Positions 1-61,901 of a stretch of DNA of 61,901 nucleotides are shown here, in pieces. The stretch comes from Candidatus Agathobaculum intestinipullorum (lineage in GTDB: Bacteria > Bacillota > Clostridia > Oscillospirales > Butyricicoccaceae): positions 1 to 61,901 of the forward strand of contig DWZQ01000043.1 of NCBI GenBank assembly GCA_019117485.1, written 5' to 3'. Under the pieces are notes generated by a model. It had not been told where the DNA came from, searched no databases, and saw nothing but the letters and a program-made list of their open reading frames with translations. The first letter of the stretch is position 1. Each line of letters starts with the position of its first letter. The translations under genes and the position numbers were made by a program.

Positions 1-38
1 GGGTATTCGTAATAAATTGCAAGGGAAAGTATAATAGT

Positions 39-66
39 AGGGCGGGAGAAATCCCGCCCTGTTTTT
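39..66 (+). terminator. Rho-independent terminator of an upstream gene
   Basis: A 9-bp perfect stem (39-47 with 52-60) closed by a GAAA tetraloop is followed by GTTTTT. It probably ends transcription of a plus-strand gene lying before the window. Confidence 0.85.
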
Positions 67-105
67 ATGTTGTGGTTGACATGGTGATAAAATGAGGAGT
101 TATAG

Positions 106-792
106 ATGTATAAACATCAGATGCCATATAACCGTGGCTGCTACACGATTGACATTCGCTTTTTCTACCGTATCGAATGTGAGGTAAGCTGTGTGGTCGG
201 TCGTCCGCGCATTATCGACGGCCTTGCGGTATTTGACAAGCGCGTCGTGCTGTTCGGCGGCGAGGGCGGCGCACGCATTTTCTCGTCCCGCTATATCGAG
301 GACGGCATGGACGTCCAGCTTGCACCCGACAGCAATAAGCCGACCGCAGTTGTCGAGGTTGTTGACCCGATCGTGCTCGACGCGCGCGTTGTTGCGCCCG
401 AGACTTCGTGCAACTGCTGCTGCTGCGCGCTGCACGAGGTACCGCGCTCGATCTGCTCGTGCTTCGGTGGCGATAATCTGGTGCTGGATAACGACGGCTA
501 TCAGCTGTTCGTTACGCTGGGCCAGTTCTCGATCATCCGCCTCGAACGTGATATTCAGCTGCTGATGCCGGCATACGACATTTGCCTGCCGCGCCGAGAC
601 TGCTCGGGCAGTGGCGTCGGTGGTGAGCAGGATCCCTGCGAGATCTTTGCAAACTTTGAGTTCCCGATCGAGGAATTCTTCCCGCCCAAGCCGGAGTGCT
701 CTGATAATCTGTGCGGCGCACTGAGCGGTGGCTCGAATGGCGGCTGTGGCTGTGGCAATTCCAATGGCTGCGGCTGCAAATCCTGCGGCTGA
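106..792 (+). CDS. Conserved Cys-rich protein, possibly spore-associated
   Basis: A 228-residue protein with no signal peptide or membrane segment. ATG 106 follows GAGGAG at 94-99. The N-terminal ~110 residues look like a beta-rich domain. Around residue 105 there is a CNCCCC cluster, then a second conserved block (FSIIRLERD near residue 145), and a Gly/Cys-rich C-terminus (GCGCGNSNGCGCKSCG). I recall similar Cys-clustered proteins in Clostridia without an assigned function. The Cys clusters suggest disulfide cross-linking or metal binding, as in spore-coat proteins, but that is inference. It is a single gene between two terminators. No convincing SigA promoter fits between the upstream terminator and the start, so an alternative sigma factor is possible. 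Confidence 0.8.
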   Translation: MYKHQMPYNRGCYTIDIRFFYRIECEVSCVVGRPRIIDGLAVFDKRVVLFGGEGGARIFSSRYIEDGMDVQLAPDSNKPTAVVEVVDPIVLDARVVAPETSCNCCCCALHEVPRSICSCFGGDNLVLDNDGYQLFVTLGQFSIIRLERDIQLLMPAYDICLPRRDCSGSGVGGEQDPCEIFANFEFPIEEFFPPKPECSDNLCGALSGGSNGGCGCGNSNGCGCKSCG

Positions 793-830
793 ATACGGAT
801 CGCATAGGTTGCCAGCGAAAAACAGAAGAA

Positions 831-858
831 GAAAGGCGCAGCGTAAGCTGCGCCTTTC
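831..858. terminator. Bidirectional terminator between convergent genes
   Basis: A perfect 12-bp stem (831-842 with 847-858) with a GTAA loop. It has an A-rich left flank and a T-rich right flank, so it can serve both the Cys-rich gene (+) and tex (-). Confidence 0.8.
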
Positions 859-879
859 TATTTGTCTTATATCGCTATA

Positions 880-3027
880 TTATAACTTCATCGTTAAGGA
901 AATACGGTGCGTTTTGGGGTCGGCCGACAGAACAGCTACGTCTACCACGTCACCAACCGTCACAACTTCGGACGGATGCTTGACATAGCGGTTGCAAAGC
1001 TGCGAAATATGCACCAGACCGTCCTGATGCACACCGATATCGACGAATGCGCCGAAGTCTGCAACGTTGCGCACCGTGCCTTTGAGCTTCATGCCGGGCT
1101 TGAGGTCGGCAATATCCAGCACGTCCGAGCGCAGGAGCGGGGGCGGCAGTTCGTCGCGTGGGTCACGGCCGGGCTTTTGCAATTCGGCGATGATATCAGT
1201 CAGCGTAGGTACGCCGACTCCACAGCGTGCGGCAGCATCCGTCAGACCGAGCTGCTTTGCGCGGGCAGACAGTTCGCCGATCTTGCCTTGTGCTGCGTCT
1301 GCAACGGTGTAACCGCACAGCATCAGCAGGGTCTCGGCGGCCTTGTACGCTTCGGGATGTACGCCTGTGCGGTCGAGCAGGTTTTTGCCATCCGGTACGC
1401 GAAGGAAACCCGCACATTGCTCAAATGCCTTGGGTCCAAGACCTTTGACCTTTTTCAGCTGTGCACGGCTATCAAATCGGCCGTTTTCCTCGCGCCACTG
1501 GGCAATGTTTTTGGAAACCGTTTGGCTGATGCCTGCGACACGGCGCAGCAGGGCAGGGGAGGCGGTATTCAAATCCACGCCAACCGCGTTGACGCAGTCT
1601 TCCACGACGCCGTCCAGAGTATCGCTCAGGCGTGCCTGCGGCATGTCGTGCTGGTACTGGCCGACGCCGATGGATTTGGGGTCGATTTTGACCAGCTCGG
1701 CAAGTGGGTCCTGAAGCCGGCGCGCGATGGATACCGCAGAGCGCAGGTTTACGTCAAAGTCCGGAAATTCTTCCGCCCCAAGCGGCGAGGCGGAATAGAC
1801 CGAAGCGCCAGCCTCGGATACGACCATATAGTCGATGCCGCCGCCGTAGTCGCGGATGAAGTCGGCAATAAAAATCTCGCTTTCCTTGGAGGCTGTGCCG
1901 TTGCCGATGGCAATGCAGGTGACTTTATGCTTGTCGCATAGGCGACGCAGTGTGCGTTTGGCATCCTCGGTTTTTTTGAGCGGCGGGGTGGGGTAGATCA
2001 CCGCAGTGTCCAGCACCTTGCCGGTCTCATCCACAACGGCCAGCTTGCAGCCATTGCGGTAGCCGGGGTCAAAGCCGAGCGTGACACGACCGCGCACGGG
2101 CGGTTGCAGCAGCAGTGGCCGCAGATTGAGCGCAAACGTATGAATGGCCTGTTCGCTGGCCGCGTCAGTCAGTTCGCTGCGGAGTTCACGCTCAAGCGAG
2201 GGGAATAGCAGACGTTTCCAGCTATCTGCGCAGGTTTCGCGCAAAAAAGCGGCGTAGGGGTTCTTGGGGTGCACTGCGGCGCGGGTGACGGTGGCGAGTG
2301 CTTCGGTCTCGTCGCACTCGAGCGTGACCTTGAGCTTGTCCTCCTTTTCACCGCGGTTGATGGCGAGCACGCGGTGGCTTTGCAGTTTGCGCACCGGCTC
2401 GGAAAAGTCGTGGTACATGGTGTAGACGGTGTCGTTTTCGTCACAGCCCGCCGTGCGGATGACGCCTGTGCGGTGCAGCAGCGTTCGCAAACGTCCGCGC
2501 AGCGCCGCATCGTCCGACAGATCTTCCGCGATGATGTCGCTTGCGCCTGCAAGCGCGTCCTGCGCGGTTTCCACGCCTTTTTCGGCGTTGATATATGGCT
2601 GCGCCAGTTCCTCTGGCGCAGGGGAAGGGCCGCGCGCGGACAGCAGCGCTTCGGCCAGCGGTTCCAGCCCTTTTTCGCGTGCGACCGACGCGCGGGTGCG
2701 CCGTTTGGGACGGTAAGGACGGTACAGGTCGTCAAGCGCGGCAAGCGTCTGCGCGGACGCGATGGCAGATGCCAATTCGTCCGTCAACTTGCCCTGCGCT
2801 TCGATCGTGCTGCGGATCTCCTCGCGACGGGCGTCCAAATTGCGCAGATAGGCCAGCCGGTCAGCCAGCTGACGGATGGTCTGGTCGTCCATTGAGCCGT
2901 GCAGCTCTTTGCGATAGCGCGCGATGAAGGGGACGGTGTTGCCGTCGTCAAGCAATTTCACGATGTTTTCTACATATTCCTGCTTTTGCCCGATTTCGCG
3001 GGCGAGGACTTCTACAATGCTTTCCAT
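880..3027 (-). CDS. tex: Tex-family RNA-binding transcription accessory protein
   Basis: A 715-residue cytoplasmic protein with the full Tex architecture. It has an N-terminal helical domain, a YqgF/RNase H-like domain starting near GRVTLGFDPGYRNG (about residue 315), a helix-hairpin-helix region (LNTASPALLRRVAGIS; KKVKGLGPKAFEQC) and a C-terminal S1 RNA-binding domain (KGTVRNVADFGAFVDIG, about residue 645 on). The ATG at 3027 is preceded by AGGAGCG on the minus strand. Tex proteins bind RNA and are linked to transcription and translation fidelity and stress tolerance. The gene stands alone between terminators, with normal length and no missing domain. Confidence 0.95.
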   Translation of the reverse strand: MESIVEVLAREIGQKQEYVENIVKLLDDGNTVPFIARYRKELHGSMDDQTIRQLADRLAYLRNLDARREEIRSTIEAQGKLTDELASAIASAQTLAALDDLYRPYRPKRRTRASVAREKGLEPLAEALLSARGPSPAPEELAQPYINAEKGVETAQDALAGASDIIAEDLSDDAALRGRLRTLLHRTGVIRTAGCDENDTVYTMYHDFSEPVRKLQSHRVLAINRGEKEDKLKVTLECDETEALATVTRAAVHPKNPYAAFLRETCADSWKRLLFPSLERELRSELTDAASEQAIHTFALNLRPLLLQPPVRGRVTLGFDPGYRNGCKLAVVDETGKVLDTAVIYPTPPLKKTEDAKRTLRRLCDKHKVTCIAIGNGTASKESEIFIADFIRDYGGGIDYMVVSEAGASVYSASPLGAEEFPDFDVNLRSAVSIARRLQDPLAELVKIDPKSIGVGQYQHDMPQARLSDTLDGVVEDCVNAVGVDLNTASPALLRRVAGISQTVSKNIAQWREENGRFDSRAQLKKVKGLGPKAFEQCAGFLRVPDGKNLLDRTGVHPEAYKAAETLLMLCGYTVADAAQGKIGELSARAKQLGLTDAAARCGVGVPTLTDIIAELQKPGRDPRDELPPPLLRSDVLDIADLKPGMKLKGTVRNVADFGAFVDIGVHQDGLVHISQLCNRYVKHPSEVVTVGDVVDVAVLSADPKTHRISLTMKL

Positions 3028-3083
3028 GGGATCGCTCCTTTTTCTGGCTGGATTCTATTGTATCATAGATTGGTGGGAGAGAA

Positions 3084-3115
3084 AACAAAAATCCCGCGCA
3101 AAAAAGGCGCGGGAT
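3084..3115 (-). terminator. Terminator of azlCD
   Basis: On the minus strand a 9-bp GC-rich stem (3107-3115 with 3091-3099) around an A/T loop is followed by TTTTGTTTTC, just after the azlD stop. Confidence 0.85.
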
Positions 3116-3118
3116 AGG

Positions 3119-3448
3119 TCAGATAAAGATATTTTGCACGAGGTACATGTACAGCACGGTGCCCGCGCCGATTGACAGCAGGTTGTTCCGCTTCCAGATG
3201 TGCAGCACAGCAGTTACTGCGATGCAAAGCAGCTCAGGCGCGCCGTGCGGCGCAGCCAGCCAGTTGACATTTTTCACACAGTATACAACCAGCAGCGCGA
3301 TTACTGCGGGTGGCAGCGCTTCGCCCAGATAGCGCACGATGGGCGGGATGGGCTTTTTGCCGTTGAATAACAGGAAGGGGGCAACGCGGGTTGCAAAGGT
3401 GCATACCGCGGCGACCAAGATCATAGCGACAGCTCTTTGTGTGGTCAT
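3119..3448 (-). CDS. azlD: AzlD-type branched-chain amino acid transporter subunit
   Basis: A small (109 aa) very hydrophobic protein with about four membrane segments, typical of AzlD. It is the partner of AzlC in branched-chain amino-acid (and analogue) export. A longer in-frame extension to 3610 exists, but it lies inside azlC. ATG 3448 follows AAAGGAGGCGG and overlaps the azlC stop (TAATG), the usual arrangement for translational coupling, so I take that start. Confidence 0.9.
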   Translation of the reverse strand: MTTQRAVAMILVAAVCTFATRVAPFLLFNGKKPIPPIVRYLGEALPPAVIALLVVYCVKNVNWLAAPHGAPELLCIAVTAVLHIWKRNNLLSIGAGTVLYMYLVQNIFI

Positions 3449-4134
3449 TACGCCGCCTCCTTTGCCAGACGGCCGCGCAACGCGACCAGCATCACGCAGA
3501 TGGCCAGCATCGCGGGCAGGATGAAGTTGTCCGGCCCGAGTATCGCCAGCGATACCGCTGCAGCACCTAAGCCGAGGAAAGCAGGCACATGCTGTTTTGT
3601 GCTCAGCCATTGCTCGATAAAAATGACCGTGAATAGTGACGTCATGGCAAAGTCGATACCGGTCGAATCAAACGGCAGCATGCCGCCGAGGATTGCACCG
3701 ATCACCGATCCGCCAATCCAGTAGCTGTGGTCGAGTACGGCAATCCAGAGACGCATGGCGTTCGGGTCGACGCCGTCCGGCGTGCGCAGCGAACATAGCA
3801 GTGAATAGGTCTCATCCGTCAGCGAAAAGATCATATACCACTTGGCGATGCCCATCTGGTGGAAGGTTTCAAGAAAGGATAGCCCATAAAAAATGTGACG
3901 GCAATTGAGCAGCAGCGTCATAAACGCCACGGTCACAAGTGAAGCGTGCGCCGCGAGCAAGGACACCAACAGGTATTGCCCTGACCCGGCGTAGACGGTA
4001 AGGCTGGTCAGGAACGCCCACGGGGAAGTGTAGCCAATGTCGCGCAACATCACACCGAACGCAATGCCGATGAACAGATAGCCGCAGAGCACCGGAATGG
4101 TTACGACAAAGGCGGGGCGCAGGGCTTTTTTCAT
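3448..4134 (-). CDS. azlC: AzlC-type branched-chain amino acid permease
   Basis: A 228-aa polytopic membrane protein of the AzlC family (YGxSF-like segments such as IFYGLSFLETF, and GSGQYLLVSLLAA). AzlC and AzlD together export branched-chain amino acids or toxic analogues such as azaleucine. The chosen ATG (4134) begins MKKALRPAF after AGGTGATC. An upstream in-frame ATG at 4185 would place the start inside the rpmB terminator hairpin. It lies downstream of rpmB, separated by that terminator, and is followed directly by azlD. Confidence 0.92.
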   Translation of the reverse strand: MKKALRPAFVVTIPVLCGYLFIGIAFGVMLRDIGYTSPWAFLTSLTVYAGSGQYLLVSLLAAHASLVTVAFMTLLLNCRHIFYGLSFLETFHQMGIAKWYMIFSLTDETYSLLCSLRTPDGVDPNAMRLWIAVLDHSYWIGGSVIGAILGGMLPFDSTGIDFAMTSLFTVIFIEQWLSTKQHVPAFLGLGAAAVSLAILGPDNFILPAMLAICVMLVALRGRLAKEAA

Positions 4135-4154
4135 AAGGGGATCACCTACTTCGG

Positions 4155-4197
4155 GAAAAATGGGCAGTAGAAAAGCGCCCTGCAAGCAGAGCGCTTT
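4155..4197 (-). terminator. Terminator downstream of rpmB
   Basis: On the minus strand AAAGCGC/GCGCTTT encloses a second stem CTGC/GCAG, followed by TTTTCTACTGCCCATTTTT. It separates rpmB from azlC. Confidence 0.7.
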
Positions 4198-4225
4198 GAC
4201 AGTTTCAACGGAGCCGCGTCTGCAA

Positions 4226-4414
4226 TCAGATCGCGCGGGTTACCTTGCCGGAGCGGAGGCACCGAGTACACACGTTGATATGGCGGGGAGTACCGTCGAC
4301 CAGAGCCTTGACGCGACGAACGTTCGGCTTCCAGGTACGGTTGGAGCGACGATGAGAGTGGGAAACCTGAATACCAAAGGTCACGCCCTTGCCGCAAATA
4401 TCGCACTTTGCCAT
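4226..4414 (-). CDS. rpmB: 50S ribosomal protein L28
   Basis: 62 residues, normal for bacterial L28. Cys4/Cys7 and Cys49/Cys52 form a zinc-binding (C+) version of the protein. ATG 4414 follows AAGGAGGTGC at ideal distance. A longer reading to 4471 would run into the promoter. The C-terminus CTRCLRSGKVTRAI is characteristic. It is transcribed alone from its own SigA promoter and ends at a hairpin before azlC. Confidence 0.97.
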   Translation of the reverse strand: MAKCDICGKGVTFGIQVSHSHRRSNRTWKPNVRRVKALVDGTPRHINVCTRCLRSGKVTRAI

Positions 4415-4456
4415 TTTCCTGCACCTCCTTCTCTTTTGCATTGCATAACGGATATT

Positions 4457-4485
4457 ATAATACCATAACAAAGGGTAAAATGCAA
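4457..4485 (-). promoter_or_regulatory. SigA promoter of rpmB
   Basis: On the minus strand TTGCAT-N17-TATTAT, with a TGG immediately before the -10 (extended -10). Confidence 0.7.
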
Positions 4486-4543
4486 GTTATTTTTTACAAA
4501 AAATCAGCATTTTCAAGTTTTGGCGACGGCATGCCGGAAATCG

Positions 4544-4572
4544 TTGAAAAGCGGGATAAATAGGGGTATAAT
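4544..4572 (+). promoter_or_regulatory. SigA promoter of hprK
   Basis: TTGAAA-N17-TATAAT, about 40 bp before the hprK start. It is back to back with the rpmB promoter. Confidence 0.85.
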
Positions 4573-4614
4573 ACAATCATATTATCGCCTGCCATTGCGG
4601 AAGGGAGTATGTTT

Positions 4615-5547
4615 ATGCAGTTAAAAGAGTTCGGCGTCAGTTTGGGGGAATTGATCCAGGAGTTCAACTTCGAGGTGGTTTATGGCCCGGACGGATTTGA
4701 AAAGACCGAGATCACAAAGGACGACGTCAATCGCCCCGGTTTGCAGCTGGCGGGCTTTTTCGATTATTTTGACCCCAACCGTATTCAGATTATGGGCAAG
4801 GTCGAATCAAGTTATGTAGAGCGCATGGAGCCGGATGCGCGCCGCGCCTGCTTTGACCGGTTGTTCTCCACCGGCATCCCGGTACTGATCATCTCGCGTA
4901 ATATTGATGTGTTTCCGGAGTGCATGGAAGCCGCGCAGAAATATGGTGTGCCGATTGTGCGTACCAACGACTTTACCTCGACCATTATGAGTGCGATCAT
5001 CGCGTCGCTCAAGGTTTACCTTGCCCCGCGTGTCACGCTGCATGGCGTGCTGATTGAAATTTATGGCGAAGGCGTGCTGCTGCTTGGCGATTCGGGTGTT
5101 GGTAAGTCTGAGACGGCCATCGAGCTGGTCAAGCGCGGACACCGCCTGATCGCAGACGACGCGGTTGAGATCAAGCGCGTGTCGGACAAGACGCTGGTCG
5201 GCACCGCGCCTGAGGTAATCCGTCACTTTATCGAGCTGCGCGGCATCGGCATTGTCGATGTGCGCCGTATTTTCGGTGTCGGCGCGATCAAGATGACCGA
5301 AAAGGTCGAGCTTGTTATCAACCTTGAACCGTGGGAGGAAGGCAAGCAGTACGACCGCCTCGGCCTCGACGGCCAGACTACGTCTATTCTGGATATTGCC
5401 GTGCCCAGCATGACAATCCCGGTCAAGCCCGGCCGTAACCTCGCTGTTATCATTGAGGTCGCAGCGATGAATGACCGCCAGAAAAAGATGGGCTTTAACG
5501 CGGCCAAGGAATTACAGGAGCGTATGCTCAAACAGTACGGCAACTAA
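4615..5547 (+). CDS. hprK: HPr kinase/phosphorylase
   Basis: 310 residues, the usual size. It phosphorylates Ser46 of HPr (and Crh), or removes the phosphate, and so sets carbon catabolite repression in Firmicutes. Walker A is GDSGVGKS at residues 158-165. The family signature ELRGIGIVDVRRIFGVGAI lies in the C-terminal half. An ATG six bases upstream (4609) is only 1 nt from the GGGAG ribosome site, whereas ATG 4615 has 7-nt spacing, so I chose 4615. It is followed at 21 nt by a PHP phosphatase and then a glucokinase, a sugar-metabolism context consistent with its role. Confidence 0.96.
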   Translation: MQLKEFGVSLGELIQEFNFEVVYGPDGFEKTEITKDDVNRPGLQLAGFFDYFDPNRIQIMGKVESSYVERMEPDARRACFDRLFSTGIPVLIISRNIDVFPECMEAAQKYGVPIVRTNDFTSTIMSAIIASLKVYLAPRVTLHGVLIEIYGEGVLLLGDSGVGKSETAIELVKRGHRLIADDAVEIKRVSDKTLVGTAPEVIRHFIELRGIGIVDVRRIFGVGAIKMTEKVELVINLEPWEEGKQYDRLGLDGQTTSILDIAVPSMTIPVKPGRNLAVIIEVAAMNDRQKKMGFNAAKELQERMLKQYGN

Positions 5548-5568
5548 AATTCACCAAAGGAGAAACCC

Positions 5569-6288
5569 ATGCAAATCGTAGCAGACCTGCACACACATAC
5601 CGTTGCAAGTACACATGCCTATTCTACTGTGGCTGAAATGGCACGCGGCGCCAAGACCCGCGGCCTGATTGCCATCGCGATTACCGACCATGGCCCGGAT
5701 ATGACAGACGCGCCGCACGAGTGGCATTTTTCCAATCTGGACATCCTGCCGCGCCAGATCGACGGTGTTACCGTGATTCGTGGCATTGAGTTTAACATCC
5801 GGCCGGGAGGGGTTTTGGATCAAATCAGTGAAAAAAGTCTGCGGCCAGTAGAATTTGCGCTCGCTTCATTCCATGAAAACTGTTTTGCGCCGTCGACCAA
5901 AGCCATGCACACCGAGGCGCTGGAGGCAGTGCTGCATGACCCGAGGGTCAATGCACTTGGGCATCCGGGCAACGCACACTATGATTTTGATCAGGAATAC
6001 ATCATTTCCCGCTGCAATGAATTCGGTAAACTGGTTGAAATCAACAGTAATTCGTTCGCGATCCGTCAGGGCAGCAAGGAGAATTGCACTGCCATTGCCC
6101 GGCTGTGCAAGCAATATGAAGTGCCGATCGTAGTCAACAGCGATTCCCATATTGAGAATCGCGTCGGCTATGTGGATAACGCGATGGCGATGTTGGAGGA
6201 AATCGGTTTTCCGGAGGAATTGATCGTCAACAGCAGCCGGGAGCGGCTGGATACATATTTCCGCAGCCGGGGGCTGCAACTATTTTGA
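5569..6288 (+). CDS. PHP-domain metal-dependent phosphatase (YcdX-like)
   Basis: 239 residues forming a single PHP (polymerase and histidinol phosphatase) domain. The expected metal ligands are all visible: H8, H10, H16, D40/H41, E74, H102, H132 and D192/H194. This points to a trinuclear-metal phosphatase of the YcdX type, cytoplasmic, substrate unknown. ATG 5569 follows AAAGGAGAAACCC. It sits between hprK and glucokinase with short gaps, suggesting one operon. Confidence 0.88.
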   Translation: MQIVADLHTHTVASTHAYSTVAEMARGAKTRGLIAIAITDHGPDMTDAPHEWHFSNLDILPRQIDGVTVIRGIEFNIRPGGVLDQISEKSLRPVEFALASFHENCFAPSTKAMHTEALEAVLHDPRVNALGHPGNAHYDFDQEYIISRCNEFGKLVEINSNSFAIRQGSKENCTAIARLCKQYEVPIVVNSDSHIENRVGYVDNAMAMLEEIGFPEELIVNSSRERLDTYFRSRGLQLF

Positions 6289-6312
6289 ATTAACGGAAGG
6301 GAAGGGGAATTT

Positions 6313-7233
6313 ATGCGAATTGGTATTGATCTGGGAGGCACCTCGGTTAAGGCAGCGCTCTGTGAGGAGGACGGCACGCTGCTGGGCAAGCAGAGTACGC
6401 CAACCCGGACAGGGGATGCGCCCGGCCTGTGCGCCGACATGAAGCTGCTGGCGTTGGCGCTGTGCGGCGAGCGTGGCATTACGCCTGACCAGATTACTAG
6501 CATTGGCATTGGCGTGCCCGGTTCGTTCGACAAGGAAACCTGCACGCTCAAATTCGGCACTAACTTGGGTATGAACAACGTCTGCTTTGCAGATGCCTTC
6601 AAGCCGGAGTTTTCCTGCGCGGTGCAGCTGGACAACGATGCCAACTGCGCGGCGCTTGGCGAGGCGACGGCGGGTGCAGCACAGAATGCGCGCAATATGC
6701 TGATGGTCACGCTGGGTACTGGCGTGGGCGGCGGCATTATCATTGACGGCAAGCTGTACACCGGCTGCAACGGCATTGCCGGTGAAATGGGGCATATTGT
6801 CATCCAGCGTGACGGTGAGCCGTGCAACTGCGGTCGCAAGGGCTGCTTGGAGGCGTATGCTTCGGCTGCTGCTTTTGTCAAGTTCGCGGAGCGTGCGCTG
6901 GCCGCAGGGCGTGAGAGTATGCTCAGCAAGCACGCGGGGCATCTGGACGCGAAGATGATCTGCGACGCGGTGGATGCAGGCGATTTGCTTGCGCGAGAAC
7001 TGTTTGACGAGTATTGTGAAAACCTGTCGAGCGGTCTTGCTACATTTATCAATATCTTCCAGCCGGAGAGCATTGTGCTGGGCGGCGGTCTTGCCGGTTA
7101 CGGCGAAAAGCTGCTTGAGCCGGTGCGCCGTCTGACGACGCCGCAGACGTTCCGCAGTGAAAAGTGCAACACCGAAATTGTTTGCGCTTCGCTTGGCAAC
7201 GATGCCGGTTTGATCGGCGCGGCGATGCTTTGA
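6313..7233 (+). CDS. glk: ROK-family glucokinase
   Basis: 306 residues. The N-terminal phosphate-binding motif is DLGGTSVK (residues 6-13). The ROK zinc site is H161 plus C171-N-C173 and C178 (CNCGRKGC). This family phosphorylates glucose (sometimes other hexoses or N-acetylmannosamine) with ATP. Glucokinase is the best guess for a single-domain ROK protein lacking an HTH domain. It is the third gene after hprK, ending at a strong palindrome. Confidence 0.88.
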   Translation: MRIGIDLGGTSVKAALCEEDGTLLGKQSTPTRTGDAPGLCADMKLLALALCGERGITPDQITSIGIGVPGSFDKETCTLKFGTNLGMNNVCFADAFKPEFSCAVQLDNDANCAALGEATAGAAQNARNMLMVTLGTGVGGGIIIDGKLYTGCNGIAGEMGHIVIQRDGEPCNCGRKGCLEAYASAAAFVKFAERALAAGRESMLSKHAGHLDAKMICDAVDAGDLLARELFDEYCENLSSGLATFINIFQPESIVLGGGLAGYGEKLLEPVRRLTTPQTFRSEKCNTEIVCASLGNDAGLIGAAML

Positions 7234-7254
7234 TTAAAAACGGAATACATGGCC

Positions 7255-7282
7255 GGGGCATTTGTAATATTACAAATGCCCC
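7255..7282. terminator. Perfect 28-bp palindrome after glk, probable terminator
   Basis: Two 14-base arms (7255-7268 and 7269-7282) are exact reverse complements with no spacer. As RNA it would form a strong hairpin, but the downstream T-tract is weak (GCTTTGCGG). A symmetric site like this could also be a protein operator for the amidase promoter 20 bp downstream. Confidence 0.55.
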
Positions 7283-7300
7283 GCTTTGCGGCATAAAGCA

Positions 7301-7329
7301 TTGAAATTCGGGCGGTTTCGTGATAAAAT
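7301..7329 (+). promoter_or_regulatory. SigA promoter of the amidase gene
   Basis: TTGAAA-N17-TAAAAT with TGA before the -10, giving a roughly 40-nt leader. Confidence 0.8.
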
Positions 7330-7375
7330 ACGTTGCAAATAGTTACCCCACTCCAAAGAATATGGAGGATTTCCC

Positions 7376-9226
7376 ATGCACTGGAAACGAATTTTGGCGC
7401 TGTTATGCGCAATGATCTACATAACGGCTGTCGGCGCGGCAGCGGCAGAAACGCCGACTGAACAGTCCGGGCAAGTCGTGGAAATGCCACAGGATATGCC
7501 GGAAACGGACACCTCCGACGGGATGTTACTGGCCGACGAGGAAACGGACGCGGCATCCGTGATGACCGCGCCTACTGCGCGCGCTATGCGCGTGGTTGCG
7601 TCGACCCATAAGGTTCAGGTAAATGGCAAGGCGGTAAACCCACAGGCATATAATATTGATGGCTACAACTATTTCAAGCTGCGTGATGTGGCGTATATGC
7701 TCAATGGTACAAGCGCCTCGTTCAATGTAACGTGGGACAGTGCGCAGAATGCGGTCAACCTGTTGTCCGGACAACCCTATACCACCGTCGGCGGGGAAAT
7801 GACGGTTGCATCCTCGACCTCGTTGCGTGTGCAGGCATCCACCGCAAAGGTATTGCTTGACGGCAAGGGCATTTCGATTAAGGGTTATAATATTAACGGC
7901 AACAACTATTATAAAATTGCGGATGTCTCATCTGCTATTGGCTTTACCGCGGCGTTTGAGAGCGCCACACAAACGGTACAGATCAAGACCGCTGCGGTGG
8001 TTTCACCGGAGGACCCGGAAATTGGCACGCAGCCTACGCCGAATCCTGAAACACCAGAGGATGAGCCATTTGTCACAGGTGTGTATCAGGTGAAGGTAGA
8101 TACCACGCTGTCCATTCGTTCTGGTCCGGGCACAGGTTATGCAATGGTCGGCCAGTTGGCCAACGGCGCGCAGGTCATTGTAGATAGCATTTCCAACGGC
8201 TGGGCGCATATCCGTAATACAAACGGCTATTGTAGCGCAGACTATTTGGTGCGCGTGCGCGATTATGACAGTGGCTCGTCGTCCAATACGCCGGATGAAC
8301 CGGATGAGCCGGATACACCGGATGAGCCGGATACACCGGATGAGGATGAGACAGAGGATACGCCTTTCGTACCGGGTGTGTATCAGGTCAAGGTGGATTC
8401 GACGCTGGCCGTGCGTGCGGGTCCGGCGACCAAATATGCAATCGTGGGCCGTCTGAAAAATGGCGACGAGGTCGTTGTGGATGAGTTGGACGATGGCTGG
8501 GCGCATTTGCTGGACACAAGCGTGGGAACTGGGCGCTATTGCAGCGCAGATTATCTGGTGCGTGTGCGCGACTATGATGAGGGCGAAGGCGAGCCGGAAG
8601 ATCCGGTCCAGCCGCCGCGCACTTCGCATCTGGACGGTAAAATGACCGTGATTGTGGATGCAGGCCATGGCGGCAGCGATGTTGGCGCGCATAATGAAGA
8701 TGAATCGCTGGATGAAAAGCATGTCAACCTGTATGTGGCGCAGTACCTGCAAGACTATCTGGAGCAGGAGGGCGTGCGCGTTATTATGGTGCGCGATACG
8801 CTTGAGGATGGTAGTTCTCTTTTGATGCGCGGCACGGTGATGGAGCAGTATGCGTCCTCGGTCGACCTGTTCTTCAGTATCCATCACAACGCTGCCAACA
8901 CGACAGCGCGAGGCGCTGAGGTTCTGGCGCAGATTGCAGATAAGAACGGCGGGCCAACCAAGCTGTTGGGCGAAGCGTTGCTCGATGAATACAGTGCTCT
9001 CGGTGTGCCGATCCGTCAGGTGGTGTTCAAAGAGGGCACGAATGGAGATTATTATTATACCAATCGTGCCGCAGCGTCCCTGTGTATTCCGGCAGTGACC
9101 AGTGAATTCTGCTTTATTGACAACGTAGAGGATCAGAAGTTTATTGATAGCGAGGAGGATTGGCAGGCCGAGGCGCGCGCGCAGTGCAACGCCATCCTGT
9201 ACTATTTCTCGCAGGTCGAATATTGA
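7376..9226 (+). CDS. Secreted N-acetylmuramoyl-L-alanine amidase with stalk and SH3b domains
   Basis: 616 residues with a signal peptide (residues 1-24, cleavage near AAAAET). Residues ~73-138 and ~147-205 form two copies of the copper-amine-oxidase N-terminal-like stalk domain (YNIDGYNYFKLRDVA / YNINGNNYYKIADVS). Two near-identical SH3b wall-binding domains lie at ~234-298 and ~333-401, joined by a Pro/Asp/Glu linker. The catalytic Amidase_3 domain is ~422-613, with zinc ligands H431, E447 and H503 and catalytic E577. It cleaves the MurNAc-L-Ala amide bond outside the membrane. ATG 7376 has a GGAGG just upstream. The SH3b pair looks like a recent internal duplication. It has its own promoter and no terminator before the next gene. 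Confidence 0.93.
   Translation: MHWKRILALLCAMIYITAVGAAAAETPTEQSGQVVEMPQDMPETDTSDGMLLADEETDAASVMTAPTARAMRVVASTHKVQVNGKAVNPQAYNIDGYNYFKLRDVAYMLNGTSASFNVTWDSAQNAVNLLSGQPYTTVGGEMTVASSTSLRVQASTAKVLLDGKGISIKGYNINGNNYYKIADVSSAIGFTAAFESATQTVQIKTAAVVSPEDPEIGTQPTPNPETPEDEPFVTGVYQVKVDTTLSIRSGPGTGYAMVGQLANGAQVIVDSISNGWAHIRNTNGYCSADYLVRVRDYDSGSSSNTPDEPDEPDTPDEPDTPDEDETEDTPFVPGVYQVKVDSTLAVRAGPATKYAIVGRLKNGDEVVVDELDDGWAHLLDTSVGTGRYCSADYLVRVRDYDEGEGEPEDPVQPPRTSHLDGKMTVIVDAGHGGSDVGAHNEDESLDEKHVNLYVAQYLQDYLEQEGVRVIMVRDTLEDGSSLLMRGTVMEQYASSVDLFFSIHHNAANTTARGAEVLAQIADKNGGPTKLLGEALLDEYSALGVPIRQVVFKEGTNGDYYYTNRAAASLCIPAVTSEFCFIDNVEDQKFIDSEEDWQAEARAQCNAILYYFSQVEY
8290..8347 (+). repeat. Short tandem repeat coding for the PDEPDT linker
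   Basis: Imperfect units of CCGGATGAGCCGGATACA and its half-unit repeat about three times, encoding Pro-Asp-Glu/Thr triplets between the two SH3b domains. Such repeats can change in copy number by slippage. Confidence 0.8.
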
Positions 9227-9251
9227 TTGTATAAGAAAGGGTTATGACAGC

Positions 9252-9656
9252 ATGACAGAACGGGCAGAGCAGGCGCAGCGCCTGCACGATCAGGGATATA
9301 ATTGCGCACAGGCGGTGGTTTGCGCTTACTGTGATGCATTTGGTTTAGATGAGGAAACAGCTTATAAAATGGCCGAGGGCTTCGGCTTGGGCATGGGGCT
9401 GATGGAGGTATGCGGTGCGTTATCCGGCGCACTGATGTTGGCGGGCCTGCGTGGCAGCAAGGGACCAGAGTTCCCGGGGGCTACCAAAGGAGCAACCTAT
9501 AAGACCACCAAGGCGTTGGCAGCGTCGTTTAGTGAAAAGAACGGTACTTATCTGTGCCGGGAGCTGAAAGGCGTGGCAGACGGCAAGGTACGCCGTTCGT
9601 GCTCCGGCTGTATCGAGGATGCCTGCCAATTGGTGGAGTCATTTTTGATGGAGTAA
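9252..9656 (+). CDS. C_GCAxxG_C_C family putative redox protein
   Basis: 134 residues, cytoplasmic, with the Cys pattern of this family: C18 (NCAQAV), C24, C27, C54 (CGALSGA), C102 and a C-terminal C117xxC120xxxxC125. The family is predicted to be redox-active or to bind an iron cofactor; its substrate is unknown. I chose ATG 9252 (MTERAEQ), downstream of AAGAAAGGG. The frame is open further upstream into the amidase gene, but without a site. It follows the amidase by 25 nt, probably in the same transcript, and ends at a strong terminator. Confidence 0.85.
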   Translation: MTERAEQAQRLHDQGYNCAQAVVCAYCDAFGLDEETAYKMAEGFGLGMGLMEVCGALSGALMLAGLRGSKGPEFPGATKGATYKTTKALAASFSEKNGTYLCRELKGVADGKVRRSCSGCIEDACQLVESFLME

Positions 9657-9660
9657 TGAA

Positions 9661-9697
9661 TTACCGCAGATGTCAAGGCATCTGCGGTAATTTTTTT
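9661..9697 (+). terminator. Rho-independent terminator
   Basis: A 12-bp perfect stem (9661-9672 with 9679-9690) is followed by seven T residues. It closes the amidase/C_GCAxxG transcript. Confidence 0.95.
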
Positions 9698-9705
9698 ATC
9701 TTTTG

Positions 9706-9749
9706 TTCGACAAAATTCGACATAACGTGAAAATGCAGGCGCGTAAAAT
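9706..9749 (+). promoter_or_regulatory. Tandem Spo0A boxes with a Spo0A-type SigA promoter
   Basis: On the minus strand the sequence reads TGTCGAATTTTGTCGAA: two perfect 0A boxes (9716-9722 and 9706-9712) phased exactly 10 bp apart. A -10-like TAAAAT lies at 9744-9749, 21 bp after TCGACA (9717-9722), which could act as the -35. Boxes overlapping an over-spaced -35 are the layout known from Spo0A-activated SigA promoters such as spoIIG. The box sequence is seen directly; activation is inferred. Confidence 0.75.
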
Positions 9750-9771
9750 GAGAGGGAAGGAGCTGAATACA

Positions 9772-9789
9772 ATGGCCGCGGCAGTATAG
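9772..9789 (+). CDS. Possible 5-codon leader ORF
   Basis: ATG-GCC-GCG-GCA-GTA-TAG, preceded by GGGAAGGAG at good distance, in the leader of the Spo0A-box transcript. It is supported only by its ribosome-binding site. Confidence 0.3.
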   Translation: MAAAV

Positions 9790-9803
9790 GGGGGAAGGCC
9801 GGT

Positions 9804-9863
9804 ATGCATGGGCATATGGCAGGCAGCATACGGTGGCGGCTAAAACGGCGCAGGTGCGCATAG
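9804..9863 (+). CDS. Possible 19-aa basic peptide
   Basis: ATG 9804 follows GGGGGGAAGG. The product begins MHGHMAGSIRW and ends in an Arg/Lys-rich RLKRRRCA. It stops 12 nt before the next start, so the two could be translationally coupled. There is no recognised family, and it may be only a spacer. Confidence 0.3.
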   Translation: MHGHMAGSIRWRLKRRRCA

Positions 9864-9875
9864 GGGGTGTAAAAA

Positions 9876-10082
9876 TTGGTTCGTTATCTGGTGACCCGGA
9901 ATAAAACGGCGGATGGGGAGCGTTTTGGTATTGCCGTGCAGGACGGGCAGGATATGGTGGACAGCATTGATGATGTTGCATCCACTTTATCACAAACAAC
10001 GGAGCTGGCGGTGTTTTTACAGGAAAACGGCGTTGCAGCGGTACATTTCCGGGACGTGCTGGAGGATTGGCTGGCCCGGTAA
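9876..10082 (+). CDS. Small protein, DUF6514-like, Spo0A-box controlled
   Basis: 68 residues. The TTG start at 9876 is forced by an in-frame TAA at 9870-9872 and served by AGGGGGTG at 9861-9868. The product is cytoplasmic and acidic. Its beginning MVRYLVTR, the middle RFGIAV and the Asp-rich helical C-terminus resemble, from memory, the short Firmicute family DUF6514, whose function is not known; this match needs a profile search. The upstream tandem Spo0A boxes suggest expression at entry into sporulation. It ends before a very strong hairpin shared with the convergent chromate transporter genes. Confidence 0.65.
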   Translation: MVRYLVTRNKTADGERFGIAVQDGQDMVDSIDDVASTLSQTTELAVFLQENGVAAVHFRDVLEDWLAR

Positions 10083-10099
10083 GTATACGGATTCATACA

Positions 10100-10148
10100 G
10101 ATAAGCGCAGGGGGCGGGAACTTTGGGTTCCCGCCCCCTGCGCTTATC
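10100..10148. terminator. Strong bidirectional hairpin between convergent genes
   Basis: A 22-bp perfect stem (10100-10121 with 10127-10148) with a 5-nt loop. It overlaps the first bases of the chrA stop codon. There is no long T-tract; the stem is strong enough to stop either strand. Confidence 0.8.
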
Positions 10149-10713
10149 AAAAGTGAAATAATACGCCGCATATTGCGCCGATGAAAATGAACAAAATTGG
10201 GTGCACCTTGGGCAGCTTCCAAATTGCAATAGACAGCACTGCAAAAAAGGCGATTGCCGGCAGGTTGAACACGGAAGATAGGCTGTGCAAGCCGTCCCAC
10301 AGCTCGGTGTGGAGCAGGGAAGCTGCAAACACTTCAAGCATGGCGCCGAAGATCAGACCGGCTGATGCAGGGCGCAAGCCATAAAATCCATCCTGCACCA
10401 GCTTGGAGTTACGAAAACGTGTCAAGGCCCGTGCAACGAAGATAATGACGATGACCGAGGGCAGCACGAGCGAAAATGTTGCCATCAATGCACCCGGGAT
10501 GCCTGCCGCATGGAAGCCGGCATAGGTTGCTGTGTTAACACCGATCGGTCCCGGCGTGGACTCGGATACGGCAATCATATCCAACAGGTCACTTGGTGTG
10601 AACCACGGATAATGGAGCGAAATCTCCTTGAGGAAGGGCAGGGTAGCCAGCCCGCCGCCGATCGAAAACAGGCCGGTTTTGAAAAATTCCCAAAACAGCT
10701 GTAAAAAGATCAT
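10147..10713 (-). CDS. chrA: Chromate transporter half-subunit (ChrA, C-terminal-type)
   Basis: 188-residue membrane protein with about six segments. It carries ChrA-family motifs FKTGLFSIGGGLATLPFL near the N-terminus and SESTPGPIGVNTATYAG around residue 50. Short ChrA proteins come in adjacent pairs that act together, each equal to one half of the long form. Family members export chromate, but sulfate-related or unknown anions are equally possible here. ATG 10713 overlaps the upstream partner's stop (ATGA). Confidence 0.9.
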   Translation of the reverse strand: MIFLQLFWEFFKTGLFSIGGGLATLPFLKEISLHYPWFTPSDLLDMIAVSESTPGPIGVNTATYAGFHAAGIPGALMATFSLVLPSVIVIIFVARALTRFRNSKLVQDGFYGLRPASAGLIFGAMLEVFAASLLHTELWDGLHSLSSVFNLPAIAFFAVLSIAIWKLPKVHPILFIFIGAICGVLFHF

Positions 10714-11252
10714 GTGCGTCGCCTCCGCAACAAGCCGAGCAGGATACCGGCTGCGCCAGCGGCAATGACCATCACGATAGGCGATATGCCGAAGAATGCG
10801 ACAGCCACAAACGTGGCAAGCAGGATGATTGCGGTCGGCAGGTCAATAACGCTTTTCTTGGTCATTTTCCACACCGATTGTAGCACAAGCGCACATACCG
10901 CGATACGCACGCCGGAAAAAGCATCCTGCACGACAGGCATGTGCGCAAACTGCTGGATGAAAGCGGCAATAACCGTGATAATCACCAGCGAAGGGAATAC
11001 TACGCCTGCCGTCGCACAGACCGCGCCGGGCAGGCCGTGGTGCTTATAGCCGATAAACGTAGCGGTGTTGACGGCAATCACGCCGGGCGTACATTGCCCG
11101 ATGGCGTAATAGTCCATCAGTTCATCCTCAGTAGCCCAATTGCGTTTCTCCACGACCTCAAGCTGTAGGATAGGCAGCATGGCATAGCCGCCGCCAAAGG
11201 TGCATACACCGATGCGTGCGAATGTTAGGAACAGATCCAAAAGCGGGTTCAA
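10710..11252 (-). CDS. chrA: Chromate transporter half-subunit (ChrA, N-terminal-type)
   Basis: 180-residue membrane protein, first of the ChrA pair. The family motifs are FGGGYAMLPIL (near residue 20) and GQCTPGVIAVNTATFIG (near residue 52). Translation starts at TTG 11252 after GAGGACGG; no ATG fits. The 4-nt overlap with the next half-subunit indicates coupled translation and a heteromeric transporter. Confidence 0.9.
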   Translation of the reverse strand: MNPLLDLFLTFARIGVCTFGGGYAMLPILQLEVVEKRNWATEDELMDYYAIGQCTPGVIAVNTATFIGYKHHGLPGAVCATAGVVFPSLVIITVIAAFIQQFAHMPVVQDAFSGVRIAVCALVLQSVWKMTKKSVIDLPTAIILLATFVAVAFFGISPIVMVIAAGAAGILLGLLRRRRT

Positions 11253-11300
11253 CGGTTTTCCGTCCTCTCTGTCGGAATAGGCGGCCTGATCGGCCGCAGG

Positions 11301-11669
11301 TTATTTTGCCGGGATGATTTCCGGCCAATAACCGTCCGGATCGGCGATAAAGTAGATACCCATTGCCGGGTTTTCAAAGCAGATGCAGTCCATTTGCTGG
11401 TGCAGGCGATGGGCTGCGTCGTAATCATCGACATGGAAAGCAAGGTGGAATTCGTTGTCGCCGAGATTGTAGGCGCGATCCCAGTCGCGCAGCCAAGTCA
11501 ATTCAAGCAAGTGAGCGGATGCGCCGTCGCCCAGATAGACGATGATGAAGCTGCCGTCCGGCGCGTTGATGCGGCGGGTTTCCACCAGACCGAGCGCGTC
11601 GCGGTAAAACGCGAGGGACTTGTCTAAGTCGCGTACGTTAAAATTGTTATGTGCAAAGGTAAATTGCAT
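11301..11669 (-). CDS. Glyoxalase I-like VOC metalloenzyme
   Basis: 122 residues, one vicinal-oxygen-chelate domain pair. Probable metal ligands H7, E56, H75 and E117 sit where GloA places them, and the end PDGYWPEIIP is typical of lactoylglutathione lyase. The likely role is methylglyoxal detoxification, although bacteria without glutathione may use another thiol. ATG 11669 follows AAGGAGGTATAAAAA. It lies between the PLP enzyme gene and the chrA pair on the same strand. Confidence 0.85.
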   Translation of the reverse strand: MQFTFAHNNFNVRDLDKSLAFYRDALGLVETRRINAPDGSFIIVYLGDGASAHLLELTWLRDWDRAYNLGDNEFHLAFHVDDYDAAHRLHQQMDCICFENPAMGIYFIADPDGYWPEIIPAK

Positions 11670-11778
11670 TTTTTATACCTCCTTGTCATGGCGATAATAA
11701 CTTTACCATGTCCGTCCGCCAAAAGCAATTGCTTCTTGGGGATTTTACCGATTATACTGCAAAAATATACGCTAATTG

Positions 11779-13038
11779 TTACTTTTGTATCCGCAGGCTG
11801 CGAATGCGTTCCGCCGCGAGCAGGATGCCTGCCTTGCCCGAGGCATAGGTAAGCCCGCCTTGCATGTAACATACATAGGGCTCGCGCATCGGTGCATCCG
11901 CCGATAGCTCAATGGATGCGCCCTGCACAAATGCGCCTGCCGCCATGATGACCGGGTCGTCATAGCCGGGCATCGCCCACGGCTCAGGCGTGACGAAAGA
12001 GTCCACCGGCGCACCGGCCTGAATCCCCTCACAAAAGCGGCGCAGCGGGTCGGGCGCACCGAAGGCGATGGTCTGGATGATGTCATACCGCAGTTCTTCC
12101 GCCTTAGGGCTGACCTCATAGCCCAGCTTTTCCATCACTTTGGCGCAGAAGATTGCGGTTTTGAGCGCCTGTGCGGTCGTATGCGGCGCCATGAACAGGC
12201 CTTGATACAGCAGGCGGTTCTGTCCCATTGTGCAGCCGCACTCGCCGCCAATGCCGGGTGCAGTCAGCTTGTAGGAGGCGTTTTCGACCAGATCGGCGCG
12301 GCCGGCGATATAGCCGCCCGTTGGGGCGAGGCCGCCGCCCGGATTTTTGATCAGCGAACCTGCGATCAGGTCTGCGCCGACCTGTGTCGGCTCGATCTCC
12401 TCGACAAACTCGCCATAGCAGTTGTCGACCATGATGGCAGCATGTGGGTTGACCGCGCGCACGGTCTGACAGATCTCGCCGATCTCAGCGCAGGACAACG
12501 TTTTGCGCACGGCATAGCCACGGCTGCGCTGGATGAAAACCAGCTTAACGGTATCGTCCTGCGCGGCCTGACGGATTGCAGGCAGGTCGGGCGCGCCGTC
12601 GACCAGATCGACCTGCTTGTAGCCAATGCCGTAGCTTTTCATGCTGCCGCAGTAGTCGCCCGTGATCGTATTCTGTAAAGTATCATACGCCGGGCCAGTT
12701 ACGGACAGTACGGTGTCGCCCGCCTTGACCGCAGAAAACAGCGCGCACGACAGCGCGTGTGTGCCGTTGACAAAGCCGATGCGTACAAGCGCAGCGTCCG
12801 TGCCAAAGATATCCGCATAGATGCGGTCGAGCGTGTCGCGGCCGTGGTCGTCGTAGCCGTATCCGGTCGTGCCGGCAAACAGGTTGTCTGACACGCGGTT
12901 ATCTGCGAAGGCGGCCAGCACTTTCTCTGTGTTCCGGTCGCAGATTTCCTCAATGCGCGCAAAGTACGGCATGATTTCGCGCTCGGCCTGTTGGCCGAGC
13001 GCGCGGATTTCATCTGAAATGGATAAGCTATTCCTCAT
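11779..13038 (-). CDS. ynbB: PLP-dependent methionine gamma-lyase family protein (YnbB-like)
   Basis: 419 residues, cytoplasmic. It is the full-length Firmicute family often annotated 'methionine gamma-lyase family' or 'aluminium resistance protein'. The PLP-binding lysine lies in GSLIKNPGGG (about residue 230), preceded by the cofactor Asp in IMVDNCYGEF (about 203). Its substrate in vivo is unsettled. It overlaps the end of the preceding gene by 11 bp, with AGGAG inside that gene as its ribosome site, so translation is coupled. Confidence 0.9.
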   Translation of the reverse strand: MRNSLSISDEIRALGQQAEREIMPYFARIEEICDRNTEKVLAAFADNRVSDNLFAGTTGYGYDDHGRDTLDRIYADIFGTDAALVRIGFVNGTHALSCALFSAVKAGDTVLSVTGPAYDTLQNTITGDYCGSMKSYGIGYKQVDLVDGAPDLPAIRQAAQDDTVKLVFIQRSRGYAVRKTLSCAEIGEICQTVRAVNPHAAIMVDNCYGEFVEEIEPTQVGADLIAGSLIKNPGGGLAPTGGYIAGRADLVENASYKLTAPGIGGECGCTMGQNRLLYQGLFMAPHTTAQALKTAIFCAKVMEKLGYEVSPKAEELRYDIIQTIAFGAPDPLRRFCEGIQAGAPVDSFVTPEPWAMPGYDDPVIMAAGAFVQGASIELSADAPMREPYVCYMQGGLTYASGKAGILLAAERIRSLRIQK

Positions 13039-13813
13039 TGTCTGATTTTTCTCCTAACAACTCCTGCCCATCCGGCAGGGTAAATAAGTCCTCGCTCGGT
13101 GTTTCGGTTTTCAGGCCGCTCACCGTTACTTCCCGCACAAGCGTTTCTCCATTATAGAACGAAGCGCTCTTGAGCAGACCGGTCGCTGCCGATACAAAAT
13201 AGACGCAACGGTAGCCGCCTTGTTCATACTCAACCATAATGCACGGCTCGCCGTCGATATCCCTGCGGCCGGCGCTGGTCAGTTCGATCTCTTCGGCCAG
13301 TACATCCTCATAGGTGGGCAACATGGCGGCCGCGTCATCCGAAAAATCGCCCCATTGCCCCTTGTATGCAGTCGTGTCACCCGCGCTCCACGCATATGCC
13401 GTTTCACCATCGCGCAACAGTGTGCTTTGCAGCGTTCCGGTGTCATTGATCATGTCAGTGCGAACGAGCGCATCATATACATACCGACGGCAGCGCAGCG
13501 AGGACGAGCCGCCGTCGTAGTACAGCTTGTTTTCGATCGAGCAGCTATATGCATCAGGCCGCGTCAGCGATGCGATAATCTGCTGGGCATTATCCGTTCC
13601 GACCGTGACGTCTGCAACGCTTTGTATGGTCAACAGTTGGCTGTCCGGTGTAACGGTGGGCGCGTTCTCTGTGCCGTTTTGCAGCACGATACCGGTATCG
13701 CTTTGATGCAGAAGGCCGGAAGACAGCAGATAACTCAAGAACAGCAGCGCAACCAGTACAGCGGCACCGATCGCCGCAATCACCGGCGCGGAAGGATATT
13801 TGGACGGTTTCAT
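13028..13813 (-). CDS. Membrane-anchored extracytoplasmic protein, LolA-like fold suspected
   Basis: 261 residues: a short basic N-terminus, one transmembrane segment at about 10-33 (no lipobox Cys), then a soluble outer domain. The domain pattern (SLTRPDAYSCSIENKLYY ... ETAYAWSAGDTTAYKG ... YEQGGYRCVYFVSAATGLLKSASFYNG) resembles the LolA/MucB-like beta-sheet proteins common in Gram-positive envelopes. I do not recognise a specific function. The start overlaps the wecB stop (ATGA), placing it in the tagO-wecB transcript. Confidence 0.85.
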   Translation of the reverse strand: MKPSKYPSAPVIAAIGAAVLVALLFLSYLLSSGLLHQSDTGIVLQNGTENAPTVTPDSQLLTIQSVADVTVGTDNAQQIIASLTRPDAYSCSIENKLYYDGGSSSLRCRRYVYDALVRTDMINDTGTLQSTLLRDGETAYAWSAGDTTAYKGQWGDFSDDAAAMLPTYEDVLAEEIELTSAGRRDIDGEPCIMVEYEQGGYRCVYFVSAATGLLKSASFYNGETLVREVTVSGLKTETPSEDLFTLPDGQELLGEKSDNEE

Positions 13814-14958
13814 GGTGCAAACGGTTCCGGGCCGTCTGCGCGCAGGCCGAAATGGTGTTCAATTGCCTGCAAGATACGCGTGGAGGTTTTGCCATCGCCA
13901 TAGGGGTTGACGGCATGCGCCATCGCGTGATAAGCCGCTTCATCATCAAACAGCTCGCGCGCCAACCGCACGATATTTGCCTGCTCGACACCGGCAAGCT
14001 TGACCGTGCCGGCTTCAATCGCTTCGGGGCGTTCGGTTTCGCGGCGCAGCACCAATACCGGCTTGCCCAAGCTGGGCGCTTCCTCCTGTAAGCCGCCCGA
14101 ATCGGTCATGATCAGGTAGCAGCGTGCCATCAGGTTGTGCATTTCATCCACCGAAAGCGGATGGATAAGGTGGATACGATCATTGCCGCCGAGGAATTTC
14201 TCCGCCGTCTCACGGACATATGGGCTTAGATGCACCGGATAGACAAAGTGTACATCCGGATAGGCCGCAGACAACTCGGCAATCGCGCGGCAGATGTTTT
14301 CCATCGGCTCGCCATAGTTCTCACGGCGGTGTGCAGTGACCAGCACCACGCGGTTGTGTTCGAAATCCAGCGTTTTCAATTGTTCGTCGCGGAATACATA
14401 ATCCGGCTTGACCGTCATGTGGATCGCATCGACCACCGTATTGCCTACGATGCTAACGCCTTCCGTGATGCCTTCGCGCGCGAGGTTGTCGCGGTTGCGC
14501 GGGGTGGGCGCAAAATGCAGCGTTGCAATCTGTCCGGTCAGCTTGCGGTTCATTTCCTCCGGGAACGGGGAGTATTTGTCATAGGTGCGCAGGCCGGCTT
14601 CGACATGGCCGACCGGGATCTTATGGTAAAAAGCTGCCAGCGCGCCCGCGAACGTTGTCGACGTATCGCCGTGCACCAGCACAATATCGGGCTGTGCCTT
14701 CTCGAGCACTTCGTCCAAGCCGTGCAGGCTTTTTTCTGTGATCGTCGAGAGTGTCTGTCGCGGTTGCATGATGTTCAGGTCGTAATCCGCATGGATATTA
14801 AAAATCTCCATCACCTGATCGAGCATCTCGCGGTGCTGCGCGGTCACGCATACGATGGACTCGGTGTTTTCGTTCTGCTCGAGCGCATGCACCAGCGGTG
14901 CCATCTTGATCGCTTCCGGACGTGTGCCGAATACTGTCATTACTTTAATCTTGTCCAT
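13810..14958 (-). CDS. wecB: UDP-N-acetylglucosamine 2-epimerase (non-hydrolysing)
   Basis: 382 residues, typical for WecB/MnaA. It interconverts UDP-GlcNAc and UDP-ManNAc for wall teichoic acid or capsule. The motifs are FGTRPEAIKMAPL at the N-terminus, HGDTST (D98), HVEAGLRT (E120), E134, TAHRREN, and a C-terminal SGGLQEEAPSLGKPVL nucleotide site. I chose ATG 14958 (MDKIKVM) after AGGAGG; the frame is open to 15066 only because it lies inside tagO. It overlaps tagO by 14 bp. Confidence 0.96.
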   Translation of the reverse strand: MDKIKVMTVFGTRPEAIKMAPLVHALEQNENTESIVCVTAQHREMLDQVMEIFNIHADYDLNIMQPRQTLSTITEKSLHGLDEVLEKAQPDIVLVHGDTSTTFAGALAAFYHKIPVGHVEAGLRTYDKYSPFPEEMNRKLTGQIATLHFAPTPRNRDNLAREGITEGVSIVGNTVVDAIHMTVKPDYVFRDEQLKTLDFEHNRVVLVTAHRRENYGEPMENICRAIAELSAAYPDVHFVYPVHLSPYVRETAEKFLGGNDRIHLIHPLSVDEMHNLMARCYLIMTDSGGLQEEAPSLGKPVLVLRRETERPEAIEAGTVKLAGVEQANIVRLARELFDDEAAYHAMAHAVNPYGDGKTSTRILQAIEHHFGLRADGPEPFAP

Positions 14959-16117
14959 TGTCTTTTTTCTCCTCCTGTGCAGCGTCAGGCTGTGTGTCCA
15001 CCGTGTCCTGTGTCTGGGAAGGCGCGTCTGCGCCGTCCGACTGCTCATCCCCGTTCGGGGGATCATGCCGGGTCCAGTGTTCTGCGCCGTAGATGATGCA
15101 GGCTCCGACTAAGATCACCGCCAGTACGGCCAGCAGCAGCACGATCGCCTTGACCTCGCCCGATGAGGTCAGCACGACTGCGGTCAGGCCGAGCGTGGCG
15201 CTGATGGCATACAGGATGGCGACCGCCTGCTTTTGGTTAAAGCCCATATCAATGAGCTTGTGGTGCACATGTCCGCGATCCGGGCTCATCGGGCTGCGCC
15301 CCTCCGCCACGCGGCGGATGATGGCGTTGGCCGTGTCGAAAATCGGTAGGCCAAGAATCAGGAACGGCACCGCAAACGAAATGACCGCATAAAATTTGAA
15401 CAGGCCCATGATGGATACCGTCGCCAGCATATAACCGAGGAAGGTCGAACCGGTGTCGCCCATGAAGATTTTAGCAGGATTAAGGTTGTATGGCATAAAG
15501 CCGATACATGCTCCGGCAAGCGCCGCCATCGTTACCGCGATGGCCATGTTGCCGGTGAGCAGCGCCACCGCCAGCATGGTGATCGCCGCGATGGAAGAAA
15601 CGCCGACCGCGAGGCCATCCAGCCCGTCGATCAGGTTGACCGCGTTGGTGATGCCCACGATCCAGAGGATTGTTACCGGGATTGCAAGGATACCAAGATG
15701 GAAATACGGCTCATCCGAAAACGGGTTCAGGCTGGTGAACAGACGGATTTGCAGGTCGCCTACACACACCGGGATGGCAGCCGCGATGATTTGTACGACA
15801 AATTTGAGTGTGGCGCCCAGTGCGAGCACATCGTCAAAAATACCGAGCGCCACAATGATCGTTGCACCCAGCAGCACGCACAGCATGGTCTGGTCCAGCT
15901 CGCCAAAGATCAGGATTGCGCACAGGAAGCCGCCAAAGATCGCCAGACCGCCCAGACGGGGGATAGGCTCCTTATGCATGCGGCGGTTATCCTTCGGCAC
16001 GTCGATCGCGCCGACTTTGTGTGCAAAACGCTTGACCGGCGGCGTGAAAAAGAAGGACAGCACGCCGGCAACCGCAAATGCCGCCACAATCACACCGATT
16101 ACGATATATTCAGGCAT
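14945..16117 (-). CDS. tagO: Undecaprenyl-phosphate GlcNAc-1-phosphate transferase (TagO/WecA)
   Basis: 390 residues with about ten membrane segments of the MraY/WecA family. It attaches GlcNAc-1-P to undecaprenyl phosphate, the first step of teichoic acid or related polymer synthesis. Seen are PRLGG near residue 55, NLIDGLDGLA (~162), FMGDTGS (~217) and the histidine loop GHVHHKL (~283). The last ~45 residues form a hydrophilic Asp/Gln-rich cytoplasmic tail that the core family lacks. It lies 27 nt after trpS and overlaps wecB, forming an envelope operon. Confidence 0.95.
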   Translation of the reverse strand: MPEYIVIGVIVAAFAVAGVLSFFFTPPVKRFAHKVGAIDVPKDNRRMHKEPIPRLGGLAIFGGFLCAILIFGELDQTMLCVLLGATIIVALGIFDDVLALGATLKFVVQIIAAAIPVCVGDLQIRLFTSLNPFSDEPYFHLGILAIPVTILWIVGITNAVNLIDGLDGLAVGVSSIAAITMLAVALLTGNMAIAVTMAALAGACIGFMPYNLNPAKIFMGDTGSTFLGYMLATVSIMGLFKFYAVISFAVPFLILGLPIFDTANAIIRRVAEGRSPMSPDRGHVHHKLIDMGFNQKQAVAILYAISATLGLTAVVLTSSGEVKAIVLLLAVLAVILVGACIIYGAEHWTRHDPPNGDEQSDGADAPSQTQDTVDTQPDAAQEEKKDNGQD

Positions 16118-16144
16118 TGTTTTCTACCCCTTAACAAGCACGTT

Positions 16145-17155
16145 TCAGCGCTTGACAAAGCCGACTTTCCGATAGACCTTGTCCAGCGTTTTGCGCGCCA
16201 GATAGGCTGCCTTCTGCGCGCCCTCAGTATATACCTGCTCAAGATAATCCTTGTTGCGCAGCAGGTCTTCGGTCTTTTCACGGATCGGGCGCAGCAGCTC
16301 GATCACCGCCTCGCCGACCGCAGGCTTGAACTCGCCGTAGCCCTTGCCGGCAAACGCCGCCTCGACAGCCTCAATCGACTGGCCGGTTGCAACCGCATAA
16401 ATCTGTATCAGGTTGGATACGCCGGGCTTGGCCGCCGGGTCCATGACGATACGGGAATCTGAATCGGTGACCGCGCGCTTGAATTTGCGCATGATATCCT
16501 CCGGCTTATCCATGAGCAGGATATAGCCGTTCGGGTTTTCATCCGACTTGCTCATTTTCTTTTCCGGGTCGGACAGGCTCATGATCTTGGCGCCCTCGCC
16601 AGCCTTGGGGTAGCGACCCTCCGGGATGGTAAACGTGCCCGGGAATACGCCGTTGAAGCGGTTGGCGATGTCGCGGCAGATTTCGATATGCTGGCTCTGG
16701 TCGACGCCGACCGGCACCAGATTGGCTTGGTAGAGCAGGATGTCTGCGGCCATCAGCACCGGATAGGTGAATAGGCCGACGTTGATGTTGTCCGAATGTT
16801 TGGCCGATTTATCCTTGAATTGGGTCATACGAGAGGCCTCGCCGAACATGGTAAAGCAGTTGAGCACCCATGCCAGTTCGGCATGCGCAGGCACATGGCT
16901 CTGGATAAACAAAATGCTTTTTTCCGGGTCGAGCCCGCAGGCGATATACTGCGCCAACACCTCAAGTGTTGCGCGGCGCAGCGCGGCGGGGTCCTGTCGC
17001 ACAGTGATGGCGTGCATGTCGACCACGCAATAAATGCAGTTATAATCCTGCTGCAGCAGCGGGAAATTCCGGATCGCGCCAAGGTAGTTGCCCAGCGTCA
17101 GCTTGCCTGAGGGCTGTACGCCGGAGAAAATCGTTTGCTTCTGGTTCTCGCTCAT
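16145..17155 (-). CDS. trpS: Tryptophan-tRNA ligase
   Basis: 336 residues, normal for bacterial TrpRS, a class I synthetase that charges tRNA-Trp. The HIGH-equivalent motif is in PSGKLTLGN (15-23) and KMSKS is at 200-204. ATG 17155 (MSENQKQ) has GGGAAG upstream; the longer frame to 17218 lacks a site. It leads the tagO-wecB block from its own promoter. I found no T-box element upstream, so charging-dependent control is not visible. Confidence 0.97.
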   Translation of the reverse strand: MSENQKQTIFSGVQPSGKLTLGNYLGAIRNFPLLQQDYNCIYCVVDMHAITVRQDPAALRRATLEVLAQYIACGLDPEKSILFIQSHVPAHAELAWVLNCFTMFGEASRMTQFKDKSAKHSDNINVGLFTYPVLMAADILLYQANLVPVGVDQSQHIEICRDIANRFNGVFPGTFTIPEGRYPKAGEGAKIMSLSDPEKKMSKSDENPNGYILLMDKPEDIMRKFKRAVTDSDSRIVMDPAAKPGVSNLIQIYAVATGQSIEAVEAAFAGKGYGEFKPAVGEAVIELLRPIREKTEDLLRNKDYLEQVYTEGAQKAAYLARKTLDKVYRKVGFVKR

Positions 17156-17229
17156 ATCGTTATGACTTCCCTTACAAATTAGATGACGGGAGCTGCGCAA
17201 AAAGCCGGCAATTCCCATACTTATTTGTA

Positions 17230-17258
17230 ATCATACCATATTTCGCACATGGTTGCAA
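17230..17258 (-). promoter_or_regulatory. SigA promoter of trpS-tagO-wecB
   Basis: On the minus strand TTGCAA-N17-TATGAT with TGG before the -10, leaving a leader of about 70 nt. Confidence 0.8.
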
Positions 17259-17293
17259 CGCATTTTCTCACATATGGCCCGTTACAAATACGG

Positions 17294-17322
17294 TTGCCAA
17301 ATATACGCTTTCATGGTAAAAT
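17294..17322 (+). promoter_or_regulatory. SigA promoter of ruvCAB
   Basis: TTGCCA-N17-TAAAAT with TGG before the -10. An inverted repeat ACCTTA-GT-TAAGGT (17323-17336) covers the expected start site and may be an operator. Confidence 0.75.
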
Positions 17323-17336
17323 ACCTTAGTTAAGGT

Positions 17337-17520
17337 AATACCGTCGCATCAGGCTTGTTATGCGTTCTGGAAATTTACCGTTTGAGGCATGTCACATTTT
17401 CTTATAAAGTAGGTATTCGAGGGATGTAAGAAGTAGTGTGGCAGGGAGCGTAAGCGGATTTTGGGAGCCATTCCTTGCGGGATGTGCCGGTAATGCTTTA
17501 AGGTTTCAGAGGTTTGTTTT
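17337..17520 (+). other. Long untranslated leader of ruvC
   Basis: About 190 nt separate the promoter from the ruvC ATG. I see no long ORF and no known riboswitch consensus. A 15-codon ATG frame begins near 17360 but has a poor ribosome site. The function of the leader is unknown. Confidence 0.5.
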
Positions 17521-18015
17521 ATGACGATTTTAGGTATAGATCCCGGCTACGGCACAATTGGCTACGGTGTGGTGCGGTTTGACAATCAGAAGTTCACACC
17601 GGTGCAGTATGGTGCGGCCACAACCAAGCCGGGCATGCCCATGCACCTGCGTCTGTGTGAGCTTTATGAGGATATCAGCACGTTGGTTGATACCTTTCAC
17701 CCGGACGAAGTGGCGGTCGAAGAGTTGTTTTTTTCCAAAAATATTACGACCGGCATTCAGGTCGCGCAGGCGAGGGGAGTTATCCTGCTCGCACTGGCGC
17801 AAAAGGGGTTGAATCCGGTTTCTTACACGCCCAATCAGGTGAAAATGGCGGTGGTGGGCTACGGCAACGCGGAAAAAAGGCAGATGATGGAGATGACCAA
17901 AAGCATCCTGCATCTGACCAAGCTGCCGCGGCCGGACGACGCGGCAGACGCTTTGGCGCTTGCCATTTGCCACGGACATTCCAGACAGGTAATGCGATAT
18001 GAGGGGCTTTTATAA
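17521..18015 (+). CDS. ruvC: Holliday junction resolvase RuvC
   Basis: 164 residues, normal size. This RNase H-fold endonuclease cuts Holliday junctions symmetrically during recombinational repair. Acidic active-site residues are visible: D7 in ILGIDPG, E in VAVEELFF (~E69), and the C-terminal RPDDAADALA pair. ATG 17521 is preceded by a modest AGAGG. It is the first gene of ruvC-ruvA-ruvB; the gap to ruvA is 2 nt. Confidence 0.97.
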   Translation: MTILGIDPGYGTIGYGVVRFDNQKFTPVQYGAATTKPGMPMHLRLCELYEDISTLVDTFHPDEVAVEELFFSKNITTGIQVAQARGVILLALAQKGLNPVSYTPNQVKMAVVGYGNAEKRQMMEMTKSILHLTKLPRPDDAADALALAICHGHSRQVMRYEGLL

Positions 18016-18017
18016 GT

Positions 18018-18629
18018 ATGTTTTATTATCTTGACGGCACGGTAACGGTGCTGGAACAGGGGCTTGCAGTGATCGACTGCGGCGGCGTGGGCTATGCGTG
18101 CCATGCTTCGCAAAACACGGTCGGCAAGCTGAAGATGGGCGCGCGGGCGCGCCTGCTCACGCACCTGAATGTGCGGGAGGAAATTTTTGAACTCTACGGC
18201 TTTATCGATGAGGAAGAACTGAGCTGCTTTAAGATGATGATCGGCGTGTCCGGCGTGGGGCCAAAGGCCGCGCTGTCCATCCTGTCGGTCGCGCCGCCCG
18301 ACCGGTTGGCGCTTGCTATCATTACGGGCGACGAAAAGCTGCTCATGCAGGCGCCGGGCATCGGCAAAAAGATTGCCCAGCGTATTGTGTTGGAGCTGCG
18401 CGATAAGATGAGTAAGGAGCAGCTGGAAACAGCGGCTTCGTCGGCGCCGGTTGCGGCGGCAGCGGTTGCGCCGGGCGGTGTTAACCACACGCAGGAGGCT
18501 GTCGCGGCGCTGATGGTGCTCGGGTATAGTCAGGCCGAAGCGCTGCATGCGATGGAAGGGCTGGATACCGCGCAGATGGCGGCCGAGGATATCATCCGCC
18601 AGTGCCTGAAGAAGTTGGTCAGACAGTAA
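18018..18629 (+). CDS. ruvA: Holliday junction branch-migration protein RuvA
   Basis: 203 residues. The N-terminal OB fold (MFYYLDGTVTVLEQG) is followed by tandem helix-hairpin-helix motifs (GVSGVGPKAALSIL; APGIGKKIAQRIVLELRDK) and a C-terminal domain III that contacts RuvB, after an Ala-rich linker near residue 150. The tetramer holds the four-way junction. It is translated right after ruvC and 12 nt before ruvB. Confidence 0.97.
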   Translation: MFYYLDGTVTVLEQGLAVIDCGGVGYACHASQNTVGKLKMGARARLLTHLNVREEIFELYGFIDEEELSCFKMMIGVSGVGPKAALSILSVAPPDRLALAIITGDEKLLMQAPGIGKKIAQRIVLELRDKMSKEQLETAASSAPVAAAAVAPGGVNHTQEAVAALMVLGYSQAEALHAMEGLDTAQMAAEDIIRQCLKKLVRQ

Positions 18630-18641
18630 GGGAGTGTCCTG

Positions 18642-19682
18642 TTGAGTATCGAATTTTCCGGTGGGATGGCGGACGACGAGCGTATCATCTCGACGCGTCA
18701 GCTCTCCGAGGATGAGACGGAAAACTCGCTGCGGCCGAAAACAATGGCGGATTATGTCGGTCAGGCCAAGGCGAAAGAAAATTTAAGCGTTTACATTGAA
18801 GCGGCCAAGATGCGCGGTGAATCGCTCGACCACACCTTGCTATATGGCCCGCCGGGGCTGGGCAAAACGACGCTCGCCGGTATCATTGCAGCTGAGATGG
18901 GCGTCAATATCCGCGTCACGAGCGGCCCCGCGATCGAAAAAGCGGGAGATTTGGCGGCTTTATTGACAAACCTTTCAGAAAATGATATTTTGTTTATCGA
19001 CGAGATCCATCGGCTCGACCGCGCGGTCGAGGAGATCCTGTATCCCGCGATGGAGGATTATGCGCTCGATATCATCATAGGCAAGGGGCCGTCGGCGCGG
19101 TCGATCCGTATCGACCTGCCGCGCTTTACGCTGATCGGCGCAACAACGCGCGCCGGACAGATGACCAGTCCGCTGCGCGACCGTTTCGGCGTTATGTTGC
19201 GGCTCGAGCTGTATTCACCCGAGGAGCTTTGCCAGATCGTGGAGCGATCGGCCGGTATCCTCAACGTGCCGTGCGAACACGAGGGCGCGTTTGAGATCGC
19301 ACGCCGCAGCCGCGGCACACCGCGTATTGCCAACCGCCTGTTGCGCCGTGTGCGCGATTTTGCGCAGGTGCGCGGCACGGGTACAATTGATAAGAAAAGC
19401 GCCGATATGGCGCTGCAAGCGCTCGAAATCGACGAGCTTGGGCTGGACAATGTCGACCGTCGCATGCTGAAAAGCATTATGCTTAACTACGGGGGCGGCC
19501 CGGTCGGACTGGATACGCTTGCCGCCACGATCGGCGAGGAATCAATCACTTTAGAAGATGTTTATGAGCCGTATCTGATGCAGATCGGCTTTCTCAGCCG
19601 CACCCCACGCGGGCGCTGCGTGACGGTGCAGGCTTACCGGCATATGCAGATGGAACCGGCGGACGGACAGCAGATGCTGTGA
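18642..19682 (+). CDS. ruvB: Holliday junction DNA helicase RuvB
   Basis: 346 residues, AAA+ motor of the RuvAB complex. Walker A is [10 protein letters not shown] (near residue 69), Walker B is DEIHRL (~118), the arginine-finger region is GATTRAGQM, and there is a C-terminal winged helix ([14 protein letters not shown]). The start is TTG 18642, 7 nt after GGGAG; there is no suitable ATG. Last gene of ruvCAB, followed at 37 nt by glmM. Confidence 0.97.
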
Positions 19683-19719
19683 TCCCGCTACTGAATACTA
19701 AGAAAGTCAGGTGTTTTAT

Positions 19720-21072
19720 TTGGGTAGATATTTCGGAACGGACGGCGTCCGCGGCGTGGCCAATCTGGAACTGGATGCGCTGCTTGCTTTCAAGATCGGC
19801 GCGGCGGCGGCCTATGCGCTGACGCAGGAGGCAAACCACCACGGCAAGGCAAAGCTGCTGATCGGCAAGGATACCCGCATTTCCTCGGATATGTTGGAAA
19901 ATGCGCTGGTCGCAGGTATTTGTTCGGTCGGCGCAGATGTCGAACTGCTCGGCGTAATCCCGACGCCGGCAGTCGCGTTCCTGACCATCAAGCACAAAGC
20001 GGATGCGGGCATCGTGATCTCGGCCAGCCATAACTCGTTTGAGTACAACGGCATTAAGATCTTCGCGGGCAACGGTTACAAGCTGCCTGACGAGACCGAG
20101 GCTAAGATCGAGGATCTGATCGACGATTTTGAGTCCATTCCAAAGGTGACGCACGAAAAGCTGGGCCGCGTGATCCAGAGTGCGATCGACCCGGTAGTGG
20201 AGTACACCGACCATCTAGCCGAGACCATCAAGGGCGACCTGTCCGGCCTGCGCGTCGCAGTCGACTGTGCCAACGGTGCATCCTCGACCACGGTCGAGCG
20301 CCTGATGCGTCTGGTTGAGTGCAAGGCCCAGATTCGTTTTTATGAGCCGGATGGCATCAATATCAACGATAACTGCGGCTCGACCCATTTGGAACAGCTC
20401 AAAAAGCGCGTTAAGGAGGGCGATTTTGACCTTGGTGTCGCGTTTGACGGTGATGCCGACCGTTGCCTGATTGTCGATGAGACGGGCGAGGAGCTGGACG
20501 GCGACCGTATTATGGCGGTGTGCGCGGCGCATATGAAGAAAGAAGGCAAGTTGCGCGGCGGTGCGTTTGTGGCGACGGTGCTGTCCAATATGGGCCTGCA
20601 TGCCTATGCCGAAAAGAACAACATGCGCATCGAGTGTTCGAATGTCGGCGACCGCTATGTGCTCGAGATGATGCTGCAAAAAGGCTACATTTTGGGCGGC
20701 GAGCAGTCCGGCCATGTCATTTTCCTTGAGTATGCTTCGACCGGCGACGGTGAGCTGACCGCGCTGCAGTTTATGTCCATCCTGAAGGAGAGCGGCAAAA
20801 AGTGTTCGGAAATCGCCGCAGAGGTTGTTCCGTGGCCGCAGCTGATGATCAATGTCAAGGTGCCGAACGACAAGAAGGCGACGTTGCAGGAGCTGCCCGA
20901 GGTCAAGGCGGCCATCGACGAAGCAACGGCGGAGCTCGGCGGAAACGGACGTATTTTGGTGCGTCCCTCCGGCACGGAGGCGCTGGTGCGCGTTATGGTA
21001 GAAGGCAAGGACAGCGAGCAGGTCGATACTTTGGCAAAAAGGGTTGCCAAAGTCATCGAGTCTGTCGTATAA
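19720..21072 (+). CDS. glmM: Phosphoglucosamine mutase
   Basis: 450 residues. It converts glucosamine-6-P to glucosamine-1-P for UDP-GlcNAc synthesis. The start region is MGRYFGTDGVRG. The catalytic phosphoserine is S103 in ISASHN, the metal loop is DGDADR (~246) and the phosphate-binding loop RPSGTEALVRVM is near the end. TTG 19720 has AGGTG 6 nt upstream; a GTG at 19711 would overlap that site and add three atypical residues. Next to glmS, the preceding enzyme of the pathway. Confidence 0.96.
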   Translation: MGRYFGTDGVRGVANLELDALLAFKIGAAAAYALTQEANHHGKAKLLIGKDTRISSDMLENALVAGICSVGADVELLGVIPTPAVAFLTIKHKADAGIVISASHNSFEYNGIKIFAGNGYKLPDETEAKIEDLIDDFESIPKVTHEKLGRVIQSAIDPVVEYTDHLAETIKGDLSGLRVAVDCANGASSTTVERLMRLVECKAQIRFYEPDGININDNCGSTHLEQLKKRVKEGDFDLGVAFDGDADRCLIVDETGEELDGDRIMAVCAAHMKKEGKLRGGAFVATVLSNMGLHAYAEKNNMRIECSNVGDRYVLEMMLQKGYILGGEQSGHVIFLEYASTGDGELTALQFMSILKESGKKCSEIAAEVVPWPQLMINVKVPNDKKATLQELPEVKAAIDEATAELGGNGRILVRPSGTEALVRVMVEGKDSEQVDTLAKRVAKVIESVV

Positions 21073-21073
21073 T
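21044..21073 (+). promoter_or_regulatory. SigA promoter inside the 3' end of glmM, for glmS
   Basis: TTGCCA-N18-TATAAT. The -10 overlaps the glmM stop codon (21070-21072). Transcription would start about 10 nt before the hairpin at 21091. Confidence 0.6.
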
Positions 21074-21090
21074 AGGAAAGAGCCAACAGA

Positions 21091-21126
21091 GGTGGATGTG
21101 GTTTTCGCATCCACCTTGTTTTGTTT
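21091..21126 (+). terminator. Terminator-like hairpin between glmM and glmS
   Basis: An 8-bp stem GGTGGATG/CATCCACC with an ~9-nt loop is followed by TTGTTTTGTTT. It may end the ruv-glmM transcript or act as an attenuator for glmS transcripts starting just upstream. Confidence 0.75.
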
Positions 21127-21144
21127 AAAAGGAGGTGGGAGCAC

Positions 21145-21162
21145 ATGACGACAATTGAATAG
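21145..21162 (+). CDS. Possible 5-codon leader ORF before the glmS ribozyme
   Basis: ATG-ACG-ACA-ATT-GAA-TAG is preceded at 7 nt by AAAAGGAGGTG, a near-perfect anti-SD complement that would otherwise have no purpose. It ends 8 nt before the ribozyme cleavage site. Confidence 0.45.
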   Translation: MTTIE

Positions 21163-21310
21163 CAGTCAAAGCGCCAGAACTGCGGTGCAGCCGGTATCGC
21201 AGTTGACGAGGGAAGGGTTAATCGAGTTTTTTCGGCGGGTGCCCTTCGGCCACAAGTGGGTTGGTCGTGAGCAGGCTGTTAAAACGCGCGGGCGACCGCG
21301 CGGACAGAGC
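21163..21310 (+). ncRNA. glmS ribozyme (GlcN6P-activated self-cleaving RNA)
   Basis: The conserved core is present in order: the cleavage site A|GCGCCAGAACTG (between 21170 and 21171), GTTGACGAGG (21202-21211), GGTTAATCGA (~21216), TTCGGCGGGTGCCC (from 21231), and the P4 domain with GTGAGCAGGCTGTTAAAA and the closing GGACAGAGC. It lies directly upstream of glmS. In this class glucosamine-6-phosphate triggers self-cleavage and the downstream mRNA is degraded, so glmS is repressed by its product. The exact 5' and 3' limits are my estimate. Confidence 0.95.
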
Positions 21311-21383
21311 AGCGCTGCATAACGCACTATTTTTATACCCTTTTTTAAAAATACATCATTTTCTTTGGAGGAATCTATCTGAT

Positions 21384-23228
21384 ATGTGTGGAATCGTTGG
21401 TTTCACGGGGCGCGAGAATGCGCTGCCGATTTTGATAAAAGGTCTGTACAGTCTGGAATACCGCGGCTATGACTCCGCGGGCATTGCAGCGTTCACGAAG
21501 GACGGTCTGCGCGTAGTCAAGACGCGTGGCCGTATTGCAAACCTTGAGGAAAAAATTCGCGAGGAGGGCGAGCTGTCCTGCACCTGCGGCATCGGACATA
21601 CCCGTTGGGCGACGCATGGTGAGCCGTCCGACCGCAACTCCCACCCGCATCTGGGTGGGCGCGACGGCAAGGGCAAGGTTGCGGTCGTACATAACGGCAT
21701 CATTGAAAACTATAAGGAGCTGCGCGAGCGTCTGGAAGCGCACGGCTACACCTTCCAGTCCGAAACCGATACCGAGACGGTTGCGCATCTGGTGGACTAT
21801 CTGCACACCGGCAAGCAGGAGGATTTGGCCAAGACTGTGCTGGCCGCAACCCAGCGCATTCGCGGTTCGTATGCATTGGGCGTGGTGTCGATGGACAATC
21901 CGGAGGAGATTGTTGCGGCAAGACGCGATAACCCGCTGATCATTGGCGTGGGCGAAGGCGAAAATATGATTGCGTCCGATATCACCGCGATTATCGGCCG
22001 TACCAAGAAGTACATCATCCTTGATGACAACGAGGTTGCCATCGTCCGGCCTGACAGCGTCATTGTGATGAATGAGTTCGGTGACAAGGTTGACAAACCG
22101 GTGCAGACGGTGAACTGGGATTTATCCGCGGCGGAAAAGGGCGGCTACCAGCACTTTATGCTCAAGGAAATCATGGAGCAGCCCAAGGCGGTGGGCGATA
22201 CCGTCAAGCCGCGCATCCAGAACAATGCGGTCGTATTTGAGGATAACGGCCTGACCGATGAGCGTCTGCGCGATATTGAGAATATCCATATCGTCGGCTG
22301 CGGCTCGGCGCTGCACGCGGGTATGGTAGGCAAGCGCGTGATCGAGGCTATGTGCCGCATCCGCTGCACAGCCGAGGTAGCGTCCGAATTTCGCTATGAG
22401 AACCCGATCATTGGCAAAAAGGATCTTTGCATTGTCATCAGCCAGTCGGGCGAAACGGCCGATACTTTGGCAGCTATGCGCCTGGCAAAGCAGGCGGGCG
22501 CGTTCACCATTGCAATTGTCAATGTGGTTTCGTCAACCATCGCGCGCGAGGCGGACGGCGTGCTGTATACTTGGGCGGGGCCTGAGATTGCAGTCGCTAC
22601 GACCAAGGCATATTCCGCGCAGCTGTCTGCGTTGTACCTGATTGCAGTCAAGATTGCACGCACGCGCGGCTTGATTTCGCTCGGCGACGAGCGTGCATTG
22701 TGTGCTGAGTTACAGCGTCTGCCGGATTGCATCGCTAAGACGCTGGAAACGCAGCAGGATATGCAGCGCATTGCGACGCTGTACGCTAACCGGCCGAGCG
22801 TGTTCTTCCTCGGCCGTGGATTGGACTACGCTGCGGCGCTCGAGGCCTCGCTCAAGCTCAAGGAGATTTCGTATATCCATTCTGAGGCATACGCTGCGGG
22901 TGAACTCAAGCACGGTACGATCTCACTGATCGAGGAGGGGACGCTGGTGGTCGCGCTGGCGACGCAGCCGGCACTGTTTGAAAAGACGGTGTCCAACATC
23001 CGGGAGGTCGTTTCGCGCGGTGCGTCGGTCGTGCTGGTCACGACGGATGATTTTACCGGCGACGAGTCGGTTTGCCAGCATATCATCCGCCTGCCCAAGT
23101 GCCTGTATGAATTTTCCGCTTCGCTCTCGATTATTCCGATGCAGCTGCTGGCATACTATGTAGCGGTTGAGCGCAATTGCGACGTAGATAAGCCGCGTAA
23201 TCTTGCGAAATCAGTAACAGTTGAATAA
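21384..23228 (+). CDS. glmS: Glutamine-fructose-6-phosphate aminotransferase (isomerising)
   Basis: 614 residues. It makes glucosamine-6-phosphate from fructose-6-P and glutamine, the first step to UDP-GlcNAc. The mature N-terminus is MCGIVGF, with Cys2 as the glutaminase nucleophile; the two SIS sugar-isomerase domains follow (SQSGETADT near residue 350; second SIS ~465-600). The C-terminus NLAKSVTVE is the canonical end. The frame is open to 21261 but that part is ribozyme. ATG 21384 follows TTGGAGGAATC. Control is by the ribozyme in its leader. Confidence 0.97.
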   Translation: MCGIVGFTGRENALPILIKGLYSLEYRGYDSAGIAAFTKDGLRVVKTRGRIANLEEKIREEGELSCTCGIGHTRWATHGEPSDRNSHPHLGGRDGKGKVAVVHNGIIENYKELRERLEAHGYTFQSETDTETVAHLVDYLHTGKQEDLAKTVLAATQRIRGSYALGVVSMDNPEEIVAARRDNPLIIGVGEGENMIASDITAIIGRTKKYIILDDNEVAIVRPDSVIVMNEFGDKVDKPVQTVNWDLSAAEKGGYQHFMLKEIMEQPKAVGDTVKPRIQNNAVVFEDNGLTDERLRDIENIHIVGCGSALHAGMVGKRVIEAMCRIRCTAEVASEFRYENPIIGKKDLCIVISQSGETADTLAAMRLAKQAGAFTIAIVNVVSSTIAREADGVLYTWAGPEIAVATTKAYSAQLSALYLIAVKIARTRGLISLGDERALCAELQRLPDCIAKTLETQQDMQRIATLYANRPSVFFLGRGLDYAAALEASLKLKEISYIHSEAYAAGELKHGTISLIEEGTLVVALATQPALFEKTVSNIREVVSRGASVVLVTTDDFTGDESVCQHIIRLPKCLYEFSASLSIIPMQLLAYYVAVERNCDVDKPRNLAKSVTVE

Positions 23229-23304
23229 TTGGGCGGGCGTTGTTCAATCATCACAAAAAGTTTTTTGAAATTTCAATCAAAATCGTGTTTTTCACAAAAA
23301 TTTC

Positions 23305-23333
23305 TTGACATTTCCAATTCAATCGCATATAAT
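23305..23333 (+). promoter_or_regulatory. Perfect-consensus SigA promoter of sigH
   Basis: TTGACA-N17-TATAAT, an exact match with ideal spacing, preceded by a very A/T-rich tract (23260-23304) that could be an UP element. Confidence 0.93.
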
Positions 23334-23343
23334 GAGTTTTGAC

Positions 23344-23961
23344 ATGAGAACTGGTAACGAAATGGAATTTTCTGCGCCGTTGTCAGATGAGGCGCTGTGC
23401 CGTTTGGCGCAGCAAGGCAAAGGCACGGCGGCGGAGGATCTGGTCAAACGGTATACCCGTCTGGTGAAAACCTGCGCGCGTCCCTATTTCTTAGTAGGGG
23501 CGGATGCGGAGGACTTGATTCAGGAGGGCATGCTTGGCCTGATGAAGGCGATTCGTGAATTTGACGAAGCGAAAGGCGCACCCTTTGGTGCGTTTGCGCG
23601 GCTGTGTGTGATGCGCAATATTTTTTCCGCAGTGCGCACGGCGGCGTCGCTGAAGCACGATCCGCTCAACCGTTCTGTGTCTATCGATCGACCTCTGTTT
23701 GAAGACCTTGCGGAATCGCACAACCGGGTTACGGCACCGATGGGTGATCCTGAATCGCTGGTGATTGGCAATGAAGAGCGGGAAGAGCTGATCCGTCGGC
23801 TATACGCCCTTTTGTCTGAATTTGAGGCGAAGGTTTTGACGTTGTTTCTCGACGGGCTTTCCTATGAAGAAATGTCGGAAACGCTGCATAAGCCGGTCAA
23901 ATCTGTGGATAATGCCATTCAGCGCATCAAGCGGAAATCGGCAGCTATCAAACCCCAATAG
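23344..23961 (+). CDS. sigH: RNA polymerase sigma-H factor
   Basis: About 205 residues. Sigma-70 region 2 includes FLVGADAEDLIQEGMLGLMKAIREFDEAKG, the hallmark of the stationary-phase/sporulation SigH group. Region 4 has LFLDGLSYEEMSETL and the recognition helix KSVDNAIQRIKRK. In Bacillus SigH directs early sporulation genes. The start is unsettled: ATG 23332 lies inside the -10 box, so only ATG 23344 (3-5 nt leader) or ATG 23362 (about 22 nt leader) are possible, and neither has a good Shine-Dalgarno. A TTG at 23305 is part of the promoter. Confidence 0.92.
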   Translation: MRTGNEMEFSAPLSDEALCRLAQQGKGTAAEDLVKRYTRLVKTCARPYFLVGADAEDLIQEGMLGLMKAIREFDEAKGAPFGAFARLCVMRNIFSAVRTAASLKHDPLNRSVSIDRPLFEDLAESHNRVTAPMGDPESLVIGNEEREELIRRLYALLSEFEAKVLTLFLDGLSYEEMSETLHKPVKSVDNAIQRIKRKSAAIKPQ

Positions 23962-23964
23962 GCG

Positions 23965-23995
23965 TTGACAGGCAGGGACCTGTGCGCAATATAAT
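23965..23995 (+). promoter_or_regulatory. Possible SigA promoter of the zinc-ribbon gene
   Basis: TTGACA-N19-TATAAT just after the sigH stop. Both boxes are perfect but the spacer is long. Confidence 0.55.
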
Positions 23996-24037
23996 TTCAG
24001 TTTCCCGAGGGAACGGTATCAAAGAGAGGTAAAAACC

Positions 24038-24316
24038 ATGTACGAAGACAAGACTTTAGTATGCAAGGAATGCGGTCAGGAATTTGTGTTCACCGCTGGC
24101 GAGCAGGAATTCTACGCAGAGCGCGGCTTCCAGAATGAGCCCCAGCGCTGCAAGGCCTGCCGTGATGCGCGCAAGAACGCAGCGCGCGGTCCGCGTGAGT
24201 ACTTCACCGCTACCTGTGCTGCTTGCGGCGGCGAGGCGCGGGTTCCGTTCGAGCCCAAGTCCGACCGTCCGGTATATTGCAGCGAATGCTTCGCCAAGAT
24301 GCGCGAGCAGGGCTGA
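24038..24316 (+). CDS. Zinc-ribbon protein with four CxxC pairs
   Basis: 92 residues, cytoplasmic. C9/C12 with C38/C41 form one probable zinc site and C60/C63 with C81/C84 a second. This arrangement is common in small Clostridial proteins annotated 'zinc-ribbon domain containing', with no known function. ATG 24038 follows AGAGAGG. A perfect terminator follows. It could bind nucleic acid or a protein partner; nothing here decides. Confidence 0.85.
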   Translation: MYEDKTLVCKECGQEFVFTAGEQEFYAERGFQNEPQRCKACRDARKNAARGPREYFTATCAACGGEARVPFEPKSDRPVYCSECFAKMREQG

Positions 24317-24327
24317 ATCAGGGAATG

Positions 24328-24361
24328 AAAAGGCATCCGGTTGCTGGCCGGATGCCTTTTT
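24328..24361 (+). terminator. Rho-independent terminator
   Basis: A 13-bp perfect stem (24328-24340 with 24348-24360) whose right arm ends in TTTT. Confidence 0.92.
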
Positions 24362-24411
24362 GCCGTCATAGGCGGAATTGGTAGCATTCTGTGATTTTTT
24401 TGGATTGCTAA

Positions 24412-24440
24412 TTGAAATGCATGCGGTTTTGCGGTATACT
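24412..24440 (+). promoter_or_regulatory. SigA promoter of the DUF1858 gene
   Basis: TTGAAA-N17-TATACT, about 30 nt before the start codon. Confidence 0.8.
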
Positions 24441-24471
24441 GTTAACAAATAAAAATAGATGGAGGTCCAAC

Positions 24472-24672
24472 ATGGCTGCGATTACGAAAAAAACCACGAT
24501 TGGCGAGGTTCTCAACCGCAATCTGGATACGGCAAAGTTCTTTATGGAAATCGGCATGCATTGCCTTGGCTGCCCCGCTTCGCAGGGCGAGAGCATTGAG
24601 GAGGCCTGCATGGTACACGGCACCAATGCGGATGAACTGGTTGCCAAACTCAACGCATTTCTGGGCGAGTAA
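24472..24672 (+). CDS. DUF1858 (hybrid-cluster-protein-associated disulfide) protein
   Basis: 66 residues; essentially one DUF1858 domain with the motif HCLGCP (C31, C34) and a further C46. The family is thought to form a redox disulfide and often accompanies hybrid-cluster proteins; no such gene is visible here. ATG 24472 follows GGAGGT at ideal distance. An upstream in-frame start at 24412 is the -35 box. It stands alone between terminators. Confidence 0.88.
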   Translation: MAAITKKTTIGEVLNRNLDTAKFFMEIGMHCLGCPASQGESIEEACMVHGTNADELVAKLNAFLGE

Positions 24673-24683
24673 GGGCAAAACCG

Positions 24684-24713
24684 GGGCCGGCACATGCCGG
24701 CTCTGTTTTTTTG
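24684..24713 (+). terminator. Terminator before trmK
   Basis: Stem GGCCGGCA/TGCCGGCT with a minimal loop, followed by CTGTTTTTTT. It ends only 8 nt before the trmK start, so trmK may be read through or attenuated. Confidence 0.75.
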
Positions 24714-24721
24714 GGTGAACT

Positions 24722-25414
24722 ATGGAAAGTATGGTATTGACACCGCGGCTGGCCTGTCTGGCCGCGCTGGTGCCGCAGGGGGCAAGGTTGGCCGACATCG
24801 GCACCGATCACGGCAAGCTGCCGATCTCCCTGCTGCTCGCGGGGCGGATCGTCGGGGCAATCGGTTCGGATATTGGCGAAGGCCCGCTTGCGCACGCGGC
24901 GCGTAATGCACGCGAGCACGGCGTATCGTTGTCGCTGCGGCTCGCGCCCGGACTGGACGCGGTGCGTCCGGACGAGTGTGACACGATCAGTATTGCCGGT
25001 ATGGGTGGGCAGACGATTGCGGACATTCTTGCGGCTGCACCGTGGTGTGCCGCCGGGCAACATCTGCTGTTGCTCCAGCCGATGACAATGGTGTACGAAC
25101 TGCGGCAGTGGCTTTGGCAAAATGGTTATACGATCGAGCGCGAAACGTTGTGCCGTGAGGATCGGCGGCAGTATGTTGTGTTGTCTGCACGCGGCGGCGT
25201 AGAAAAAAGGGACGTGCCTCTGTGGCAATGTGCGTTTTCGCCCGCGTTGCTGCGTGCCGATGGCGCGGCGGGTTATCTGCAATGGCTGCTGAAACGCGAA
25301 ACCCGCGCACTGGCCGGCATGGAACAGTCAAGCACAGTCGACGCGGCGCGGCTGGATGCGCAGCGCAAGCTGGTAAGTGAGATCAATCAGGCATGGGAGG
25401 GATTGCAAGCATGA
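24722..25414 (+). CDS. trmK: tRNA (adenine(22)-N1)-methyltransferase
   Basis: 230 residues. An N-terminal Rossmann methyltransferase domain has a SAM loop (LADIGTDHGKLP, residues ~23-34) and the catalytic-loop sequence SIAGMGGQTI. The C-terminal half is helical. TrmK makes m1A22 in tRNAs of Gram-positive bacteria. The ribosome site is weak (GGGTGA). It overlaps the next gene by 4 nt (ATGA), the common trmK-nif3 pairing. Confidence 0.93.
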   Translation: MESMVLTPRLACLAALVPQGARLADIGTDHGKLPISLLLAGRIVGAIGSDIGEGPLAHAARNAREHGVSLSLRLAPGLDAVRPDECDTISIAGMGGQTIADILAAAPWCAAGQHLLLLQPMTMVYELRQWLWQNGYTIERETLCREDRRQYVVLSARGGVEKRDVPLWQCAFSPALLRADGAAGYLQWLLKRETRALAGMEQSSTVDAARLDAQRKLVSEINQAWEGLQA

Positions 25415-26184
25415 CCGTACAGGAAATTTTGAGGTTTTTAGAGGGTTTTGCGCCGGTGGAGCTGGCTGAGCATTGGGATAATGTCGGGCTGCTTTGCGGC
25501 GACCGGCAACAGCCGGTGTCGGCAGTGCTGTGCGCGCTGGACGTAACCGAGCAGGTTGTAGAGGAAGCAGCCGCGCGCGGCGCGGAATTGGTGGTGGCGC
25601 ACCATCCGGTGATTTTTACTTCGGTCAGCCGCGTTACAACCGATGACACAACCGGCCGTGTGCTGCGTGCGGCCATCAAGCATGACATTGCGCTCATCTG
25701 CATGCACACCAACGCGGACAGCACTTGGGGCGGTGTCAATGATGCGCTTGCATCCGCATTGTTTTTAACCAATGTGGTCAACATGGAAGCAGGGGACAAC
25801 CACATGCTTGGCCGTGTGGGTGATCTGCCGCGGGAGATGCAGCCGCGGGAATTTGCGGGCTATGTCAAGGAATGTCTGCGCGCGGGCGGCGCGCGCTTTT
25901 GTGACGGCGGCAAGCCGGTGCGCCGTGTAGCGGTCGGCGGCGGCGCATGCGGCAAAATGATGGACGACGCAAAAGCCAAAGGGGCGGATGCGTTTGTCAT
26001 CGGGGATTGCAGTTACGACCTGATGCAGCGGGCGCAATCCATCGGGCTGACTTTGGTCGATGCCGGTCACTTCCCGACGGAGAACCCGATTGCCGCCGTG
26101 TTCGCGGAACAGATCGGCGGCGCGTTTCCGCAGCTGCGCACCATGGTGTCTGAGCTGCACGCCGACTGCATCCAATATGTATAA
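25411..26184 (+). CDS. Nif3-like dinuclear metal protein
   Basis: 257 residues of the Nif3/GTP cyclohydrolase 1 type 2 family. Metal-binding histidines are visible in AHHP (H64, H65), MHTNAD (~H100) and GHFPTE near the C-terminus. It binds two metal ions; a real physiological reaction is not established. I chose ATG 25411 after GGGAGGG; it overlaps the trmK stop. Slightly short for the family because it lacks the inserted PII-like domain. Confidence 0.92.
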   Translation: MTVQEILRFLEGFAPVELAEHWDNVGLLCGDRQQPVSAVLCALDVTEQVVEEAAARGAELVVAHHPVIFTSVSRVTTDDTTGRVLRAAIKHDIALICMHTNADSTWGGVNDALASALFLTNVVNMEAGDNHMLGRVGDLPREMQPREFAGYVKECLRAGGARFCDGGKPVRRVAVGGGACGKMMDDAKAKGADAFVIGDCSYDLMQRAQSIGLTLVDAGHFPTENPIAAVFAEQIGGAFPQLRTMVSELHADCIQYV

Positions 26185-26196
26185 GGAAGGTTCACT

Positions 26197-27972
26197 ATGC
26201 CATTGGACGCCATCTGCCTTGGGGCAGTGACAAACGAATTGAATCAGGCGCTTGCGGGCTGCCGCGTGGAAAAGGTCTATCAGCCTGACCGTGATGAGAT
26301 TGTGTTGCAAACGCGGGGGCAGGGCGGCGCCAAACGCCTGCTGCTGTCGATTGCGGCAGGTGCGGCGCGCGTGCATTTCATTGATGCCGCACGAGAAAAC
26401 CCGGCTGCGCCGTCGATGTTCTGCATGCTGCTGCGCAAGCATGTGCAGGGTGCGAAGATTGGAGCGATCACCCAGCCCGCTGTTGAGCGTATGCTGGTGA
26501 TCGAGTTGGATACGACTGATGAAATGGGCGTACCCTGCCAAAAGAAGCTGATCTGCGAGTTAATGGGCAAGCACTCGAATGTCATCCTGTGCGACGGTGA
26601 TGGGCGTATCTTAGATGCGTTGCGTCGCGTGGACGGCGATCTGTCGGGCAAGCGGCAAGTGCTGCCCGGCCTGTTCTACCGCATGCCGCCTGCGCAGGAT
26701 AAGCATGATCCCTATGCGCTGTCTGGTGCGGGACTGGCCGCCGCCGTGCGGCAGGCGGATGGCGAGCAGCCGCTCGACCGTTTTTTGCTCAGCCAATTGT
26801 TGGGCTTTTCGCCGCTGCTGTGCCGGGAACTGAGCTACCGCGCAACCGGTGACGCAGCTGCGCGCATCGGCGCGCTGACTGATGCACAGTGCGAGCAACT
26901 CGGTCAGGTATTCGACGATTTGATGGACTTCCTGCGCGAAGGCCGTGCGCGGCCTTTTCTGCTGTCCAAGGCGGAGGACGGCGCGGTATTTGACTTTACG
27001 TTCCTGCCGGTGACGCAGTATGAGGGCGTGATGGCCGTACAGCAGGCGGACAGCTTTTCTGCGCTGCTTGCCGCCTTTTATGAGAAAAAGGGCAGGGCGG
27101 AGCGCATGGCGCGCCGCTCGTCCGACCTGCATAAGACAGTCGTCAACGCGCGCGACCGTCTGGCGCGCAAGCTGGCCGCGCAGCAGAAGGAACTGGACGA
27201 AACACAGAACCGTGAGCAGTACAAGCGGCTGGGCGATCTGATCACGGCGAACCTCTATCAGCTGGAAAAGGGCATGAATAAGGCAACCGTTATTGATTAT
27301 TACGACGAGGGCTGCCCGGAAGTGGAGATCACACTCGATGTACGGCTGACACCGCAGCAAAATGCGCAGAAGTATTTTAAGATGTATAACAAGGCCAAGA
27401 CGGCAGAGACTGTACTGACCGAACAGATCGGGCGCGGTCGGGCTGACCTTGAGTATCTGGAAAGCGTGCTGGCTGCGCTGGGTGAGGCGGAAACCGAACG
27501 CGACCTTGCCCAGCTGCGCGAAGAACTGACGCAGACAGGCGTGCTGTCGAACAAGCAGACGCGAAACAAAAAGTTGCGCGCCAAACCTGTGCAGGCAAAG
27601 CCCTTCCATTACCGCACCAGCGACGGTTTTGAGGTGTTTGCAGGTAAGAACAACCTGCAAAACGATTTGCTCACGCTGAAAACTGCGTTCAAGAGCGATA
27701 TTTGGTTCCATACACAGAAGATCCACGGGTCGCATGTCATTCTGGTGACCGATGGTCGCGAGCCGACCGATCAGGCAATGACCGAAGCGGCTATGATCGC
27801 GGCGTACCATTCCAAGGCGCGGCAATCCTCGCGCGTGCCGGTAGACTATACTCCGGCGCGGCAGGTAAAAAAGCCTGCCGGCGCCAAGCCGGGTATGGTG
27901 ATCTATTATGTTTACCAGACGGCCTATGTCACACCGGACGAGGCGGCGGTAGAAGCGCTGCGGGTGGAGTAA
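26197..27972 (+). CDS. rqcH: Ribosome quality-control protein RqcH (NFACT family)
   Basis: 591 residues. NFACT-N (1-~210) is followed by helix-hairpin-helix and coiled-coil arms (~280-450, including RSSDLHKTVVNARDRL) and NFACT-R from ~470 (VFAGKNNLQNDLL ... IWFHTQKIHGSHVIL). RqcH binds obstructed 50S subunits and recruits tRNA-Ala to add alanine tails. The same family was once described as fibronectin-binding (FbpA/PavA). The catalytic-face Asp97-Arg98 pair of B. subtilis RqcH is Glu97-Arg98 here. ATG 26197 follows AAGGAAGG, 12 nt after the Nif3 gene. Confidence 0.95.
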   Translation: MPLDAICLGAVTNELNQALAGCRVEKVYQPDRDEIVLQTRGQGGAKRLLLSIAAGAARVHFIDAARENPAAPSMFCMLLRKHVQGAKIGAITQPAVERMLVIELDTTDEMGVPCQKKLICELMGKHSNVILCDGDGRILDALRRVDGDLSGKRQVLPGLFYRMPPAQDKHDPYALSGAGLAAAVRQADGEQPLDRFLLSQLLGFSPLLCRELSYRATGDAAARIGALTDAQCEQLGQVFDDLMDFLREGRARPFLLSKAEDGAVFDFTFLPVTQYEGVMAVQQADSFSALLAAFYEKKGRAERMARRSSDLHKTVVNARDRLARKLAAQQKELDETQNREQYKRLGDLITANLYQLEKGMNKATVIDYYDEGCPEVEITLDVRLTPQQNAQKYFKMYNKAKTAETVLTEQIGRGRADLEYLESVLAALGEAETERDLAQLREELTQTGVLSNKQTRNKKLRAKPVQAKPFHYRTSDGFEVFAGKNNLQNDLLTLKTAFKSDIWFHTQKIHGSHVILVTDGREPTDQAMTEAAMIAAYHSKARQSSRVPVDYTPARQVKKPAGAKPGMVIYYVYQTAYVTPDEAAVEALRVE

Positions 27973-28030
27973 GGCTGTCCGCATGCTCCGGGACGGACGG
28001 CAGATGATAACTGTGCGCACCATGGGGACA

Positions 28031-28077
28031 GAACACGCGTACCTACTGCTATGCAAACGGGTGCGCGTGTTTTTTTA
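28031..28077 (+). terminator. Terminator after rqcH
   Basis: The imperfect stem AACACGCG-TACC / GGGT-GCGCGTGTT is followed by TTTTTT. Confidence 0.75.
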
Positions 28078-28089
28078 TGGGAAATGAAC

Positions 28090-28118
28090 TTTACTTTACG
28101 GCGACAAGATGGTAGAAT
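28090..28118 (+). promoter_or_regulatory. SigA promoter of the first SLH gene
   Basis: TTTACT-N17-TAGAAT with TGG before the -10. Confidence 0.65.
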
Positions 28119-28167
28119 GAGGTCATAACGCGGCAGGCATGGCCGCAAAATAAAAGGAGGCATTGCA

Positions 28168-29535
28168 ATGAAGGGAAAATGCAAAATGATTCTGGCAGCG
28201 GTTCTGCTGGCAGCCGGCCTGCTGGTTACTGCGGGTGCATCCAGCTACGACCACTGTGCAGATCAGCTCAAGGTTCTCGGCCTGTTCCAGGGTACCGAGC
28301 AGGGCTATGAGCTGGACCGCGCGCCGACGCGTGCCGAGGCGGCGACCATGTTGGTCCGCTTGCTGGGCAAGGAAGAGGCAGCAAAGGAATTGGAATACAC
28401 CGCACCGTTTACAGATCTGGAAGGCTGGGAGCAGCCGTATGTGCAGTATCTGTATGAAAATGGCCTGACGACGGGCGCGTCTGCGACGACGTTTGAGCCG
28501 CTCGAGGCTTGCTCGGCGCAGATGTACACCACTTTCCTGCTTCGTGCGCTGGGCTACAGCGACAAGGATGGCGCGGACTTTACCTATGCGGATGCGATTT
28601 CGTTTGGCGAGTCGGTCGGCCTTGTGGACTATGCCAACTGCGACACGGAGAACTTTTTGCGCGACCATGTGGCAGCGATGAGCCTGACGGCGCTCAACAC
28701 GCCGGTTAAGGATTCGGACGACACTGTGCTGCTGGAAAAGCTGGTAGCGGATGGTGCGGTAGACGAGGCGGCAGCCGAGGATATGCTGACGCTGTTCGAC
28801 CGTTTTGACAGCTATGTGGCGGCATCCGAGCAGATGAGCGGCGCAACCAAGAGCGATCTGTCTGCAAATGTGTCGGCAACCGCGTCGTTGGACGGCGTGA
28901 AGGTTCTGGACATGACCATGCCGATGCAGATCAAGTCGGACATGAACATGGAAAACATGGATCAGTCCACGATGGCGATGACCGGCGATATCCATGTGGA
29001 ACTGAGCGAGGCTCTGGTTGGTGAAGATGCAGAGAACACGCTCGATCAGAAGGTTGCTTTCTACTACACCGATGGCGTGTACTATATGGACATGGGCGGC
29101 CAGAAGGTCAAGATGGATATGTCGTTTGATGATGCAGTGAGCCAGATCGGCGACCTGTCCGCCATGCAGCAGACCGAGCCGCTTTGCCTGATTGAATCCA
29201 TCGAGCAGACCGGCGATGCGATGACGGTTACCTACTCGTCTTCCGGCATGAACGCACTGATCGGTTCTGTCATGCAGAGCATGGGTATGGACACCGCAGC
29301 GGTTGATATCAAGATGGATCAGGTAGAAACGCAGGTTACGGTAGAGGACGGCGCAATCAAGGCCATGGATCTCGATATGCAGATGTCCGTAACGGCGGAA
29401 GGCCAGACCATCACCTTGGCGATGACGATGGACTGCACGATCAACGGTCTGGGCGACGATGTAACGATCACCCTGCCGGACGATCTGGACACCTATGAGG
29501 ATCTGCTGGGCGGCGCGGACGCTCCGGCAGCCTGA
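28168..29535 (+). CDS. Secreted S-layer-homology protein with a DUF6612-like tail
   Basis: 455 residues. The signal peptide is residues 1-24. Residues ~27-200 form SLH-type repeats (RAPTRAEAATMLVRLLG; PYVQYLYENGLTTG; SAQMYTTFLLRALGYS), which anchor proteins to wall polymers. Residues ~225-440 are a Met/Asp-rich beta domain (repeated MTMP, MDMGG, SVTAEGQTITLAM) resembling LolA-like/DUF6612 substrate-binding folds; this assignment is tentative. ATG 28168 follows AAAAGGAGG. A paralogue at 43741 shares the SLH part but not the tail. Confidence 0.88.
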   Translation: MKGKCKMILAAVLLAAGLLVTAGASSYDHCADQLKVLGLFQGTEQGYELDRAPTRAEAATMLVRLLGKEEAAKELEYTAPFTDLEGWEQPYVQYLYENGLTTGASATTFEPLEACSAQMYTTFLLRALGYSDKDGADFTYADAISFGESVGLVDYANCDTENFLRDHVAAMSLTALNTPVKDSDDTVLLEKLVADGAVDEAAAEDMLTLFDRFDSYVAASEQMSGATKSDLSANVSATASLDGVKVLDMTMPMQIKSDMNMENMDQSTMAMTGDIHVELSEALVGEDAENTLDQKVAFYYTDGVYYMDMGGQKVKMDMSFDDAVSQIGDLSAMQQTEPLCLIESIEQTGDAMTVTYSSSGMNALIGSVMQSMGMDTAAVDIKMDQVETQVTVEDGAIKAMDLDMQMSVTAEGQTITLAMTMDCTINGLGDDVTITLPDDLDTYEDLLGGADAPAA

Positions 29536-29566
29536 TGATGAATTACGAAAAGTCATAGGGTAATCA

Positions 29567-29596
29567 AAACCCGCCCCTTTATCGGGGCGGGTTTTG
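29567..29596. terminator. Bidirectional terminator
   Basis: A 12-bp perfect stem (29567-29578 with 29584-29595) with A-rich left and T-rich right arms, between the convergent SLH gene and carboxypeptidase gene. Confidence 0.9.
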
Positions 29597-29621
29597 TTAT
29601 GCTCGTTATGCGGCGTTTGTG

Positions 29622-31202
29622 TTACGCAGCGGGATCTTCGGCTGCGTCCGGTTCGGTGATGGTATCCGTCTCTGTGGGCTGCTCCGGTTCCGTGGTTTCA
29701 TCCGGTTCGACCGTATCTTCCACTGTGCTGGGGGAGACGATTTCTACATCCGCTGTCAAAACAAGTTGCTCGACACCTGTGCTGTCCGCTTGGCCAACGA
29801 TGAATGACAGGGTATGCGCGCCGGGTGCGGCGTGCTCCGGGATTTTCAGGGTATAGGAACTGCTGGCCGCGTCGTTTAGAATCGTGAAAGCGTTGTTGGT
29901 ATAGTTTGTAATCGGCTCGCCGTCCCAATACCAGCCGGCGGGCAGCTGCACGCGGGCAATTTCGTTTGCACCTCCGATATCCGCTGTGACGGTTAGCGTC
30001 TTACCGGGGTAGACCGCCGCACTTTGGATATTGAGCGAGCCGGTATAGGAGACTGGGCGTTGCTCGATGGCAACGGTGGTTTCCGCGCGTTTTTCCGTGC
30101 CATCCGGCATGGTCAATACAAATGCGACGGATAGGGTGCTGCCGGTCAGCTCACGCAGCGTATAGTTGAGCGTGCTGGTCCTGCCTGCGCTGACGGAAAA
30201 ACTGCTGTTGCCGTAGCCTTCGACCGGCTGCCCATCGACGTACCACTGGGCTTTGGCTGCATACGGTGTGGATACGCCGTTCATCTGCACGGTGAACGCA
30301 GCGGACTCGTATGGCCGCACACTGGCAGGCTGGGACGTAATGGTGGCGGTGGTAGAAGCGCGCGAGGCATTGCGCAGCTCAATCTGCTGGAAACCATAGT
30401 CGAGCAGTTGGCGTGAATCGGCAAAGCGCTGTGCGTCGCTGGTGGATTTCATCACGACGGCGATCACACGGCGGCCGTTTCGCACGGCAGTGGTGGTCAC
30501 ACAGTAGCCGGCTTCGGCAATCGTGCCGGTCTTGAAACCATCCAGCCCCTCGTAGGGTGCCATGGTATTGAGCATGTGGTTGGTGTTGTTGTAATAACTG
30601 CCGTTGAAGCTGACCCCGCTCTTGCTGGTGATGCGCAGGATGTCGGGATAGGTGTCGATGAAGATCTTGGTCAGCTTGGCCTGTGAGCGCGCGGTGATGT
30701 AGTTAGGCTGTGCACCGTGGCAGTTATAATAGGTTGCATTCAGCCCGAGCGACTTGGCGGTTTCGTTCATACGCTTCACAAAAGCGCTTTCGCTGCCGCT
30801 GATATGTTCAGCCATTGCAATACACGATGCGCTGGCCGACGGGATCATAATCAGGTGCAGCAGCGTATCGACCGTGTAGGTTGTGCCTTCGGTCAGCGGT
30901 ACGGCCATCGGATAGTTCGAGTCACGCGACTTGACTGCCACGTTGTGGCTGATCTTAATCGGCGTATCCAGTGTGATCGTACCCTTTTCCAACTCTTGAT
31001 AGATAATATACGCGGTGAGCACCTTGGTCATGCTCGCCGGCACGCGTGCGGTGTCGCCGTAGTAGGAGTAGAGCTCCTCGCCGGTATCGCCGTCCATGAC
31101 GAATACGCTGGCCGCTTCGAAGTTAAGCGCGCCTGCGCAGGGCACCGCTATGCCGACACACAGGGCAACGGACAGGACGATGGCCAAAAACTTTTTGTAC
31201 AT
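29622..31202 (-). CDS. D-alanyl-D-alanine carboxypeptidase (DacF-type, S11 family)
   Basis: 526 residues with a signal peptide (1-24). The penicillin-binding catalytic domain (~27-290) has the nucleophile motif S57-M-T-K60 and KTG at 224-226. The second motif, normally SxN, reads SAS at 122-124 (Asn to Ser). A ~200-residue extension with two Ig-like beta domains follows (YVDGQPVEGYGNSSF; YWDGEPITNYTNNAF), then an acidic Thr/Glu/Pro tail without membrane anchor. It trims terminal D-Ala from peptidoglycan. I chose ATG 31202 after AAAGGGGGT. Transcribed singly, convergent with the SLH gene. Confidence 0.93.
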   Translation of the reverse strand: MYKKFLAIVLSVALCVGIAVPCAGALNFEAASVFVMDGDTGEELYSYYGDTARVPASMTKVLTAYIIYQELEKGTITLDTPIKISHNVAVKSRDSNYPMAVPLTEGTTYTVDTLLHLIMIPSASASCIAMAEHISGSESAFVKRMNETAKSLGLNATYYNCHGAQPNYITARSQAKLTKIFIDTYPDILRITSKSGVSFNGSYYNNTNHMLNTMAPYEGLDGFKTGTIAEAGYCVTTTAVRNGRRVIAVVMKSTSDAQRFADSRQLLDYGFQQIELRNASRASTTATITSQPASVRPYESAAFTVQMNGVSTPYAAKAQWYVDGQPVEGYGNSSFSVSAGRTSTLNYTLRELTGSTLSVAFVLTMPDGTEKRAETTVAIEQRPVSYTGSLNIQSAAVYPGKTLTVTADIGGANEIARVQLPAGWYWDGEPITNYTNNAFTILNDAASSSYTLKIPEHAAPGAHTLSFIVGQADSTGVEQLVLTADVEIVSPSTVEDTVEPDETTEPEQPTETDTITEPDAAEDPAA

Positions 31203-31268
31203 GCAAATACCCCCTTTGAATTCCGGCGGCGTGCGGATGGCATGACATCTACACACCGCCATGAATCT

Positions 31269-31297
31269 ATTTTAGCAGAATTGCCCTATAAATGGAA
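31269..31297 (-). promoter_or_regulatory. Probable SigA promoter of the carboxypeptidase gene
   Basis: On the minus strand TTCCAT-N17-TAAAAT with TGC before the -10. The -35 is poor; the extended -10 may compensate. Confidence 0.5.
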
Positions 31298-31389
31298 GTG
31301 ATAAGCAGAAGAAACAGACATTTCCTACAAAGGGTTGGAGGAAGAAAGCGATATGTTGCGAATAAACTGTAAAAAAATAGCGTGAATGC

Positions 31390-31418
31390 TTGACTTTGCC
31401 GCAGATTGATGGTTAGAT
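31390..31418 (+). promoter_or_regulatory. SigA promoter of the AI-2E-family transporter gene
   Basis: TTGACT-N17-TTAGAT with TGG before the -10. The expected start site near 31425 excludes a translation start at 31428. Confidence 0.7.
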
Positions 31419-31451
31419 AGAAGCGAATTGATCATAAACGAGGGCTTTGCA

Positions 31452-32621
31452 TTGAACTTGAATCGAGATACCATCAAAAAACTGTTGGGGCTGATTGCGT
31501 TTGCAATCCTGCTCTATGTCGGTTTGCAGAATACCAAAATGGTTTCGGCCGCGCTGCGCTATGTGGCCGGGCTGATTGCACCGTTCCTGATCGGCGGCTG
31601 CATTGCGTTTATCTTAAATGTGCCCATGCGCTTTTTTGAAACCAAGGTGTTTGCGGCAATCAAACCGGTACCCATCAAGGGTGTGGGAAAACTGCGCCGT
31701 ATCCTCAGCCTGTTGCTGACGCTTACCGTTGTGTTGGGTGTGATCGTGTTCGTGGTGTTCATGGTCGCGCCGGAACTGTACCAGTCGTTTGCGGCAATTG
31801 GGCGCGAGATGACGCAGTTTACCAACCGTGTGCCGCAGATGCTGGCGGAGGCGCGCGAGCGCTTGCCCATGTTTGCGGAAGAGATTGATAAAATTAGCGA
31901 CGATTTGCTCAACATCGACTGGAAAGAAATCGGCCAGATGGCCACCGATTTCCTGCAAAACAGCAACTTCCTGAGCAGCACGGTTTCGATTGCGACATCG
32001 GTGGTGAGCGGTGTGGCAAATACGATTATCGGTATTGTGTTCGCCATCTATATCCTGTTGCAGAAGGAAAACCTTGGCCGCCAGTTCCGCCGTCTGTTTT
32101 ACGCGCAGTTCCCGGAGGCGGGCGTCGACCGTTTTCTGGAAGTGTGCAACCTGACTTCGGTATCCTTTAACAGTTTCTTGTCCGGCCAGTGTTTGGAAGC
32201 GGTTATCCTCGGGCTGATGTTTTTCATCAGCATGTCGGTACTCAAGATGGAGTATGCGCTGGTTGTTGCCGTGCTGATCGGTGTGACCTCGCTCATCCCG
32301 ATTTTTGGCGCGTTCATCGGCTGTATTGTAGGCGCGTTCCTGATTCTGATTGCGAACCCGATCCAAGCGCTGTGGTTTATCATATTGTTCCTTGTGTTAC
32401 AACAGATTGAGGGCAATGTGATCTACCCACGCGTGGTTGGCGGTTCGGTTGGCCTGCCGTCGATTTGGGTGCTGGTTGCCGTCACGTTGGGCGCAAGCCT
32501 CGCAGGCGTACTGGGTATCCTGTTTGCGATCCCGATTGTTTCGGTCATCTATACGTTGCTGCGGGAGCATGTCCGTTCGCGTCTCCGTGCGCGCGACATC
32601 GCGGAGGAAAAAATCAAGTGA
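31452..32621 (+). CDS. AI-2E family transporter (PerM/YdbI-like membrane protein)
   Basis: 389 residues with seven to eight membrane segments: two N-terminal, a long amphipathic extracytoplasmic part (~95-165), then the family core GVTSLIPIFGAFIGCIVGAFL and the C-terminal PRVVGGSVGLPSIWVLVAVTLGA-type segment. Members include the AI-2 exporter TqsA and Na+/H+ antiporters, so the substrate cannot be named. I chose TTG 31452 (MNLNRDTIKK), 7 nt after GAGGG; TTG 31428 lies at the transcription start. Confidence 0.9.
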   Translation: MNLNRDTIKKLLGLIAFAILLYVGLQNTKMVSAALRYVAGLIAPFLIGGCIAFILNVPMRFFETKVFAAIKPVPIKGVGKLRRILSLLLTLTVVLGVIVFVVFMVAPELYQSFAAIGREMTQFTNRVPQMLAEARERLPMFAEEIDKISDDLLNIDWKEIGQMATDFLQNSNFLSSTVSIATSVVSGVANTIIGIVFAIYILLQKENLGRQFRRLFYAQFPEAGVDRFLEVCNLTSVSFNSFLSGQCLEAVILGLMFFISMSVLKMEYALVVAVLIGVTSLIPIFGAFIGCIVGAFLILIANPIQALWFIILFLVLQQIEGNVIYPRVVGGSVGLPSIWVLVAVTLGASLAGVLGILFAIPIVSVIYTLLREHVRSRLRARDIAEEKIK

Positions 32622-32627
32622 ATACCA

Positions 32628-32660
32628 GCGGCCCGGGGGACTTGCCCCGGGCCGCTTTGT
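32628..32660 (+). terminator. Terminator after the AI-2E transporter gene
   Basis: An 11-bp perfect GC stem (32628-32638 with 32645-32655) is followed by TTTGT. Confidence 0.85.
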
Positions 32661-32710
32661 CGTCTGGTGGATACAAGATATAAACAAATCATGAATTTTT
32701 GCCCGCCCCC

Positions 32711-32739
32711 TTGATTTTTCCTGTCTGCTGGATTATCAT
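32711..32739 (+). promoter_or_regulatory. SigA promoter of htpG
   Basis: TTGATT-N17-TATCAT, placing the transcription start at about 32746, directly at the CIRCE element. Confidence 0.75.
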
Positions 32740-32746
32740 AACAGTG

Positions 32747-32773
32747 TTGGCACTCTCGGATGTAGAGTGCTAA
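32747..32773 (+). promoter_or_regulatory. CIRCE operator (HrcA binding site)
   Basis: TTGGCACTC-N9-GAGTGCTAA differs from the CIRCE consensus (TTAGCACTC-N9-GAGTGCTAA) at one base. It lies at the transcription start, so HrcA would repress htpG until heat or unfolded-protein stress. Confidence 0.92.
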
Positions 32774-32801
32774 TACCAATTATTGCAGAGGTGTATCAAT
32801 C

Positions 32802-34709
32802 ATGGAAAAGAAACAGTTTCAGGCGGAGTCCAAGCGCCTGCTTGATTTGATGATCAACTCGATCTATACGCACAAGGAGATTTTTCTGCGCGAGCTGATC
32901 TCGAACGCGTCGGATGCGACGGATAAGCTGTACTATAACGCGATGAAGGAAGGCAAGACCGGTGTGACGCGCGACAGCCTGCCGATCGAGATCACACTGG
33001 ATAAGGAAGGCCGCAAGTTCATTATCGAGGATCACGGCTGCGGCATGACGGCGGAGGAGCTTGAAAGCAACCTCGGTACGATTGCGCGCTCCGGCTCGCT
33101 GGCGTTCAAGAAGGAAAATGACGCGCTGGACGATGTCGATATCATCGGCCAGTTTGGCGTGGGTTTCTATGCGGCGTTCATGGTGGCAAGCCATGTCGAG
33201 GTCGTCTCCCGCGCGCTCGGCAGTGATACGGCCAACCGCTGGGAATCGGACGGCGCGGAGGGCTATGAGATTTCCCCATGCGAAAAGGCGGAAAACGGCA
33301 CGCGCATTACGCTGACCATCAAGGACAACACGGACAGTGAGAATTACGATGAGTTCCTTGAGGCATACCGTATTCAGGCGCTCGTGAAGAAGTATTCGGA
33401 CTATATCCGCTACCCGATTAAGATGGATATGACGCGCTCGCGCATGAAGGAGAAGCCGGCTGACGCGGGTGACGACTATCAGCCTGAGTGGGAGGAGTAC
33501 GTCGAGAATACGACGCTCAACTCGATGGTGCCGATTTGGAAGAAGTCCAAGAAGGAGCTGACCGACGAGGACTACAACAGCTTTTACACCGGAAAGTTCT
33601 ATGATTATCAGCCGCCGCTCTGCCATATCCACACGAGCGTCGAGGGTGCGGTCACCTATACCGCGATGTTGTTCATCCCGGCGCATGCGCCGCTGGACTA
33701 TTATACCAAGGATTATGAGAAGGGTTTGCAGCTATATTCCAACGGCGTACTGATCATGGATAAATGCGCCGACCTGCTGCCCGACCATTTCAGCTTTGTG
33801 CGCGGTATGGTCGATACGGCCGACTTGTCGCTCAATATCTCGCGTGAGATGTTGCAGCACGACCGCCACCTCAAGGCGATTGCGCAGAGCTTGGAGAAGA
33901 AGATCAAGAGCGAGCTGCTCAAGATGCAGAAGGATAAGCGCGAGGATTATGAAACCTTCTGGAAGGCGTTTGGCCGTCAGGTCAAGTATGGAGCCTATGT
34001 GGAGTATGGTGCGCATAAGGAACTGTTGCAGGATCTGCTGATGTACCATTCCTCCACCGAGGATAAGCTGGTCACGCTGTCCGAATATGTTTCCCGCATG
34101 AAGGAAGACCAGAAGTATATTTACTATGCCTGCGGCGAGACGGTAGATAAGATCAAGCTGCTGCCTGCGATGGAAACGTTGGGCGACAAGGGCTTTGAAG
34201 TGCTGTGTCTGGATGACAATATCGACGAATTCTGCATCAAAATGCTGGCAAACTATCAGGAGAAGGAATTCAAGTCGATCACGGATGCCGATCTGGGTCT
34301 GGACAGTGAGGACGACAAGGAAGAGATCAAGAAGATGACCGAGGAGAACAGCGCACTACTGTCCGCATTGGGCGAAGCGTTGTCCGGCAAGGTCAAGTCG
34401 GTCGGGCTGACGCGCCGCCTCAAGAGCCACCCGTGCTGCCTGCGTGCCGAAGGCCCGGTCACGCTTGAGATGGAAAAGGTACTCAACCAGCAGGCGCTCG
34501 ATGACAGCCAGCGCGTGCATGCCGACCGTGTGCTCGAGCTGAACGCCTCGCATCCGATTTTCGCCAAGCTGTGCCAGATGCAGGCGGAAGGCTCGGATCA
34601 GCTGAAAACCTATGCGGATATCCTGTATACGCAGGCACTGCTGATCGAAGGCTTGCCGGTCGAAGATCCGGTGGCCTATGCCAACGCGGTATGCAGCCTG
34701 ATCTGCTAA
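32802..34709 (+). CDS. htpG: Molecular chaperone HtpG (Hsp90)
   Basis: 635 residues, full-length bacterial Hsp90. The N-terminal GHKL ATPase domain has ELISNASDATDKL (E/N motif, ~30-42), the Asp motif in IEDHGCGMT, and GQFGVGFYAAF (~118). The middle domain carries the catalytic Arg loop ISREMLQHD (~345), and a C-terminal dimerisation domain follows. ATG 32802 follows GAGGTG. It has its own promoter with a CIRCE element and a 37-nt gap to the lipid kinase gene. Confidence 0.97.
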   Translation: MEKKQFQAESKRLLDLMINSIYTHKEIFLRELISNASDATDKLYYNAMKEGKTGVTRDSLPIEITLDKEGRKFIIEDHGCGMTAEELESNLGTIARSGSLAFKKENDALDDVDIIGQFGVGFYAAFMVASHVEVVSRALGSDTANRWESDGAEGYEISPCEKAENGTRITLTIKDNTDSENYDEFLEAYRIQALVKKYSDYIRYPIKMDMTRSRMKEKPADAGDDYQPEWEEYVENTTLNSMVPIWKKSKKELTDEDYNSFYTGKFYDYQPPLCHIHTSVEGAVTYTAMLFIPAHAPLDYYTKDYEKGLQLYSNGVLIMDKCADLLPDHFSFVRGMVDTADLSLNISREMLQHDRHLKAIAQSLEKKIKSELLKMQKDKREDYETFWKAFGRQVKYGAYVEYGAHKELLQDLLMYHSSTEDKLVTLSEYVSRMKEDQKYIYYACGETVDKIKLLPAMETLGDKGFEVLCLDDNIDEFCIKMLANYQEKEFKSITDADLGLDSEDDKEEIKKMTEENSALLSALGEALSGKVKSVGLTRRLKSHPCCLRAEGPVTLEMEKVLNQQALDDSQRVHADRVLELNASHPIFAKLCQMQAEGSDQLKTYADILYTQALLIEGLPVEDPVAYANAVCSLIC

Positions 34710-34746
34710 GTTTTGACCTGAGCGACCGCCAAAGGAGGTGCGTCTG

Positions 34747-35661
34747 GTGAAGAAACTGCTTTGGATTGTCAATCCCCATGCCGGCCGCGGCGCGATGAGC
34801 GGCAAGGTCATCGGCTGCGTGACTGCTTTTCAGCAGGCCGGATATGATGTGACGCTGTATGTCACACAGGGCGCACAGGACGCGACCCGCGTCGCGCGCG
34901 AGCGGGCAGGGGAGTTCGACCGCATTATCTGTGCAGGCGGCGATGGCACGCTCAATGAGGTCGTGACCGGTCTGATGGAGGCTCCGGTGCGGCCGTCTTT
35001 GGGCTATATCCCGGCCGGTACGACCAACGACTTTGCACAGAGTTTGGATATTCCCAAGGTACCGGCTGAGGCGGCGGTGATCGCGGCGGGCGATCGGTTA
35101 CAGGCGCTTGATATCGGACGGTTTAACGACCGGTATTTTAACTATATCGCAGCGTTCGGCGTGTTTACCGAGGTGTCCTATGCTACGCCCCAGCAATCGA
35201 AGAATATTTTCGGTCGTGCGGCCTATATCTTTGAGGGCGTCAAGGCGCTGACCAACATCAAGGCATATCACATCCGCGTTGAGAGTGAAGAAGTCACTAT
35301 CGAGGATGATTTCATCTACGGCATGGTGACAAATTCCGTTTCGGTCGGCGGATTCAAGGGAATCACGCCGGATGGCGTTGCGCTGGACGACGGGCTGCAC
35401 GAGGTGCTGCTCGTCTATCCGGTGGAAAACCCGATGGAACTGCAATGGCTGGTCAATGATTTGCTGACGCATAATATGGAATCGACGCGGTTTGTCTATT
35501 TCCGTACCGCGCATATCACATTTGACGCGGTGGATGAGATCCCGTGGACGCTGGATGGCGAGTTTGGCGGCGCGGTGCAGCGTGCGGAGATCACCAACTG
35601 CGCCCGCGCGATCACTTTCGCCACGGGCGAGGGCAAAAAGCAGGAGCTGTCGGACAAGTGA
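34747..35661 (+). CDS. Diacylglycerol/lipid kinase family protein (YegS/DagK-like)
   Basis: 304 residues. The diacylglycerol-kinase catalytic domain has WIVNPHAGRG (~7-16), the nucleotide motif AGGDGTLNEV (~59-68) and PAGTTNDFA (~89-97), followed by a C-terminal beta-sandwich with LDDGLHEV. It probably phosphorylates diacylglycerol at the membrane for lipid recycling, which matters where lipoteichoic acid is made; the exact lipid is not certain. GTG 34747 follows AAAGGAGGTG; a GTG at 34738 is part of that site. Likely co-transcribed with htpG. Confidence 0.92.
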   Translation: MKKLLWIVNPHAGRGAMSGKVIGCVTAFQQAGYDVTLYVTQGAQDATRVARERAGEFDRIICAGGDGTLNEVVTGLMEAPVRPSLGYIPAGTTNDFAQSLDIPKVPAEAAVIAAGDRLQALDIGRFNDRYFNYIAAFGVFTEVSYATPQQSKNIFGRAAYIFEGVKALTNIKAYHIRVESEEVTIEDDFIYGMVTNSVSVGGFKGITPDGVALDDGLHEVLLVYPVENPMELQWLVNDLLTHNMESTRFVYFRTAHITFDAVDEIPWTLDGEFGGAVQRAEITNCARAITFATGEGKKQELSDK

Positions 35662-35756
35662 CGGAAACCACTTCTATAAAATTCATTCCCAGTGGGGCTT
35701 TATATGCACCACTTGCCTGTCGTCTGCTTATATTGATGACAGGAGCGTGATGCGCT

Positions 35757-35903
35757 ATGTTTTGTCGCTGTCAGGCGATTGGCCTTGCCGCCCTCTGTCT
35801 GGGGTTGGGCCTGCTGCTCGGCGGGTTGCTTGGGCTGTGCCTGCCGGTTTGGCCCGTGGCGCTGGCGCTGATTGCCGCAGGCTGGTTCCTGCTTCGCTGT
35901 TAA
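35757..35903 (+). CDS. Small membrane peptide (48 aa) upstream of spoVM-like gene
   Basis: ATG 35757, with AGGAG at 35741-35745. After MFCRCQAIG the product is two hydrophobic stretches (~9-29 and ~32-46, Leu/Gly/Ala-rich) ending FLLRC. It has three Cys in the first 14 residues. No family is recognised. It stops 18 nt before the spoVM-like start, so the two are probably co-transcribed. An overlapping frame from ATG 35750 is an alternative but gives an Arg/Gly-rich product without membrane character. Confidence 0.6.
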   Translation: MFCRCQAIGLAALCLGLGLLLGGLLGLCLPVWPVALALIAAGWFLLRC

Positions 35904-35921
35904 TGGGAGGTGGACGATTTG

Positions 35922-35993
35922 ATGAAGGTTGTCGTTTGGAAGAGTCCGAAATACTTGCGCGGTATTCTGTGTAAGCTGTTCCATGTGGAGTGA
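35922..35993 (+). CDS. spoVM: Stage V sporulation protein M-like peptide (SpoVM)
   Basis: 23 residues beginning MKVVVWKSPK and continuing YLRGILCKLF, with a strong GGGAGGTGG ribosome site 8 nt before ATG 35922. From memory B. subtilis SpoVM (26 aa) starts MKFYTIKLPKFLGGIV. The two align without gaps, sharing K2, K7, P9, K10, L12, G14 and I15. Pro9 is the residue needed for recognising convex membrane. SpoVM is an amphipathic helix that marks the forespore surface and anchors SpoIVA for coat assembly. Too short for automatic calling. The C-terminal tail (HVE) differs from the basic end in Bacillus. Confidence 0.75.
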   Translation: MKVVVWKSPKYLRGILCKLFHVE

Positions 35994-36067
35994 AACACCT
36001 GCCGTCCGCAGAGAAAAGGCGGGGCTGCATCCCCGCGCGCGACAAGTCCCACATGGAATGTGAAACA
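35979..36067 (+). repeat. Nested inverted and direct repeats over the spoVM 3' end
   Basis: Arms TTCCATGTGG (35979-35988) and CCACATGGAA (36049-36058) are exact reverse complements. Inside is a GCGGGG/CCCCGC hairpin (36019-36036). Each arm is followed within 2 nt by GTGAAACA (35990-35997, 36060-36067). The element could fold as one RNA structure ending the transcript, or be a protein-binding site. There is no T-tract. A further weak hairpin (36086-36114) follows. Confidence 0.55.
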
Positions 36068-36249
36068 AGGCATTATCTGATTTTGGGCGGCAGTCGGTAG
36101 ATCCGGCTGCCGCCTTATCCATGTCATATGAAATGATGCGGCGTTGCTTGATTTTTTTATTGAGGATGGGACGGATGCTGGTTGGTATTGGAGGGCTTTT
36201 CTGTGGGTAACGATGCGTTTGCGGCACATACTAACCGCGGGAGGGATGC

Positions 36250-36483
36250 ATGATGCAGCACAAGCCTTTGACACCACAGCAGAAGGACGCCGCAGAAAAA
36301 GTTTTCACATGGATGTCCTGCTCGACAGCAGCTTCGGTAAACGGCGATACCGGCAACGAAGAAGATGGACAGCCAGTCGGCGTGGCGCTGCCGCCGCATG
36401 AGCGGGGCTGCGGCCATGCGCATCCGATGCGCGGTACGAACCATGAGGATTTGCGCGAATGGTGTACGCGGCACGAAAGCTGA
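36250..36483 (+). CDS. Hypothetical 77-aa hydrophilic protein
   Basis: ATG 36250 (or 36253) follows GGGAGGGA. The product is soluble, with DAAEKVFTWMSCSTAAS near the start and a His/Cys-rich second half (HERGCGHAHPM, WCTRHES). No domain is recognised. Codon use resembles neighbouring genes, and a GC hairpin follows the stop. The opposite strand also has an open frame here, but it lacks a ribosome site and runs over the next promoter. Confidence 0.45.
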   Translation: MMQHKPLTPQQKDAAEKVFTWMSCSTAASVNGDTGNEEDGQPVGVALPPHERGCGHAHPMRGTNHEDLREWCTRHES

Positions 36484-36497
36484 GCGTCGGCCATACT

Positions 36498-36523
36498 GAG
36501 CCGCCGGGAATATCCGGCGGCTC
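36498..36523. terminator. Hairpin after the 77-aa gene, possible terminator
   Basis: A 10-bp perfect GC stem (36498-36507 with 36514-36523), loop GAATAT. There is no T-tract after it. Confidence 0.5.
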
Positions 36524-36540
36524 CCGGCTTGTGTCATGGT

Positions 36541-36569
36541 TTTACATTTTAAGCGGCCTATGGTATAAT
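36541..36569 (+). promoter_or_regulatory. Strong SigA promoter upstream of the 99-aa membrane protein gene
   Basis: TTTACA-N17-TATAAT with TGG before the -10. Confidence 0.85.
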
Positions 36570-36575
36570 GGCCGT

Positions 36576-36723
36576 AAACATATATTGCGTAGGCGCTCAC
36601 AATTTTGATGTGGAATGCCTGCATAGGCATGGACGGAAAGTATCATAAAGCCGATATGGCTGCTGCATGACCGTTCACCGTTTCCCTCGAAGCGGCATAG
36701 TCTGCTGACAGGAGGGGAGGCGT
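36576..36723 (+). other. Long, possibly structured leader RNA
   Basis: About 147 nt lie between the predicted start site and ATG 36724. Local hairpins include TGCCT-GCAT-AGGCA (near 36615) and AGCC-GATAT-GGCT (near 36651), and a possible pairing of GGAAA with TTTCC. No known riboswitch consensus is recognised. Confidence 0.45.
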
Positions 36724-37023
36724 ATGTCTGTGTTTTGGCAGTCTGTTCTGGCGGTATTTGCAGCTGTCGGTTTTTACACCCTGTTGCATACGGTTTATGA
36801 GGCGGTTGCAAGCCGTGTGCTGCGCATGCATGGCACGGCCGAGCTGATGCTGTACGGCGATGGTGCAGATGCGGCCAGCGAGCAGCTGATCCGCATTGCG
36901 CTGCGCATGCGGCGGCAGTACCTACCGGGCATGACGATCACGTTTGTGGAAATCGGCAACGGAAAAGAGCCGAATGCGGCACGGCATTTGGCAGCACGGC
37001 AGGATATTATGTATCTGGAATAA
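36724..37023 (+). CDS. Hypothetical membrane-anchored 99-aa protein
   Basis: ATG 36724 has AGGAGGGGAGG upstream. One N-terminal membrane helix (about residues 5-25, VLAVFAAVGFYTLLHTVY) is followed by a cytoplasmic alpha/beta domain (ELMLYGDGADAASEQLIRIALRMR ... MTITFVEIGNG). No named family is recognised. It precedes recD2 by 14 nt and shares its transcript. Confidence 0.75.
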   Translation: MSVFWQSVLAVFAAVGFYTLLHTVYEAVASRVLRMHGTAELMLYGDGADAASEQLIRIALRMRRQYLPGMTITFVEIGNGKEPNAARHLAARQDIMYLE

Positions 37024-37037
37024 GGGAAAAGGAACGG

Positions 37038-39305
37038 TTGCGTTTGGACGAGAAGGAATATTTGCTCATCCGTGGTACGGTGGAGCAGGTTGTGTTTTAT
37101 AATCAGGAAAACGGGTACGCCGTGCTGCGTTTGCTTGCGCAGGACGGCGCGGAGGTGACCGCGACGGGGGTATTCCCCAATATTGGGCTGGGGGAGGAGG
37201 TCATCCTGACCGGCGTCTGGGTGACCCACCCTTCCTACGGCGAACAGTTTACAACAGAGGCATTCGAGCGCCGTTTGCCCAGTTCGGTGCGCGGCATCGC
37301 GGAGTATCTGGGTTCGGGCGTTATCCGCGGTGTGGGGCCGAGGCTCGCCAGCCGTATTGCGGAAAAATTCAGGGAGGACACCTTCGAGGTGCTCGCCAAC
37401 GAGCCTGAACGGTTGACCGATATCCGTGGCATCACGGTGAAAAAGGCGCGTGAGATCGGCCGCCAATTTACCGAGCAGAACGAAATGCGCCTGCTGATGG
37501 ATTTTTTGGCGGAGCACGCGTTGCCGGTGTCGTTAACGCCGTTGCTGTATAAGCGCCTGCATGACAGCGCGATAGACGCGCTGTGTGAAAACCCCTATCT
37601 GCTATGCGACCCGTATTACGATGTCGATTTCCGGCTCGCGGACGGACTTGCGATGGAGCTGGGATTATCGCTCTTATCGGATGAGCGCGCGGACGCGGGT
37701 GTGCAGTATACGTTGGTGTACAATCTGGACAATGGACATACGTTTATCCCGGTAGAAAAGCTGACGCGTGCCGTCTGCATGCTTTTATCGGATGACGAGG
37801 TTGTATTTGACGAAGCCCGTGCGCTGGCCAGCATTGAACGCCTGCGCGACAAAGGGCGGCTGGTGTGTGAGCATATCGCGGGGCGGGATGCCGTTTACCT
37901 GCGCGATATGCACGATGCCGAGGCTTATCTGGCAGAAATGCTTGGCAGCATGGCGGAACACAGCTACCAATACGATTTTGACGTAGATGCATTGTTACAG
38001 GCGCTTGTGATGGATAGTCCGGTAAACTATTCGGACAAGCAGCAGCTTGCAATCGCCACCGCGGCGCGCAACGGGCTGGTCATTCTGACCGGTGGGCCGG
38101 GTACAGGCAAAACGACGACCGTGCGCGGCATTTTGCAGGTGTTTGAGGCGCTTGGGCTAAATACGTTGCTTGCAGCGCCCACCGGCCGGGCGGCTAAGCG
38201 GCTGTCCGACCTGACTGGTATGGAGGCCAAAACCATCCACCGGCTGCTGGAAGCCGGCTTTGGCCCGGGCGGACGCACGGCTTTCGCCCGCAACCTGACC
38301 AACCCGCTTGAGTGCGACGCAGTCATTTTGGACGAGGTTTCGATGGTCGATATCACGCTGATGCAGGCGATGCTGTCCGCGCTGCCATACGGGGCGCGTC
38401 TGGTGCTGGTGGGCGATGCAGATCAGCTGCCACCGGTCGGGCCGGGGAACTTCCTGCGTGACCTGATTACCTCGCAGCGCGTGCCGACCATCCAGCTGAC
38501 CGAGATTTTCCGGCAGGCGCAGCAATCCGATATCGTTATGAACGCACACGCGGTCAATGAGGGGCGGATGCCTGTGCCGTCCGGCGCGGACGGCGACTTT
38601 TTCCTGATGCGCCGCAGCGATTCCGCTGCCGTTATCGAAACGGTGGCGCAGCTGTGCGCGACGCGCCTGCCGGCGCACTATGGGCTTTCCCCTTCGCAAA
38701 TCCAAGTGCTCTCGCCGGCCAAACGGCAGGGGAGCGGCACAATTGCCCTGAACCGGCGGTTACAGCAGGCGCTCAATCCGCCGGATGAGAACAAGTTGGA
38801 AAAACGCTTTGGCGATTGGGTATTCCGCGAGGGCGACCGCGTCATGCAGGTGCGGAACAATTATGATATTATTTGGGAAAAGGGCGCGGATGGCGAGCAG
38901 GGAACCGGCGTTTTTAACGGCGACGTGGGCGAGATCGTGCAGATATTCCCACGGCAGGAGTGCATGATCGTGCGGTTTGACGACCGTCTGGCGACCTATA
39001 CATACGATATGCTGGGCGAGTTGGAGCTGGCATACGCCGTTACTGTCCATAAATCGCAGGGCAGCGAATTCGACGCGGTTGTGCTCGCGTTATCGGATGG
39101 GCTGCCGCGCAAATTGCTCACGCGCAATATTTTGTACACTGCGATCACGCGTGCCAAGCAACTTCTGGTGATTGTGGGCAGTCAGGACGTAGTGGCCTAT
39201 ATGGTAGGCAATAACCAGAAAGGCAGACGGTATAGCGCGTTGCGCGCGCGGCTGCGGGGCGAGATGCTGCCCCATCAGGCGGAAACCGGGGCGAAAGCCG
39301 AGTAA
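37038..39305 (+). CDS. recD2: ATP-dependent DNA helicase RecD2
   Basis: 755 residues, the long RecD2 form found in bacteria without RecBCD. An N-terminal OB-like domain is followed by helix-hairpin-helix motifs (GVIRGVGPRLASRIAEKF; LTDIRGITVKKAREIG), the SF1B helicase core with Walker A GGPGTGKTTT (~352) and Walker B VILDEVSMVD, GDADQLPPVGPG, and motif VI TAITRAK near the end. It unwinds 5'-3' and aids repair and fork stability. TTG 37038 or TTG 37044 is the start; AAGGA at 37029-37033 serves either. Confidence 0.95.
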   Translation: MRLDEKEYLLIRGTVEQVVFYNQENGYAVLRLLAQDGAEVTATGVFPNIGLGEEVILTGVWVTHPSYGEQFTTEAFERRLPSSVRGIAEYLGSGVIRGVGPRLASRIAEKFREDTFEVLANEPERLTDIRGITVKKAREIGRQFTEQNEMRLLMDFLAEHALPVSLTPLLYKRLHDSAIDALCENPYLLCDPYYDVDFRLADGLAMELGLSLLSDERADAGVQYTLVYNLDNGHTFIPVEKLTRAVCMLLSDDEVVFDEARALASIERLRDKGRLVCEHIAGRDAVYLRDMHDAEAYLAEMLGSMAEHSYQYDFDVDALLQALVMDSPVNYSDKQQLAIATAARNGLVILTGGPGTGKTTTVRGILQVFEALGLNTLLAAPTGRAAKRLSDLTGMEAKTIHRLLEAGFGPGGRTAFARNLTNPLECDAVILDEVSMVDITLMQAMLSALPYGARLVLVGDADQLPPVGPGNFLRDLITSQRVPTIQLTEIFRQAQQSDIVMNAHAVNEGRMPVPSGADGDFFLMRRSDSAAVIETVAQLCATRLPAHYGLSPSQIQVLSPAKRQGSGTIALNRRLQQALNPPDENKLEKRFGDWVFREGDRVMQVRNNYDIIWEKGADGEQGTGVFNGDVGEIVQIFPRQECMIVRFDDRLATYTYDMLGELELAYAVTVHKSQGSEFDAVVLALSDGLPRKLLTRNILYTAITRAKQLLVIVGSQDVVAYMVGNNQKGRRYSALRARLRGEMLPHQAETGAKAE

Positions 39306-39340
39306 ACCGTTTCCGACAGATAACAATTTTGTAAATAGCC

Positions 39341-39370
39341 TTGAAAATGGCGGGATACTTAGGGTATAAT
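39341..39370 (+). promoter_or_regulatory. SigA promoter of mreB
   Basis: TTGAAA-N18-TATAAT. Confidence 0.8.
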
Positions 39371-39410
39371 AATACTGCTGCTATGTGTGGTAACAGAGCA
39401 AAAAGGATGT

Positions 39411-40484
39411 ATGAAGAGTATGGCTTCTTTTTTGGAAACGATCGCGAAAAAGTTTTCGCTTTTCTCCAGTGATATCGGTATTGACCTTGGCACGGCGACG
39501 GTGCTCGTTTATGTCAAGGGCAAGGGCGTAGTGCTCAATGAGCCTTCGGTCGTTGCGGTGGACAAGGTTTCGGGCAAGATCCTGTCGGTCGGTGCGGAGG
39601 CGCAGAAGATGCTGGGCCGTACGCCGGGCAACATCATTGCCATCCGTCCGCTGCGCGAGGGCGTGATTTCGGACTACGAGATGACCGAGCGTATGATCAA
39701 GGAGTTTATCCGCAAGGTGCAGGGCTTCCGTCTGTTTAAGCCCAATGTCGTCATCTGCGTGCCGTCCATCATCACCGAGGTAGAAGAGCGCGCCGTTATC
39801 GACGCGGGCACGCAGGCGGGCGCCAAGCGTGTGTTCCTGATCGAGGAGCCGGTTGCAGCCGCGATCGGCGCAGGCATTGATATCGCCAAGCCGAACGGCA
39901 ACATGGTCGTCGACATTGGCGGCGGCACGACCGACGTTGCGGTAATTTCGCTCGGCGGTATCGTCGAGTCGACGTCGATCAAGATTGCCGGCGATAAGTT
40001 TGACGAGGCAATTGTCAAGTATGTCCGGCGCAAGCACAACGCGCTGATCGGCGAGCGCACGGCCGAGCAGATCAAGAAGACCATCGGCTGTGTCTATCCG
40101 CGCACCGAGGAGGTCACGATGGAGGTCAAGGGGCGCTGCCTGATGACCGGCCTGCCGCGCACGTTCACGGTCAACTCAACCGAGATTCTGGATGCGCTCG
40201 AAGAGGTAAGCGCGTCGATTGTCGAGGCGATCCACTGGGTAATCGAGCGCACGCCGCCTGAACTGACGGGCGATATCTCGACCAACGGTATCGTAATGAC
40301 CGGCGGCGGCTCGCTGATCTGGGGCTTTGATAAGCTGGTTGCATCCAAGACCGGCATCCCGACCCATGTGGCGGACGAGGCGATTTCCTGCGTGGCATAC
40401 GGCACGGGTAACTGTCTGGAAAACCTGTCCGGCATGCAGGACGGCACGATGAACCTGTCGCGCCAGCGTCAGATGATGCAGTAA
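39411..40484 (+). CDS. mreB: Rod shape-determining protein MreB/Mbl
   Basis: About 357 residues. It is a bacterial actin with phosphate-1 motif IGIDLGTATVLVY (~20-32), phosphate-2 DIGGGTTDVAVISL (~165-178) and the adenosine motif MTGGGSLIWG (~297). It forms membrane-bound filaments that guide sidewall synthesis. ATG 39411 or 39420 is possible; AAAAGGA lies at 39401-39407. It stands alone, without mreC/mreD next to it, which in Firmicutes fits an Mbl-type or stand-alone copy. Confidence 0.94.
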   Translation: MKSMASFLETIAKKFSLFSSDIGIDLGTATVLVYVKGKGVVLNEPSVVAVDKVSGKILSVGAEAQKMLGRTPGNIIAIRPLREGVISDYEMTERMIKEFIRKVQGFRLFKPNVVICVPSIITEVEERAVIDAGTQAGAKRVFLIEEPVAAAIGAGIDIAKPNGNMVVDIGGGTTDVAVISLGGIVESTSIKIAGDKFDEAIVKYVRRKHNALIGERTAEQIKKTIGCVYPRTEEVTMEVKGRCLMTGLPRTFTVNSTEILDALEEVSASIVEAIHWVIERTPPELTGDISTNGIVMTGGGSLIWGFDKLVASKTGIPTHVADEAISCVAYGTGNCLENLSGMQDGTMNLSRQRQMMQ

Positions 40485-40501
40485 GCCAGCGAAAGAAGGA
40501 G

Positions 40502-40532
40502 AAACACCCGCCAACCGGGCGGGTGTTTTTAT
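40502..40532 (+). terminator. Terminator of mreB
   Basis: An 11-bp perfect stem (40502-40512 with 40518-40528), tail TTTTA. Confidence 0.9.
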
Positions 40533-40568
40533 GCGGTCTGCCGGGAGGGGGAGACCCGGAGGGAATTT

Positions 40569-41096
40569 ATGACCGAACAGCAAAAGTATATGCAGGCGGC
40601 GCTTCGTCTGGCGCGCAAGGCCGCGGAGGAAGGCGAGGTGCCGGTCGGCGCGGTGGTCGTTTGCGAGGGCAAGATCGTCGGGCGCGGCCGTAACCGGCGC
40701 GAGGGCAAAAAGAATGCGCTGCACCATGCCGAGATCGAGGCGATCGGTAAAGCGTGCAAGAAGCTCGGCGGCTGGCGGCTGCACAAGTGCGATTTGTATG
40801 TTACGCTTGAACCCTGTCCGATGTGCGCGGGTGCGATCATCAATGCCCGCATCAAAACGGTGTATTACGGCGCGGCCGATCCAAAGGCAGGCTCATGCGG
40901 CTCAGTGGTCGACCTGTTCGCGCTGCCTTATAACCACCGGCCGGAGCTGGTAGCGGGTGTGCTCGGGGAGGAGTGCGCACAGGTGTTGCGGGACTTTTTT
41001 GCTGCGCTGCGTAAAAAGCGCAAGGCGGAGCGCAAACTGCGCAAGCTAACGTCGGAAACGGCGTTTGATATAGATCATCAATCAAACAAGGGGTAA
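40569..41096 (+). CDS. tadA: tRNA adenosine(34) deaminase
   Basis: 175 residues. It makes inosine at the wobble position of tRNA-Arg(ACG). The zinc site is H53-A-E55 with P82-C83-PM-C86, the cytidine-deaminase fold signature; E55 is the proton donor. The C-terminal basic tail (KKRKAERKLRKL) likely contacts tRNA. ATG 40569 follows CGGAGGGAATTT. The next gene starts 6 nt downstream. Confidence 0.94.
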   Translation: MTEQQKYMQAALRLARKAAEEGEVPVGAVVVCEGKIVGRGRNRREGKKNALHHAEIEAIGKACKKLGGWRLHKCDLYVTLEPCPMCAGAIINARIKTVYYGAADPKAGSCGSVVDLFALPYNHRPELVAGVLGEECAQVLRDFFAALRKKRKAERKLRKLTSETAFDIDHQSNKG

Positions 41097-41102
41097 AAAA
41101 CA

Positions 41103-42473
41103 ATGCAACGAGAAAGACTCGGCTCACGCCTCGGGTTTATCCTGCTGTCGGCGGGATGTGCAATCGGTGTGGGCAACGTGTGGAAATTTCCGTGGATGGT
41201 AGGCCAGTATGGCGGCGGCGCGTTCGTCGTGTTTTATGTACTGTTTCTGCTCATTCTCGGTCTGCCGATCATGACGATGGAGTTTGCGGTCGGCCGTGCC
41301 AGCCAGAAAAGCCCGGTGCGTGCGTATCAGGAGTTGGAGAAGCCCGGCCAAAAGTGGCACATCCACGGCTATTTGGCGATGATTGGCAACTATTTGCTGA
41401 TGATGTTCTACACTACTGTGTGCGGCTGGATGCTGCATTACTTCTATTTGACCGCGTCCGGCCGTTTCGTTGGCGCAAGCACGGAGCAGGCCAATGCGGT
41501 GTTTCCGGAAATGCTCAGCCAGCCGGGGGTGCTGGTCGGCTGGATGGTGGTCGTTGTCGTGCTCGGCTTCCTGATCAACTCGTTTGGCTTGCAGGGCGGT
41601 CTGGAACGTGTGACCAAGGTGATGATGATCGCGCTGCTTTGCATCATGATTGTGCTGGCAATCAACAGCATCATGACGGAGGGCGCAGGGGAGGGCCTGA
41701 AATTTTATCTCATCCCTGACCTCGGCCGGATGCAGGAGGCGGGCGTGGTTAACGTTATCGTTGGTGCGATGAACCAGTCGTTCTTCACCTTGTCGCTCGG
41801 TATCGGCGCGATGGCTATTTTCGGCAGTTACATCGGGAAGGGCCGCGCACTGCTGGGTGAGGCGGTCAATGTAGCAATTTTGGATACATTTGTGGCGTTT
41901 ACGGCAGGTTTGATTATTTTCCCGGCATGCTTTGCCTTCGGTGTGTCGCCGGACTCCGGCCCGAATCTGATTTTTGTTACGCTGCCCAATATTTTTAACC
42001 ACATGCCGCTTGGCCGTTTGTGGGGCAGCCTGTTCTTTGTCTTTATGGCGTTTGCCGCGTTTTCGACCGTGCTGGCAGTGTTTGAGAATATCATGTCCTG
42101 CTGCATGGATCTGACCGGTTGGAGCCGCAAAAAGGTGGCTGCTTTCAACATTGTTCTGGTCATCTTGCTGTCGCTGCCGTGCGCGTTGGGTTATAACGTG
42201 TGGTCGTCGTTCCAGCCGTTCGGTGAAGGCAGCGCGGTACTGGATTTGGAGGATTTCCTTGTCTCCAACATCTGGCTGCCGCTTGGCTCGCTGGTTTACC
42301 TGCTGTTCTGCACCAGCCGCTATGGTTGGGGCTGGAAGAACTTCAAGGAGGAAGCCAACGAGGGTGGCGGCTTGAAGGTGCACGATGGTATCCGCTTTTA
42401 TGTCAGCTACATCTTGCCGGTGATTGTGCTGGTCATTTTTGTGCTCGGAATAAAGGATAAGTTTTTCGCGTAA
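41103..42473 (+). CDS. Sodium-dependent neurotransmitter-symporter-family transporter
   Basis: 456 residues, about 11-12 membrane helices. The LeuT-type sodium/substrate site begins RLGFILLSAGCAIGVGNVWKFPW (Na+-coordinating GxGNVWRFP-like motif, residues ~8-26), and TM6-8 carry SFFTLSLGIGAMAIFGSY. It likely imports an amino acid such as tryptophan, alanine or tyrosine with Na+; the substrate is not readable. ATG 41103 follows AAGGGG, right after tadA. It ends just before the tRNA-Leu promoter. Confidence 0.92.
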   Translation: MQRERLGSRLGFILLSAGCAIGVGNVWKFPWMVGQYGGGAFVVFYVLFLLILGLPIMTMEFAVGRASQKSPVRAYQELEKPGQKWHIHGYLAMIGNYLLMMFYTTVCGWMLHYFYLTASGRFVGASTEQANAVFPEMLSQPGVLVGWMVVVVVLGFLINSFGLQGGLERVTKVMMIALLCIMIVLAINSIMTEGAGEGLKFYLIPDLGRMQEAGVVNVIVGAMNQSFFTLSLGIGAMAIFGSYIGKGRALLGEAVNVAILDTFVAFTAGLIIFPACFAFGVSPDSGPNLIFVTLPNIFNHMPLGRLWGSLFFVFMAFAAFSTVLAVFENIMSCCMDLTGWSRKKVAAFNIVLVILLSLPCALGYNVWSSFQPFGEGSAVLDLEDFLVSNIWLPLGSLVYLLFCTSRYGWGWKNFKEEANEGGGLKVHDGIRFYVSYILPVIVLVIFVLGIKDKFFA

Positions 42474-42479
42474 AAACTC

Positions 42480-42508
42480 TTGAAAAATGGGATGAGATGC
42501 GGTATAAT
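42480..42508 (+). promoter_or_regulatory. SigA promoter of tRNA-Leu
   Basis: TTGAAA-N17-TATAAT, with the start site about 17 nt before the tRNA 5' end. Confidence 0.85.
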
Positions 42509-42531
42509 ATAAAGCGTCGCATCCCAGATTT

Positions 42532-42618
42532 GCCGGTGTGATGGAATTGGTAGACGTAGTGGACTCAAAATCCACCGCTGGCGACAGCGTACCGGTTCGA
42601 GTCCGGTCACCGGCACCA
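42532..42618 (+). tRNA. tRNA-Leu, anticodon CAA
   Basis: 87 nt including an encoded CCA. The acceptor stem is GCCGGTG (42532-42538) with CACCGGC (42608-42614), discriminator A. The anticodon stem is GTGGA/TCCAC with loop CTCAAAA, giving anticodon CAA at 42566-42568, which reads UUG. A long variable arm (GCTGGCGACAGC) and the GGTTCGAGTCC T-arm mark it as a class II tRNA-Leu. It is transcribed alone between its own promoter and terminator. Confidence 0.97.
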
Positions 42619-42619
42619 T

Positions 42620-42676
42620 GACGAGTGTTCTTATAGCATTTGAAAGGCTGTAAGAACACTCGTCTTTTTTTCTTTT
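42620..42676 (+). terminator. Terminator of tRNA-Leu
   Basis: A 14-bp perfect stem (42620-42633 with 42651-42664) is followed by TTTTTTTCTTTTT. Confidence 0.95.
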
Positions 42677-42694
42677 TATCGTTCAGCGGAGCCT

Positions 42695-43636
42695 TCAGTG
42701 CAGCTGATCAATCAGCGCTTTCATTTTGCTTGCCGAATCTTGAAGCTGCGCCAGTTCAGCGGGGGAAAGGGGGATGTCTAACACGGCTTCGACGCCGTTC
42801 CGTCCGACGATAGACGGCAAACCGAGGCAAATACCGTCTACGCCGTAATGTCCCTGAATGAGCGAGGTAACAGGCAGGACAGAGTGCTCGTCGCGCACAA
42901 TGGCCTCTGCAATGCGGCGTACAGCCATACCGATGCCGTAATACGTCGCGCCCTTGCTTTCGATGATCGAATATGCTGCGTCGCGCACGTTTTCATAAAT
43001 ATGGTGCAATAGATTGGTGGAGTCGGTGATGCCGGTGATACGGCAGTAGTCGTCCAAATCGACGCCTGAGATGTTGGCGCTCGACCAGACGGCCAGCTCG
43101 CTATCGCCGTGCTCGCCGATGATGAAGGCATGCACGTTCCGGCTGTCCACCCCCAGACGCTGCCCAACCAGATATTTCAGACGCGCGGTGTCCAGCACGG
43201 TGCCCGAACCAAGCACATGCCCGGCCGGTAGGCCGGATAGCTGCTGTGCCATACAGGTCAGCACGTCGACCGGGTTGGATACAATCAACAGCACGGCATC
43301 GCGGTTGACTGCGGTCAGCTGGTCGAGGATGGAGGACAGGATGACCCGGTTGCGGCTGAGCAGCTCAATGCGCGTTTCGCCCGGCTTCTGGTTCGCGCCT
43401 GCCGCAATGATAATCAGGCCGCATTCTGTCAGGTCGGCGTAACCACCCGCGCGGACAAAGCAGGGCTTGGCGAAGGAAACACCGTGGTTGATATCAGCCG
43501 CCTCGCCTTCGGCCTTTTTTTGGTTCATGTCCACCAGAACGACTTCGGAAAACAGGCCGGACACCGCAAGGGTATAGGCGCAGGTCGCGCCGACAAAGCC
43601 AACGCCGATTACGCCGCATTTTTGCATACTGGTCAT
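42695..43636 (-). CDS. ldh: L-lactate dehydrogenase
   Basis: 313 residues. It reduces pyruvate to L-lactate with NADH. The dinucleotide loop is GVGFVG (11-16). Q83 in ANQKPGETR marks lactate (rather than malate) specificity, R89 is the mobile-loop arginine, and the catalytic H176 is in GEHGDSE. I chose ATG 43636 (MTSMQK) after AGGAAGTG; the longer frame to 43720 lacks a site and crosses the divergent promoter region. Single gene. Confidence 0.95.
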   Translation of the reverse strand: MTSMQKCGVIGVGFVGATCAYTLAVSGLFSEVVLVDMNQKKAEGEAADINHGVSFAKPCFVRAGGYADLTECGLIIIAAGANQKPGETRIELLSRNRVILSSILDQLTAVNRDAVLLIVSNPVDVLTCMAQQLSGLPAGHVLGSGTVLDTARLKYLVGQRLGVDSRNVHAFIIGEHGDSELAVWSSANISGVDLDDYCRITGITDSTNLLHHIYENVRDAAYSIIESKGATYYGIGMAVRRIAEAIVRDEHSVLPVTSLIQGHYGVDGICLGLPSIVGRNGVEAVLDIPLSPAELAQLQDSASKMKALIDQLH

Positions 43637-43678
43637 AGCATACACTTCCTTTCTCCTGCGTAGTATATCCGTTTTGTG

Positions 43679-43707
43679 TTGGAAAAAACGCAAAGCTGTG
43701 ATAAGAT
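43679..43707 (+). promoter_or_regulatory. SigA promoter of the second SLH gene
   Basis: TTGGAA-N17-TAAGAT with TGA before the -10. The divergent ldh promoter must lie in the same 100 bp; a TATACT on the minus strand (43659-43664) is a candidate -10 without a good -35. Confidence 0.65.
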
Positions 43708-43740
43708 AGAAAGGAACCATGCGGGAAGGAGCAAATTCAA

Positions 43741-44913
43741 ATGAAACATTTTTTGCGCACGGCGCTTGCCGGCGTTGTGCTTGTGGGAACGCTGGCCGTT
43801 TCGGCTGCTGCGGCCGATTTTACCGGCTGCGCGGATCAATTGCAGGCGCTCGGCTTGTTCCGCGGCAGCGAACAGGGCTATGAGCTTGACCGCGCGCCGA
43901 CACGCGCTGAGGCGGCGGTCATGCTGGTGCGGCTGCTGGGTGAAGAACAGGACGCGTTGGCGTTGGAATACGACGCACCGTTTACTGACTTAGATAGCTG
44001 GCAGCAGCCTTATGTGCAGTATCTGTATGATAACGGCCTGACGACTGGTGTTTCCGCCACGGCATTTGCGCCGGAGGAACCCTGTTCGGCACAGATGTAT
44101 GCCGCGTTTGTGCTGCGCGCGTTGGGTTACACCGAGGCGGGCGGCGATTTTACTTATAATAGCGTATTGGATTTTGCCGGGCAGGCTGGTTTATATGATC
44201 CGGCAGCGATTGATCCGGCGGATTTCCTGCGCGACGATGTGGCGGCGGCGAGCTATACGGCGCTGTCGCTGCCGGTCAAAGGCAGCGGACAGACTTTGCT
44301 TGACCGTCTGGTAGAGGACGGCGCCGTGGATGCACAGGCGGCTGCGCCGGTGCAGGCGATGTTTGATGCCTATACGCAGTACCGTGCGGGAACTGCGGGC
44401 ATGGATGGATTGTCGCAGTATACCGTGCGCGATGGGTTGGCAGTCACATTCTCCGGCAGTGAGGAGGACGGTATGCGCCTGCAAACGGAAGGCAGCACAG
44501 CGGTAGATCGGGAGCAGGGCACGGCGCTGGCCGAAGGCATGCTGACGCTGTACGCGTCCGGCGTTGCGCCGTATACAAACGAGTACCGGCTGGATGCGGC
44601 GGAGCAGGGCGGCGCCGTGCGTGCAGGCTTACTGCACGGCTATGATGTGGTGCCGCTGGCCTGTATCCAGTCGATGACGCAGGCGGGCAGCGCATGGACG
44701 TTTATCTTTGGCAAACTGCCTGCGCAATACGAAGGCAGCCTGTGGGCGCTCGCGCATTCAGTCGGTGCGTTTGAGCAGGTTGGGGACGCGGTGTTGGTGC
44801 AGACCATAGAGGATGGATGCATTGCATCGCAAACGCTGACTGTTGCACTGGAACAGGGCGGCGTGGCGCTAAATGCTGTGGTGACAGGTACGCTGCTGGA
44901 AACGGCGAAATGA
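43741..44913 (+). CDS. Secreted S-layer-homology protein, paralogue of the 28-kb gene
   Basis: 390 residues with a signal peptide (1-23). Residues ~26-200 are SLH-type repeats very close to the other SLH protein (identical EQGYELDRAPTRAEAA and QPYVQYLY blocks). Residues ~225-385 are a different, beta-rich domain of unknown function (TYRDG-like TVRDGLAVTFSGSEEDG; YEGSLWALAHSVGAF). ATG 43741 follows GGGAAGGAG. It lies divergent from ldh and convergent to nfnB. Confidence 0.85.
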   Translation: MKHFLRTALAGVVLVGTLAVSAAAADFTGCADQLQALGLFRGSEQGYELDRAPTRAEAAVMLVRLLGEEQDALALEYDAPFTDLDSWQQPYVQYLYDNGLTTGVSATAFAPEEPCSAQMYAAFVLRALGYTEAGGDFTYNSVLDFAGQAGLYDPAAIDPADFLRDDVAAASYTALSLPVKGSGQTLLDRLVEDGAVDAQAAAPVQAMFDAYTQYRAGTAGMDGLSQYTVRDGLAVTFSGSEEDGMRLQTEGSTAVDREQGTALAEGMLTLYASGVAPYTNEYRLDAAEQGGAVRAGLLHGYDVVPLACIQSMTQAGSAWTFIFGKLPAQYEGSLWALAHSVGAFEQVGDAVLVQTIEDGCIASQTLTVALEQGGVALNAVVTGTLLETAK

Positions 44914-44979
44914 TGACTGATACAGTGGCCGCTGGATGGCAGGGGAGTGTCCCTGCTGTCCGGCGGCTTTTGCATGCAA

Positions 44980-45005
44980 AAAGCCCCGCCGTGTGGCGGG
45001 GCTTT
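44980..45005. terminator. Bidirectional terminator
   Basis: An 11-bp perfect stem (44980-44990 with 44995-45005), GTGT loop, AAA/TTT-ended arms, between convergent genes. Confidence 0.88.
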
Positions 45006-45014
45006 GCTTGGTGA

Positions 45015-46406
45015 TTACTGCTTGTTCTTGATGTATTCGTCCATTGCTGCGGCGGCGCGCTTGCCAGCGCCCATCGCGAGGATAACGGTGGCCGCGCCGG
45101 TGACGGCGTCGCCGCCCGCGAACACGCCATCCTTGGACGTGATGCCGTGCTCGTCGTCTGCGATGATGCAGCCCTTGCGGTTGGTGTCCAGACCCGGGGT
45201 GGTGTGACGGATCAGCGGGTTGGGTGTAGTGCCGATCGCCGCGATCACGCAGTCAAGGTCGAGCGTGAACTCCGAGCCCTCTACCGGTACCGGACGGCGG
45301 CGGCCGGATTCATCCGGCTCGCCCAGCTCCATCTGCTGGCACTTCATGCCGATGACGTTGTAGTTCTCGTCGGCCAGCACCTCGAGCGGCGCGGTCAGGA
45401 ACTTAAAGACAACGCCCTCTTCCTTGGCGTGGTGGATCTCCTCCAGACGGGCAGGCAGCTCCTTCTCCGAACGGCGATAGACGATGTAAACCTCTTCTGC
45501 GCCCATGCGCTTTGCGCAGCGCGCCGCGTCCATCGCAACGTTGCCGCCGCCGACGACTGCAACCTTATGCGCATGGAAGATCGGGGTATCCGAGCCTTCC
45601 TTGTATGCCTTCATCAGGTTGATACGGGTCAGGTACTCGTTGGCCGAGTAAACGCCATTGGCGTTCTCGCCCGGTACGCCGATGAAGGTCGGCAGACCGG
45701 CGCCCGAGCCGACGAAAATCGCTTCGTAGCCGTCTGCAAACAGCTCGTCGATGGTCTCGGAGCGGCCGACAACGAAGTTGAGCACAAACTCAACGCCCAG
45801 ATCTTTCAGGGTGTCGATCTCCTTCTGCACGATCTCCTTGGGCAGACGGAACTCCGGGATACCGTACATCAGCACGCCGCCCGCGGTGTGCAGCGCTTCG
45901 AACACGGTCACTTCGTAACCCATACGGGCCAGATCGCCCGCGCAGGTCAGACCCGCAGGGCCGGCGCCGACAACCGCGCACTTGTGGCCGTTGGAAGCGG
46001 GCTTGACAGGCTTCTCCTCACCATGCTCACGCGCGTAGTCCGCGACAAAGCGCTCCAGACGGCCGATCGCGACCGGCTCGCCCTTGATGCCGCGCACGCA
46101 CTTCTGCTCGCACTGGGTCTCCTGCGGGCAGACGCGGCCGCAGACGGCGGGCAGGGAAGAGGTCTCCTTGATCTTGGCTGCCGCTTCGAGGAACTTGCCC
46201 TCGGCGACCAGCGCGATAAACTCGGGGATCTTGACCTGCACCGGGCAGCCGGAAATGCAGGGCTTGTGCTTGCAGTTGAGGCAGCGCTGCGCTTCCTCCA
46301 TTGCCATTTCGGGCGTGTAGCCCAGCGTTACTTCATCAAAATTCTTGTTGCGCACGTCCGGGGCCTGCTCGGGCATGGGCATCTTGTTCGGGTTCATATT
46401 CGGCAT
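45015..46406 (-). CDS. nfnB: NADP-binding subunit NfnB of bifurcating ferredoxin:NADP oxidoreductase
   Basis: 463 residues, homologous to the glutamate synthase small subunit and usually annotated gltA/gltD. The N-terminal ferredoxin-like part has C42, C45, C50, C54 and C89, C93, C99, C103 for two 4Fe-4S clusters. FAD binding is VGAGPAG (146-152) and NADP binding VVGGGNVAMDAAR (~285). With NfnA directly upstream (2-nt gap) it should form the complex that couples NADH and reduced ferredoxin to NADP+ reduction. No glutamate synthase large subunit is present nearby. ATG 46406 follows GGAGGTCAAG. Confidence 0.9.
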   Translation of the reverse strand: MPNMNPNKMPMPEQAPDVRNKNFDEVTLGYTPEMAMEEAQRCLNCKHKPCISGCPVQVKIPEFIALVAEGKFLEAAAKIKETSSLPAVCGRVCPQETQCEQKCVRGIKGEPVAIGRLERFVADYAREHGEEKPVKPASNGHKCAVVGAGPAGLTCAGDLARMGYEVTVFEALHTAGGVLMYGIPEFRLPKEIVQKEIDTLKDLGVEFVLNFVVGRSETIDELFADGYEAIFVGSGAGLPTFIGVPGENANGVYSANEYLTRINLMKAYKEGSDTPIFHAHKVAVVGGGNVAMDAARCAKRMGAEEVYIVYRRSEKELPARLEEIHHAKEEGVVFKFLTAPLEVLADENYNVIGMKCQQMELGEPDESGRRRPVPVEGSEFTLDLDCVIAAIGTTPNPLIRHTTPGLDTNRKGCIIADDEHGITSKDGVFAGGDAVTGAATVILAMGAGKRAAAAMDEYIKNKQ

Positions 46407-46408
46407 GA

Positions 46409-47260
46409 TTACTTGACCTCCATCTTGAACAGGTTGCAGTGGTCCTCGCGGCGCTCCACTGCCTGCTTTTCCTGCGCCTTGTACATTGCGCCACGGCGCA
46501 TGGCGCTGTCGAAATCGACAAGATGGCCGTCAAAGTCCGGGCCGTCGACACAGGCAAACTTGGTCTCGCCGCCGACCGTCAGGCGGCAGCCGCCGCACAT
46601 GCCGGTGCCGTCAACCATGATGGTGTTCATGGAAACGATGGTCTTGATGCCGTAGGGGCGGGTGACTTCGGAAACAAACTTCATCATAATCATCGGGCCG
46701 ATCGCGATGACCGCGTCATACTGGTTGCCAGCGTCGATCAGCTCCTTGAGCTTGTCGGTAACAAAGCCCTTGTTGCCGTTCGAACCGTCGTCGGTCATGA
46801 TATACAGGTTGGTGGAAGCCGTGCGCATCTCGTCCTCAAGGATGATGATATCCTTGCTGCGGAAGCCCGCAATGAGGTCGACCTCGCAGCCCATCTCATG
46901 CAGCTTTTTCGCCTGCGGATAAGCGATTGCGCAGCCAAGGCCGCCGCCGACGACCGCGACCTTCTTCAGGCCCTCCAGCTCGCTGGCCTTACCCAGCGGG
47001 CCGACAAAGTCGTGCAGGCAGTCGCCTTCGTTCATCGCGCCCAGCGCCATCGTGGTCGCGCCGACCTCTTGGAAAATGATCGTGACCGCACCGGTTTCGC
47101 GGTTATAGTCCGCGATCGTCAGCGGGATACGCTCGCCGTCCTCGCTCACGCGCAGGATGATGAACTGGCCGGGCTCGGCCTTGCGCGCGACGTGCGGCGC
47201 GTCGATCACCATCAGCTTGGTGTTCGTGTTGAGCGTTTGCTTTTTCAAAATCTGATACAC
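46409..47260 (-). CDS. nfnA: NfnA subunit (FAD/NAD and 2Fe-2S protein)
   Basis: 283 residues, of the sulfide dehydrogenase/dihydroorotate-dehydrogenase electron-transfer-subunit family. The ferredoxin-reductase FAD domain is ~1-95, the NAD domain has VAVVGGGLGCA (101-111), and the 2Fe-2S site is D217, C222, C225, C237, the Asp/Cys3 ligation known for NfnA. It starts at GTG 47260 after AAGGAGGT. It leads the nfnAB operon. The older label 'sulfide/dihydroorotate dehydrogenase-like' fits the fold, but the gene pair decides for Nfn. Confidence 0.9.
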   Translation of the reverse strand: MYQILKKQTLNTNTKLMVIDAPHVARKAEPGQFIILRVSEDGERIPLTIADYNRETGAVTIIFQEVGATTMALGAMNEGDCLHDFVGPLGKASELEGLKKVAVVGGGLGCAIAYPQAKKLHEMGCEVDLIAGFRSKDIIILEDEMRTASTNLYIMTDDGSNGNKGFVTDKLKELIDAGNQYDAVIAIGPMIMMKFVSEVTRPYGIKTIVSMNTIMVDGTGMCGGCRLTVGGETKFACVDGPDFDGHLVDFDSAMRRGAMYKAQEKQAVERREDHCNLFKMEVK

Positions 47261-47302
47261 GAAATTTCGTACCTCCTTGCGTTTATCGCATCAAACACCT
47301 CT

Positions 47303-47331
47303 ATTATACTGTTTATGCAGCGTAAACGCAA
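47303..47331 (-). promoter_or_regulatory. SigA promoter of nfnAB
   Basis: On the minus strand TTGCGT-N17-TATAAT. Confidence 0.75.
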
Positions 47332-47382
47332 GGATAAATCCGGCCGCAAAGGCCGATGATTCGACCGGAAAGGTGCAAAAAA

Positions 47383-47646
47383 TTAGTAATTGAGCACAAT
47401 TTCCTCGCCCGAAACAAAGCCTTGGCAGCCATCATAGCGCACCGCATGCCATCCAGCCTGCCGCCCGAGGACAAGCAGCCTTGCGCCACAGGGCGCGCTG
47501 CCGACGACGGGCGCGTGCGGCGAGGGGGAGGCGTGGATGTCGATGGAGCTGGAAAAACTGTCCGCCGTGGCGGTAGAACCGTGTGCGGGGCGGCCGGAAA
47601 GCAGATGGAATGGTGTGTCATATGTAATTTTGCGTCGATAACGCAT
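47383..47646 (-). CDS. Small SH3b-only protein
   Basis: 87 residues. After a basic N-terminus (MRYRRKITYDTPF) nearly all the rest is one SH3b-like domain (IDIHASPSPHAPVVGSAPCGARLLVL.. WHAVRYDGCQGFVSGEEI). There is no signal peptide, which is odd because SH3b domains usually act on the wall; it may be cytoplasmic or released by lysis. ATG 47646 follows GGAGGG. It stands alone. Confidence 0.7.
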   Translation of the reverse strand: MRYRRKITYDTPFHLLSGRPAHGSTATADSFSSSIDIHASPSPHAPVVGSAPCGARLLVLGRQAGWHAVRYDGCQGFVSGEEIVLNY

Positions 47647-47777
47647 AGAAATCCCTCCAGACGGTATTTGGATTATTGTCAGCCTATGCGGCTTGTCGCA
47701 TCGGGGTCACGGTGTGTGTCGTTGTGTTTTTGACGAAAAGCGCGCGGATATTTCGGTGGTTTTTGCTGAATTTGCGG

Positions 47778-47806
47778 TTGAATTTTTAATCAGGTCATTG
47801 TATAAT
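47778..47806 (+). promoter_or_regulatory. SigA promoter of the amino-acid ABC operon
   Basis: TTGAAT-N17-TATAAT. A CCGGCC/GGCCGG hairpin (47825-47842) lies in the leader. Confidence 0.8.
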
Positions 47807-47865
47807 GAATCTTGTTTGAAATGTCCGGCCGATATTGGCCGGCAATTTTGGGAGGAGAGAAAACT

Positions 47866-48693
47866 ATGAAAAAGCTTTCTATCGCCATGCTGAGCATGGT
47901 ACTGGCAGGCTCGATGCTGCTGTCCGCTTGCGGCGGCAATACGCAGCAGACCACCGATGAAACCACGGACGACGCGGCGCAGACCGAGCAGACCACCGAC
48001 GGCGGCACGCTCGTAATGGGCACCAACGCAGCTTTCCCGCCGTACGAGTTTGTCGATGAGAACAACAAGGTTGCTGGTATCGACGCGGAGATCGCAGGTG
48101 CGATCGCAGAAAAGCTCGGCATGACGCTTGAGATCAAGGATATGGCGTTTGATTCGCTGATTCCGGCGCTGTCCGGCGGCACGGTCGACATCGTTCTGGC
48201 CGGCATGACTGTTACCCCGGATCGTGAGCAGAATGTTGACTTCACCGATTCCTACGCGACCGGCATCCAGGTCGTTATCGTGCCGGAGGATTCCGACATT
48301 GCACCGGTTGAGCAGGAAGACGGCACGATGGCAGTCGACCTGACGGGCAAGACCATCGGCGTGCAGAGCGGCACGACCGGTGACATCTACTGCACCGGCG
48401 ATTACGGTCAGGAGAATGTCAAGCAGTATGATAATGGTGCGCTGGCAGTTGCGGCGCTGGTGAACGGCCAGATCGACTGTGTTGTTATCGATAATGAGCC
48501 GGCTAAGAACTTTGTTGCGGCCAATTCGGGTCTGAAGATTCTGGACACCGAATATATCACCGAGGACTATGCGGCAGCGATTGCCAAGGGCAACACCGAG
48601 CTGTATGATCAGGTCAACACGGCGATTCAGGAGCTCAAGGACGACGGTACGATCGCTTCCATCATTGAGAAGTATATCCCGTCCGAGGGTTAA
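47866..48693 (+). CDS. Amino-acid ABC transporter substrate-binding lipoprotein
   Basis: 275 residues. Lipoprotein signal with lipobox LLSAC (Cys at ~22), a Thr/Glu/Asp-rich linker, then the type II binding fold of the polar amino-acid family (LVMGTNAAFPPYEFVDENN; GKTIGVQSGTTG; YAAAIAKGN). I chose ATG 47866 after GGGAGGAG; earlier starts fall in the leader hairpin. First gene of a binding protein-permease-ATPase operon. Exact substrate (Glu/Gln, His, Cys?) is not readable. Confidence 0.93.
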   Translation: MKKLSIAMLSMVLAGSMLLSACGGNTQQTTDETTDDAAQTEQTTDGGTLVMGTNAAFPPYEFVDENNKVAGIDAEIAGAIAEKLGMTLEIKDMAFDSLIPALSGGTVDIVLAGMTVTPDREQNVDFTDSYATGIQVVIVPEDSDIAPVEQEDGTMAVDLTGKTIGVQSGTTGDIYCTGDYGQENVKQYDNGALAVAALVNGQIDCVVIDNEPAKNFVAANSGLKILDTEYITEDYAAAIAKGNTELYDQVNTAIQELKDDGTIASIIEKYIPSEG

Positions 48694-48720
48694 TGCCCGC
48701 AGGGGATAGATTGGCAATCG

Positions 48721-48749
48721 AAAAGGGACGGCGCGCGCCGCCCCTTTTC
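48721..48749 (+). terminator. Intra-operon terminator or mRNA-stabilising hairpin
   Basis: Stem AAAAGGG-CGGCGC / GCGCCG-CCCCTTTT with one bulge, between binding-protein and permease genes. It would keep binding-protein mRNA in excess. Confidence 0.75.
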
Positions 48750-48776
48750 TTCCATTTTTAGAAAGGGGACAGGTGC

Positions 48777-49559
48777 ATGACCATCCTATCGTTGGAAGGC
48801 TGGCTTGCCACTGCGCCGGCGTGGGTCACGGGCTTGCCGGACGGGCTGCAATGGCTGGCATTCCAGTTGTACCAGACGTTTATCTATCAGGACCGTTGGA
48901 CGTGGTTTGTCAACGGCTTGAAAATTACATTTTTGGTCACGCTGGGCGCGTTGGCGCTGGGCGTCGTGCTCGGCTTGCTCGTGGCAATCCTGCGCACCGC
49001 GCATGATTCGCAGCGTGCGGGCAAGCGTAACCCGATTTTGGGCATTATCAACGCGGTCTGCAAGCTGTATTTGACTGTGATTCGCGGCACGCCGATGATG
49101 GTTCAGCTGCTGATTATGGGCTTTGTCATTATGGTGCCAAAGACGGATAACGAGACACTGGTCTGTGGTATCATCACGCTGGGCATCAACTCGGGTGCGT
49201 ATGTGGCTGAGATTGCGCGCAGCGGCCTGATGTCGATCGGCGCAGGGCAGATGGAGGCCGGCCGCTCGCTCGGCCTGAACTACGGCCAGACTATGCGTTA
49301 CATCATCATCCCGCAGGCGATCAAGAACATCCTGCCCGCGCTGGGCAATGAGATGATCACGTTGCTCAAGGATACCTCGCTGGTTTCGGTTATTTCGCTG
49401 CGCGATGTAACCAAGCAGGCGCAGAACATCGTTGCCAATACCTATCAGGCGTATGTGCCGTTTATCTGTCTGGCGCTGATCTATCTGGTGCTGGTCATTA
49501 TCCTGACCAAGCTGCTGGGTATTCTGGAAAGGAGGCTGCGCGCAAGTGATCGACGTTAG
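48777..49559 (+). CDS. Amino-acid ABC transporter permease
   Basis: 260 residues with an N-terminal extension of about 45 residues, then five membrane helices of the His/Glu/Gln/Arg permease type. The conserved EAA loop reads [36 protein letters not shown] (starts near residue 158). ATG 48777 follows GGGGACAGG. It overlaps the ATPase gene by 14 nt. Confidence 0.94.
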
Positions 49560-50268
49560 GAATTTGTGCAAGTCCTTTGGCAAGCACGAGGTGCTCAAGG
49601 GCGTCAATGAGCACATTGAGAAAGGTGAGAAAGTCGTCATCATCGGGCCGTCCGGCTCGGGTAAATCGACCTTCCTGCGCTGCCTGAACCTGCTTGAGGA
49701 GCCGACCAGCGGCGATATTGTCTTTGAGGGGCAGAATATTACCTCCAAGCAGACCGATATCAATCTGGTGCGCCGCAAGATGGGCATGGTGTTCCAGCAG
49801 TTTAACCTGTTCCCGCACCTGACGGTCAAGGAGAACATCAAGCTCGCGCCGGTCAAGCTCAAGATCATGACCGACGCCGAGGCGGACAAGCGCGCGCTGG
49901 AGCTGCTCGAGCGCGTCGGCCTGCCGGACAAGGCAAACAGCTACCCGATCCAGTTGTCGGGCGGCCAGCAGCAGCGCATCGCGATCGCGCGCGCACTGGC
50001 GATGAATCCGGATGTCATGTTGTTTGACGAGCCGACCTCTGCCCTGGACCCTGAAATGGTAGGCGAGGTGCTCGAGATCATGAAGGAGCTGGCCGAGGAT
50101 GGCATGACCATGGTTGTGGTGACCCATGAGATGGGTTTTGCCCGCGAGGTCGGCACGCGCGTGCTGTTCATGGATGGCGGCAATATCGTCGAGCAGAACG
50201 AGCCGAAGGCCTTCTTTGAAAACCCGCAAAACCCGCGCCTGAAGGATTTTTTGTCCAAGGTGCTGTAA
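49546..50268 (+). CDS. Amino-acid ABC transporter ATP-binding protein
   Basis: 240 residues. Walker [10 protein letters not shown] (34-42), signature LSGGQQQR (~137), Walker [13 protein letters not shown] (~160) and the switch histidine in [11 protein letters not shown] 49546 is served by AAAGGAGG at 49528-49535 inside the permease gene, so translation is coupled. It ends at a strong terminator. Confidence 0.96.
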
Positions 50269-50274
50269 AAACAC

Positions 50275-50306
50275 AAAAGCGGACGGTGAAAACCGTCCGC
50301 TTTTTT
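50275..50306 (+). terminator. Terminator of the ABC operon
   Basis: A 13-bp perfect stem (50275-50287 with 50292-50304), GAAA loop, T-tail. Confidence 0.95.
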
Positions 50307-50318
50307 ACAAATTCCATC

Positions 50319-50348
50319 TTGACTGATAAATGGAAAGCATGGTATAAT
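50319..50348 (+). promoter_or_regulatory. SigA promoter of rpoBC
   Basis: TTGACT-N18-TATAAT with TGG before the -10. It leaves a ~145-nt leader (50356-50501) containing the hairpin GCTAA/TTAGC (near 50384-50400). Confidence 0.85.
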
Positions 50349-50501
50349 AAAACGCTTACAAAATTCCGGGAATAATGCCCGATAGCTAATTACATGTTAG
50401 CACGGTCTGACGCCAAAAGCAAGGCCAAAAACAATATTTTCGCAACGCCGCCGGGCGTATCAACACCAACACAGCCGAAAGAAACGGAGTGATCAAAGCA
50501 C

Positions 50502-54209
<3,708 letters not shown>

Positions 54210-54264
54210 TGCGTCGGCAATCATCGGTTTCATCTGTGAATAGGGAAGGAGCATCTTAAAATAT

Positions 54265-57200
54265 ATGGGATATCATACGTTTAACGCCATCAAGATCGGT
54301 CTGGCTTCTCCTGACCTGATCCGTCAGTGGTCGTACGGCGAGGTAAAGAAACCCGAAACCATCAACTACCGCACGCTCAAGCCGGAAAAGGACGGCCTGT
54401 TCTGCGAGCGTATCTTTGGCCCAACCAAGGACTGGGAGTGCCACTGCGGTAAGTATAAGAAAGTCCGCTTCAAGGGCAAAATCTGCGACAAGTGCGGCGT
54501 TGAGGTCACGCGCGCCAAGGTGCGCCGTGAGCGCATGGGCCACATCGAACTGGCTGCACCCGTGTCCCACATCTGGTATTTCAAAGGCATTCCGTCGCGC
54601 ATGGGCCTGATCCTCGATATCAGCCCGCGCGTGCTCGAGAAGGTGCTGTATTTCGCCAACTATATCGTCATCGACCCGGGCGACACGCCGCTGATGAAAA
54701 AGCAGATCCTCACCGAGGCCGAGTACCGCGACATGCGCGAAAAGTACGAGGACGATTTCCGCGCCGGTATGGGTGCGGAGTCGATCAAGGAGCTGTTGGC
54801 CGAGCTTGACCTTGACCAGCTTTCGGCAGAACTGACCGCTGAGCTGCGCGAGTCCTCCGGCCAGAAGCGCCTGCGCATCATCAAGCGCCTTGAGGTGGTC
54901 GAGTCGTTCCGCCTGTCGCACAACCGTCCCGAGTGGATGATTATGGACGTTGTGCCGGTCATCCCCCCCGAGATCCGCCCGATGGTACAGCTGGATGGCG
55001 GCCGCTTTGCGACAAGCGACCTCAACGACCTGTACCGCCGCGTGATCAACCGCAACAACCGCTTGAAGCGTCTGCTTGAGCTGGGCGCGCCGGATATCAT
55101 CGTGCGCAATGAGAAGCGTATGTTGCAGGAGGCTGTCGACGCGCTGATCGACAACGGCCGCCGCGGCCGTCCGGTCACCGGCCCGAATAACCGCGCGCTC
55201 AAGAGCCTGTCCGACATGCTCAAGGGCAAACAGGGCCGTTTCCGTCAGAACCTACTCGGTAAGCGTGTTGACTATTCCGGCCGTTCGGTTATCGTCGTCG
55301 GCCCGGATCTGAAAATTTATCAGTGCGGCCTGCCTAAGGAAATGGCGCTGGAGCTGTTCAAGCCGTTCGTCATGAAAAAGCTGGTTGAGGACGGCACGGC
55401 TTCCAACATCAAGTCCGCTAAGAAGATGGTCGAGCGTGCGAAACCCGAGGTTTGGGACGTGCTCGCCGGCATCATCAAGGGCCATCCGGTCATGCTGAAC
55501 CGTGCGCCGACGCTGCACCGTCTGGGTATTCAGGCGTTCGAGCCGGTGCTGGTAGAAGGCCGTGCGATCCGTCTGCATCCGCTGGTATGTACCGCGTTTA
55601 ACGCCGACTTCGACGGCGACCAGATGGCGGTGCACGTGCCGCTGTCTGCGGAGGCACAGGCCGAGGCGCGTCTGCTGATGCTTTCGGCAAACAACCTGCT
55701 CAAGCCGCAGGACGGCAAGCCGGTTACTGTCCCGTCGCAGGATATGGTGCTGGGTTCCTACTATCTGACCATCGACCGCGACACCGAGCCGGGTACCGGC
55801 AAGGTGTTCCGCAATGCGGATGAGGCGCTGATGGCTTACGCCGAGGGTGTTGTCGGCATCCATGCGCCGATCAAGGTGCGCATGACGCGCGAAATCAACG
55901 GCCAGACCGTTTCCAAGATCGTCGATGCGACGCCCGGCCGCCTGATCTTCAACGAGCGCATCCCGCAGGATCTCGGCTTTGTCGATCGTTCCGACCCGGA
56001 CAAGGTGCTTGATCTGGAGATCATGATGACCTGTGGCAAGAAGGAACTGGGCAAGATCATCGACAAGTGCATCCATGTCCATGGCTTTAACAAAACGGCT
56101 GAGGTGCTCGACTCGATCAAGGCGATGGGTTACAAATATTCGACCAAGGGCGCGTTGACCGTTGCGGTCGCGGATATGCTCGTGCCGGAGGATAAGGCCA
56201 GCCTGATTCACGAGTCCGAGCAGCAGGTCGCCAAGATCGACAAGAAGTACAAGCGCGGCTTCATCACCGATGCAGAGCGCTACCGTCTGACGGTTGCCGA
56301 GTGGGAGTCGACCACCAAGAAGGTAACCGCCAAGCTGCAGGAGAACATGAAGGAGCAGCGCTTCAACCCGATTCATATGATGGCCGATTCCGGCGCCCGT
56401 GGTTCGATCAACCAGATCCGTCAGCTGGCCGGTATGCGCGGCCTGATGGCGTCTACCTCTGGTAAGACGATCGAAATTCCGATCAAGTCCAACTTCCGTG
56501 AGGGCCTGTCCGTACTCGAGTACTTCATTTCGGCGCGTGGTGCCCGTAAGGGTCTGGCTGATACCGCGCTGCGTACCGCGGACTCCGGTTACCTGACCCG
56601 CCGTCTGGTTGACGTTTCGCAGGATGTTATCATCCGCGAGGAGGACTGCGGTGCGGTCAAGGGTATCTGGGTAGAGGATATCAAGGAAGGCAACCAGATC
56701 ATCGAGCCGCTGCGTGAGCGCCTGCTCGGCCGTTATCCGGTGGACGATGTCTGCCACCCGGAAACCGGCGAGGTTATCGTACCCAAGAGCCGCATGATGA
56801 ACGAAGCGGACGCGGATGCGATCATTGGTGCGGGTATCACCCGCGTGCAGATCCGTTCGGTGCTCGAGTGCCGCGCACGCAAGGGCGTGTGCAGCCATTG
56901 CTACGGCATGAACCTTGCGATGGGCACACCGGTCGGCAAGGGCGAGGCAGTCGGTATTATCGCTGCCCAGTCCATCGGCGAGCCGGGTACTCAGCTGACC
57001 ATGCGTACGTTCCACACCGGCGGCGTTGCTGGTTCGGATATTACGCAGGGTCTTCCGCGAGTCGAAGAGCTGTTCGAGGCGCGCAAGCCCAAGAAGGCGG
57101 CAACCCTCGCCGAGATCAGCGGTGTGGTCAACATCGAGGAGTCCAAGCGCACCACGGTCAAGACGGTCAACGTCGTCAACCCGCAGACTGGCGATATGCG

Positions 57201-57798
57201 TTCCTATCAGCTGGCATCCTCGTCCGGTATCCGCGTAACCGACGGACAGGAAGTGCCGCAGGGCTTCCAGCTCAACGAAGGCTCGCTCAACCCGCATGAC
57301 ATTCTGCGCATCCTCGATCCCCGTGCGGTGCACGATTATGAGATCAAGGAAGTACAGAAGGTTTACCGTCAGCAGGGCGTTGATATCAACGATAAGCACA
57401 TCGAGGTTATTGTCCGTCAGATGATGCGCAAGGTGCGCGTAGAGGACGCGGGCGACGCCGAAGTGCTGCCGGGCTCTGTGATGGATCTGCTCGAGTTCGA
57501 AGATTACAACCAGAAGGTGCAGGATCGCATCGACGCGGGCGAGGAAGGCCTGCGGCTTGCGATTGCCGAGCCGACGCTTATGGGTATCACCAAGGCGTCG
57601 CTGGCGACCGACTCGTGGATGTCGGCTGCATCCTTCCAGGAGACCACGCGCGTGCTGACCGACGCTGCGATCAAGGGCAAGGTCGATCCGCTGATGGGTC
57701 TGAAGGAGAACGTCATCATCGGCAAGCTGATCCCGGCCGGCTCCGGTATGACCGAATACTGCGACGGTCATTACGAGCAGACGGTAGATTTGGATTAA
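54265..57798 (+). CDS. rpoC: RNA polymerase beta' subunit
   Basis: 1177 residues. The N-terminal zinc site is C59, C61, C74, C77. The clamp and rudder precede the active-site NADFDGDQM (~446-454) with three Mg-binding Asp. Bridge helix and trigger loop sequences ([19 protein letters not shown]) and a second zinc site ([13 protein letters not shown]) follow. ATG 54265 has GGAAGGAG 13 nt upstream. It follows rpoB by 55 nt. Confidence 0.98.
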
Positions 57799-57840
57799 AT
57801 ACGGTATTTTTACAGGAAAATTGTATAAATGCTACCGGAC

Positions 57841-57871
57841 AGGGGAATGCTGAAAGGCGTTCCCCTGTTTT
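57841..57871 (+). terminator. Terminator after rpoC
   Basis: Stem AGGGGAATGC / GCGTTCCCCT (one G-T pair) is followed by GTTTTG. Confidence 0.75.
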
Positions 57872-57959
57872 GCGGTGGTGTTATGCGGGCGCTTTGCGCA
57901 TAAAACTGGACGATCTTGCAAAAAGACGGAAAATTTACGAAAAAACCTTTGTAAAATAC

Positions 57960-57988
57960 TTGACTTCCTGAAGGTAAGCATTTATACT
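57960..57988 (+). promoter_or_regulatory. SigA promoter of the str operon
   Basis: TTGACT-N17-TATACT, about 30 nt before the L7Ae-like gene. Confidence 0.85.
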
Positions 57989-58017
57989 GATGTAGTATGC
58001 CGTATAGGAGGGTTAGT

Positions 58018-58260
58018 ATGCTTTCAGAACTTCGCACGGCGCACAAGGTCATCGGTGTCAAGCAGTCGAAAAAAGCGATCCGCGGCGGCGCAGCCGCTGA
58101 GGTCTTTGTCGCGCTCGACGCAGAAAAGCGGGTCGTCGGCCCGGTTTATGAGCTTTGCAGCGAAACCGGCACCAAGATCACCGAGATTACCACCATGGCG
58201 GAGCTGGGCGACGCTGCCGGCATCGACGTCGGCGCGGCGGTCGTGACCGTTCTCCGCTGA
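58018..58260 (+). CDS. L7Ae-family ribosomal-like protein (YbxF-type)
   Basis: 80 residues, the L7Ae/L30e/S12e/Gadd45 fold. The pattern [26 protein letters not shown] (from residue 10) is the kink-turn-binding face. Bacillus homologues (YbxF/RplGB) bind kink-turn RNA and sit at this same place before rpsL. ATG 58018 follows ATAGGAGG. First gene of the rpsL-rpsG-fusA-tuf operon. Confidence 0.92.
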
Positions 58261-58327
58261 ACCTGTTTTGGTGGAATGCGCAAAACGCGCTTTTCATATA
58301 TCATCTTTGAAAGAAGGAGGAAATAAA

Positions 58328-58747
58328 ATGCCAACTTTTAACCAACTCGTCCGTAAGGGCCGTGAGGCAGTCGTATACAAATCTACGGCGCCGGCACTGC
58401 AGGTAGGCTACAATTCTCAGAAGAAGAAGGCTACCGACCAGTCCGCTCCGCAGAAGCGCGGCGTCTGCACGACGGTTAAGACCATGACCCCGAAGAAGCC
58501 GAACTCTGCGCTTCGTAAGGTAGCTCGTGTTAAGCTGACCAACCAGATGGAAGTTTCCGCTTACATCCCCGGCGAAGGTCACAACCTGCAGGAGCACTCG
58601 GTCGTTATGGTGCGCGGTGGCCGTGTTAAGGACCTTCCTGGTGTCCGTTACCACATCATCCGCGGCACGCTGGATACCCAGGGTGTAGCTAACCGCCGTC
58701 AGGCTCGTTCCAAGTACGGCGCAAAGCGCCCGAAGGCCGGCAAGTAA
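58328..58747 (+). CDS. rpsL: 30S ribosomal protein S12
   Basis: 139 residues. [13 protein letters not shown] (K43-equivalent) and [13 protein letters not shown] (K88-equivalent) are in the streptomycin-susceptible form. ATG 58328 (MPTFNQ) follows AGAAGGAGG; the frame is open upstream without a site. Followed by a 180-nt structured spacer before rpsG. Confidence 0.98.
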
Positions 58748-58797
58748 TTTGCCCCCACAAGGTTTTGCGAGAATTAAAAGTTTTCAGCAAAGCAACC

Positions 58798-58861
58798 ATG
58801 CTTTGTCTGAGGCATTTTATATCCGATTTATTGATAATCGGGTATTACCTCGGACAGGCAT
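58798..58861 (+). promoter_or_regulatory. Structured rpsL-rpsG spacer, possible S7 regulatory hairpin
   Basis: TGTCTGAGG (58804-58812) pairs with CCTCGGACA (58848-58856), one G-U pair, extended by ATGC/GCAT. Inside, ATCCGATT (58821-58828) pairs with AATCGGGT (58836-58843). It lies where E. coli S7 binds the str mRNA. The structure is seen in sequence; regulation is inferred. Confidence 0.55.
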
Positions 58862-58931
58862 TACAACGGCTGCCATGGCAGGCACGCCGGAGTACCTATG
58901 AAATCAAATTATTTTGAAGGAGGGAAGTAAA

Positions 58932-59402
58932 GTGCCAAGAAGAGGTAATGTCCCCAAGAGAGACGTTCTGCCCGATCCGCTTTATAATTCCAAGCTCGTC
59001 ACGAAGCTGGTAAACTCTATCATGCTCGACGGCAAGAAGGGCGTTTCGCAGAAGGTCGTTTATGGTGCTTTCGATATCGTCCGTGAGAAGACCGGACGTG
59101 AACCGTTGGAGGTTTTCACCGAAGCGATGGAGAACATCATGCCGTCGCTGGAAGTAAAGGCCCGCCGTGTTGGCGGCGCCACCTATCAGGTGCCGATGGA
59201 AGTGCGCCCGGAGCGTCGTCAGACGCTGGGCCTGCGCTGGATCACCAAGTACGCTCGCACCCGTTCTGAAAAGACTATGCGTGAGCGTCTGGCCGGCGAG
59301 ATCATGGACGCCTGCAACAATCTGGGCGGTGCTGTCAAGAAGCGCGAGGATACGCACAAGATGGCAGAGGCGAACAAGGCGTTCGCGCACTACCGTTATT
59401 GA
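58932..59402 (+). CDS. rpsG: 30S ribosomal protein S7
   Basis: 156 residues, standard. It starts [16 protein letters not shown] at GTG 58932, 8 nt after GAAGGAGGG; an in-frame ATG at 58914 overlaps that ribosome site and is rejected. S7 nucleates 30S head assembly. 35 nt before fusA. Confidence 0.98.
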
Positions 59403-59437
59403 GTTGCGATCCGTTAAGCCTTTGAAAGGAGAGCAAT

Positions 59438-61540
59438 ATGCCTAGAGAATATTCCCTGGAGAGAACCAGAAATATCGGCATCATGGCGCACATCGACGCC
59501 GGTAAGACCACTACCACCGAGCGTATCCTGTATTACACCGGTGTAAACCATAAGATTGGCGATACCCACGACGGTACCGCCACCATGGACTGGATGGCGC
59601 AGGAGCAGGAGCGTGGTATTACCATCACCTCCGCTGCGACCACCTGCCACTGGTCTGGCTCCCAGCACCAGTACCCGGAGCACCGTATCAACATCATTGA
59701 TACCCCGGGCCACGTTGACTTTACCATCGAGGTGCAGCGTTCGCTGCGCGTACTGGACGGTTCTGTCACCGTATTCTGTGCGAAGGGCGGCGTTGAGCCC
59801 CAGTCCGAAACCGTTTGGCATCAGGCGGACGACTACAAGGTGCCGCGTATGGCGTTCGTCAACAAGATGGATATCATGGGTGCGGACTTCTTCAACGTTG
59901 TCGCCATGATGAAGGACCGCCTGAAGTGTAACGCGGTTCCGATCCAGCTGCCGATCGGCGCAGAGGATACCTTTAAGGGTATCGTCGATCTGGTCACCAT
60001 GCGCGCAGAGGTCTATTATGACGATCTGGGCAAGGATGTTCGCGATGAGGAGATCCCGGATGACATGAAGGATCAGGCGCAGGAGTACCACGATGCACTG
60101 TGGGAAGCTGCCGCTGAGCTGGATGAAGACCTGATGATGAAGTACCTCGAGGGCGAGGAGATCTCGGCCGAAGAGGTAAAGGCTGCTATCCGCAAGGGCA
60201 CCATCGAAAATAACATCGTTCCGGTGCTGTGCGGTACGGCTTACCGCAACAAGGGCGTGCAGATGCTGCTTGACGCTGTCATCGACTATATGCCCGCGCC
60301 GACTGATATCCCGGATATTAAGGGCGTTAACCCCAAGACCGGTGAGGAGGATTCCCGTCCGTCGTCTGACGACGCGCCGTTCTCCGCGCTGGCGTTTAAG
60401 ATTGCCACCGACCCGTTCGTTGGCCGTCTGACCTATTTCCGTGTTTACTCCGGTTCGATCACCGCGGGTTCCTCTGTGCTCAATGCTACCAAGGACAGCC
60501 GCGAGCGTTTGGGCCGTATCCTGCAGATGCACGCTAACCACCGTCAGGACATCGACGTGGTTTACTCGGGCGATATCGCCGGCGGCATCGGCTTTAAGAA
60601 CGTTACCACGGGCGACACGCTGTGCGACGAGAAGCACCCGATCATCCTCGAGTCCATGAACTTCCCGGAGCCGGTTATCCGTGTTGCGATCGAGCCTAAG
60701 ACCAAGGCTGGTCAGGAGAAGATGGGCATTGCGCTGGCGAAGCTGGCGGAAGAGGACCCGACCTTCAAGACCTACACCGATGAGGAAACCGGTCAGACCA
60801 TCATCGCCGGTATGGGCGAGCTGCACCTCGAGATCATTGTCGACCGCCTGCTGCGTGAGTTCAAGGTAGAGGCGAACGTCGGTGAGCCGCAGGTTGCGTA
60901 TAAGGAGACCATCCGCCGTTCGGCTGACGTCGATCAGAAGTACGCACGTCAGTCCGGTGGTAAGGGCCAGTACGGCCATGTTAAGATCATTGTTGAGCCG
61001 AACGAGTCCGGCAAGGGCTACGAGTTCATCAACAAGATCGTTGGCGGTGCTATCCCGAAGGAATATATCGAGCCTGTCAATCAGGGTATTCAGGGCGCGA
61101 TGCAGGCGGGTATCCTTGCTGGCTACCCGGTTGTAGACGTCAAGGTTACGCTGTACGACGGTTCTTACCATGAAGTCGACTCCTCTGAAATGGCGTTCAA
61201 GATCGCCGGTTCTATGGCGTTCAAGGAAGCGATGAAGAAGGCTGATCCGGTTCTGATGGAGCCGATCATGCAGGTTGACGTTATGGTTCCTGAGGACTAT
61301 ATGGGTGACGTTATCGGCGGCCTCAACGCCCGCCGTGGCCAGATCCAGGGCATGGAGCCGCGCGGCGGCGTTCAGGCTATCTCGGCTGCCGTTCCGCTGA
61401 GCGAAATGTTTGGTTACGCAACCGCGCTGCGTTCGTCTACGCAGGGCCGCGGCCAGTACACCATGCAGCCCAGCCACTACACGGAAGTGCCCAAGAGCAT
61501 TCAGGAAAAGATCATGGACAACCGCAATAAAAACGACTAA
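59438..61540 (+). CDS. fusA: Elongation factor G
   Basis: 700 residues. GTPase domain with [12 protein letters not shown] (P-loop, ~17-28), switch [10 protein letters not shown] (~88-95), NKMD (~142), then domains II-V including YGHVKI and [14 protein letters not shown] near the end. It catalyses ribosomal translocation and, with RRF, recycling. ATG 59438 follows AAAGGAGAG. Confidence 0.98.
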
Positions 61541-61545
61541 GACTA

Positions 61546-61574
61546 TTGCATTTTTCTGTGATTTGCAGTAGAAT
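61546..61574 (+). promoter_or_regulatory. SigA promoter of tuf
   Basis: TTGCAT-N17-TAGAAT in the fusA-tuf gap, allowing extra tuf transcription. Confidence 0.65.
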
Positions 61575-61620
61575 AAACTCACCATGACTATGAGTTCAAA
61601 TTACGAGGAGGATATCCACA

Positions 61621-61901
61621 ATGGCAAAGGAAAAATTTGACCGCTCCCTGCCGCACGTTAACATCGGCACCATCGGCCACGTTGACCACGGCAAGACCAC
61701 TCTGACCGCGGCGATCACCAAGGTTCTGGCTATGGAAGGCGAAGCTGAGTATCAGGCTTACGACTCCATCGACAAGGCGCCGGAGGAGAAGGAGCGCGGC
61801 ATTACGATTAACACCGCTCACGTTGAGTATCACACCAAGAACCGCCACTATGCGCACGTTGACTGCCCGGGTCATGCTGACTACGTTAAGAACATGATCA
61901 C
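61621..61901 (+). CDS. tuf: Elongation factor Tu (partial, cut by window end)
   Basis: The first 93 codons are visible, beginning [21 protein letters not shown]-loop GHVDHGKTT, switch I with [13 protein letters not shown] and [12 protein letters not shown] are present. EF-Tu delivers aminoacyl-tRNA to the ribosome. ATG 61621 follows GAGGAGGATATCCACA. Only the N-terminal GTPase part lies in the window. Confidence 0.98.

Follow-up and report, generated by a model that had tools for sequence, protein, structure and literature searches.

The 23-codon reading frame at positions 35922-35993 of the window, the window being the whole stretch of 61,901 nucleotides analysed here, is a real, divergent SpoVM which the family model would not name. 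Very probably it is the spoVM gene of Agathobaculum, placed second in a TM48-spoVM pair, and acts in the SpoIVA coat basement. The peptide itself is a new member of a known family. Of broader reach is its membership in a conserved unit of two genes. The partner, a 48-codon gene (TM48), encodes a predicted hairpin that is uncatalogued; TM48 was absent from the original prediction and adjoins spoVM on its 5′ side. Agathobaculum is placed in the Clostridia, family Butyricicoccaceae. The locus comprises the following features:

34738-35661, forward strand: dagK-like lipid kinase gene, upstream neighbour (PF00781)
35708-35735, forward strand: candidate mother-cell promoter of TM48-spoVM, AC - N17 - CTTATATTG
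35740-35756, forward strand: leader CAGGAGCGTGATGCGCT before TM48, near-invariant in the genus also as AGGAGCGTGATGCG, holding AGGAG
35757-35903, forward strand: TM48, encoding a predicted two-helix membrane hairpin of 48 aa, MFCRCQAIGLAALCLGLGLLLGGLLGLCLPVWPVALALIAAGWFLLRC, and ending 18 nt before spoVM
35905-35913, forward strand: putative ribosome-binding site of spoVM, GGGAGGTGG, read from the sequence and ending eight bases before the ATG
35922-35993, forward strand: spoVM, 23 codons from ATG to TGA, encoding the 23-aa peptide MKVVVWKSPKYLRGILCKLFHVE; called from a sub-cut-off NF033436 match, a profile from other genera and pN/pS
37038-39305, forward strand: recD2, downstream neighbour (PF14490, PF13245)

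For the identification of the peptide, NCBIfam (18,950 models), Pfam and the PDB were searched. SpoVM_broad (NF033436) was the sole family match of the 23-aa peptide (E 1.9e-4), with positions 1-22 of its 26 aligned and P9 in place, and the 21.4 bits obtained were under the curated cut-off of 31 bits; Pfam gave no match. These scores fit the earlier description of the gene as uncatalogued. The NF033436 cut-off is a naming threshold; it was exceeded in 7 of 60 genomes, and profile A2, a SpoVM profile with genus members added, matched at E<=1e-3 in 51 of the same 60. Across the whole source assembly (2.09 Mb, 48 contigs, 95% complete) the frame was the only match to NF033436 at E<=10 (E 0.0075). 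The SpoVM profile search named beforehand as a check was performed with profile A1, built from 24 SpoVM relatives which were all from other genera, and gave an E value of 1.1e-10 for the 23-codon frame and 0.25 for the runner-up place. A better SpoVM elsewhere, which the original prediction had held to be damaging, was thus turned up by neither search of the 95% complete assembly.

The PDB gave no match in a single-sequence search with the 23-aa peptide, and one match at E<=10 with profile A2, namely the SpoVM structure 2mvh (E 0.025), which we take to be that of B. subtilis. The gap-free identities listed in the original prediction (K2, K7, P9, K10, L12, G14 and I15) were all found again, together with M1, against residues 1-19 of 2mvh. 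Shared with B. subtilis SpoVM are these residues, the length class and the presence of SpoIVA in the genome, whereas the Agathobaculum peptide has 23 instead of 26 residues, Trp6 for Ile6 and a score under the family cut-off. Residues 10-22 had an amphipathic moment of 0.52 against a shuffle mean of 0.32, which is not significant alone (p about 0.10). P9, which is completely conserved in SpoVM according to the available part of PMC5607322, was nearly invariant in the source order, with Ser9 in locus L011. Of the residues to which that paper assigns a function in B. subtilis, the Agathobaculum peptide retains K2, P9 and I15; position 6, where the Ile of B. subtilis is reported to be required for SpoIVA binding in that organism, is Trp and was counted against SpoVM function.

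The ribosome site GGGAGGTGG, described as strong in the original prediction, was again rated good, and the sequences before spoVM in relatives were read as well. A GTG at 35910 was considered as an alternative start; it is in frame, but the peptides of the relatives start at the ATG. Coding selection in relatives had been named beforehand as decisive, and it was found: codons 2-22 of spoVM gave a pN/pS of 0.107 in 22 Agathobaculum genomes with 21 distinct alleles, a value that is only approximate because synonymous sites are almost saturated (pS 0.72). Shifting the reading frame of these bases by one or two positions gave 1.48 and 2.54, and variable sites were located at 20 of the 21 third positions as opposed to 10 first and 6 second positions.

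TM48 had a pN/pS of 0.384 in the genus. An AlphaFold2 model from 17 sequences placed helices at residues 2-25 and 31-47 (pLDDT 77, pTM 0.51), and the hydrophobicity of the protein suggests that it sits in the membrane. No Pfam or NCBIfam family matched the window copy over cut-off, nor did any NCBIfam family match two relatives when these were compared with NCBIfam only; ten further copies likewise gave no family over cut-off and showed only weak sub-cut-off matches to unlike families. A TM48 profile searched against the PDB gave nothing at E<=1.

The distribution of the pair was determined in an order sample of 119 genomes, source genome included, in which SpoVM was called by A2 at E<=1e-3 and TM48 at E<=0.01 by profile A3, built from 24 TM48 copies. 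SpoVM was present in 95 of the 119 genomes and an A3 match in 89, the best match being directly 5′ of spoVM in 82, which corresponds to 82 of the 95 genomes with a SpoVM match, at a median gap of 23 nt. When the 28 genomes that had given A3 copies or near-identical ones were left out, TM48 still adjoined spoVM in 54 of the 61 remaining TM48-positive genomes. Seven A3-positive genomes were without adjacency: the matches in G017 and G029 were weak and inside long ORFs, and G052, G054, G061, G081 and G106 had no SpoVM match at E<=1e-3. A SpoVM-like peptide nevertheless follows TM48 in G054, and G052 and G106 carry TM48 without a visible SpoVM. The TM48 profile match was missing in 12 of the 95 order genomes with SpoVM, two of which (G037 and G057) showed by eye a hydrophobic ORF upstream of spoVM. 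Where spoVM was not near spoIVA, TM48 was still adjacent in 35 of 43 order genomes.

In a class sample of 148 genomes, A2 found SpoVM at E<=1e-3 in 65 and A3 found TM48 in 49, with one match each; TM48 lay directly 5′ of the SpoVM match in 35 genomes, i.e. 35 of the 49 TM48-positive and 35 of the 65 SpoVM-positive ones. Beyond the source order this held for 32 of 46 TM48 matches (14 families). Among the 65 SpoVM-positive class genomes, 30 lacked a TM48 profile match, and some of these 30 had a hydrophobic hairpin ORF at the same place. Fourteen class genomes had TM48 and no SpoVM at E<=1e-3, and a SpoVM-like peptide, chosen by eye, was seen just downstream of TM48 in eight of them (G236, G210, G192, G155, G241, G246, G152 and G197); the ribosome sites were weak in G246 and G197. 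When these eight peptides and that of G054 were scored with A2, six exceeded the best of 2700 shuffles, and those of G192, G236 and G246 did not. Five of the fourteen genomes belong to one family, f46, and have TM48 with no SpoVM visible, and the TM48 match in G239 looks like chance. As a side observation, the peptides of G210, G155, G246 and G197 (loci L172, L176, L188 and L192) have their proline at position 8, not 9, and perhaps represent a separate SpoVM subtype.

A profile-free test was additionally performed, in which a hydrophobic ORF of 40-75 codons ending 5-65 nt before spoVM was sought. Of 25 loci each, 18 from the order and 17 from the remainder of the class had such an ORF, while random positions drawn from these loci gave none (0 of 9045 and 0 of 8965, respectively); the threshold had been fixed after the hairpins were seen. 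Among 15 hairpins from outside the order, 11 had A3 scores higher than any of 3000 shuffled versions, and L089, L091, L099 and L106 fell short of this. Across the phylum, 199 genomes were sampled, and A2 detected SpoVM in 6, four of which lie outside the class; two of these four, from one genus, had a TM48-like ORF, one had a partial one and one had none, the SpoVM match of the last being itself doubtful.

The original prediction had also taken the gene as support for sporulation and a conserved SpoVM-SpoIVA coat basement in this lineage, and the gene content of the source genome is in agreement with a SpoIVA-containing basement. SpoIVA is encoded at G000:C1:33630-35093 (TIGR02836, 660.4 bits, over cut-off), directly preceded by SipL with two SPOCS domains; as in the SipL-SpoIVA basement of Clostridia the two genes are adjacent here too, but on another contig than spoVM. 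Upstream of them are dpaA and an ORF which we take to be dpaB-like. Among the 119 order genomes, 89 had spoVM and spoIVA, 6 spoVM only, 12 spoIVA only and 12 neither (Fisher p 2.7e-6, with kinship and incomplete assemblies uncorrected). In 46 of the 89 genomes with both, spoVM was within 8 kb of spoIVA, on the same strand in 43 of the 46, and sipL lay between them in 11 of 11 close loci read; in the other 43 the two were farther apart or on different contigs, and some of the different-contig cases may be assembly breaks. A recheck of 11 spoIVA-bearing order genomes without a SpoVM match gave one clear SpoVM (G054) and two doubtful ones (G066 and G078), and no hidden SpoVM was seen in the remaining eight.

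Within the genus, 20 genomes including the source genome had both genes placed: spoVM was at most 3.2 kb upstream of spoIVA on the same strand in 12, within 1.8 kb but inverted in one and apart in 7. Sixteen other Agathobaculum genomes were read, seven of which had the order TM48-spoVM-sipL-spoIVA with a dUTPase gene further upstream. G011 had the same spoVM-sipL-spoIVA order but a 1.7-kb gap, G008 had the TM48-spoVM unit inverted beside sipL, and no sipL was seen in the sequence read around spoVM for the remaining seven. G019 is in a halfway state, dUTPase-TM48-spoVM being separated by 142 kb from sipL-spoIVA. Butyricicoccus (G028) had TM48-spoVM-sipL-spoIVA. G006, G009 and G017 (Agathobaculum, 78-81% complete) had no match for spoVM (E<=1e-3), spoIVA or SipL and are possibly non-sporulating, or just incomplete assemblies.

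A neighbourhood unlike that of Bacillus, where spoVM is near rpmB, had been pointed out beforehand and is borne out by the position of the pair between dagK and recD2. Two ORFs of 77 and 99 codons at 36250-36483 and 36724-37023, between spoVM and recD2, had no Pfam match. In comparison with B. subtilis spoVM, Agathobaculum spoVM is not beside rpmB and is preceded by a predicted membrane-hairpin gene; we know of no such gene before spoVM in B. subtilis. The pair persists in differing settings, namely thiN-rpmB, sipL-spoIVA and dagK-recD2. Of 46 class loci, 15 had thiN and rpmB, often accompanied by rpe, yloU and fakA, 12 had rpmB alone, 3 thiN alone, 2 spoIVA and 14 none of these. The arrangement thiN-[TM48-spoVM]-rpmB is best read as the older place, from which the pair would later have moved to sipL-spoIVA in the source order and to dagK-recD2 in the source lineage. 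In the three f46 loci whose surroundings were read (L177, L180 and L185), TM48 was found between thiN and rpmB.

A gene pair of this kind has been described in C. difficile, where, according to the available part of PMC5607322, spoVM is co-transcribed under sigma-E with the upstream gene CD25622 (50 aa). The likeness consists in a 50-aa gene directly upstream of spoVM, whereas the C. difficile pair is near rpmB and the Agathobaculum pair lies between dagK and recD2. Judged by place and length, TM48 probably belongs to the CD25622 family. The same source states that C. difficile SpoVM binds SpoIVA, that CD25622 is primarily conserved in, or unique to, Peptostreptococcaceae, with its function not known, and that insertions in it, polar on spoVM, caused the same mild defect as spoVM insertions, from which its authors conclude that CD25622 itself has little impact. 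C. difficile SpoVM is there largely dispensable, its loss costing only about 3- to 5-fold heat resistance, and a redundant factor is given as one possibility for this mild effect. In the literature searched, CD25622 was named in PMC5607322 alone, and the only form of the TM48-spoVM unit that came up was the probable one of C. difficile, thought to be local. Galperin et al. 2012 (PMC3533761), in the part available, describe SpoVM as rarely recognised in annotation and not found in some clostridia, and treat distant clostridial SpoVMs missed by standard searches as an open question.

The candidate promoter has the form GCAC-N17-CTTATATTG in the window and usually TCAC-N17-CTTATACTG in the genus, its AC being kept in 17 of 17 non-redundant genus members. 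In C. difficile, as reported in the available part of PMC3789822, the -10 motifs of sigma-E and sigma-K are very similar and the -35 differs (ATA vs AC). Because of its AC -35 and the resemblance to the shared C. difficile -10, the site looks mother-cell-like with a -35 of sigma-K type. The best sigma-K match in the source genome reached 242 bits, under the cut-off of 298.65, of which B. subtilis, used as the control of the model, fell short too. That match lies in tandem sigma-factor genes at G000:C40:30399-32052, presumably sigE-sigG by gene order. A further sigma-factor-like stretch was noted at 23353-23661 of the window, in a 230-codon frame, with 45 bits to the sigma-K model. A regulon search with the promoter pattern was uninformative: the 6 matches came from 4 genomes, 3 of the matches being at spoVM loci and none in the source genome itself. 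Positions 35742-35756 of the leader had a mean identity of 0.96 in 17 non-redundant genus members, which exceeds every adjacent coding block. The conserved ATG before TM48 was considered as the start of another gene in the +1 frame; this was rejected, since a stop follows after 5-6 codons in 3 of the 22 genus members (G002, G018 and G019).

The following sequence of events is proposed. During sporulation, the promoter-like site (35708-35735) would drive transcription of the pair in the mother cell. SpoVM, folded into a short amphipathic helix kinked at Pro9, would rest on the outer membrane of the forespore, mark this curved surface and help SipL-bound SpoIVA to encase the forespore as coat basement. 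TM48, as a two-helix hairpin, would most likely enter that membrane too and aid in the encasement; it might tether SpoVM or SpoIVA there, for instance, or protect SpoVM against proteolysis. This assistance in coat anchoring is the least certain step and a best guess, to which we give about an even chance.

That the 23-codon frame is a chance look-alike and no gene is extremely improbable: short ORFs are common and the score is below the curated cut-off, but the single NF033436 match in the genome, the E value of the independent A1 profile and the purifying selection rule such an ORF out, and the conserved gene pair also speaks against it. A rival view, which we consider rather unlikely, takes TM48 as a passenger, i.e. 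a leader ORF for translational coupling of spoVM whose own protein has no role. The short median gap to spoVM would suit this, as would the faster evolution of TM48 than of SpoVM and the report, within the available part of PMC5607322, that in C. difficile losing CD25622 had no visible effect beyond that of losing spoVM. Against it, the pN/pS of TM48 is still well under 1, a recognisable hairpin is kept (in the A3 ranking of out-of-order proteins 11 exceeded all shuffles and four did not), and the five f46 genomes, G052 and G106 retain the hairpin without visible SpoVM.

Somewhat short of even, and still a serious possibility, is the alternative that the peptide is a true SpoVM of lesser importance, auxiliary as in C. 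difficile, since TM48 or SipL holds SpoIVA at the membrane. The small loss of heat resistance and the possible redundant factor in C. difficile (PMC5607322, available part) favour it, and so does the absence of a SpoVM match at E<=1e-3 from 12 of the 101 order genomes that carry spoIVA, with the caveat that a divergent SpoVM is seen in G054 and perhaps also in G066 and G078; that SpoVM is under strong purifying selection in the genus argues against this alternative. The preferred reading remains that of a SpoVM acting in the SpoIVA basement as second gene of the pair. Only tentatively, and with the chances rather against it, TM48 may further be seen as an ancient, uncatalogued coat-basement hairpin of Clostridia, perhaps beyond, and as a SpoVM partner outlasting SpoVM loss, as in f46. 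If this were true, some Clostridia could do without SpoVM because TM48 supplies the second anchor that has been missing from the picture.

Independently of its role, TM48 works as a signpost for SpoVM, having led to the eight peptides missed by the SpoVM profile, and its role in spore-coat anchoring becomes testable. The survey points to a wider range, about fourteen class families outside the source order, for a gene believed to be confined to Peptostreptococcaceae, which could itself be one of the fourteen. Two minor observations concern related loci. The f46 loci with a TM48-like gene and no visible SpoVM are L177, L180, L185, L186 and L189, and in L180 a second hydrophobic ORF immediately precedes the TM48-like gene. 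Finally, a 22-codon ORF beginning MRIYVWNPKKRV, equipped with a ribosome site, was found between the end of an rsgA-like gene and sipL in L131 (1868-1936) and L132 (2014-2082), and is perhaps a very divergent SpoVM.
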